Part shown: positions 1-21,522 of the stretch, in pieces
How the letters are laid out: each line of letters opens with the position of its first letter
How positions within the stretch are numbered: the first letter of the stretch is position 1
DNA from: a virus
IMG/VR virus record: IMGVR_UViG_3300012001_000037
Coordinates: 1 to 21,522 of that record
Direction: 5' to 3' (one strand)
Length of the DNA stretch: 21,522 nucleotides
Position numbers and translations under genes: made by a program
Notes under the pieces: model-generated
What the model was told of the DNA's origin: nothing
Seen by the model: the letters and a program-made list of their open reading frames with translations, nothing else
The model's database searches: none

Positions 1-84
1 ACCATTATGCCACCCGGCCATTGGGTGAAACAGTGTCAAAGACACAGAGGCCGGGAAGGGAATCGAACCCTTATTTCAAAGCTA
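1..84 (-). tRNA. Putative circularly permuted tRNA, 5' half running off the window
   Basis: Read on the minus strand, a 3' tRNA half comes first: T-stem 72-68, T-loop TTCGATT 67-61, T-stem 60-56, 3' acceptor strand CCCGGCC 55-49 and a T at the discriminator position. After a 28-base spacer containing the hairpin GTGTC-TTT-GACAC (45-33), a 5' half begins at 19 with GGCCGGG and a D-arm-like start, then leaves the window. The two acceptor strands pair 7 of 7. The start of the 3' half (near 84) is a guess and the anticodon is not in the window. The alternative is a conventional tRNA starting at 183, which leaves an A-G mismatch in the acceptor and needs a large anticodon-loop insertion. Confidence 0.4.
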
Positions 85-121
85 GGGTGTGTATACGGTC
101 GATCAGTGTAGTATTGAAGCT

Positions 122-150
122 TCTGAATCTAGAGCGATAATCTGAATCTA
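122..150 (-). repeat. Direct repeat TAGATTCAGA x2 in the junction between tRNA halves
   Basis: The 10-mer TAGATTCAGA occurs at 150-141 and 131-122 (minus-strand reading), 19 bases apart. A shorter copy, CAGATTCA, occurs at 239-232 just before the 3' half of the putative permuted tRNA. The copies therefore sit at the presumed outer ends of tRNA halves. They are direct rather than complementary, so they do not form a bulge-helix-bulge by themselves. Confidence 0.8.
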
Positions 151-228
151 AGAGCTTGCCTCTACCATTTGGGCTACCCTGCCATGATTTGGTGGCAGGG
201 AGTGGACTCGAACCACTACTGGAAGCTA
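147..228 (-). tRNA. Putative circularly permuted tRNA (3' half precedes 5' half)
   Basis: On the minus strand a 3' half comes first: anticodon 3' stem AGCTT (227-223), 5-base variable loop, T-arm 217-201 with loop TTCGAGT, acceptor CCCTGCC (200-194), A73 at 193 and an encoded CCA (192-190). Six bases later the 5' half starts: acceptor GGCAGGG (183-177), TA, a D-arm (174-158) and anticodon 5' stem AAGCT (157-153). Acceptor strands pair 7 of 7 and anticodon stems 5 of 5. Joining 183-147 to 228-193 gives 73 nt, a normal tRNA length. No conventional 5' half lies upstream of the 3' half. The junction, and so the anticodon, is uncertain; a join after position 37 would give a loop CTTAGAT (anticodon UAG). 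Confidence 0.5.
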
Positions 229-291
229 TTTTGAATCTGAGTCGTCAGTTTCAGTTTGTTAGGTGCGCCCCATCCGGGACTGACCACCGTA

Positions 292-308
292 CCCCGTGCT
301 CAACGGGG
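292..308 (-). other. GC hairpin downstream of the DUF7873-like gene
   Basis: CCCCGT and ACGGGG form a 6-bp stem with a 5-base loop, 12 bases past the stop codon at 321. No T-run follows, so this is either a weak terminator or an RNA-processing structure separating the mRNA from the tRNA-like genes downstream. Confidence 0.35.
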
Positions 309-320
309 ATTCTTGCTCGA

Positions 321-1058
321 CTACGCTGAGAACAGGAAGTCGAAAACTTGTTTGCCGGTCTTGACGTCGGTGACGGCGGCGGAGTTTGCATCCTCACGGG
401 CAAACTTCACTGCGGTCAGCAGGTCTTCGACGCGGGTCAGGAGGGCGTTACGGCGTTCGCGCTGCAGGGCACCGGAGAACTTGGTGGTGCTCCATGTACC
501 GACGATGACATCTTCGTTGAAGATCTCGACCTGTGCCGGGTGCTTGTCCGTGGCGGGGGACTTCTCCCAGTTGCGCGGGACCTTCTTGGTCTTGACCGTC
601 TGCGAGACTGCAGTGGCCCAGTCACCGGTTGCCGCGCTCTTCTCCCAGAGTTCAGCGGGATCCAGTGTCGGCAGGGCTGCGACGAAGGTCTTCAGGTCCA
701 CGAGCTGCTTCTCAAGGAAGAGAAGGTACGTGACCGGGGCGTCCTTGACAACGGTAGTCCCGTTGACGACGACATCAGCCTTGGCTGAGCCATTGGCCGT
801 CTCCTTGGTCAGGGTGACATCGAAGAGCCGGATGAGGGAATCGGAGACCTCAGTGAGGACATCCTCGACACGGGTCTGTACAAGGGTGCTCTCAGCAGGA
901 AGCTGGTCGCCCTCTTCATCCTTGGGCTTGTACGTCCGGGAGATGCCGTTGAGCAGCTGGGTCTTCTGGATCTTGTGGTAAGCGTCGGTAACGTCGCGCT
1001 TGGAGGTATTCTTCAGTCCGCCTTCAATGGCGATGATCTGGTTGAGCTTGGTGGTCAT
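321..1058 (-). CDS. DUF7873-like conserved protein, function unknown
   Basis: A 245-residue soluble protein with no signal peptide or membrane segment. Its opening (MTTKLNQIIAIEGGLK) and later stretches (VTYLLFLEKQLVDLKTF near residues 129-145, HPAQVEIFNEDVIVGTWST near 172-190, and LLTAVKFAREDAN near 213-225) match what I recall of DUF7873, a family seen in Streptomyces and their phages with no assigned activity. The ATG at 1058 has an AAGGA Shine-Dalgarno six bases upstream. The leader also carries the 10-mer GACTAACGAC, shared with the rtcB leader. The gene lies between tRNA-Lys(CTT) with its 58-residue ORF and the unusual tRNA-like genes at the window edge. The family assignment is from memory. 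Confidence 0.75.
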   Translation of the reverse strand: MTTKLNQIIAIEGGLKNTSKRDVTDAYHKIQKTQLLNGISRTYKPKDEEGDQLPAESTLVQTRVEDVLTEVSDSLIRLFDVTLTKETANGSAKADVVVNGTTVVKDAPVTYLLFLEKQLVDLKTFVAALPTLDPAELWEKSAATGDWATAVSQTVKTKKVPRNWEKSPATDKHPAQVEIFNEDVIVGTWSTTKFSGALQRERRNALLTRVEDLLTAVKFAREDANSAAVTDVKTGKQVFDFLFSA

Positions 1059-1070
1059 GGTTTTCCTTAA

Positions 1071-1080
1071 GTCGTTAGTC
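1071..1080 (-). promoter_or_regulatory. Leader motif GACTAACGAC (copy 1)
   Basis: This 10-mer lies 12 bases upstream of the DUF7873-like ATG, adjoining its Shine-Dalgarno. An identical copy lies 13 bases upstream of the rtcB ATG at 4896-4905. A partial copy, ACCAACGAC, precedes it at about 1084-1092. The role is unknown; a shared leader or regulator site is an inference. Confidence 0.4.
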
Positions 1081-1108
1081 TTATGTCGTTGGTACTGCGT
1101 ATATCTAA

Positions 1109-1137
1109 AGCTTAGTCTATTTCATTCACAGTGTCAA
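1109..1137 (-). promoter_or_regulatory. Candidate sigma70-type promoter for the DUF7873-like gene
   Basis: A perfect TTGACA -35 box (1137-1132) is followed after 17 bases by TAAGCT (1114-1109), a 3/6 match to TATAAT. The -35 starts three bases after the stop codon of the 58-residue ORF. The layout resembles the TTGACA-N17-TAAACT site at 14250-14278. Confidence 0.4.
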
Positions 1138-1312
1138 ATCAGTTCTTCAACTTGGCGTTTACGATGTTCTTTACATCTTCCACGGCCATATTGAACTTAG
1201 CACAGACAGCAAGAATGGCGTGCGCACGAGGGGTCTCTGACTCCTGTCGCACGTAATATGCTTTGAAGACTCGGTATGCCAAATAGACACGGTCTTCCCT
1301 TGTCTGTGCCAT
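1136..1312 (-). CDS. Small hypothetical protein (58 aa) starting one base after tRNA-Lys(CTT)
   Basis: An ATG at 1312 opens a 58-codon frame beginning MAQTREDRVYLAYRVFKAYY and ending VEDVKNIVNAKLKN. It looks mostly helical and charged, with no membrane segment and no family I recognise. The start lies one base after the discriminator of tRNA-Lys(CTT), so any leader would be tRNA sequence. Either the message is leaderless after tRNA 3' processing, or the GGGGG of the acceptor strand serves as a ribosome site. The clean frame, typical codon use and full occupation of the gap before the DUF7873-like gene support it being real. Confidence 0.65.
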
Positions 1313-1313
1313 G

Positions 1314-1385
1314 TGCCCCCAGTCGGGATCGAACCGACGTCTCTTGATTAAGAGTCAAGTGCTAAACCATCTCAGCTATAGAGGC
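1314..1385 (-). tRNA. tRNA-Lys(CTT)
   Basis: Acceptor GCCTCTA pairs with TGGGGGC, with two G-U pairs. The anticodon stem is CTTGA/TCAAG with loop CTCTTAA (anticodon CTT), and the T-arm GTCGG-TTCGATC-CCGAC is standard. A73 is followed by CAT, so CCA is not encoded and the C is followed at once by a start codon. Confidence 0.95.
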
Positions 1386-1389
1386 AAGA

Positions 1390-1446
1390 ACCAGCACTTA
1401 TTAGGTTAGAATCCGCAAGCGGTTCTGATTGAAAAGCGGTGCTGGT
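1390..1446 (-). other. Two-level RNA hairpin just upstream of tRNA-Lys(CTT)
   Basis: ACCAGCAC (1390-1397) and GTGCTGGT (1439-1446) are perfect 8-base complements enclosing an inner hairpin of CCGC and GCGG near 1412-1422. The structure ends four bases before the tRNA 5' end. A related 3' arm (AAGTGCTAGT) precedes tRNA-Lys(TTT). It could guide tRNA 5' processing or protect the transcript. Confidence 0.5.
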
Positions 1447-1458
1447 GTTTATACATTT

Positions 1459-1487
1459 ATTGTACCACTATTTCTTAGTGATGTCTA
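1459..1487 (-). promoter_or_regulatory. Promoter for tRNA-Lys(CTT) and downstream genes
   Basis: TAGACA (1487-1482, 5/6 match to TTGACA), a 17-base spacer and TACAAT (1464-1459, 5/6 match to TATAAT). It overlaps the stop codon of the 56-residue ORF and would start transcription just ahead of the hairpin and tRNA-Lys(CTT). Confidence 0.65.
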
Positions 1488-1655
1488 TTCTTGAAAGAAC
1501 ATCAGCGGGCCGAAGGCGAATCCGCCATCGAAACGCCGAAACCCTAGGCGGATCTGGAAGGCTCGGCCCAGACCTTCCCAATATCCGCAGCCGATTCCGG
1601 GAAACCACTTGCCACCGCATGCTTTGCCTACACGATACTTACTAATTTTCATCAT
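1485..1655 (-). CDS. Small Gly/aromatic-rich hypothetical protein (56 aa), probably leaderless
   Basis: The frame opens with ATG ATG AAA and encodes 56 residues, rich in Gly, Phe and Arg with three Trp/Tyr-flanked Gly pairs (for example WFPGIGCGYWEGLGRAF near residues 17-33). I do not recognise a family. There is no Shine-Dalgarno. A TATGCT -10 box ends exactly six bases before the first ATG, with TTGATA 17 bases further upstream, which predicts transcription starting at or next to the ATG. The frame lies 15 bases downstream of the DUF1003 stop. Clean coding sequence plus promoter make it likely real. Confidence 0.65.
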   Translation of the reverse strand: MMKISKYRVGKACGGKWFPGIGCGYWEGLGRAFQIRLGFRRFDGGFAFGPLMFFQE

Positions 1656-1661
1656 ATATAG

Positions 1662-1690
1662 AGCATACAGCTAGTCGGTAGAAGTATCAA
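1662..1690 (-). promoter_or_regulatory. Leaderless promoter of the 56-aa ORF
   Basis: TTGATA (1690-1685, 5/6), a 17-base spacer, TATGCT (1667-1662, 4/6), then six bases to the ATG at 1655. The same -10/N6/ATG geometry is seen at 3652, 8202 and 9841. It lies within the 3' end of the DUF1003 gene. Confidence 0.6.
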
Positions 1691-2045
1691 CTTCAGCTGG
1701 GACGAGGCTCTTCAGCATGGTGTGTACGTCCCCTAGAACTTCGTGGTCGAACTCGGCCTTGGCGCGATCTCGGTCGGCGGAGCGGTTCTGAGCCATCATG
1801 ATGATGGGGGCCGAGTATGCAGCCTGTGTAGAGAAGAGCAGGTTGAGGAGGATGAACGGGTATGGATCCCACTGGAGACCGAAGATGCCGATGATCTGGA
1901 AGACAATCCAAAATGTAATGAATACACTCTGGGCGATTATGAACTTCCAGCTGCCCATTCCGTTGGCGACTGCGTCAGCGAGGATCTCGCCGAATGAGCG
2001 TTCTTTGGCATCCTTGAGGTGCCAGTTCCAGACATGTTTAAGCAT
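1671..2045 (-). CDS. DUF1003 family membrane protein
   Basis: A 124-residue protein with the DUF1003 signature: GSWKFII near residues 31-37, then a transmembrane helix (about 33-57), the WDPYPFILLNLLFS motif near 59-72, a second helix through AAYSAPIIMMAQNR (about 75-88), and a charged RDRAKAEFDHE tail predicted to be cytoplasmic. Such two-helix inner-membrane proteins are common in bacteria and appear in some phages; the function is not established. The ATG at 2045 has an AGGAGT Shine-Dalgarno. Its neighbours are tRNAs and small ORFs, which give no functional clue; superinfection or membrane modulation would be guesses. Confidence 0.88.
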   Translation of the reverse strand: MLKHVWNWHLKDAKERSFGEILADAVANGMGSWKFIIAQSVFITFWIVFQIIGIFGLQWDPYPFILLNLLFSTQAAYSAPIIMMAQNRSADRDRAKAEFDHEVLGDVHTMLKSLVPAEVDTSTD

Positions 2046-2072
2046 GGGTACTCCTGAGAAAGTGTTTCCTCA

Positions 2073-2115
2073 ATTATACCTGTGTATTGCGCGACCACAG
2101 TAGAGATAGATTATA
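2073..2115 (-). promoter_or_regulatory. Two TATAAT boxes upstream of the DUF1003 gene
   Basis: Perfect TATAAT hexamers lie at 2115-2110 and 2078-2073 in the gap between the unknown 145-residue gene and DUF1003. Neither has a convincing -35 at 16-18 bases. At least one is probably a working -10 element for the DUF1003 gene. Confidence 0.4.
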
Positions 2116-2128
2116 CGCTATCAAGTAT

Positions 2129-2566
2129 TTATGATCTGAAAAAAGTCTGAGTCAGGCACTTGCTCCCAGACGCTTGGCCAAAATAGAATCCATATCTAGA
2201 TAGCCATTTGTAGTACACATCTCTGCGTCGGGCCTCAGACCAGAAGATGGTATACACCACCTCATCTTTATGTTGGAAGGCCCAGTCATCAAGAAGGAAT
2301 GCAGGGAACTTGAGCAGCAGGTTGGTTGCCCATATCGCAGGCCGTAGTCCGTCTTTTCCTCTAGCGGTGTAGTAGAAATCCGGAGTTCTGACCTGACTTC
2401 TCTTTGTATATGAATTGAGGCAGACCTCAACAGACACAGAAGGGCTCATTCTGTCGAACTCCAACACATAAAAGATCATTTCAACCGTGGTGCCAGAGTC
2501 GAACTTAGTTTTGATTAGTGTAAGAGTATTCCTCGGCTCGGAGGACGGCGGTATCGAATTCTTCAT
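2129..2566 (-). CDS. Hypothetical protein (145 aa) directly downstream of tRNA-Arg(TCT)
   Basis: A 145-residue protein of unknown family. The C-terminal two thirds are aromatic-rich (FPAFLLDDWAF, then EVVYTIFWSEARRRDVYYKW near residues 102-121 and SRYGFYFG), suggesting a compact soluble alpha/beta fold. There is no signal peptide or clear membrane helix. The assigned ATG lies five bases after the tRNA-Arg discriminator, and another ATG two bases after the tRNA opens only a 21-codon frame. There is no room for a normal Shine-Dalgarno, so the true start could be internal (Met30) or the message leaderless after tRNA processing. The function is unknown. Confidence 0.6.
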   Translation of the reverse strand: MKNSIPPSSEPRNTLTLIKTKFDSGTTVEMIFYVLEFDRMSPSVSVEVCLNSYTKRSQVRTPDFYYTARGKDGLRPAIWATNLLLKFPAFLLDDWAFQHKDEVVYTIFWSEARRRDVYYKWLSRYGFYFGQASGSKCLTQTFFRS

Positions 2567-2571
2567 GCATG

Positions 2572-2644
2572 TGCCCCCGGCTGGAATCGAACCAGCGCCA
2601 CCCGGATTAGAAGGCCGGTGCTCTATCCCCTGAGCTACGAAGGC
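2572..2644 (-). tRNA. tRNA-Arg(TCT)
   Basis: Acceptor GCCTTCG pairs with CGGGGGC. The anticodon loop is CTTCTAA (TCT) on a stem CCGGC/TCCGG with one mismatch at its top, and the T-arm is GCTGG-TTCGATT-CCAGC. A73 is followed by C then ATG, the same 3' context as tRNA-Lys(CTT). CCA is not encoded. Confidence 0.93.
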
Positions 2645-2648
2645 TTGG

Positions 2649-2720
2649 TGGGTCCGGAGAATTTCGAAATCTCGACTTCCGATTTAAAAGATCGGAGCTC
2701 TGCCTCTGAGCTACGGACCC
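2649..2720 (-). tRNA. tRNA-Lys(TTT)
   Basis: Acceptor GGGTCCG/CGGACCC is perfect and the anticodon arm is CCGAT-CTTTTAA-ATCGG (TTT). The T-arm GAGAT-TTCGAAA-TTCTC has a T-T mismatch at 53/61. A73 is followed by an encoded CCA, which most tRNAs in this array lack. Confidence 0.93.
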
Positions 2721-2722
2721 AT

Positions 2723-2749
2723 ACTAGCACTTCGGAGTCTGCAGGTGCT
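2723..2749 (-). other. Small hairpin upstream of tRNA-Lys(TTT)
   Basis: AGCAC (2726-2730) and GTGCT (2745-2749) form a stem. The tRNA-proximal arm reads AAGTGCTAGT, nearly the same as the arm before tRNA-Lys(CTT) (AAGTGCTGGT, 1399-1390) and a third copy at 6029-6020. Confidence 0.4.
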
Positions 2750-2847
2750 GAAGCCGACTGTTCCCCGGTTACCAATTAGATTTACGACGTTTCAGTCGCC
2801 TGTTTATTTCTCAGCTACTTACCCGATCAGGGGCAGGAACCCCCGAG

Positions 2848-2921
2848 TACTCGCGGAGAGACTCGAACTCTCAACTACTGAATTTTAAGTTCAGCCCCTC
2901 TGCCGATTGGGGTACGCGAGC
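2848..2921 (-). tRNA. Class I tRNA with leucine anticodon TAA
   Basis: Acceptor GCTCGCG pairs with CGCGAGT through a G1-U72 wobble; D-stem is CCCC/GGGG. The anticodon arm CTGAA-CTTAAAA-TTCAG is perfect (anticodon TAA) and the T-arm is GAGAG-TTCGAGT-CTCTC. The variable loop is only five bases (TAGTT), whereas bacterial tRNA-Leu has a long variable arm, as the two neighbouring Leu tRNAs here do. The anticodon reads UUA, but the amino acid charged onto it is open. Confidence 0.8.
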
Positions 2922-2928
2922 TTGCTTG

Positions 2929-3010
2929 TACAGGTGGTGGGATTCGAACCCACATATCCGAAGAAATAGAGGCCTAAACTCTACGTGTCAACCAATTGCA
3001 CCACACCTGC
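2929..3010 (-). tRNA. tRNA-Leu(TAG)
   Basis: A class II tRNA. Acceptor GCAGGTG pairs with CACCTGT (G1-U72), the anticodon arm is TAGAG-TTTAGGC-CTCTA (TAG), the long variable region is 13 bases with a TTCG loop, and the T-arm is GTGGG-TTCGAAT-CCCAC. A73 is present and CCA is not encoded. Confidence 0.93.
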
Positions 3011-3127
3011 ATAACTATTTAACCGATAGTTCGGACAGCATGGTGACCGCTGTTCTAGCCGCAGGAGCTTTAGGATCCTGTCTACCTGCCTGAAGACCTG
3101 CCCGAGGGCCGTTCTCTTCAGATCGCG

Positions 3128-3213
3128 TGCAGTCGATGGGACTCGAACCCACAAGGGCTTTTCAGCCCACAACGACCTCAACGTTGCGCGTCAACCAATT
3201 GCGCCACGACTGC
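3128..3213 (-). tRNA. tRNA-Leu(GAG)
   Basis: A class II tRNA. Acceptor GCAGTCG/CGACTGC is perfect, the anticodon arm is CAACG-TTGAGGT-CGTTG (GAG), the variable arm forms a GGGCT/AGCCC stem, and the T-arm is GTGGG-TTCGAGT-CCCAT. A73 is present. Confidence 0.95.
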
Positions 3214-3223
3214 CTATTTATAA

Positions 3224-3394
3224 TCATACCACGGACTCGGGCTCACGTCCATCTACCTCTGTACATGGATAATCCTCAGGACTCGTCCAGTCGTCACCGC
3301 TTCGCTTGCAAGATTTGCAAGACCACCAGCCGAAGTCGCTGACATCCAGTGCGGAATGCCCTGTCCGTTGATATTGGTACTCGTATCTCGTTAT
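3224..3394 (-). pseudogene. Zinc-ribbon-like small ORF with no start codon
   Basis: A 56-residue open frame runs from just after the 3' end of tRNA-Ser(GCT) to a TGA at 3224. It reads like real protein: YEYQYQRTGHSALDV, then FGWWSCKSCKRSGDDW with a CxxC pair, then SPEDYPC with a third Cys, suggesting a half zinc ribbon. No ATG, GTG, TTG or CTG opens the frame before the conserved part, except a CTG at codon 16. A GTG one base after the tRNA discriminator is in a different frame. It could be truncated by arrival of the tRNA gene, frameshifted, or started at a rare codon. The fold assignment is tentative. Confidence 0.4.
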
Positions 3395-3399
3395 TCACG

Positions 3400-3483
3400 C
3401 GGAGACGGAGAGAATTGAACTCTCTGGAGTGTTACCTCGTACTTCCTTAGCAGGGAAGCTCCTAACCAAATCGGGTCGTCTCC
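3400..3483 (-). tRNA. tRNA-Ser(GCT)
   Basis: A class II tRNA. Acceptor GGAGACG/CGTCTCC is perfect with discriminator G73, typical of Ser. The anticodon arm is CTTCC-CTGCTAA-GGAAG (GCT), a long variable arm follows, and the T-arm GAGAG-TTCAATT-CTCTC keeps the usual U54/A58, unlike the three other Ser tRNAs here. Confidence 0.95.
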
Positions 3484-3487
3484 AATA

Positions 3488-3652
3488 CTAGCGGTTACGT
3501 GCTGTGTGCTTTGTAACCGTTGCGTTGATCCAGAGAAGTGCTTCCTCCAGTTTTGTGATGGCCAGCTGCTTCTCGCGTCCATCCGGGATGTTATCCTGTA
3601 CGGTCTCAATGGTGGCGAGAATCGACTTCTCGGCTTTTTCGTGTTGTGTCAT
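3488..3652 (-). CDS. Acb2/Tad1-domain small protein (anti-CBASS/anti-Thoeris type)
   Basis: A 54-residue protein, MTQHEKAEKS to TARNR, with the conserved hairpin motif IPDGREKQLAITKLEEALLW (residues 22-41) followed by INATV. This matches what I know of the Acb2/Tad1 hairpin domain (DUF7681). Characterised members bind cyclic nucleotides or cyclic ADP-ribose signals and so blunt CBASS or Thoeris immunity. It is shorter than most members and is essentially only the helical hairpin. There is no Shine-Dalgarno: a TATAAT box ends six bases before the ATG, predicting a leaderless message. A 20-base inverted repeat flanks the start. It sits between rtcB and tRNA-Ser(GCT). Family confidence is good; the ligand is unknown. 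Confidence 0.82.
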   Translation of the reverse strand: MTQHEKAEKSILATIETVQDNIPDGREKQLAITKLEEALLWINATVTKHTARNR

Positions 3653-3684
3653 ATTTCTATTATACACGAGAAAGCCGAGAAGTC
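3624..3684. repeat. 20-base inverted repeat around the acb2-like start
   Basis: Arms 3624-3643 and 3665-3684 are reverse complements with one mismatch in 20, separated by 21 bases that hold the TATAAT box and the ATG. The left arm encodes residues 4-10 of the Acb2-like protein and the right arm covers the promoter spacer. RNA reading through from rtcB would fold into a long hairpin, while RNA started at the local promoter would lack the 5' arm. Confidence 0.85.
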
Positions 3685-3686
3685 TA
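3659..3686 (-). promoter_or_regulatory. Leaderless promoter of the Acb2-like gene
   Basis: TAGACT (3686-3681, 4/6), a 16-base spacer and a perfect TATAAT (3664-3659), then six bases to the ATG at 3652, so transcription should begin at the ATG. It lies just beyond the rtcB stop and could also transcribe the tRNA-Ser/Leu/Lys/Arg group. Confidence 0.65.
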
Positions 3687-3688
3687 AT

Positions 3689-4882
3689 CTAGCCCTTGAC
3701 GCAGAGGATGGTCTGGAGGTGCTGGACAACCTCTACAAGATCCTTCTGGGCATCAAGGACACTATGGATGTCTTTGTACGCGCCCGGAATTTCGTCCACA
3801 ACGCCCTGATCCTTGCGGCACTCGACACCAAGTGTTTGTGCTGCGAGGTCCTCCACCGTGAAGGTGGCCTTGGCCTTGTTTCGGCTCATGCGCCGACCAG
3901 CACCATGGGAGGCTGACTGGAAGGATGCATCGTTGCCGAGGCCGCGCACGATGTAGGACCCGGTACCCATCGATCCGGGGATCAGACCGAGGTCGCCGGA
4001 ACCGGCCCGGATAGCACCCTTACGGGTGACCAGCATGGGACGGCCATCGATCATCTCTTCGGCCACGTAGTTATGGTGACAGGAGATTTCCTGATCGAAG
4101 GTGAGGGCGTTGGTCGGGAAGGAGTCCTTGATGACGCCCTTGAAGAGTTCCATCATGACCTTGCGGGACCGGAGCGCGAACTCCTGTGCCCATGAGAGGT
4201 CAAACCGGTAAGCCGCCATCTCCGGGGTGTTAGCAAGGAACACGGCGAGGTCGGGATCGGCAAGGTCCTGATTCTGCGGGAGCGCCTTCGCGATCTTGAT
4301 GTGCCGTTCGGCCAGTTCCTTGCCGATATTGCGTGAGCCCGAGTGCAGGGTGAGCCAGACACGGCCTTCAGCGTCGAGACACATCTCAAGGAAGTGGTTC
4401 CCACCGCCAAGAGTACCCATCTGGTGCTGTGCACGGCTCTCCAACTGCTGCACACCGGCATGCAGGTCACGGAAGCTGCCCCAGAAGGTGTCCCAACCAC
4501 GGTCGATGCCGAGACGACGGACGTTCGGCATCTTGTCATGCCCATTGAAGCCTACAGGGATGGTGTCTTCGACCCGAAGGCGGATCGAGTGCAGGTCCTC
4601 AGGCAGGTCTGCTGCCGTGAGGGAGGTACGGACGGCAGAGACGCCACAGCCGATGTCAACGCCGACGGCTGACGGCGAGATGGCGTTCTCCATGGCAATG
4701 ACGGAACCGACCGTGGCACCCTTGCCGAGGTGTACGTCAGGCATTACGCGCACACCATGGACCCACTGTAGGGAGGCGATGTTGCGGAGCTGCTGCAGTG
4801 CGGCAGGCTCAACTTCGTGCTCGTGAGCCCACATCAATGTGGAGTGCTTGGCACCGCGAAGTGCGATGGGGAAATCAGTCAT
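3689..4882 (-). CDS. rtcB: RtcB-type RNA ligase
   Basis: A 397-residue protein of the RtcB family, which uses GTP and metal to join RNA ends carrying a 2',3'-cyclic phosphate or 3'-phosphate to a 5'-OH. All hallmark motifs are present: MPDVHLGKG (48-55), VDIGCG with D76 and C79, GGGNHF with N162/H163, LHSGSRN with H180, SCHHN (267-271), GSMGTGSY (303-310) and SHGAGRRMSR with H326, the expected guanylylated His. Length matches the bacterial form and no intein is seen. The ATG has an AAAGGA Shine-Dalgarno. Lying inside a tRNA array, it could repair tRNAs cut by host anticodon nucleases or join the unusual tRNA halves at the left edge; both roles are inferences. Confidence 0.97.
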   Translation of the reverse strand: MTDFPIALRGAKHSTLMWAHEHEVEPAALQQLRNIASLQWVHGVRVMPDVHLGKGATVGSVIAMENAISPSAVGVDIGCGVSAVRTSLTAADLPEDLHSIRLRVEDTIPVGFNGHDKMPNVRRLGIDRGWDTFWGSFRDLHAGVQQLESRAQHQMGTLGGGNHFLEMCLDAEGRVWLTLHSGSRNIGKELAERHIKIAKALPQNQDLADPDLAVFLANTPEMAAYRFDLSWAQEFALRSRKVMMELFKGVIKDSFPTNALTFDQEISCHHNYVAEEMIDGRPMLVTRKGAIRAGSGDLGLIPGSMGTGSYIVRGLGNDASFQSASHGAGRRMSRNKAKATFTVEDLAAQTLGVECRKDQGVVDEIPGAYKDIHSVLDAQKDLVEVVQHLQTILCVKG

Positions 4883-4895
4883 TTCTTCGTCCTTT

Positions 4896-4905
4896 GTCGT
4901 TAGTC
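4896..4905 (-). promoter_or_regulatory. Leader motif GACTAACGAC (copy 2) before rtcB
   Basis: Identical to the 10-mer before the DUF7873-like gene and at nearly the same distance from the start (13 versus 12 bases). A TACAAT hexamer, a possible -10, lies just upstream near 4911-4916 without a clear -35. Confidence 0.4.
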
Positions 4906-5020
4906 CTTAAATTGTAAACTAGTGATATGTTAGCTGGAATTCAACCAGTATGGGTGATGAATCCACCAGTTCAGGTAATCAGCCTAAACTCCGACAGCAT
5001 GTCGATCTTTCACATATCAG

Positions 5021-5097
5021 TGCCCCCAGAGAGATTCGAACTCCCATGTGTCCAGTTAACCTTTCAACTAGTTCGTAGCCAGAGGGTATATGGAGGC
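5021..5097 (-). pseudogene. Degenerate tRNA-like gene, possibly Phe-derived
   Basis: Acceptor GCCTCCA pairs with TGGGGGC and the T-arm GGGAG-TTCGAAT-CTCTC is good with A73, but the rest is poor. The D-arm has no clear stem. The anticodon region folds as CTAGTT/AACTGG with loop GAAAGGTT, which puts the usual U33 in the stem and leaves GAA at the loop edge. A normal tRNA-Phe(GAA) exists at 7545-7617. It may be a decaying copy, a processing signal or a decoy. The gap from 4906 to 5020 holds nothing else I can support. Confidence 0.45.
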
Positions 5098-5116
5098 ATA
5101 ATCTATTCTAACATAC

Positions 5117-5689
5117 TTACTTTTTCTTCCCCCTACAGAAGGTGTCCGTTTGGCTGTGACAATTCGGGCAAACAATACGCAAATTTTCAATCCGATTGTT
5201 GAGTGTGTCACCGTCCACATGGTCTAGTTGGAGAGTCAAAGGTTTCCCCTGCCATTCCGGACCAGACCCACAGCAGACACATTCATTGGCTACCCCAAGG
5301 TTGCTGACCATTAGACGCTTTAATGACTCATTACTTCGTTTCTTACCATAGGTGAATACTTCATCAATAGTCTGCTGAACTCTTTTTACACCCACCTTAT
5401 TAAAAACAGGCAGGTTAATGTCACACTCTATCGAGAATTTTCGAGCAATTTTGTAACTAGCATTAGACGGATTCTTACCCATCCCAACCAAAACTTGGTG
5501 CAGAGAATCACTAGAAGAGCAGAGGTGCCTAAAAAGCTCTATATCCCAGAATTCCTTGGGACGGATCGTGTTAAGACTGTATTTCTTTAGCCAATATCGT
5601 ACTGTCGATTGTGTCACAGATGACAGCGAGGCGATGCCGCGCTGGGTGTGCCCAGCATCGATTAGCGATTGGAGGTAGTCTCGCTGCAA
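5117..5689 (-). CDS. HNH homing endonuclease with N-terminal helix-turn-helix
   Basis: A 190-residue free-standing HNH endonuclease. The N-terminus (about 11-37, AGHTQRGIASLSSVTQSTVR) resembles a DNA-binding helix-turn-helix. The C-terminal nuclease has C137/C140, the catalytic LDHVDGD motif with H157, N165, IENLRIVCPNCH (168-178) and a basic tail. These nick or cut DNA at specific sites to copy themselves into alleles that lack them. The start is a TTG at 5689, chosen because an AAGGA Shine-Dalgarno lies eight bases upstream and no ATG fits. It interrupts the tRNA array between tRNA-Ile(TAT) and the degenerate tRNA ahead of rtcB. Confidence 0.93.
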   Translation of the reverse strand: MQRDYLQSLIDAGHTQRGIASLSSVTQSTVRYWLKKYSLNTIRPKEFWDIELFRHLCSSSDSLHQVLVGMGKNPSNASYKIARKFSIECDINLPVFNKVGVKRVQQTIDEVFTYGKKRSNESLKRLMVSNLGVANECVCCGSGPEWQGKPLTLQLDHVDGDTLNNRIENLRIVCPNCHSQTDTFCRGKKK

Positions 5690-5713
5690 TATACGTCCTT
5701 CAAGTAAGTTTAG

Positions 5714-5745
5714 TGCGGGCTTTTACCGCAGTCTCAGGTTGAGAC
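5714..5745 (-). other. Two tandem hairpins upstream of the HNH gene
   Basis: TGCGG/CCGCA with a 7-base loop (5714-5730) abuts GTCTCA/TGAGAC with a 3-base loop (5731-5745). They lie between the tRNA-Ile(TAT) 3' end and the HNH start, with no T-run. A processing or attenuation structure is possible. Confidence 0.4.
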
Positions 5746-5791
5746 TGTTTCCGGATCCGATAGGCAACGTCGTAGCATATAAGTCCGTACG

Positions 5792-5866
5792 TAGGCCACC
5801 TCGGGCTCGAACCGAGATATCCACACCTTATAAGAGTGCTAGCTTCACCAATTTGCTTAATGGCCC
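5792..5866 (-). tRNA. tRNA-Ile(TAT)
   Basis: Acceptor GGGCCAT pairs with GTGGCCT (G1-U72), the anticodon arm is GCACT-CTTATAA-GGTGT (TAT, reads AUA), and the T-arm is CTCGG-TTCGAGC-CCGAG. A73 is present and CCA is not encoded. Confidence 0.9.
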
Positions 5867-5874
5867 ATACTACG

Positions 5875-5948
5875 TACCCCGAGAGGGACTCGAACCCACA
5901 ACTTCTGACTTTTGAGGCCAGAGACTCTGCCAATTGGTCTACCGGGGC
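5875..5948 (-). tRNA. Class I tRNA with leucine anticodon CAA
   Basis: Acceptor GCCCCGG pairs with TCGGGGT through G1-U72 and G7-U66. The anticodon arm is CTGGC-CTCAAAA-GTCAG (CAA, reads UUG), the variable loop is five bases (AAGTT), and the T-arm GTGGG-TTCGAGT-CCCTC has one mismatch. As with the TAA tRNA at 2848-2921, the leucine anticodon sits on a short-variable-loop body. The D-loop and T-loop resemble those of tRNA-Gly(TCC) in this array. Charging identity is uncertain. Confidence 0.8.
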
Positions 5949-6065
5949 AGAGCTTCCATGTTGACGATTTGTCCGGGCGTCAACGTCTCCGGTCTGGCCT
6001 TCTCCTACCCGCAAGTAATACCAGCACTTTGATGATCACCCGTGGCTGTGGGTGTCGGGATTTCG

Positions 6066-6134
6066 TAGACGGTCAGGGTATCGATCCCTGCGGAAAATCC
6101 GTGTAAAGGATTTGTACGTCCCAGCGCCCCGTCC
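6066..6134 (-). tRNA. Atypical tRNA-Val(TAC) with shortened D-region
   Basis: The anticodon arm AATCC-TTTACAC-GGATT (TAC) is perfect, followed by a 5-base variable loop and T-arm CAGGG-ATCGATA-CCCTG, with A instead of U at 54. The 3' acceptor ACCGTCT pairs with GGACGGG through G1-U72 plus five further pairs, with G7-A66 mismatched. Only about 15 bases separate acceptor and anticodon stem, so the D-arm is reduced. It may be a functional minimal tRNA or a decaying one. A near-consensus promoter ends about ten bases upstream. Confidence 0.5.
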
Positions 6135-6144
6135 ATATGTTTAA

Positions 6145-6172
6145 AGTATACACCAGAATTAGTTGGTGTCAA
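6145..6172 (-). promoter_or_regulatory. Strong promoter before tRNA-Val(TAC)
   Basis: TTGACA (6172-6167, 6/6), a 16-base spacer and TATACT (6150-6145, 5/6). Transcription would begin a few bases before the tRNA-Val 5' end. The promoter lies within a dyad: 6144-6149 and 6172-6177, plus ACACCA/TGGTGT, are complementary. Confidence 0.75.
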
Positions 6173-6180
6173 TACTTCGT

Positions 6181-6226
6181 GACTACCTTCTCGTAATCAA
6201 AGGGGCTTGATTACGTAAAGGTAGTC
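6181..6226 (-). other. Long stable hairpin between tRNA-Ser(CGA) and the tRNA-Val promoter
   Basis: GACTACCTT pairs with AAGGTAGTC and, after a small internal loop, CGTAATCAA pairs with TTGATTACG around a 6-base loop. That is eighteen base pairs in 46 bases with no T-run, so it may be an RNase III-type processing site, a terminator of unusual type or a structured small RNA. Confidence 0.6.
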
Positions 6227-6228
6227 AG

Positions 6229-6312
6229 CGGAAAGCAGAGGGCACGATCCCCACTCCTTACAGAGCGTCCAGTTTTCGAGGCTGGTCCTATCACCTGACA
6301 GGTTTACTTTCC
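6229..6312 (-). tRNA. tRNA-Ser(CGA) with non-canonical T-loop
   Basis: A class II tRNA. Acceptor GGAAAGT/GCTTTCC with G73, D-stem CCT/AGG, anticodon arm CCAGC-CTCGAAA-ACTGG (CGA), then a long variable arm. The T-arm TGGGG-ATCGTGC-CCTCT has A54 and U58 in place of the near-universal U54 and A58. Confidence 0.8.
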
Positions 6313-6379
6313 AAGAATGCCTGAACTCCCGTCACACGCTGTGTTTCGAGCGCTTTCCGGTTCCTTCCCAGACATCCAG

Positions 6380-6463
6380 CGGATAGCAGAGAGACCGAGT
6401 CCCATAGCTTGCACTACCACACGCTTTCCAAGCGTGGCCCGCCACCCGACGGGTTTACTATCC
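6380..6463 (-). tRNA. tRNA-Ser(GGA) with non-canonical T-loop
   Basis: A class II tRNA. Acceptor GGATAGT/GCTATCC with G73, D-stem CCCG/CGGG, perfect anticodon arm CACGC-TTGGAAA-GCGTG (GGA), then a long variable arm. The T-arm TGGGA-CTCGGTC-TCTCT has C54 and G58 and an A53-U61 pair. Confidence 0.82.
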
Positions 6464-6477
6464 ATGTAGTTCTTCGC

Positions 6478-6491
6478 CACAGTGCACTGTG
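6478..6491. repeat. Perfect 14-base palindrome CACAGTGCACTGTG
   Basis: This perfect dyad lies in the spacer between tRNA-Ser(TGA) and tRNA-Ser(GGA), next to a second stem, GTCGG/CCGAC (about 6509-6525). It could be a protein operator or an RNA hairpin. Confidence 0.6.
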
Positions 6492-6533
6492 ACAGGTTAC
6501 AACCCTAGTCGGCTAAGAATCCCGACCAACACG

Positions 6534-6618
6534 CGGAGAGCAGAGAACATGATTCCCACAGTATTACCTGCCAACGGGGTTCAAAGCCGCGCCGGTTCGC
6601 CTGCCCGGTTTACTCTCC
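6534..6618 (-). tRNA. tRNA-Ser(TGA) with non-canonical T-loop
   Basis: A class II tRNA. Acceptor GGAGAGT/GCTCTCC with G73 and D-stem CCGG/CCGG. The anticodon arm is GCGGC-TTTGAAC-CCCGT (TGA) by alignment with the two sister Ser tRNAs, with a weak top pair. A long variable arm follows. The T-arm TGGGA-ATCATGT-TCTCT has A54 and U58. Confidence 0.75.
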
Positions 6619-6622
6619 AAAA

Positions 6623-6732
6623 CAGTTAGTACAGACCGATGACCAACCCGGCGTTTATCCCTCTGGCACCTACCTAGCCGGAGCTAGGTAGGGACGAAGG
6701 GTGAGCAAGTCATTCTGCTCTACTGCTAACTG
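6623..6732 (-). ncRNA. Candidate structured RNA filling a tRNA spacer
   Basis: Nested complementary segments span the whole gap between tRNA-Glu(CTC) and tRNA-Ser(TGA): CAGTTAG/CTAACTG at the ends, then GCAGA/TCTGT, ATGAC/GTCAT, a CACCC/GGGTTG pairing, and a 10-bp central hairpin CCTACCTAGC/GCTAGGTAGG with a 4-base loop (6669-6692). It starts two bases after one tRNA and ends four bases before the next. No tRNA or ORF fits here. Confidence 0.45.
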
Positions 6733-6734
6733 CG

Positions 6735-6805
6735 TACCGCTAGCGGGTATCGATCCCGCCCGACAAGCTTGAGAAGCTTGTATACTACCAATATATGATA
6801 GCGGC
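6735..6805 (-). tRNA. tRNA-Glu(CTC)
   Basis: Acceptor GCCGCTA pairs with TAGCGGT (G1-U72), D-stem ATAT/GTAT, anticodon arm CAAGC-TTCTCAA-GCTTG (CTC), T-arm GCGGG-ATCGATA-CCCGC with A54. A73 is present. Confidence 0.88.
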
Positions 6806-6937
6806 TTGGTTAGACCGTCCGGACGTTACACCGGAATCTCTCCTTTTCACAGACCTTCGGGTAATTACTTCGAAGGTGGGTGAGATGTTTGCAACCATCT
6901 CGGTCCCAGAGCGCTTTACTTTATAGCTACTAGCCCG
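6806..6937 (-). other. Hairpin-rich spacer between the two tRNA-Glu genes
   Basis: Three separate hairpins are visible: TCCGG/CCGGA (near 6819-6836), ACCTTCG/CGAAGGT (near 6853-6877) and GAGATG/CATCTC (near 6881-6901). No convincing tRNA or ORF fits. Confidence 0.35.
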
Positions 6938-7009
6938 TACTCCCGACCGGAATTGAACCGGCGCAGCCCGGAGTGAAAATCCGAGATCCAAACCAACATA
7001 GACGGGAGC
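6938..7009 (-). tRNA. tRNA-Glu(TTC)
   Basis: Acceptor GCTCCCG pairs with CGGGAGT (G1-U72), anticodon arm TCGGA-TTTTCAC-TCCGG (TTC), T-arm GCCGG-TTCAATT-CCGGT. A73 is present. Confidence 0.93.
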
Positions 7010-7024
7010 CTATTTCTTATTACG

Positions 7025-7099
7025 TAGCCACTGTGGGATTTGAACCCACGACATCTTCCTTATCAGAGAAGTGCTCTAACCAGACTGAGCTAAGCGACT
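7025..7099 (-). tRNA. tRNA-Ile(GAT)
   Basis: Acceptor AGTCGCT/AGTGGCT (A1-U72, two G-U pairs), canonical D-arm GCTC/GAGC, anticodon arm CTTCT-CTGATAA-GGAAG (GAT), T-arm GTGGG-TTCAAAT-CCCAC. A73 is present. Confidence 0.95.
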
Positions 7100-7154
7100 T
7101 TGAGGCTTGGGTCGAGCTTCCCCTCAGGGCTGTTTCCAGTAACCACAAGCTTTG

Positions 7155-7225
7155 TTCCGGTACTAGGATTTGAACCTAGCTTGCTCGCTCCAGAGGCGAG
7201 TGTAATGCCGCTATACTATACCGGA
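7155..7225 (-). tRNA. tRNA-Gln(CTG)
   Basis: Acceptor TCCGGTA/TACCGGA is perfect, anticodon arm CTCGC-CTCTGGA-GCGAG (CTG), T-arm CTAGG-TTCAAAT-CCTAG. A73 is present. Confidence 0.95.
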
Positions 7226-7233
7226 TTGTTGCG

Positions 7234-7304
7234 CTCCCCGTCGAGGGTTCGAACCTCGGTAATTGGCTCCAAAGGCCAATGTCCTGCCACTAGACGAACG
7301 GGGA
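7234..7304 (-). tRNA. tRNA-Gln(TTG)
   Basis: Acceptor TCCCCGT/ACGGGGA is perfect, anticodon arm TTGGC-CTTTGGA-GCCAA (TTG), T-arm CGAGG-TTCGAAC-CCTCG. The discriminator is G. Its 5' end directly abuts the U-tract of an intrinsic terminator. Confidence 0.95.
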
Positions 7305-7339
7305 AAAAGAAAAGGCCCGTTGGTTCTCACCAACGAGCC
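7304..7339 (-). terminator. Intrinsic terminator inside the tRNA array
   Basis: A perfect 11-bp stem (7339-7329 with 7324-7314, one G-U pair) and a 4-base loop are followed by TTTTCTTTTT. It lies 14 bases after the stop of the 51-residue ORF and runs into the 5' end of tRNA-Gln(TTG), so the downstream tRNAs depend on read-through or on other promoters such as 6145-6172. Confidence 0.88.
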
Positions 7340-7353
7340 GATCCTAGTTGAGA

Positions 7354-7509
7354 CTAGTGACCGCCGTTGGCGACCTTCGAAATTCGCTGGTTTTCGGAGA
7401 CTTCAGTAGGGGCTGCCTCGCCTGTCGTCTGGTTGACAGTAGCGATGCGTGCGTTTTCGGTACGCTCCGTGTACTGGGATCCTTGGAGAAGTGGGTTCAG
7501 AGTTGCCAT
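7354..7509 (-). CDS. Small hypothetical protein (51 aa) within the tRNA array
   Basis: A 51-residue polar protein, MATLNPLLQG to SKVANGGH, rich in Thr, Glu, Gln and Asn with no hydrophobic core pattern, so perhaps extended or disordered. No family is recognised. A longer frame reaching 7746 overlaps tRNA genes and is not used. The ATG at 7509 has an AGGA Shine-Dalgarno about eight bases upstream. It sits between tRNA-Phe(GAA) and an intrinsic terminator, which supports it as the end of a transcription unit. Confidence 0.7.
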   Translation of the reverse strand: MATLNPLLQGSQYTERTENARIATVNQTTGEAAPTEVSENQRISKVANGGH

Positions 7510-7544
7510 GATGATTCCTATCGATAGTTTGCTGTGCTTAAGCG

Positions 7545-7617
7545 TGCCTTCTACCGGCGTCGAACCGGTAACCTCTGGTTCTTCAAACCAGCGCTCTACC
7601 ACCTGAGCTTCGAAGGC
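7545..7617 (-). tRNA. tRNA-Phe(GAA)
   Basis: Acceptor GCCTTCG/AGAAGGC with a G7-A66 mismatch, D-stem GCTC/GAGC, anticodon arm CTGGT-TTGAAGA-ACCAG (GAA), T-arm ACCGG-TTCGACG-CCGGT. A73 is present. Confidence 0.93.
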
Positions 7618-7632
7618 ATATTCAATTATTCG

Positions 7633-7707
7633 AGCTTTCTGTCGGATTCGAACCGACGACCCTCGCTTTACAAGAGCGACGCTCTGGCCGTACTGAGCTA
7701 AGAAAGC
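7633..7707 (-). tRNA. tRNA-Thr(TGT)
   Basis: Acceptor GCTTTCT/AGAAAGC is perfect, anticodon arm TCGCT-CTTGTAA-AGCGA (TGT), T-arm GTCGG-TTCGAAT-CCGAC. Discriminator T73. Confidence 0.95.
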
Positions 7708-7719
7708 ATTTTTACTGCG

Positions 7720-7792
7720 AGCGAAAGACGGGACTCGAACCCGCAACGTCCTACTTGGAAGGAAGGCACTCTACCAATTGAGTTACTTTCGC
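7720..7792 (-). tRNA. tRNA-Gly(TCC)
   Basis: Acceptor GCGAAAG/CTTTCGC is perfect, anticodon arm CCTTC-CTTCCAA-GTAGG (TCC, one mismatch), variable loop ACGTT, T-arm GCGGG-TTCGAGT-CCCGT. Discriminator T73. Confidence 0.94.
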
Positions 7793-7804
7793 ATTTTTAC
7801 TGCG

Positions 7805-7878
<74 letters not shown>

Positions 7879-7918
7879 AAAGGTGTATATAGATGATACC
7901 ACATATTCAGTTGTGTCG

Positions 7919-7989
7919 CACAGTCACTCGGAGTCGAACCGAGGCCTACAGTTTTGGAGACTGTTATGCTACCGTAACACTTTGACCAT
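7919..7989 (-). tRNA. tRNA-Trp(CCA)
   Basis: Acceptor ATGGTCA/TGACTGT (A1-U72, two G-U pairs), anticodon arm ACAGT-CTCCAAA-ACTGT (CCA), T-arm CTCGG-TTCGACT-CCGAG. Discriminator G73. It is the first tRNA of the array, eight bases after a promoter -10 box. Confidence 0.94.
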
Positions 7990-7997
7990 AATACTCT

Positions 7998-8027
7998 ATT
8001 GTATCACGGCTCTTTAGGCCGTGTCAA
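7998..8027 (-). promoter_or_regulatory. Promoter for the tRNA array
   Basis: TTGACA (8027-8022, 6/6), an 18-base spacer and TACAAT (8003-7998, 5/6), ending eight bases before tRNA-Trp. The spacer holds the dyad CACGGC/GCCGTG, a possible operator or the end hairpin of the upstream small gene. Confidence 0.7.
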
Positions 8028-8202
8028 CTAGAGGGTTCCCGATGCCTGACGACTCGGAGAAGAGGACTTCGATGCTGTATACGTTTAGATCGTACCACGT
8101 ATCCGCGATCCGGACCACGTCCGTATCGATCTCTGCAATCTTGCCCAACTTCTCCGAATCGTCAGACGTAAGCTTGACGATGTCGTTCGTGAAAAGTTCC
8201 AT
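8014..8202 (-). CDS. Small hypothetical protein (62 aa), KOW/SH3-like, probably leaderless
   Basis: A 62-residue protein beginning MELFTNDIVKLTSDDSEKLG. The pattern of short beta strands (NDIVKL, GKIAEIDTDVVRI, TWYDL, SIEVLF) suggests a small SH3/KOW-like barrel; this is a reading of sequence pattern, not a family match. There is no Shine-Dalgarno. A TATGCT box ends six bases before the ATG with TTGACA 16 bases above it, predicting a leaderless message. It lies between nrdF and the tRNA array, and its stop codon falls within the array promoter. Confidence 0.72.
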   Translation of the reverse strand: MELFTNDIVKLTSDDSEKLGKIAEIDTDVVRIADTWYDLNVYSIEVLFSESSGIGNPLVDTA

Positions 8203-8208
8203 ACACCA

Positions 8209-9841
<1,633 letters not shown>

Positions 9842-9847
9842 CCTCTA

Positions 9848-9876
9848 AGTATACTCAGAGAGTACAGGATACACAA
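9848..9876 (-). promoter_or_regulatory. Candidate leaderless promoter of the GIY-YIG gene
   Basis: TTGTGT (9876-9871, 3/6), a 17-base spacer, TATACT (9853-9848, 5/6), then six bases to the ATG at 9841. The geometry is identical to three other small genes in the window. It overlaps the end of nrdE. Confidence 0.5.
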
Positions 9877-11996
9877 CTCTCCACGTCAGTTCCATCCAAG
9901 GAGTCACTACGGACTCGGGCGTAGTAAAGCGTCTTGATATTTTTTCTCCACGCGTAGATATACGCCTGATTTAGTGTACGTGTACTATCTGTGTTCTTGT
10001 AGAAAAGGGTTAGCGACATGGCCTGATCAACGTGCTTCTGCGCTTCAGCATACACGTCAATGACAGTCTTCCAGCCCAGCTCGTACGCGTCCTTGAAGTC
10101 ACCGAAGTTCTCATTGGTGAGCCCTGGAGTAGCGTATGCCACACGACCAGTCTTGCCTTCCTTGCGGATCTCCACAGCAGCCACGGAGGGGTGAATTGAG
10201 GCCGTTCCGCCATTCACGTAGGAGATAGAGCCAGTCGGGGGTACGGCCTGCAGGTAGGCGTTGTAGAGGCCGTGCTCAGCGATACGAACGGCAAGTTCGG
10301 CCCAGTCGGCGGCAGTCGGAATTCCGATGTCGTACTTGTCGAAGATGTCTGCGGTGTGTTCGGTAGGTTCGACCATCGACGGGTCCGCGTACTTCTCGGT
10401 CAGGTAGACCGGGTCCGCATAGCGGGACTTCTCGAATTCGAAGAACTTCTTACCGCGCTCCCATGCGATCATGTTGGAAGCCTGTAGGGCGTGGAAGGCA
10501 ATGGTCATGAAGTAGATGTTCGTGAAGTCAAGAGAATCACTATCACCATACTGCATACCTTCGGTGATAAAGAATTGGTGCAAGCCAAACTGCCCCAGAC
10601 CGATGGAGTGTGACTTGTCGTTACCGTTGCGGACAGACGGAACCGAGTCGATCGATGTGATATCGGAGACCTCAGTCAGCAGGCGTACGGCAGTCTCCAC
10701 GGTGGCTCCGAGGTTTCCCCCGTCCATGGCGTACTTGACGTTCATGGAGGCAAGGTTGCACGAGATGTCGCGGCCCTCTTCTTCGTACGACAGGTCGTCA
10801 CGGAGCACGGAGGGGGTAGACACCTGCAAGATTTCGCTACATAGATTCGACATATCGATAGTGCCCGATACTGCATTATCTCGATTTGCGGTATCAATGT
10901 TCAGGATGTACGGGTAGCCGGATTCGAACTGGATCTCGGCGATGACCTGAAAGAGATCACGAGCCTTGGGGTAGTCCTTGTGCTTGTATTTCCGAATGGC
11001 GGCGTTGGCCACCATCCTGTCGTACTCTTCCGAGATGTCCACCTTGCTAAACGGGATGCCGTAGAAGCGCTCCACGTCGTATGGGGAGAACTGGTAGAGG
11101 ACTTCATCGTTCTTGGCGAGCTCGTAGAGCCGGTCGGTGAGGACCAAACCAATCGAGAGCGTCTTCAGGCGTGACTTCTCGTCCGCGTTTTCTTTCTTTG
11201 CGTCCAGAACACGGAACACATCCGGGTGGTGTGCGGAGATGTAGACCGCGCACGCGCCCTGACGGGAGCCCAGCTGGTTGGCGTAGGAGAAAGCGTCATC
11301 GAAGAGCTTACAGACCGGCAGGACGCCGGAAGCCATGTTCTCCAGCTGCTTGATCGGAGCACCGAATTCACGCAGGTTGGAGATGTTGAAGCCGACGCCG
11401 CCGCCACGCTTGGACAGCTGTAGTCCGGTGTTGACGGCACGACCGATAGAGTTCATCGAGTCCTGAATGTCGATCAGGAAACAGGAGACACGCTCGCCGC
11501 GCTGCATCTTACCGCAGTTGGCGAATGTTGGCGTAGCGGGCTGGAGCCGCCCGGTGATGATCTCCCGGATGATGTTCACAGCCTGATCGACATCGCCGTC
11601 GGCCAGCTCCAGCGCCACAGCCACAACGCGATCCTCAAAGCGCTCCATCCACGTCTCGCCGTCGAACGACTTCATGGCGTAGGCCGTATAGAACTTCATG
11701 GCACCGAGGAATGAGGTGAAGCGGTGCTTGTAGCCGTAGGCCGTCTTGTAGAGGAACTTGACATCTATGTCGGAATACTTATCCCAGACGGACTTGTCGT
11801 AGTATCCGTTGACAAACAGGTAATCCAGCTTCTCCTCAAGGGAGGGATGGTACATGAATTTGCGGTTGACTTCCTGAAGGTGGTACTGGCGGGCTGCTTC
11901 CTTGTCCGCTTCGAAGTCGATCTTGTGGTCTTCAGTCCAGAGGTTGAGCTTGGAGTTGAGGTCGATATACGACTCGTCGGTTACTTTGTTTCCCAA
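9855..11996 (-). CDS. nrdE: Class Ib ribonucleotide reductase, alpha subunit NrdE
   Basis: A 713-residue catalytic subunit. Active-site residues are in place: the redox pair C172 (ERVSC) and C413 (DISCNLAS), N384, thiyl C386 and E388 in MSNLCSE, the tyrosine pair Y691/Y692 in KTLYYARV, and the C-terminal C708-x2-C711 that exchanges electrons with NrdH. It lacks the N-terminal ATP-cone of class Ia enzymes, as expected for NrdE. The start is a TTG at 11996, chosen because the N-terminal YIDLNSKLNLW region is conserved and no ATG precedes it; AAGGA lies about 12 bases upstream. It overlaps nrdI by 16 bases. No intron or intein is visible. Confidence 0.98.
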   Translation of the reverse strand: MGNKVTDESYIDLNSKLNLWTEDHKIDFEADKEAARQYHLQEVNRKFMYHPSLEEKLDYLFVNGYYDKSVWDKYSDIDVKFLYKTAYGYKHRFTSFLGAMKFYTAYAMKSFDGETWMERFEDRVVAVALELADGDVDQAVNIIREIITGRLQPATPTFANCGKMQRGERVSCFLIDIQDSMNSIGRAVNTGLQLSKRGGGVGFNISNLREFGAPIKQLENMASGVLPVCKLFDDAFSYANQLGSRQGACAVYISAHHPDVFRVLDAKKENADEKSRLKTLSIGLVLTDRLYELAKNDEVLYQFSPYDVERFYGIPFSKVDISEEYDRMVANAAIRKYKHKDYPKARDLFQVIAEIQFESGYPYILNIDTANRDNAVSGTIDMSNLCSEILQVSTPSVLRDDLSYEEEGRDISCNLASMNVKYAMDGGNLGATVETAVRLLTEVSDITSIDSVPSVRNGNDKSHSIGLGQFGLHQFFITEGMQYGDSDSLDFTNIYFMTIAFHALQASNMIAWERGKKFFEFEKSRYADPVYLTEKYADPSMVEPTEHTADIFDKYDIGIPTAADWAELAVRIAEHGLYNAYLQAVPPTGSISYVNGGTASIHPSVAAVEIRKEGKTGRVAYATPGLTNENFGDFKDAYELGWKTVIDVYAEAQKHVDQAMSLTLFYKNTDSTRTLNQAYIYAWRKNIKTLYYARVRSDSLDGTDVESCVSCTL

Positions 11997-12376
11997 AAGT
12001 TTTTCAGTCCTTCTTTTACGTTTTCTACGTCTTCGTCCATGCCCGCAAGTTCAAATGTATACAGCAGTGGAACCCCACACTTTTCACTTATGATCCTACC
12101 ACTTTTGGCGTAATCATCCAAGAAATTTCGGCTTCCAGTGCCAATAACCCCTCGGAGCAGGGTCCTATTATTGATATTGTTTAGAAACTTGATGACCTGC
12201 TTTGGGACAAATCCGACACCGCTTGCTCCGTAGGTCGGGACAATGAGGACGAATGACTCATCAACCGTAAATTCGGCTGCGTCCGCTGCCTTCAGCGGGA
12301 TCCGCAAAGCAGGTTCATCGAGCTTCCCAACGAACCGTGCTGTGTAGCCCGAGACGTTGCTATAGTATACGATCAA
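11981..12376 (-). CDS. nrdI: NrdI flavodoxin-like activator of class Ib reductase
   Basis: A 131-residue flavodoxin-fold protein that supplies the oxidant used to assemble the dimanganese-tyrosyl radical in NrdF. Family features: the phosphate-binding N-terminus VYYSNVSGYTARFV (3-16), VLIVPTYGASG (43-53), FLNNINNRTLLRGVIGTGSRNF (64-85) and a CGVPLLYTFEL segment (100-110). The start is a TTG in a TTGA overlap with the nrdH stop, so translation is coupled to nrdH. The 3' end overlaps nrdE. Confidence 0.97.
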   Translation of the reverse strand: MIVYYSNVSGYTARFVGKLDEPALRIPLKAADAAEFTVDESFVLIVPTYGASGVGFVPKQVIKFLNNINNRTLLRGVIGTGSRNFLDDYAKSGRIISEKCGVPLLYTFELAGMDEDVENVKEGLKNFWETK

Positions 12377-12606
12377 GCAGCTGGCTTTTCGAGTGCTGCG
12401 ATCAGGTCCGGCTGGAATCCGGCCCAGTGCTCGTCATCGGCCACTACGACAGGTACCTTAGCGTACCCGAGGGACTGTACGTACTCGAAGGCCGCTGCGT
12501 CCTCAGAGATATCCACTGTGAGGTAGGAAACACCGTGCTTGTCCAGCTTGCGGTAGGTTGAATTGCACTGTACGCAGCCGGGTTTGGAGTAGACTGTGAT
12601 AGCCAT
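12373..12606 (-). CDS. nrdH: NrdH glutaredoxin-like redoxin
   Basis: A 77-residue glutaredoxin-fold protein beginning MAITVYSKPGCVQCNSTYRK, with redox motif C-V-Q-C, a VPVVV strand with the cis-Pro, and the WAGFQPDLI end typical of NrdH, the electron donor for NrdEF. A longer frame to 12714 exists, but this ATG has an excellent AGGAG Shine-Dalgarno five bases upstream and matches family length. First gene of the nrdH-nrdI-nrdE-nrdF set. Confidence 0.97.
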   Translation of the reverse strand: MAITVYSKPGCVQCNSTYRKLDKHGVSYLTVDISEDAAAFEYVQSLGYAKVPVVVADDEHWAGFQPDLIAALEKPAA

Positions 12607-12643
12607 TTTTCTCCTCTTTCGTTTTTGGGGTGGACTATCTATT

Positions 12644-13060
12644 CTACCGGAGACGAATGGACTCAAGGTTATCCATGGGATGTGCCATGGCCTCTCCGCC
12701 CTCTGCTCCGACATACTCCACGTTGCATCGTTTGTGCGCCATGTACTTCAAAATGCCGACGCGACCGTTGTGTTTAGTGCCTGTTTCGGAGTCGTAGGCG
12801 TCCGGCTTGACCCGGACATAATCCCCGATCTTGACGTTGCCGTAATCGAATTCGGCCCACTCACCGGTCACCACTTTTTCGGGAACCTGTTTCAGGCTCT
12901 CCTGCCCCGCGTCACTGAGCAGGCGGTAGACGGTCTGCTTCTGTGAGTCACTAAGGCCCTGTTTGTCAAGGACTGTGGCGAGTGACACAATGGCGCTGAC
13001 GACTTCGGCCCGGAAGCCCATTGAGCGGTAGAGCTCTTCCAGTTTGTTGTAGTCAAACAT
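12644..13060 (-). CDS. Hypothetical protein (138 aa) with KOW/SH3-like C-terminus
   Basis: A 138-residue soluble protein. The N-terminal half looks helical (YNKLEELYRSMGF, SQKQTVYRLLSDAG). The C-terminal half has the pattern of a small beta barrel, starting GDYVRVKPDAYDSETGTKHNG then RVGILKYMAHKRCNVEYVG, similar to KOW/SH3-like RNA- or nucleotide-binding modules. I do not recognise a named family. Its ATG overlaps the MazG stop (TGATG), so it is translationally coupled to MazG and probably belongs with nucleotide metabolism genes; its own role is unknown. Confidence 0.8.
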   Translation of the reverse strand: MFDYNKLEELYRSMGFRAEVVSAIVSLATVLDKQGLSDSQKQTVYRLLSDAGQESLKQVPEKVVTGEWAEFDYGNVKIGDYVRVKPDAYDSETGTKHNGRVGILKYMAHKRCNVEYVGAEGGEAMAHPMDNLESIRLR

Positions 13061-13401
13061 CAGCGGTTATCGCCGTTCCCGGCCAACACTCCGCGAGCAT
13101 GCCGGTCGCGAAGCTTCTCCACGTTGTACTCAGCGATCTCTTCCAGCGTGTAGCCAAGCTCGGCAGCGGTGCGTGCTGCGTACCAGAGCACGTCCCCGAG
13201 CTCCTTGCTGACTTCTGCGCGGTCTTCAATGGAGAGCTCGCCGTTCTTGTCGCGGTAGATCTTCTTGACCTTGTTCAGGATCTCCCCAGCTTCTCCGCCG
13301 AGACCCAGAACTGTGTAGTTGAGGGCTGTCAATGATCCCTCACCTGATTCCGGGTAGATTGCCGTGGAAGCGACAGCATTCTCGTATTCATAAAAGTCCA
13401 T
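13060..13401 (-). CDS. MazG-like nucleotide pyrophosphohydrolase
   Basis: A 113-residue all-alpha NTP pyrophosphohydrolase. The metal-binding motif is intact: E37 and E40 in GLGGEAGEILNKVKK and E67/D70 in KELGDVLWYAARTA. Phage MazG-like enzymes hydrolyse (d)NTPs or alarmone-like nucleotides, cleaning the pool or delaying the host stringent response; the substrate here cannot be told from sequence. The ATG has an AAGGA Shine-Dalgarno seven bases upstream. It begins the unit downstream of a hairpin terminator and is coupled to the next gene. Confidence 0.93.
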   Translation of the reverse strand: MDFYEYENAVASTAIYPESGEGSLTALNYTVLGLGGEAGEILNKVKKIYRDKNGELSIEDRAEVSKELGDVLWYAARTAAELGYTLEEIAEYNVEKLRDRHARGVLAGNGDNR

Positions 13402-13433
13402 TGTAAATCCTTGTCTAAATTATTGGGGAAAGA

Positions 13434-13466
13434 TGTGCCCCCGCAGTCGAAAACTACGGGGGCACA
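13434..13466 (-). terminator. Strong hairpin terminator after the DUF669-like gene
   Basis: TGTGCCCCCG and CGGGGGCACA form a 10-bp stem, extended by TAG/CTG (one T-G) around a 7-base loop. The minus-strand tail ATCTTTCCCC is only modestly T-rich. It separates the recombination genes from mazG-nrd. Confidence 0.7.
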
Positions 13467-13494
13467 GCTTAGGGTCTTGCGGGGCCGATAAGGC

Positions 13495-14211
13495 TTAGAG
13501 GAAGGGCGGTGGAGCGAGTTCGGAGCTCTGCGGAGTTGCCCACGGGCTATCAGCAGTTGGTGCCTGCTGCTGTACAGGTGCCGGTGCATACTGCTGCACA
13601 GGTGCCTGCTGCTGGACAGGGGCCGGTGCGTATTGCTGTACCGGGGCCTGCTGTACCGGCTGCTGTGCATATTGCTGCACAGGTGCCTGCTGCTGTACCG
13701 GGGCCTGACCGAAGCCCTGAGCTGCAGCTGCAGCTGCTATCGGTGCACTTGCCTGAGCGAATGCAGCGACGGGACCGCCACCGGGGCCTGCCGGGGCGCT
13801 GCCGATGGGCGGGGCGAACTTCTTCAGCTTCTGGTTGACCTTGCCCTCCCACTCGTCGTTGAAGACCTCAGCGGTGAAGCGACGGCCCTTGAGGGCTGCG
13901 GCGATCTGTTCGTTACTGGGGTCTCGGTCGAAGAAGGCCTGATCGAGACCCAGCGCCTCCATCTGCTCGAAGAAGAAGCGCATACCTGAGGGCTTATCCG
14001 AGACGTAGAAGGTATGGAAGACACGGGCCTTGGCACGTTCTCCGGCTTCGACTGCCGGGTTGGCCTTGAAGCGAGGATTGCCATCCTTCTCTTCGATCTT
14101 CGGGGCGTCGACGATTACAAAGCTGTAACGGTCGGGCTGAAGCGGGGCAAACTTTGCACCCTCAGCATCTGCTTCTTTACGACGTTCGGACCAGCTCTTG
14201 AGTGGAGACAT
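13495..14211 (-). CDS. DUF669-like ssDNA-binding protein with Pro/Gln-rich tail
   Basis: A 238-residue protein. Residues 1-135 resemble DUF669-type phage proteins, which occur beside Sak4-like ATPases and act as single-strand DNA-binding partners: a beta-rich stretch (YSFVIVDAP, ARVFHTFYVS, MRFFFEQMEALGLD) followed by GRRFTAEVFNDEWEGKVNQK. From about 136 the chain is low-complexity, with PVQQ/YAP repeats over residues 169-218. It ends ELAPPPFL rather than the acidic DDxxPF tip of classical SSB. The next upstream gene is the Sak4-like ATPase. Family call is by pattern and context. Confidence 0.75.
   Translation of the reverse strand: MSPLKSWSERRKEADAEGAKFAPLQPDRYSFVIVDAPKIEEKDGNPRFKANPAVEAGERAKARVFHTFYVSDKPSGMRFFFEQMEALGLDQAFFDRDPSNEQIAAALKGRRFTAEVFNDEWEGKVNQKLKKFAPPIGSAPAGPGGGPVAAFAQASAPIAAAAAAQGFGQAPVQQQAPVQQYAQQPVQQAPVQQYAPAPVQQQAPVQQYAPAPVQQQAPTADSPWATPQSSELAPPPFL
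13558..13707 (-). repeat. Tandem PVQQ/QAPVQQYA-coding repeats
   Basis: About eight imperfect copies of a short unit encode APVQQ, QQAPVQQYA and APAPVQQ in the tail of the DUF669-like protein. The near-identical DNA copies are likely to vary in number between relatives. Confidence 0.85.
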
Positions 14212-14249
14212 TGTGTATATTACCTTTCGGGGCTTTTCTTTGTTACTTC

Positions 14250-14278
14250 AGTTTAGGGCGTTTACGTCTGTATGTCAA
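14250..14278 (-). promoter_or_regulatory. Promoter for the DUF669-like gene
   Basis: TTGACA (14278-14273, 6/6), a 17-base spacer and TAAACT (14255-14250, 4/6) lie directly after the stop codon of the Sak4-like gene and about 39 bases before the next ATG, which has an AAAGGT Shine-Dalgarno. Confidence 0.5.
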
Positions 14279-15097
14279 TTACAAATTTGGAAGTTCAAGA
14301 CCATTCACTGACGGTGTATTCTGCAAATCCATTGTAGGCTGCGGAGAATCTACGATCGGTTGTTGGGCAATTTCCGGTACTATATTGAAAATACCATTGA
14401 AAATAGCTTCCAAATGGGGATCTTCAATTGTTGCGGGCAGTCCGCCTACGCGGCTTTTGGCCTCATAGGCAGGATGGTTGCCAGTGAAAAGGTATCGGTG
14501 TTCTGATACCTCTCCAAGATTGTTTGTTGCCTGATTCACATAAAGATACCCAACGATATCGAAAATGTAAGGAACCTGTGAGGCAATCGAGCCCTGAAGG
14601 TACGGCTTGAAGGTGCCGTCGTAATCCTTGGACGTCGAGATGGCGACGACGATCTGGAGTGCGTTTCCATCGTCAGCCTCAAGGAGGTCACGAAGGTCAC
14701 GGATGAATCCACCCATATTCTGGAGCAGCTTGCCCCAGTGGTGTGTTTGCATCTGTGCGCGTCCGTTGATGGCTTCCTGAGCCTTGATCTGGATCTCTGA
14801 GAGAGAGTCGATCATCACCGTCTTGAACGGGTGCCGCCCGCTACGCAGGTACTCCAGCGCCTTTTGCGCCTTGTCCCAGATGTTGGTCTTTACAACACAC
14901 ATGTCCCATGATCCATCATATACAGGGGGCTCTTCGCGCATCGGATCCCAGTATACCTTACGGAGATTGATAAAGCGAGCTGCACGCTCTGCATCCATCA
15001 GGAGGATCGGCTTAGGTGCAGTGGACCCAAACGTGGTCTTACCAGCACCCGCAGGGCCATGGAGGAGAAGCGTTAGGGCCTGATCATTTACAGCCAT
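14279..15097 (-). CDS. Sak4-like RecA/AAA-type ATPase
   Basis: A 272-residue P-loop ATPase. Walker A is GPAGAGKTT (14-22), Walker B ends TVMIDSLSE with D97, and a Q/H-rich segment (QTHHWGKLLQNMGGFIRDLRDLL) follows as in phage Sak4/AAA_24 RecA-core proteins. Such proteins act as ssDNA-annealing recombinases, usually with an SSB-like partner, here the DUF669-like product next door. The C-terminal 45 residues are Pro/Gln-rich and probably disordered. The Shine-Dalgarno is weak (AAGAG). It lies between the Cas4/RecB-like nuclease and the DUF669-like gene, a coherent recombination cassette. Confidence 0.88.
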   Translation of the reverse strand: MAVNDQALTLLLHGPAGAGKTTFGSTAPKPILLMDAERAARFINLRKVYWDPMREEPPVYDGSWDMCVVKTNIWDKAQKALEYLRSGRHPFKTVMIDSLSEIQIKAQEAINGRAQMQTHHWGKLLQNMGGFIRDLRDLLEADDGNALQIVVAISTSKDYDGTFKPYLQGSIASQVPYIFDIVGYLYVNQATNNLGEVSEHRYLFTGNHPAYEAKSRVGGLPATIEDPHLEAIFNGIFNIVPEIAQQPIVDSPQPTMDLQNTPSVNGLELPNL

Positions 15098-15112
15098 TTG
15101 TACTCTTGCTTT

Positions 15113-16099
15113 CTATTCATCATTACCATCTTCCGGCAGGTACCGGGCATTCGGATCGACTTGTTCATAGAAGTCTTCGATGTAATCTTCAGCGTAAGAG
15201 CCGTCATCAATCATCGGACAAACTGTGAAGAATGGGCACTTACTGCAGCCCCAATCCATGCGAGGTCGAGGATACGCTACGAATAGCGGATCAGCCCCAT
15301 TGTCAAGTGCGTCTCTAAGTTCCATTATACCATGTACAGTTCCTTGAGTCCTTGTCCAAAACGAGTTCAAGGTCTTTTTGTTAAACCGCACATCAATACG
15401 CTCGTAAAACGGAGGCTTGGCTGCGGCAGTACGCTTCACCTTTTTCAGGAGATTGTATATACCACCGTCAACAGGTGTACTGTCCTCGTCGGGATTCAAG
15501 GTTTCCAGCATGGTGTAGTGCATGAGCTGCTCAGACATGTGGCTGAACTCATAATAGGGGTTGAAAGTCACCGCTGACTTGTGATCAAGCGTTGCCCGTG
15601 AGCCGTCTGACCGCCTACGGACCTGCAAGTCCACCTTGCCGATCAGTTCAACACGGCCACGGGCAATCTCGGGCAGTCGGTAGGAGAGCTTCTTTTCTGC
15701 CGCAACCACTTCAAGTTCGGAGTCACGGTTCTCCTCATTCTGCCACTCTACGTAGCCTTCCATCATGATCCGGCCAAGTTCAGCTTCGCTATTGAACTTC
15801 TTGATTTCACCCACATCAGTGGCCTTGTCGGACTGCAGGAAGCGCTGGTCATCTAGACGTTGGAGCTTGCCGTATGCGGTCATCGGGTGTTCTCCGGTGA
15901 CGTAGTACTGCTCCAGTGCGTCGTGGATCCGGGTGCCCAGCTTCAGCGGGCCGGTGTATTCCTTTTCCTTCTTGGCAAGTCCACGGTAAGTGCCCAGCCA
16001 CCACTTGCGGCGGCAGTCCTTGTACGTCTGGATCTCCGAGTTGGAGATCGAGACTGATTCCGGGAAACGACCCAGAATCGGCTCTCTCAGGTCAGTCAT
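15113..16099 (-). CDS. Cas4/RecB-like PD-(D/E)XK exonuclease with Fe-S cysteines
   Basis: A 328-residue nuclease of the RecB/Cas4 superfamily. Motifs in order: C29 in KDCRRKWW, H59 in GTRIHDALEQYY, D157 in LIGKVDLQV, D172-x-K174 in ATLDHKSA, QLMHY (191-195), then C285, C288 and C294 in GCSKCPFFTVC, which with C29 would bind a 4Fe-4S cluster. Phage members resect DNA ends for recombination and replication. No cas1/cas2 genes are near, so it is a phage recombination enzyme rather than a CRISPR adaptation gene. The ATG has AAGGA five bases upstream, 13 bases after the thyX stop. Confidence 0.92.
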   Translation of the reverse strand: MTDLREPILGRFPESVSISNSEIQTYKDCRRKWWLGTYRGLAKKEKEYTGPLKLGTRIHDALEQYYVTGEHPMTAYGKLQRLDDQRFLQSDKATDVGEIKKFNSEAELGRIMMEGYVEWQNEENRDSELEVVAAEKKLSYRLPEIARGRVELIGKVDLQVRRRSDGSRATLDHKSAVTFNPYYEFSHMSEQLMHYTMLETLNPDEDSTPVDGGIYNLLKKVKRTAAAKPPFYERIDVRFNKKTLNSFWTRTQGTVHGIMELRDALDNGADPLFVAYPRPRMDWGCSKCPFFTVCPMIDDGSYAEDYIEDFYEQVDPNARYLPEDGNDE

Positions 16100-16111
16100 T
16101 TTATCCTTGTC

Positions 16112-16816
16112 TTAGACGGCTCGGTAGCCATTGGCAACAAACAGGTCCCATACAAATGGAAGCTTTTCCTGTACATATTTACCGATCTCTAGTGCCACCA
16201 ACTCGATCTCATAGGTCGGACTGGACGGATCGACGGCGTCAGTACCCCAATCCACCCGCAGGGATAGGAAGTTGGTGAGCGACCTGAGGTTGGCCGTGTA
16301 GTACAGGCTGGAGAAGAGTCCGACGGGCAGGACATTCCGTGCAACTTCGCGGGCGATACCGGACTCCAGCATGGTGGTGTAGCAGCTGTATGCGATGGTG
16401 TATGCTGCTTCATGACAGGCCAGCATGACATCCCGCTGTGCATCGGTACCTGCAACGAAGTTGTACGCGCCGACCTTGCCGACCTGAACCAGTGCACGCT
16501 CCGCACTTGGGATATAGAAGAGCGGTTCCATCTGCTTGTAGCGCCCGGACTCCTCGTTGAAGCTGCTGATCCGGTGACGAAGCATTTCCCGGGTCACGAA
16601 GATCGGGGCCTGCACATAGAACGTGAACACCACGTGCTCAAACGGGCTGGCGTGGCGGTTGTTGTATAGGTAGCGGACCAGACCCTCATCCGCATCGGAA
16701 TCCAGCGAAGCTGAGCCCGTAGTAGAGACCCGTGCGGCCTGTACGATCCGTCCCAGATCGCCCATCGAATCGATAAGTTGGATAGTGACGTCAGATTTAG
16801 TGACGATTTCAGTCAT
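16112..16816 (-). CDS. thyX: Flavin-dependent thymidylate synthase ThyX
   Basis: A 234-residue enzyme that makes dTMP from dUMP using FAD, NADPH and methylene-tetrahydrofolate. The ThyX signature RHRISSFNEES (80-90) is exact, preceded by the FEHVVFTFYVQAPIFVTREML block, and FSSLYYTANLRSL with later LRVDWGTDA supplies dUMP/FAD-binding residues. The start is the ATG at 16816, which gives MTEIVTKSDVTI and has a GAGGAAA Shine-Dalgarno; a longer frame to 16861 lacks support. It overlaps the helicase stop by eight bases. Confidence 0.98.
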   Translation of the reverse strand: MTEIVTKSDVTIQLIDSMGDLGRIVQAARVSTTGSASLDSDADEGLVRYLYNNRHASPFEHVVFTFYVQAPIFVTREMLRHRISSFNEESGRYKQMEPLFYIPSAERALVQVGKVGAYNFVAGTDAQRDVMLACHEAAYTIAYSCYTTMLESGIAREVARNVLPVGLFSSLYYTANLRSLTNFLSLRVDWGTDAVDPSSPTYEIELVALEIGKYVQEKLPFVWDLFVANGYRAV

Positions 16817-18671
16817 TTTCAGGTGTTTCCTCGATAGTGAATTCAGAATCCGGGAGCTCAATATCCTCAGATTTTAGGTACTTCTTCATCAATTCTTTGT
16901 CACGAAGAATGAACTCAAGGTTCTTTCCCTTCTCCTCAACGGCCTTGAAGACCGTCTCTTGGCAGGAACCTGCCGTGACGTAGTCAATGATGTGGATTGA
17001 CTCATGTATCTGGGACCCGATGCGGTGTACACGGCCTTCTGCCTGTGTATTCTCAATCATCGACCAGCTACGCTGTAGGAAGACACCGTAGCGGCCCTTA
17101 GTGAGCGTAATGCCAGTTCCTCCAGCTGCAATTGTACACAGGATCAGCTGCGTTTGTCCAGCCTGAAAAGCCTTCATATGCATCTGACGTGTTTCCGCGT
17201 CCTGATCACCTGTGATGAGGCCGTGCAAGATACCAGCCTTGGAGAGGCGGGTGGACAGCATGTTAATCAGCTGCTTGGAAACAGCAAACACTACGATAGA
17301 TTCGTCCCCAAAATCAGGAAGGTCTTCCATGAATGCATCCAAAGTGCTGGACGGGTCTGAGAGGGTCACAAAGGCCTTCTCGTACACCTCACCGGACTCC
17401 TTATTCAGGACCTCACGGTAATCCACCGTTCCGAACGCAGAGGCGAACTGGAGCATCCGGAGCATCTTGGTCAGAGCAGATGAGGTCGTGATTACGTCGT
17501 CATCCAGCTCCGCAAGCATCTGGTCACGCATCTGCTCATAAGCCTTCTTCTGCTTGGTCCCCATCTCCACATCACGGCGGGTACGAAGAATAGGGGGCAG
17601 GAACGGCAGGATAAGCTCCTTAGGCATACGGCGAAGGAATGGATCCAGCCCCGAGAAAAACTCCCGCTCCATCTCCTTCCGGATGCCGGAGACGTGGATG
17701 GTGCCCCATGCGTCCGGGTGGGTTAGACAAAACCTATCAAGGTACTTGGTCTTCGAAGGGTAGGCGTCAGGCATAAGCCAGTGAAGTATCGAAAAAAGAT
17801 CGTCAGGAGCCGATGCCACAGGTGTGCCGGTAAGGGCAAAGCGGAAGCGGGCATCCCCCGTGGCAGCCTTGAGGGCTCGGGCCATCTTGGAGGACGGGTC
17901 CTTCATCCGGTGGGCCTCGTCAGCGATCACGGAGTTGAAGCCGATCTCATTGAGCTCTTTGGGGTGGACTTCACAGGTGGACGCAGAGATCTTAGGGTCG
18001 TTCCCGCCGTGCTCGATGCACTTCTTCAGGGCAATGGAACCGTAAGGCAGCAGACGCGAGTGGGCTCTGATGGACTCCCAGTTGATGATGACAACGTGGT
18101 TCTGCTCGGCGAGAGCCTTGCGGCGTTTGGTAACCGATCCGTCAATGACCGCGACCTTCAGTCCGGGCCAGACCTCCTCGATCTCCTGTTGCCACTGGAA
18201 CTTTGTGGAGTTAGGGCAGGCGATCAGTACAGGGAACGGGTTGATGTTCCTGTGCTCGTAGAGGTAGCGGATCGTGGAGAAGGCCGACTGCGATTTTCCG
18301 GACCCGAGACCATTGGCGAGGATGGCGCGTTCCGCTGTGGAGAGGAACTGGACGTCACCACGCTGGTGCGGGAACAGGCGTTCGTAACCTTCAGCTTCGA
18401 TCTTGTCGCGAAGTGTGTATGCTGGCAGAATACGGTTATTGTATTCGTCCGTCATCCACTGCTTCAGGTTCGGCCCAGCAACCAGAAGGTCACCCAGCTC
18501 CGCCTTCAAAGCGAGGCAGGTCTGCCAGTTCAGGTTGAAGCGCCAGACAGAGGTCTTTTTGTCCCAGTGGGATGTCGGGAGCGCTTTGAGGATTTCTTGG
18601 AACCTCCAGTCGTGCTCGGAGGTTTTGATCTTTTTTGGGTTTGCTTCATCAATTTCAGCAACTACAGGCAT
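16809..18671 (-). CDS. SNF2-type DNA helicase/translocase
   Basis: A 620-residue superfamily 2 ATPase. Motif I is GLGSGKS (121-127), motif II DEAH (251-254), motif III TGTP (281-284), and the C-terminal RecA lobe has LCTIAAGGTGITLT (511-524) and motif VI QAEGRVHRIG (543-552), the SNF2-style arrangement. The first 80 residues form a short beta/alpha domain like the HARP-type modules of annealing helicases. Phage members probably remodel forks or anneal strands during replication. A TATAAT box with an extended -10 TG lies 27 bases before the ATG. The 3' end overlaps thyX. Confidence 0.93.
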   Translation of the reverse strand: MPVVAEIDEANPKKIKTSEHDWRFQEILKALPTSHWDKKTSVWRFNLNWQTCLALKAELGDLLVAGPNLKQWMTDEYNNRILPAYTLRDKIEAEGYERLFPHQRGDVQFLSTAERAILANGLGSGKSQSAFSTIRYLYEHRNINPFPVLIACPNSTKFQWQQEIEEVWPGLKVAVIDGSVTKRRKALAEQNHVVIINWESIRAHSRLLPYGSIALKKCIEHGGNDPKISASTCEVHPKELNEIGFNSVIADEAHRMKDPSSKMARALKAATGDARFRFALTGTPVASAPDDLFSILHWLMPDAYPSKTKYLDRFCLTHPDAWGTIHVSGIRKEMEREFFSGLDPFLRRMPKELILPFLPPILRTRRDVEMGTKQKKAYEQMRDQMLAELDDDVITTSSALTKMLRMLQFASAFGTVDYREVLNKESGEVYEKAFVTLSDPSSTLDAFMEDLPDFGDESIVVFAVSKQLINMLSTRLSKAGILHGLITGDQDAETRQMHMKAFQAGQTQLILCTIAAGGTGITLTKGRYGVFLQRSWSMIENTQAEGRVHRIGSQIHESIHIIDYVTAGSCQETVFKAVEEKGKNLEFILRDKELMKKYLKSEDIELPDSEFTIEETPEND

Positions 18672-18698
18672 GTTTTTCTTTCGTCATTCGAAGTTTCA

Positions 18699-18704
18699 AT
18701 TATA
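18699..18704 (-). promoter_or_regulatory. Extended -10 promoter element before the helicase
   Basis: A perfect TATAAT preceded by TGA (extended -10, TGnTATAAT) sits directly after the resolvase stop codon. The -35 (GGGGCA, 3/6) is poor, as is common for extended -10 promoters. Confidence 0.5.
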
Positions 18705-19184
18705 TCACATAACGAGCTTTTTGCCCCACCTAGCATATCTATTGTTCAAATAGACAAGGGCGTGGCGGAATGCATCATTGGCATGCCCCTCGCCGCCTAC
18801 GTACCAAAATCCGACGTGACGGAGTTTTTCATTGGTGGCAAACTCTTTTTCACTAGGCCTTTGTAAAGTGAGTTTGGAACCATACTTCCAGCAGAAAAAC
18901 TTAGTGACGCCGATAAGCTCCAAAGACCACGGCTGTGCCGACTTTTTACCAGTCGCTTCCGTGATAATGTATCGCTCAATTACGACACGAACATTCGACC
19001 CGTGAGTGGAGGTGATTTCCTCCGACCGCTGGTAGAACTCTTGCGGATCGAGCTCCCACGCCCCGATAATTATGGGGTCCATGGGATCTTCGATGTCCAT
19101 ATATACGACGCCGGTAGCTAGTCCGGGGTCAATCGACAGCAGGTATTTAGGCTGCTGCGAGGAGGCTGTCTGAGTCGTAGCCAA
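18705..19184 (-). CDS. RuvC-like Holliday junction resolvase
   Basis: A 159-residue RNase H-fold nuclease of the phage RuvC group. Acidic catalytic residues are recognisable in order: D in LLSIDPGLATGVVYM, E in RVVIERYII, and the HANDAFRHALVYL end carrying the last Asp. Such enzymes resolve or trim branched DNA before packaging. The open frame extends to 19268, deep into the polymerase gene. I place the start at the TTG at 19184, where an AAGGAAGG Shine-Dalgarno lies seven bases upstream, leaving a 38-base overlap with the polymerase end. A GTG at 19193 is an alternative. Confidence 0.88.
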   Translation of the reverse strand: MATTQTASSQQPKYLLSIDPGLATGVVYMDIEDPMDPIIIGAWELDPQEFYQRSEEITSTHGSNVRVVIERYIITEATGKKSAQPWSLELIGVTKFFCWKYGSKLTLQRPSEKEFATNEKLRHVGFWYVGGEGHANDAFRHALVYLNNRYARWGKKLVM

Positions 19185-20982
19185 AGATTTCACCTTCCTT
19201 GCGGTACTTGCTTCCCCAGCGTTCGAGGGGTCCTTCAGGCTCGGCGGGAAGATCCACACCGAATTCACCGTTACAGTACGACATTAGTTCTTCAATATCC
19301 TTCATAGCCTCTTGATGTCCAGCCACCGGCAGAGAGAAGACCATTTCGTCATGTATGGGCATCCTCATATACTCGGTATATCCGGCTGCGTCGAGCCGAA
19401 GAATTGCCTTCTTCATCAACTCTGCGGCGGTACCTTGCAGCATGTAATTCGTGAGAGCGTAGACCTTGCCCTCATCACACGGGAGCCGTCGGTCTGAGGG
19501 TGTCAAGATGTAGCCTTGACCCTCAGATCGTTCCCGGGCCTTGCCCATGGCTTCGATCTCGGTCATGAAGCTCTTGATGCCGGGATAGGCCTTGAACACG
19601 CTCTGGCTGACCTGCTCCATCTGTTCGTACGTCACCCCGGCAGTGGCAGCCATCTTGTCGATTCCAGAGCCGTAGGCGGCTCCGTAGAGGGTGCTCTTCA
19701 CAAGCCCACGGCGCTGGTCCTTCTTCGAGAAGTTCGGATCCGCGTAGATTTCCTTGCCAAGGGTGACGAAGAAGTCACCGCCAGTGAGGTCGGCTTCCTT
19801 GAATGCGTTCTGCAGTTTCGGGTCGCGGGAGAAGTGAGCCAGCAGGCGCATCTCCACCTGCGAGTAGTCACATGAGACAATCCGCTCATCTGGGTTGGTC
19901 GGGATGAACGCATCACGAACCAACGCGTCGCCACGCGGGATGGTCTGCAGTGCGGGGGTGGTCACAGACATTCGCCCGGTACGTGCGCCGAGCGTACGGA
20001 TGTTGGGGTGGACAATTCCGTCATTGTTCATCGACAAAAAGTTGCCGAAGTACGCACTGCTAAGCTTGGATGCGCTCCGGGTCTCCAGAACCATCGTCAC
20101 GGCTTCCTTGATCCTCGGGTCACCTGAGAGGAGGAGCTTACCCATCTGCTCCTTGTCTACGGACGGAACACCGCTCTTCTCCCCGAACTTCGTGAACTCG
20201 GCACCAAGGCTCTGAAGATACTCGGCCAGCTGAGGGTTGGAGCTAATTTCGATGCCCCACTCCTTTTCGGCCCGATCCGTGTTTTTCTCCACGAGAGTGG
20301 TGAGCTCGTTGTACTTGACCTGTGAGTAGTCAGTATCGACACGCATACCCTTGTGCTGCATTCGCCAGCATACACGCTGTACAGCCATCTCCATGTCATA
20401 GACCTTGGGATACTTTTTGTCCGTCCGGAAATACGCAAAGAGGTGGGCAGCAAGGACCGGGTCCAGTGCACCATAAAACCAGTAGTCCTCGAAGTCGAGC
20501 GGTACGTTGTGCCAGTCCCATCCGTTTTTCTTGAACGCAGCCTTGAGTGCCTTCTCGCCGTCGGCGGCACTGGAGTCAATGAGCTCCGTGGTGACGACTT
20601 TCAGGCCTGCTGCCTTGTTGGGTCGGTCGATCCGGGCCATGATCTCGGTGTCGTGGGCACGTTCCCACGGGACTTCCCAGCCAGCGTGTACCTTGAGCCA
20701 TGTGGCGTCGAAGGGCAGGTTGTGGGCGGCGTACTCCCCGCCCCATGCGTCGAGACATTCAAGAGCGGCTCCGCCCCAACGCTGGAACGGGACAAACCAC
20801 CCTGTCCGGGTATCCCCGATCTGGATGGACCGAAGCTCAGCGCCGGGGGCGAAGGCGTCCAAGCCCGAAGTTTCCGTGTCAAATCCAAGAACCTCGCGTG
20901 ACTCCCGGAGCCACTGCCGCATCCGGTACACATCTTCTATGGTATTGACGTTGTACAGCTGCGTATCATTATGAAGCGGCAC
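19147..20982 (-). CDS. Family A DNA polymerase with 3'-5' exonuclease
   Basis: A 611-residue replicative polymerase of the PolA family. The exonuclease domain has D35/E37 in GFDTETSG, D92 in HNLPFDATW and Y170-x3-D174 in YGALD, so proofreading looks intact. The polymerase domain has motif A DYSQVEMRLL with D372, motif B RRGLVKSTLYGAAYG (425-438) and motif C HDE (544-546). There is no 5'-3' exonuclease domain, as is usual in phages. The start is a GTG at 20982 with AAAGGAAA just upstream. It is followed with overlap by the resolvase gene. Confidence 0.97.
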   Translation of the reverse strand: MPLHNDTQLYNVNTIEDVYRMRQWLRESREVLGFDTETSGLDAFAPGAELRSIQIGDTRTGWFVPFQRWGGAALECLDAWGGEYAAHNLPFDATWLKVHAGWEVPWERAHDTEIMARIDRPNKAAGLKVVTTELIDSSAADGEKALKAAFKKNGWDWHNVPLDFEDYWFYGALDPVLAAHLFAYFRTDKKYPKVYDMEMAVQRVCWRMQHKGMRVDTDYSQVKYNELTTLVEKNTDRAEKEWGIEISSNPQLAEYLQSLGAEFTKFGEKSGVPSVDKEQMGKLLLSGDPRIKEAVTMVLETRSASKLSSAYFGNFLSMNNDGIVHPNIRTLGARTGRMSVTTPALQTIPRGDALVRDAFIPTNPDERIVSCDYSQVEMRLLAHFSRDPKLQNAFKEADLTGGDFFVTLGKEIYADPNFSKKDQRRGLVKSTLYGAAYGSGIDKMAATAGVTYEQMEQVSQSVFKAYPGIKSFMTEIEAMGKARERSEGQGYILTPSDRRLPCDEGKVYALTNYMLQGTAAELMKKAILRLDAAGYTEYMRMPIHDEMVFSLPVAGHQEAMKDIEELMSYCNGEFGVDLPAEPEGPLERWGSKYRKEGEIFGYDSDSLLAAA

Positions 20983-21017
20983 TATTTTCCTTTTACTATC
21001 ACTTTTCTTAGGGTACT

Positions 21018-21522
21018 TTAAAACTCGGGGTGCATCCGGCTTGCAGTCTCACGGACAGCCAGACCATACAATTTGTCCGGCTTGGGGGTCCCGATCTTCC
21101 CAAAATCCCGCCCGATTGAGTTCAACTTGGCGACCGCTCCGGGAGAGTACGCCAGAATATCTGTCTCGGAGAGGTCATCGATGAACGGGGCCAGCTTGTC
21201 AACGTTGGAAGTACTGATGATAGCAAAGTTTCCCCAGTAGTGGGGCTCACTGGACTGCCCAGCGTTGTCAGGCAGGGCTGTCAGGATGTTTTTTATGTAT
21301 CCGTCGTTCGTCGGGTTGTGTGTCTTATCCTTCTTGTAGTCCACAAGAATGGCAGTTCTCGGGTCCCCGTAGGTCCGTCCGATGTAGTTCACACCTGATG
21401 TTTGGAAGATGGTCGCCCGGTTTTCAGCGAAAACAGCGTCTATTACGACTTTGTCGACGTCAACGAGGGCACCCGCGTAGGTGGGGGTCGAGACAGACGG
21501 TTCAGTGGGCTCAACCCAGAAT
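21018..21522 (-). CDS. Unknown protein, N-terminus beyond the window
   Basis: The frame is open from the window edge to a stop at 21018, giving at least 167 residues, so the gene is partial and its start is not here. A GTG at 21392 is internal to a continuous reading frame and is probably not the start. Visible segments include YAGALVDVDKVVIDAVFAEN, RTAILVDYKKDKTHN, HYWGNFAIISTSNVDKLAPF and YGLAVRETASRM. No family is recognised. It precedes the polymerase by 35 bases and probably belongs to the replication operon. Confidence 0.75.
   Translation of the reverse strand, partial: FWVEPTEPSVSTPTYAGALVDVDKVVIDAVFAENRATIFQTSGVNYIGRTYGDPRTAILVDYKKDKTHNPTNDGYIKNILTALPDNAGQSSEPHYWGNFAIISTSNVDKLAPFIDDLSETDILAYSPGAVAKLNSIGRDFGKIGTPKPDKLYGLAVRETASRMHPEF

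Follow-up and report, generated by a model that had tools for sequence, protein, structure and literature searches.

Positions 1 to 308 of the window, read on the minus strand, probably hold most of one structured noncoding RNA which, together with the DUF7873 protein, makes up a putative ribonucleoprotein (RNP) parallel to Ro60/Y RNA, with a function that we infer below. By the window we mean the whole analyzed stretch of viral DNA, 21,522 nucleotides (nt) in length. The RNA contains two tRNA-like modules in which T-arm, acceptor, linker, and D-arm follow each other in circularly permuted order and the 15-48 tertiary pair is retained; an anticodon-like stem carries each module and leads into a conserved core. 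Covariation is seen in both acceptor stems, in the T and D stems, at the 15-48 tertiary pairs, and in at least three helices of the core. The RNA occurs as a pair with DUF7873.

Layout of the RNA in the window

The features are listed in the table below in the 5′→3′ order of the RNA. Measured from the GAGC helix through H5, the RNA is about 330 nt long, and its 3′ end is outside the window; the 3′ strands of H5, H4, and H3 also lie past the left end of the window and are seen in the related locus L077. On the minus strand, a stretch of ~85 nt separates the D-arm of module 1 (176-158) from the T-arm of module 2 (72-56). GAGC stands in the loop of the upstream hairpin in several relatives as well, and its helix, H6, is swapped for GGAC/GTCC and GGCA/TGCC in relatives read by eye. 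A hairpin of at least 6 bp with a GGATA or GGGTA loop (GGRTA), located 60 to 220 nt past module 2 in L077 and in 50 of 101 other elements, is probably the 3′ end of the RNA or a terminator.

Table. Features of the RNA and the adjacent gene in the window. Pairing percentages refer to the 33 loci of the covariation set.
Feature	Positions	Strand	Basis
DUF7873 gene, 245 aa	321-1058	minus	Pfam PF25283, E = 6e-103; directly upstream of the RNA
5′ hairpin CCCCGT-TGAGC-ACGGGG, loop with GAGC (301-298)	292-308	minus	sequence; folds in L077
Module 1 T-arm AGTGG-TTCGAGT-CCACT	201-217	minus	T1 stem 99.4% paired
Module 1 acceptor 3′ strand CCCTGCC	194-200	minus	98.3% paired, both-side changes in 7/7 pairs
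Module 1 linker ACCAAATCAT, caps the acceptor stem	184-193	minus	linkers 4 to 46 nt across 102 loci
Module 1 acceptor 5′ strand GGCAGGG	177-183	minus	pairing and covariation tests
Module 1 D-arm TAGCCCAAATGGTAGAGGC	158-176	minus	D1 96% paired; 15-48 pair 91%
Conserved core motif CAGATTATCGCTCTAG, between the modules	129-144	minus	identical in Arthrobacter phages; conserved in A2
GCTC, proposed partner of GAGC 301-298 (helix H6, pseudoknot-like)	132-135	minus	H6 (GAGC/GCTC) 87% paired
5′ strands of H5, H4, and H3	88-115	minus	H5 82%, H4 96%, H3 84% paired, all pairs changing on both sides
Module 2 anticodon-like stem 5′ strand and short variable region	73-83	minus	counterpart in L077; 55% paired, poor alignment across relatives
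Module 2 T-arm AAGGG-TTCGATT-CCCTT	56-72	minus	T2 stem 100% paired
Module 2 acceptor 3′ strand CCCGGCC	49-55	minus	100% paired, both-side changes in 7/7 pairs
Module 2 linker, 29 nt, hairpin GTGTC (45-41)/GACAC (37-33)	20-48	minus	sequence
Module 2 acceptor 5′ strand GGCCGGG	13-19	minus	pairing and covariation tests
Module 2 D-arm start TGGCATAATGGT	1-12	minus	cut by the window end; match to covariance model R1

The left edge of the window had been read in an earlier note as a tRNA whose 3′ half precedes its 5′ half and whose anticodon lies beyond the edge. CCCGGCC (55-49) and GGCCGGG (19-13) are indeed complementary at all seven positions in permuted order, and the spacer between them carries the GTGTC/GACAC hairpin described there (45-41 and 37-33); the spacer is 29 nt long rather than the 28 given. 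The neighboring CCCTGCC (200-194) and GGCAGGG (183-177) also pair 7/7, so that there are two successive permuted pairs, while conventional pairing of GGCAGGG with CCCGGCC leaves the A-G mismatch pointed out in the note. A truncated match to R1, a covariance model of the 3′ domain of the RNA built from 28 sequences, covers window positions 128-1 (43.9 bits, E = 8.6e-11). In L077, the region 3′ of the module 2 acceptor 5′ strand holds the anticodon-like stem, helices H3 and H4, and the terminal hairpin, with no further T-arm; a conventional tRNA starting at position 19, the case the note had set against its own claim, was not seen in relatives (checked in L077). What remains of the note’s tRNA is thus the 3′-before-5′ order, the acceptor pairing, and, through covariation, their nonrandom origin. 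A permuted tRNA with an anticodon out of view is not supported: the anticodon-like stem continues into the conserved RNA core, and no bulge-helix-bulge was found in 58 elements.

Acceptor pairing and covariation among relatives

To keep the acceptor test free of circularity, each kind of arm, T or D, was located with a rule of its own that ignores the acceptor. The test set consisted of the 70 of 150 elements in which these rules gave two modules; the remainder, missed by the narrow rules, were left uncounted. Acceptors paired 7/7 in permuted order in 69 of 70 elements for module 1 and 67 of 70 for module 2, compared to 1 of 70 in conventional order. The 3′ acceptor strands of these 70 elements comprise 25 and 29 distinct 7-mers for the two modules. 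When acceptor partners were swapped between loci, 28.5 and 11.8% still paired 7/7; these values are high because many Streptomyces have common acceptors.

For covariation, 33 loci with linkers of at most 12 nt, out of 58 nonredundant ones, were scored over 73 proposed pairs. Pairing was possible in 86.1% of cells, compared to 66.2% in shuffled and 39 to 47% in slid alignments. The covariation score was 0.546 versus 0.192, with none of 500 shuffles as high; because the shuffles ignore relatedness, these figures are not probabilities. Besides the helices given in the table, the D stems are paired in 96% of cells in module 2 as in module 1, and the 15-48 pair of module 2 is formed in 100% of the loci (UA in 28, CG in 5). 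The anticodon-like stems align poorly and are 39 to 67% paired. Mutual information (MI) analysis of the 58 loci returned the same helices and both 15-48 pairs. The minimum free energy (MFE) structure of L077 holds both permuted acceptors, with a slight gain in stability over its own shuffles (z of −1.16).

Linkage of the RNA to DUF7873

Three Arthrobacter phages, Racecar, Talia1610, and Mimi (192- to 194-kb records), have the same layout, unannotated; their acceptors differ yet pair in permuted order (CCCCGGC/GCCGGGG and TCCGGCC/GGCCGGG). An exact search for CAGATTATCGCTCTAG in viral contigs returned 62 stretches, of which many are probably chance matches; those with DUF7873 alone were used further. 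With the DUF7873 protein as bait, we collected 68 viral loci, 73 isolate phage records, and at least 506 bacterial relatives, of which 80 were kept. Under a strict rule (T stem of 5 bp, TTCRA, acceptor paired 7/7, linker shorter than 45 nt, TNR), 149 of 160 DUF7873 loci, near-identical contigs included, have one or more permuted modules in the 900 nt that follow the gene; these 149 include 79 of the 80 bacterial loci. Matches to the rule number 243 in that interval and 6 elsewhere in 1.57 million base pairs (Mb), which excludes chance, as the note had argued. Three of the six off-site matches are displaced elements (L111, L135, and L142), one is a Ro60-linked Y RNA (L146), and two are unexplained (L112 and L113). 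In L111 and L135, the RNA is placed other than just downstream of the DUF7873 gene. Among the 11 loci that failed the strict rule, R1 recovered the element in 7, 2 of them oddly placed. As parsed, 102 of 150 elements have two modules within about 330 nt, near-identical contigs being included in the 102.

Nine isolate phages were also read directly, and modules lie 3′ of the DUF7873 gene in eight of them: the scan gave two modules in GodonK, Keelan, NiceHouse, PA-SR01, and KpLz-2_45 and one in Ronaldo, RHph_TM30, and Vibrio D472, with the second module of Ronaldo recognized by eye. In the Microcoleus phage, no module was found 3′ of the gene by direct reading.

With R1, only full-length matches were counted because short ones (20 to 57 bits) also occur between neighboring tRNAs and in Ro60-linked Y RNAs. 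Full-length matches at E ≤ 2e-10 were obtained in 48 of 72 further sources; these include L234, a phage already in the training set as L091. Of 61 Streptomyces genomes, 32 encode DUF7873, and the full-length RNA was found in 32 of these 32 and in 0 of the 29 others. Many phages and soil bacteria have the RNA beside the DUF7873 gene; it tracks DUF7873 in Streptomyces and in phages that infect actinobacteria, cyanobacteria, Rhizobium, Vibrio, or Klebsiella. The neighbors of the bacterial DUF7873 genes are mixed and gave no lead.

The product of the window gene matches DUF7873 (PF25283) with 344.2 bits at a Pfam cutoff of 27. Its structure is predicted well (pLDDT of 88, pTM of 0.71) and returned 889 Foldseek rows, none at E ≤ 0.001 (best E of 0.021); no TROVE protein was among the matches listed, which carries no weight either way. 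The best VIA match was TolC, with a Z of 7.2 at 12.4 Å over 163 residues, and a shared fold for DUF7873 was rejected. Sequence search of the Protein Data Bank (PDB) gave a best E of 0.08, PADLOC and NCBIfam placed DUF7873 in no family at E ≤ 0.01, and no paper on DUF7873 was found in the open-licence literature. As there is no recognized fold, RNA binding by DUF7873 is a guess from linkage; on this footing, we infer that DUF7873 binds the RNA and consider the complex likely to be an RNP.

Known RNAs, alternative readings, and possible role

ARAGORN predicts 19 tRNAs across the window and none on the permuted element. The cmscan program scored positions 48-183 as one conventional tRNA (29.7 bits versus a cutoff of 29), which would correspond to a tRNA at 183-48 with a long insertion, beside broken tRNA genes; this reading is refuted by the conventional acceptor, which pairs 7/7 in 1 of 70 elements, and its probability is negligible. 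Two circularly permuted tRNA genes, whose ends would be cut and joined, for example by the neighboring RtcB, with RNase P and tRNase Z opening the circles, would explain the 3′-5′ order of the halves, the perfect acceptor stems, the CCA encoded in the module 1 linker of the window, and the RtcB gene at 3689-4882. Short linkers alone do not exclude such genes because, in passages of PMC3978253, archaeal permuted tRNA genes have linkers as short as 1 nt. However, RtcB was found in 0 of 20 other DUF7873 phages searched, a 3-4-3 bulge-helix-bulge in 0 of 58 module 2 junctions (folded with a surrogate cap), and N+CCA in the linkers of only 36 of 102 (module 1) and 23 of 102 (module 2) elements. A plain hairpin takes the place of module 1 on its helix in many loci (by eye, for example, L156, L158, L166, L184, L210, L215, L086, L120, and L126), covariation ties the flanking helices H3 to H6 into a single RNA, and the surroundings hold no further tRNA gene in 26 of 27 bacterial loci. 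Permuted tRNA genes ligated by RtcB are therefore very unlikely and were dropped, on the RtcB counts, the hairpin replacements, and the bulge-helix-bulge test: both modules mimic tRNA within a single larger RNA. They share with the circularly permuted tRNA genes of red and green algae and Thermofilum the 3′ half before the 5′ half and a short linker, but they have no bulge-helix-bulge and no anticodon loop to restore and are replaceable parts of a larger RNA. RtcB is present in three Microbacterium phages, all without DUF7873. In the open-licence literature, none of the titles among the matches listed concerned permuted tRNA genes in phages.

Several other tRNA-like matches were recorded. In L199 (3761-3847), L200 (3750-3839), L202 (3750-3840), and L217 (3756-3842), the element's 5′ domain is called tRNA-Phe or tRNA-Ser by ARAGORN; these look like false calls. 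According to the same program, a neighboring tRNA gene is present in 1 of 27 bacterial loci (L197). In the window, 5021-5097 (minus strand) is a weak tRNA match of 24.4 bits without an ARAGORN call, possibly a degenerate or unusual tRNA. Three related units spaced by 151 to 155 nt lie between tRNA genes at 6160-6700 (minus strand), with direct repeats at 6228-6254/6379-6405/6533-6559 and 6291-6314/6442-6465/6597-6620; on the minus strand they start with GGANAGTAAACC and end with CTCTGCTNTCCGC. They look like a tandem structured RNA; besides a tRNA, their sole Rfam match was at chance level (18.7 bits, E = 0.49).

The closest known relative is YrlA (RF02553). Passages of PMC8394870 describe it as a 90- to 150-nt RNA in which a single tRNA-like domain binds PNPase and a stem binds Rsr, and Y RNA as a tether of PNPase and a DusA/TruB substrate; in passages of PMC11472068, YrlA is a circular permutation of tRNA in three dimensions, and, according to passages of PMC7824862 and PMC12282133, Rsr and Y RNAs may be carried by phages as well. 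Both RNAs have a T-arm, acceptor stem, and D-arm circularly permuted on a stem and mimicking tRNA, and both, in bacteria as in phages, are encoded beside a putative protein partner; the module accordingly works like that of YrlA. The RNA departs from YrlA in three features, namely, size and module number, TROVE linkage, and score: it is about 330 nt long with two modules, its partner gene is DUF7873 and not TROVE, its core is different, and the Rfam YrlA model, run in permissive mode, gave at best 44.7 bits (L096) and 22 to 37 bits on other modules, compared to a cutoff of 69. That cutoff is a poor judge in these lineages because Ro60-linked RNAs near TROVE genes of actinobacteria and phages (L012, L146, L231, L232, and L233) score 25 to 43 bits.

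This equally low score, the identical module topology, the matches of the YrlA model to the modules, and the presence of TROVE in 16 of 27 DUF7873 bacteria are what a true Y RNA would lead one to expect, its 3′ domain being bound by host or phage Ro60/Rsr with DUF7873 as a mere neighbor. We consider this unlikely: TROVE (Ro60) is missing from 17 of 20 DUF7873 phages, with weak matches in the other 3, and from 11 of the 27 bacteria, the RNA tracks DUF7873 exactly, and R1 matches Ro60-linked RNAs over the tRNA-like part alone (about positions 53-115), leaving the core unmatched. Similarly unlikely is a decoy whose elbows would soak up host enzymes or effectors attacking tRNA during infection. 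The RNA is carried in tRNA arrays of large phages with its elbow features intact; however, anticodon nucleases are unlikely targets because it has no anticodon; moreover, it occurs in 32 of 61 Streptomyces genomes, 26 of 27 bacterial loci stand apart from any tRNA gene, and there was no PADLOC match. A cis-acting 3′ element controlling the level of the DUF7873 messenger, without a trans function, would account for a position nearly always on the same strand just downstream of the gene and for the terminator-like GGRTA hairpin that follows in 51 of 102 loci; since L111 and L135 have the RNA elsewhere and its size and tRNA-like detail go beyond the needs of a terminator, we regard this as improbable.

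Other known RNAs resemble the element less. Permuted (two-piece) tmRNA (RF04321) also has a T-arm and acceptor ahead of the 5′ part, but here there are a full D-arm and two modules; its model reached 14.9 bits on L096 (cutoff of 47), over T-arm and acceptor only, and the Rfam scan of the window gave no gathering-level match to it. A G-U at 3:70, corresponding to the G3-U70 alanine identity, occurs in 1 of 102 elements for module 1 and 8 of 102 for module 2. GOLLD and ROOL, large ornate phage RNAs near tRNA genes, were unmatched in Rfam scans, and the ~330-nt RNA was found in no Rfam family. As side observations, Y RNA–like matches near TROVE genes are paired in L012 (805-873 and 1067-1137), L232 (2583-2646 and 2873-2938), and L233 (2778-2895 and 2995-3104), and L012 (Microbacterium phage Zooman) has an unannotated match to bacterial RNase P RNA class A inside its tRNA array (8293-8513, minus strand; 53 bits, E = 1.3e-13, cutoff of 100).

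Returning to an RNP of DUF7873 and the dual-module RNA, we judge it evenly balanced whether this is an undescribed system, separate from Ro60/Y RNA, in which two permuted elbows hold two tRNA-recognizing partners, different or identical, a set distance apart, and which is common to phages of several host phyla and to bacterial chromosomes. No description of this RNA-protein complex was found in open-licence papers, and a search combining tRNA-like, phage, and Streptomyces was empty. DUF7873 would bind the RNA, which may serve as a scaffold, the part that Y RNA plays in the Ro60-Y RNA-PNPase machine. The tRNA-like elbows could recruit tRNA-recognizing enzymes or related RNA binders, such as PNPase, pseudouridine or dihydrouridine synthases, or RNase P, and the RNP would then steer RNA decay or quality control and maintenance. 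For a phage that carries RtcB and at least 19 tRNA genes, this may amount to tRNA and RNA upkeep during infection.

For annotators, it is useful that marginal tRNA calls on this element in annotated genomes would be false. tRNA mimicry by permuted modules was earlier tied to Ro60/Y RNA; here, it occurs twice in one RNA that tracks another, uncharacterized protein. DUF7873 thereby gains a testable role, and the pair offers a second system for asking what tRNA mimics on scaffold RNAs do.

Follow-up and report, generated by a model that had tools for sequence, protein, structure and literature searches.

The leucine determinants of Escherichia coli tRNA-Leu are reported to be A73, A14, A15-U48, G18G19, and A20a, and an E. 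coli tRNA-Leu that lacks its long variable arm is described as still active (PMC9976931). According to the same source, animal mitochondrial tRNA-Leu also has no long arm and is charged by LeuRS via A73 and A14. Among bacteria, a tRNA-Leu(TAG) with a short variable loop has been mentioned in a tRNA cluster of the Mycobacterium mucogenicum clade, where it belongs to an extra tRNA array that exists alongside the normal, long-arm chromosomal isoacceptor (PMC6582537). This was the one explicit published mention that we found, and no paper devoted to phage or bacterial class I tRNA-Leu emerged from a search that excluded most subscription journals and in which absence proves little.

The window analyzed here, which is the whole 21,522-nucleotide stretch of the IMG/VR virus record IMGVR_UViG_3300012001_000037, encodes on its minus strand two 74-nucleotide class I tRNAs that share the leucine anticodon and the short variable loop with the mycobacterial tRNA, and the missing long arm with the mitochondrial one. 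The likeness to these systems is drawn by description; the mycobacterial tRNA has another anticodon and belongs to a bacterial genome, and the mitochondrial tRNA is that of an organelle. The tRNA with the UAA anticodon, tRNA(UAA), lies at 2848 to 2921 and that with the CAA anticodon, tRNA(CAA), at 5875 to 5948; ARAGORN called them as Leu(taa) at 2847-2921(-) and Leu(caa) at 5874-5948(-), and their scores with the Rfam model RF00005, 57.6 bits (E value of 2.6e-10) and 47.9 bits (1.3e-7), place both far above chance. In the cloverleaves, both tRNAs have an acceptor of seven pairs including G1-U72, followed by A73, an anticodon stem of five standard pairs, one of which is G-U in tRNA(CAA), and a variable region of five bases at positions 44-48; G1-U72, A73, perfect or near-perfect anticodon stems, and five-base variable loops had been named in the initial annotation. 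The T-stem is perfect in tRNA(UAA) and has one mismatch in tRNA(CAA), and both D-arms consist of a 3-bp stem and an 11-nt loop, like those of tRNA-Leu(TAG) and tRNA-Leu(GAG) of the same window. Plain minimum-energy folding did not give the cloverleaf for either tRNA, and, relative to dinucleotide shuffles, the fold is more stable for tRNA(UAA) (z of -3.2) and weakly so for tRNA(CAA) (z of -1.6). The two other leucine tRNAs, drawn for comparison from ARAGORN and their cloverleaves, are class II tRNA-Leu(UAG) at 2929 to 3010 and class II tRNA-Leu(GAG) at 3128 to 3213, both on the minus strand, and their variable regions of 13 and 17 nt agree with the long arms ascribed to them at the outset.

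A73, A14, the trans-Levitt pair A15-U48, G18G19, and A20a are all present in both short-armed tRNAs, while the textbook feature of leucine tRNAs, the long variable arm, is absent from their 5-nt variable regions. The determinant set combined with the leucine-type D-arm was passed by only 2 of 731 non-leucine tRNAs in the comparison set. The same test was passed by 96 of 98 cellular class I tRNAs, 91 of 142 phage class I tRNAs (at least one determinant is absent from the other 51, all with leucine anticodons), and 13 of 26 phage class II tRNAs, in a tally that left out 101 tRNAs drawn by ARAGORN without a 7-bp acceptor and two connector bases. When the anticodon loop and variable region were masked, the model of cellular class I tRNA-Leu(UAA) scored best for both tRNA(UAA) (23.0 versus 18.1 bits for the next model) and tRNA(CAA) (33.8 versus 20.0 bits), a result that is suggestive only because the classifier assigned 73 of 131 non-leucine tRNAs correctly; the CAA tRNA of phage Mimi, which may have a methionine-like origin, scored higher with the methionine model (16.7) than with the leucine model (14.2). 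Along with this best masked model, both tRNAs have the other traits of the class I tRNA-Leu(UAA) lineage, namely the 3-bp D-stem, A20a, A22, and the short variable region. Comparison of the whole tRNA body with a single host tRNA set, which placed tRNA(UAA) nearest to an arginine rather than a leucine tRNA, is uninformative as an isotype test, being correct in 31 of 60 cases and 27 of 46 in leave-one-out. The resemblance to tRNA-Gly(TCC) that had been noticed before proved superficial: the T-loop TTCGAGT is indeed common to all three tRNAs, and to tRNA-Leu(GAG) of the window as well, but the D-arm of tRNA-Gly(TCC) has a 4-bp stem and an 8-nt loop. An origin from tRNA-Gly(TCC) was ruled out because both tRNAs have A73, not U73, and no 4-bp D-stem, and the glycine model fell outside the top five in the masked scoring of each.

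The initial annotation took a long variable arm to be general in bacterial tRNA-Leu, an assumption that fails in many Actinobacteria where the UAA isoacceptor is concerned. A scan of bacterial genome contigs found class I tRNA-Leu(UAA) in at least 119 stretches of actinobacterial chromosomes, and the first 80 loci of that scan contained 74 UAA tRNAs, each with a 5-nt variable region. A pattern covering both classes was applied to 40 genomes chosen for having class I tRNA-Leu(UAA), representing 40 of the at least 119 loci, and gave in all 40 a total of 43 class I matches, 0 class II tRNAs, and 2 matches that were not tRNAs. In a further survey, from which 48 of 146 match rows were removed by eye as not tRNA-like, 87 of 90 matching genomes stayed, comprising 25 with class I only, 60 with class II only, and 2 with both, the class I match in the last 2 not being tRNA-like; from 32 of the 119, no match could be used. 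The removed rows were mostly GUUCAA ends in AT-rich genomes, with a few that had class I spacing in genomes where a class II match was present as well. Arthrobacter sp. MSA 4-2, whose tRNA set amounts to 48 Rfam matches and 47 ARAGORN tRNAs, has class II leucine tRNAs for CAA, CAG, GAG, and UAG, and the class I form is its sole UAA-anticodon tRNA among the 47 recovered; therefore, a normal host leucylates class I tRNA-Leu(UAA), and arm length is not defining for this isoacceptor. The Arthrobacter tRNA (L295, in genome G004) shares with the phage tRNAs the 5-nt variable region, A15-U48, A73, a D-loop of the AAYYGGnAGA type, the 3-bp D-stem, and the anticodon loop CUUAAAA, whereas the phage tRNAs have acceptor and anticodon stems of their own. 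For the phage class I tRNA(CAA), in contrast, there is no class I counterpart in this one full host set, where the CAA tRNA is class II.

At the site of tRNA(CAA), a relative with 98% similarity carries a class II tRNA-Leu(CAA) instead, so that class I and class II forms substitute for one another there, and the long arm is seen at this position in both L014 and L008. Against L014, the flanks of the locus are identical at 177 of 193 and 81 of 93 positions, while the tRNA itself is identical at only 55 of 85; tRNA(UAA) and its L014 homologue are identical in 67 of 78 alignment columns. Class I leucine tRNAs are widespread among phages: Mimi (CAA), Pumpernickel (CAG/CAA/GAG), Vibrio X1 (L136; UAA/UAG), and Erwinia SunLIRen (L137) resemble the window in combining leucine anticodons and short variable loops with tRNA arrays. 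Because some of these tRNAs, such as the UAG tRNA of L136, differ in keeping a D-arm that resembles that of class II tRNA-Leu, the comparison suggests that arm loss happened repeatedly in phage leucine tRNAs.

Judged from their sequences, both tRNAs are very probably functional leucine tRNAs that belong to a class I lineage of tRNA-Leu with short variable loops. Most probably they supply leucine in the usual way, given that many of the bacteria infected by such viruses have this short tRNA-Leu as a regular chromosomal gene, and charging with leucine on a minimal body, one of the options raised initially, is supported by the host homologue, the determinants, the masked models, and the exchange of class II for class I. 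That they instead carry another amino acid to UUA and UUG, as tRNAs of other isotypes with a leucine anticodon, is suggested by the class I body and has a precedent in a human tRNA-Leu-CAA without a long arm, described as a derivative of tRNA-Met (PMC8450103). Such recoding or mistranslation is, however, highly improbable, and we rejected it given the leucine determinants and D-arm, the host homologue that is the sole UAA tRNA, and the alignment of UUG with leucine codons. When near copies (L014, Racecar, and Talia) were left out and the single best segment was kept for each gene in each phage, the UUG codons of the window fell opposite CUN in 47 of 100 cells, the next being Val with 11, and opposite leucine codons of both kinds (CUN and UUR) in 57 of 100, so that the UUG columns of conserved proteins showed no preference for another residue, as a reassigned codon would; the UUA columns gave 3 cells only. 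A73 and the lack of G3-U70 presumably exclude alanine identity for both tRNAs, and the synthetases for isoleucine, methionine, phenylalanine, and valine, which we take to read the anticodon, would not find theirs here. Degeneration or assembly error, to which the T-stem mismatch in tRNA(CAA) and the long arm at the CAA site of close relatives might point, is hardly credible: the entire body of tRNA(CAA), not the arm alone, is unlike that in L014, which led us to reject loss of the arm by sequence error, and class I UAA tRNAs recur in L014, an independent contig, as well as in numerous other phages and bacteria.

It is rather unlikely, though less so, that the tRNAs serve as uncharged decoys or as replacements whose armless body escapes host nucleases or toxins that target tRNAs. 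UUA accounts for only 2 of 5,522 codons in the window genes, and the need to supply codons therefore does little to account for the UAA gene; the CAA body changed class at one locus, and phage tRNAs are described as able to evade tRNA-targeting defenses (PMC10264068; PMC11555353). The anticodon loop is, however, identical to that of host tRNA-Leu(UAA), which leaves no escape through this loop, and the replacement version is compatible with leucylation rather than exclusive of it. On the reading that we favor, tRNA(UAA) is the phage form of the class I tRNA-Leu(UAA) with which many Actinobacteria decode UUA, and tRNA(CAA), with the same type of body and a CAA anticodon, has taken the place of the class II tRNA that close relatives kept. 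Charging, expression, and selective reason we infer as follows. The host LeuRS would charge both through A73, A14, A15-U48 with the G18G19 elbow contacts, and A20a, making the long arm unneeded; UUG and UUA would be decoded as leucine during infection, and the tRNAs might top up the leucine pool, possibly following cleavage of host tRNAs. The striking claim of recoding is dropped as unsupported, and in its place stands the simple fact that bacterial tRNA-Leu does not invariably have a long variable arm, a universality that the searched genomes contradict where the isoacceptor is UAA. Isotype inference from the length of the arm, whether by annotation tools or by readers, will go wrong for these tRNAs, and the site occupied by either class of tRNA-Leu(CAA) offers a natural pair for asking what LeuRS and tRNA-cutting toxins read.

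The window has a further tRNA gene that is more novel than the short-armed tRNAs. No permuted phage tRNA was found in the literature that we searched, which left out most subscription journals. The segment 227-153 on the minus strand is, as read from the gene, a circularly permuted tRNA gene, in which the 3' part (227-190; anticodon 3' stem, variable region, T-arm, acceptor 3' strand, A73, and CCA) lies upstream of the 5' part (183-153; acceptor 5' strand, D-arm, and anticodon 5' stem). Its body is of the class I leucine type, a type read from the body and not from the anticodon, which bears out the suspected relationship with the two tRNAs. An RtcB RNA ligase gene (3689 to 4882, minus strand; Pfam PF01139, 401 bits) resides within the tRNA array, and its product is a possible processing or repair enzyme. 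A tentative, rather doubtful extension is that this phage group shifts leucine and other tRNAs to altered bodies and gene arrangements that keep charging by LeuRS while evading host defenses that target tRNAs, with the replacement of class II by class I as one case and the permuted leucine-type gene, for whose closure the RtcB ligase of the phage may be responsible, as another. The pattern for the permuted gene had 0 matches in a reversed control, and the gene is conserved, its complementary acceptor strands forming 7 of 7 pairs, with compensatory changes in L008 and Mimi.

The tRNAs with UAA (2848-2921, minus strand) and CAA (5875-5948, minus strand) anticodons are very probably ordinary leucine tRNAs with a compact class I body, which, if expressed, would be charged with leucine by the host LeuRS. 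Their positions and the features first attributed to them were confirmed by ARAGORN, Rfam and reading of the cloverleaves. The virus record, 21.5 kb in size, belongs to a phage akin to the Arthrobacter phages Mimi, Racecar, Talia1610 and Atuin, and its nearer IMG/VR relatives are L014/L007 (98% identical in ribonucleotide reductase beta) and L008 (89%). ARAGORN finds 19 tRNA genes in the window, in an array on the minus strand. Four further minus-strand stretches at about 6055-6135, 6230-6312, 6378-6464 and 6536-6620, not called by ARAGORN and spotted by eye, are tRNA-like, one resembling Val(TAC) with the T-loop ATCGATA and three resembling Ser tRNAs with unusual T-loops.

The initial annotation proposed that such tRNAs might recode UUA/UUG. 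Counted over the 5,522 codons of 21 genes in the window, there are two UUA codons and 44 UUG codons. When these genes are aligned with those of relatives, the window UUG mostly faces CUN leucine codons (47 of 100 cells, with UUR in 10 and the next residue, Val, in 11), which speaks against recoding of UUG; for comparison, the cells in which CUN stands opposite number 42 of 71 for CUA, 56 of 530 for AUC and 23 of 493 for UUC. Judging from these alignments, UUG in the window genes is leucine. For the window UUA there are three aligned cells only, and UUA of the relatives lies opposite CUN in 4 of 7. Because UUA is nearly absent, codon supply does not, on these genes, explain the keeping of the UAA tRNA.

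The bodies of the two tRNAs also point to leucine. ARAGORN draws both with a D-stem of 3 pairs, a D-loop of 11 bases and a sixth pair under the anticodon stem, as it does the class II Leu(TAG) and Leu(GAG) of the window, while Gly(TCC) is drawn otherwise. Both possess A14, A15, G18G19, A20a, A35, U48 and A73, and a 13:22 mispair with A22. According to PMC9976931, the leucine determinants of E. coli are A73, G18G19, A20a and the pairing of A15 with U48, while the long arm is dispensable and arm-less variants of tRNA-Leu stay active. Among all parsed tRNAs of the compared loci, the leucine feature set, present in both window tRNAs, is nearly universal in cellular class I Leu(UAA) (96 of 98) and rare in non-Leu tRNAs (2 of 731); in phages it occurs in 91 of 142 tRNAs with a class I body and a leucine anticodon, and in 13 of 26 Leu tRNAs of class II. 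With isotype models built from other loci only, in which the anticodon loop and the variable region were masked, cellular class I Leu ranked first for both the UAA tRNA (23.0 bits; next Asn, 18.1) and the CAA tRNA (33.8 bits; next Met, 20.0), a result to be taken as support and not as proof because the procedure returned the correct isotype for 73 of 131 non-Leu tRNAs. The likeness to Gly(TCC) suggested earlier proved superficial, since Gly fell outside the top five models for both tRNAs and the D-arm of Gly(TCC) differs. By simple similarity to an Arthrobacter tRNA set, a method right for 31 of 60 tRNAs, the CAA tRNA is nearest to Leu(UAA) and the UAA tRNA to Arg.

The class I form is moreover chromosomal in many Actinobacteria, so that a long arm in bacterial tRNA-Leu does not hold as a general rule. 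The spacing pattern of class I Leu(UAA) matched at least 119 stretches in the bacterial genome set, mostly from Actinobacteria (Arthrobacter, Paenarthrobacter and Pseudarthrobacter among them). ARAGORN called 74 UAA tRNAs in the first 80 loci, and every one has a 5-nt variable region. A two-spacing pattern for class I and class II, run on 40 actinobacterial genomes picked for having class I UAA, gave 43 class I matches and two non-tRNA matches in the 40 genomes, and no class II UAA tRNA. Because patterns can miss variants, the tRNA set of one whole genome was recovered: Arthrobacter sp. MSA 4-2 yielded 48 Rfam matches and 47 ARAGORN tRNAs covering 20 amino acids, and its leucine tRNAs with CAA, CAG, GAG and UAG are class II, while the single UAA is class I. 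Where a host decodes UUA with a class I tRNA of its own, the charging of such a body with leucine is nothing unusual. Among 119 genomes of the same phylum as an Arthrobacter genome (G004), with 48 of 146 match rows set aside by eye, 25 had class I alone and 60 class II alone, 2 were apparent mixes in which the class I match was not tRNA-like, and 32 lacked a usable match; the 60 show that the pattern is able to detect class II UAA genes. Across this sample UAA tRNA-Leu is thus of one class or the other, practically never both in one genome. These actinobacterial genomes disagree with PMC9976931, according to which animal mitochondria are the one exception to the long arm of tRNA-Leu.

Exchange at the CAA site agrees with leucine identity. 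The flanks common to the window and L014 align with 177 identical columns of 193 on one side and 81 of 93 on the other, and between them L014 carries an 81-nt class II tRNA-Leu(CAA) identical to the window tRNA in 55 of 85 columns. Since the two tRNAs differ along their entire length and not in the arm alone, sequencing error, entertained as the source of the short form, was ruled out. L008 also has a class II CAA tRNA at the site; a short-loop CAA lies in the matching array part of Mimi, Racecar and Talia1610, and that of Atuin has about 10 nt. Such replacement of class I and class II under one anticodon within this phage group is expected if both carry leucine. The UAA tRNA is found in L014 as well (67 of 78 columns identical). 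The gene adjoining the CAA tRNA is Ile(TAT) in the window (tRNA-Ile(UAU), 5791-5866, minus strand) and Met(CAT) in L014; Ile(UAU) is an uncommon anticodon in bacteria. In IMG/VR, the class I Leu(UAA) pattern matched at least 120 stretches. In the phage loci compared, mostly chosen for class I UAA and therefore biased in their UAA count, class I forms with CAA, UAG, GAG and CAG occurred in 20, 15, 4 and 2 loci, and class II forms in 5, 13, 10 and 1, respectively. The UAG tRNA of Vibrio phage X1 is class I, yet its D-arm resembles that of class II leucine tRNAs, which suggests that class II tRNAs lost the arm more than once. PMC6582537 has already described a tRNA-Leu(TAG) with a short variable loop, from a mycobacterial tRNA cluster.

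A tRNA of related body, as had been surmised, is encoded by a circularly permuted gene on the minus strand, whose 3' part (227-190; T-arm, acceptor 3' strand CCCTGCC, A73 and CCA) lies just before its 5' part (183-153; acceptor 5' strand GGCAGGG, D-arm and 5' anticodon stem), the acceptor strands forming 7 of 7 pairs. Read from the sequence, its D-arm, U48 and A73 are of class I Leu type. The arrangement recurs at 13892 in L014, 13612 in L008, 16127 in Mimi (L001), 16130 in L004 and 16115 in L005; the acceptor is GCGGAGG with TCTCCGC in L008 and GCCGGGG with CCCCGGC in Mimi, Racecar and Talia1610, so that across three lineages both strands changed in a compensatory manner with pairing kept. 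Scanning 1.42 Mb gave 13 arrangements of this kind, against zero when the sequences were reversed as a control. Directly after the first gene comes a second (72-48 and 19-1, minus strand, cut by the window end; U73, acceptor GGCCGGG/CCCGGCC), complete in L014 (14037) and Mimi (16281). A weak Rfam tRNA match with a long insertion at 48-183 (minus strand, 29.7 bits) joins halves of these neighboring genes (5' from the first, 3' from the second) and is best read as a chimera, not as an intron-bearing tRNA. The RtcB RNA ligase encoded inside the array (3689-4882, minus strand; PF01139) is a plausible ligase for RNAs of the permuted genes. Further permuted-looking tRNAs were seen in Arthrobacter phage Atuin (about 9122), Streptomyces phage Annadreamy (about 11006) and the IMG/VR contig L130 (about 9890). 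In L014, an Rfam Plastid-ycf2 5'UTR match (8572-8646, minus strand) falls opposite a tRNA-Met gene, on its reverse strand, and that family probably contains tRNA sequence.

Follow-up and report, generated by a model that had tools for sequence, protein, structure and literature searches.

An RtcB ligase gene within a tRNA array

The window analyzed here, 21,522 bases long, is the entire IMG/VR record and is therefore most likely a phage fragment. It contains 19 tRNAs (ARAGORN, default settings), all on the minus strand, which is also the strand of rtcB, a gene for an RNA ligase. The features at the rtcB site are:

3399 to 3483, minus strand: tRNA-Ser(GCU), on one flank of rtcB (ARAGORN)
3689 to 4882, minus strand: rtcB, RtcB-type RNA ligase of 397 amino acids (PF01139, PHROG 1075, structure alignment, motifs)
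5021 to 5097, minus strand: degenerate tRNA-Arg(ACG), on the other flank of rtcB (Rfam tRNA model, 24.4 bits; alignment to contig L007)

Judged from its sequence, the 3689-4882 open reading frame encodes a complete RtcB ligase, with a predicted ligation activity. It matched the Pfam RtcB family (PF01139) at 401 bits (E 1e-119; cut-off 27 bits) over profile positions 1-426 of 426, and PHROG 1075, "tRNA splicing ligase," at 437 bits. With phmmer, the protein aligned to RtcB chains of known structure, PH1602 among them, and its motif blocks lined up with these chains: DIGCG at residue 76, GNHFLE at 161, LHSGSR at 179, CHHNY at 268, SHGAGR at 325, and a C-terminal KG. The cysteine, histidine, asparagine, and glutamate residues of these motifs presumably serve in metal binding, guanylate binding, and catalysis. 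The initial annotation had credited the protein with all RtcB catalytic motifs, and the presence of every motif block in a full-length family match agrees with this. RtcB is the tRNA-splicing ligase of archaea and animals, and the established chemistry of the family is the joining of 2',3'-cyclic phosphate to 5'-OH ends.

Related contigs differ in the occupancy of this site. In a near relative (L007), which encodes a 97% identical RtcB, the gene likewise lies between tRNA-Arg(ACG) and tRNA-Ser(GCU). The tRNA-Arg of L007 is intact, and the window copy matches it over the 3' third only. An HNH endonuclease gene adjoins the degenerate tRNA-Arg (window 5021-5689, minus strand). Two further relatives, L010 and L011, have kept the tRNA array, and RtcB was not found when both contigs were searched; the gap at the corresponding site is about 138 nt (Arg to Leu) in L010 and 86 nt (Arg to Ser) in L011. 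Because the site is empty in the nearest relatives without rtcB, the gene behaves as mobile or optional cargo.

Just 3' of rtcB lies a long inverted repeat (window 3624-3684) that overlaps the start of a small open reading frame and a TATAAT-like box; it surfaced through spurious Rfam miRNA matches on both strands. Three more tRNA candidates (Val, Ser, and one called Gln) appeared at 6065-6618 on the minus strand, at a relaxed ARAGORN threshold only. A NUMOD3 homing-endonuclease-like gene (9152-9841, minus strand) lies directly upstream of a ribonucleotide reductase gene (8233-9177).

The window RtcB is one more member of a known phage gene family, and a relative was found in 649 of 50,697 phage records (tblastn). 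The closest named proteins, at 57-61% identity, belong to the Microbacterium phages Cece, Zooman, Big4, and Pumpernickel, the Rhodococcus phage Weasels2, and two Stenotrophomonas phages, with 57-60% for the top Microbacterium and Rhodococcus matches; apart from the window itself, a close copy of the gene (97%) was seen in one metagenome contig only. The rtcB gene of Cece, Zooman, and Pumpernickel lies inside a large tRNA array, with a gene for a Ro-like RNA-binding protein about 7 kb downstream (TROVE confirmed), and phages of Rhodococcus cluster CB and Mycobacterium cluster K also carry this RtcB family in or near tRNA clusters. The window differs from these tRNA-rich phages in the placement of rtcB between tRNA-Arg and tRNA-Ser and in having a DUF7873 module nearby, not a Ro-like gene. 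No tRNAs were found within 8 kb of rtcB in Rasputia, another phage with RtcB, or near the RtcB loci L004, L006, and L008.

Passages of PMC8527509 and PMC13313380 read phage RtcB together with tRNAs, in Mycobacterium and Rhodococcus phages, as protection from host tRNA cleavage, and section 3.4.9 of PMC7824862 describes jumbo-phage RtcB and ATP-grasp ligases as ligating cleaved tRNAs. The idea of tRNA repair is therefore already in print. These published readings, along with the rtcB genes in the tRNA arrays of the three Microbacterium phages, fit the first of two roles that had been proposed for the window gene, the repair of tRNAs cut by host defense.

Permuted tRNA-like elements beside a DUF7873 gene

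At one end of the window, two RNA elements follow a gene of the DUF7873 family. The element calls draw on R1, a covariance model of element B:

1 to 109, minus strand: element B, cut by the contig end (R1, 62.5 bits; full copy in L009; covariation alignment A3)
115 to 260, minus strand: element A (sequence, detector script, covariation alignment A4; R1, 37.9 bits at 143-218)
321 to 1058, minus strand: DUF7873 gene, 245 amino acids, followed by the tRNA-mimic elements (PF25283, 344 bits)

Element A consists of a leader, the T-arm (217-201), the acceptor 3' strand (200-194), a loop (193-184, ACCAAATCAT), the acceptor 5' strand (183-177), the D-arm (about 176-158), and a trailer. Element B begins with one strand each of an outer helix, of helix P2, and of helix P1, and continues with the T-arm (72-56), the acceptor 3' strand (55-49), a loop (48-20), the acceptor 5' strand (19-13), and the start of the D-arm. 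Both elements therefore have the order T-arm, acceptor 3' strand, short loop, covarying acceptor 5' strand, D-arm. The acceptor strands form 7 of 7 pairs in this permuted order in the window, and the changes in relatives are compensatory: CCCTGCC/GGCAGGG in the window and L009, CCCTCCG/CGGAGGG in L010, and TCTCCGC/GCGGAGG in L011. The initial annotation had described rtcB as lying among unusual tRNA halves. The permuted halves are real and rtcB does lie in a tRNA array, but the halves (1-260) sit about 3.4 kb from the gene.

A linear tRNA with a 62-nt insert was also called in this region, at 47-183 on the minus strand, by the Rfam tRNA model (29.7 bits, cut-off 29) and by ARAGORN in intron mode. 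This call takes its 5' strand from element A and its 3' strand from element B, which gives 6 of 7 acceptor pairs. We reject it as an artefact: in relatives the covariation follows the permuted order, and the supposed insert is the A-B spacer. False linear-tRNA calls across A-B junctions could mislead annotation elsewhere.

Distribution of the module

Elements of this kind accompany DUF7873 genes in both phages and bacteria. The detector script placed permuted units 3' of the DUF7873 gene in almost every locus fetched, and eight named phages, with hosts ranging from Arthrobacter to Klebsiella, each had one or more; the hosts of phages with the module include Gordonia, Arthrobacter, Rhizobium, Vibrio, and Klebsiella. 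R1 was trained on 19 loci and then scanned over 49 other phage loci with DUF7873, with L015, L027, L049, L050, L057, L059, L066, and L076 left out; in 47 of the 49, element B scored at least 40 bits next to the gene. The two misses were L055 (25.3 bits) and L083 (30.2 bits). We note that scanned locus L078 is, judged by the sequence there, one virus with training locus L023, which shares element-region sequence with the complete Gordonia phage GodonK. Background scores at loci without DUF7873 reached 35.5 bits (L005) and 32.6 bits (L003), and the core of the model alone scored 37.9-44.1 bits in Zooman and Cece. The 40-bit line is therefore not clean by itself, and position beside DUF7873 serves as a second criterion.

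In bacteria, R1 found element B about 200 nt after the gene in all 80 DUF7873 loci scanned (72.5-118 bits), these being the best 80 of 537 matches. The loci in this set are mostly from Streptomyces, with others from Actinomadura, Nocardia, Rhodococcus, Armatimonadetes, Ktedonobacterales, and further groups. In a literature search on permuted tRNA in phages or on DUF7873, none of the titles and abstracts listed concerned the DUF7873/A/B module. DUF7873 and the tRNA-mimic RNAs form an overlooked, widespread module of phages and bacteria.

The AlphaFold model of the DUF7873 protein has a pLDDT of 89.6, and Foldseek gave no match to its fold at E ≤0.001 in PDB or BFVD. VIA fold rows reached Z 7.0 (TolC, rmsd 13.5, 156 aligned), a size typical of common arrangements, and were set aside.

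RNA structure and the split-tRNA readings

Covariation extends well beyond the tRNA-like part of element B. When run on 19 A+B regions, RNAalifold predicted 47 pairs, of which 39 show double changes; element B alone (alignment A3) gave 31 pairs in five helices, 28 with double changes. Within the element B helices 95.0% of cells are paired, compared with 41-47% in slid controls, and none of 500 shuffles reached any of five measures. The order of parts in a complete element B is outer helix, conserved GATCGACC, P2, P1, T-arm, closed acceptor stem, D-arm, P1', P2', conserved CTTAAACG, and outer helix, with a long P2 and a wide internal loop visible in alignment A3. Leader and trailer thus pair in long covarying helices, not in a 5-bp anticodon stem with a loop of 7 nt. 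For element A, RNAalifold gave no helices outside the tRNA-like part (alignment A4), and the T-arm, acceptor, and D-arm alone are secure.

P1 is not in the RNAalifold consensus and was taken from unit-by-unit scripts. Compared with partner-shuffled strands, phage P1 averaged 4.6 versus 3.4 bp in element A (n=34), a modest difference, and 5.2 versus 3.6 bp in element B (n=41), a better separation, with row B_L011 left out as out of register. The bacterial values, from the best 80 of 537 loci less 17 that gave one unit only, were 5.0 versus 4.4 bp for A and 6.1 versus 4.7 bp for B (n=63 each).

Circularly permuted tRNA genes occur in red algae and archaea, and elements A and B are like them in that the 3' half comes before the 5' half and the acceptor strands are complementary. 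The bulge-helix-bulge of permuted tRNA genes was not apparent on inspection of A and B. A joined tRNA has an anticodon stem of 5 bp and a loop of 7 nt with U33. The second role proposed in the initial annotation, the joining of permuted halves, would make A and B permuted tRNA genes of a phage split-tRNA system, cut by some endonuclease and joined by the phage RtcB. Consistent with this are the permuted order with its full acceptor pairing, the known place of RtcB in archaeal and animal tRNA splicing, and the NCCA that starts the acceptor loop in some bacterial elements (17 A and 8 B elements out of 63 each, from the best 80 of 537). The best point for a split tRNA is the YTNNNR-like strand that follows the stem in many phage B elements, where the triplets are without constant identity.

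Several results nevertheless argue against such a system. Among bacterial B elements from the best 80 of 537 loci, 36 of 63 have a P1 of 7 bp, and of the 54 whose P1 is at least 5 bp long, only 28 carry a T at position 33; this does not fit the anticodon arm expected after joining. Covariation in P2 and the outer helix also reaches past the tRNA-like part. The tRNA-splicing endonuclease (PF01974) was found in 0 of 36 phage records, with a control search positive in four archaea. Finally, the elements persist without rtcB: RtcB is absent from 33 of 34 phage contigs with DUF7873, so that the permuted halves, which had been expected to track rtcB among relatives, are not tied to it. RtcB splicing of permuted tRNAs is unsupported by these results, and we consider a split-tRNA system of this kind extremely unlikely.

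Maturation could instead depend on the host, with A and B as permuted tRNAs processed by some host nuclease and host RtcB and the phage gene not needed. Of the module-bearing bacterial genomes searched (38 of the best 80 of 537), 37 indeed encode RtcB elsewhere. The same structural points, namely P1 length, T33, and the covarying P2 and outer helix, speak against host-matured tRNAs as well, as does the lack of a constant anticodon, and conservation beyond the tRNA-like part, as in the motif between P2' and the outer helix, is unexpected of sequence that is spliced out. We regard this reading, too, as very unlikely.

The architecture of A and B is instead of a known kind, that of Y RNAs. Element B shares with the Y RNA YrlA an outer helix, an inner helix, a T-arm, a loop-closed acceptor stem, a D-arm, and the returning strands of the inner and outer helices; by its predicted fold it follows the YrlA plan of a permuted tRNA-like domain closed at the acceptor, with end helices. 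Scores against the YrlA model (RF02553) were 23.0 bits for window A, 36.9 for L020 B, 23.8 for L020 A, and 37.6 for L084 B, all below the Rfam cut-off of 69, and the A/B RNA is absent from Rfam 15 at cut-off. A and B differ from YrlA also in their conserved end motifs and in the neighboring gene, DUF7873 rather than Ro60. They stand two in tandem, an arrangement that the Salmonella operon name rsr-yrlBA-rtcBA implies there as well. Because the RNA ends leave on the anticodon-stem side and the acceptor is closed by a short loop, A and B probably fold as tRNA mimics without cutting or joining. The apparent "tRNA halves" are most likely tRNA-shaped RNAs, not split tRNAs.

In Cece, just upstream of the Ro-like gene (L085, about 15800-16200), we observed repeated stretches of the form GAGCCGAAG...GGTTATC. 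The last of them holds a permuted tRNA-like domain and scored 24.8 bits against YrlA. These repeats are likely phage Y RNAs.

Relationship of the module to RtcB, other ligases, and Ro60

Genomic linkage does not uphold RtcB as a partner of the module. Of the 34 phage contigs that carry DUF7873, one encodes RtcB; among the bacterial DUF7873 loci (best 80 of 537), none of the 80 does so within fetched flanks of up to about 5 kb. Since nearly all searched bacterial genomes with the module encode RtcB elsewhere, there may be a functional link or a ligase acting in trans. T4-type ligases were found in 14 of 36 module records (PF09414 in 12, PF09511 in 6), and 21 of the 36, L023 among them, were without RtcB, PF09414, and PF09511, some of the 36 records being fragments; the permuted elements thus persist in relatives in which no such ligase was found. 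We note that the co-occurrence counts of DUF7873 with A/B, RtcB, ligases, and Ro60 are uncorrected for relatedness.

Ro60 fared no better as a general phage partner of the module, as TROVE matched 3 of 36 phage records, weakly and partially, and was not found in the contig of the near relative. In bacteria, TROVE and DUF7873 occur together in 21 of 38 genomes (38 of the best 80 of 537), which does not uphold DUF7873 as a simple replacement for Ro60.

These counts bear on whether RtcB, DUF7873, and A/B form a joint RNA-repair island like Salmonella rsr-yrlBA-rtcBA, with DUF7873 in the place of Ro60. The part of PMC7790460 that treats this operon groups Ro60, Y RNAs, and RtcB, and the window resembles it in having RtcB near two tRNA-mimicking RNAs. 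Also in keeping with an island are the co-location of rtcB and a Ro-like gene in the tRNA regions of Cece, Zooman, and Pumpernickel, the permuted tRNA-like RNA that adjoins the Ro-like gene in Cece, and the T4-type ligases in module records. However, the window is unlike the Salmonella operon in that RtcB is not regularly linked to the module, and RtcA (PF01137) was found in none of 11 records, two of which are the window and its near relative, both fragments. With RtcB beside the module in a single phage contig and Ro60 and DUF7873 often together in bacteria, we consider a joint island of this kind unlikely. RtcB and the module may still work together in this phage, but linkage gives no sign of it.

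Interpretation

The reading we favor, with a probability of roughly 0.7, is that rtcB is an optional tRNA-repair cargo of a large tRNA-rich phage and that A, B, and DUF7873 are a separate tRNA-mimic module. The RtcB of the window most likely repairs cut tRNAs. Host defense nucleases would cut anticodon loops, leaving 2',3'-cyclic phosphate and 5'-OH ends, and RtcB would reseal the cut phage or host tRNAs, which would keep the tRNA pool usable during infection. Our analysis identified no anticodon nuclease or phage counter-defense partner for this role. RtcB would not be needed to make the permuted tRNA-like elements, and the DUF7873 gene with its two RNAs would stand as a module apart from it. 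These RNAs would fold as tRNA mimics, much as YrlA-type Y RNAs do.

A tRNA-mimic RNA with ends on the anticodon side, combined with a constant neighboring gene, suggests an RNA-protein particle like that of Ro60 and Y RNA. For YrlA, a passage of PMC7790460 proposes the tRNA-like domain as a possible inhibitor of an anticodon nuclease, and a passage of PMC8394870 describes the RNA as tethering Rsr and binding PNPase. As a tentative proposal, DUF7873 and A/B may be a widespread, undescribed ribonucleoprotein of bacteria and phages, in which a protein other than Ro60 holds two tandem tRNA mimics, by putative binding, and takes part in the cleavage, decay, or repair of tRNA. Phages would carry this particle in their tRNA arrays and, in this lineage, beside RtcB, as an RNA-repair island.

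What appeared to be split tRNAs are most likely conserved tRNA-mimic RNAs, tied to one uncharacterized protein family across bacteria and phages. This raises the questions of whether there is a second class of tRNA-mimic ribonucleoproteins beside Ro60/Y RNA, and why phages keep the module among their tRNA genes.
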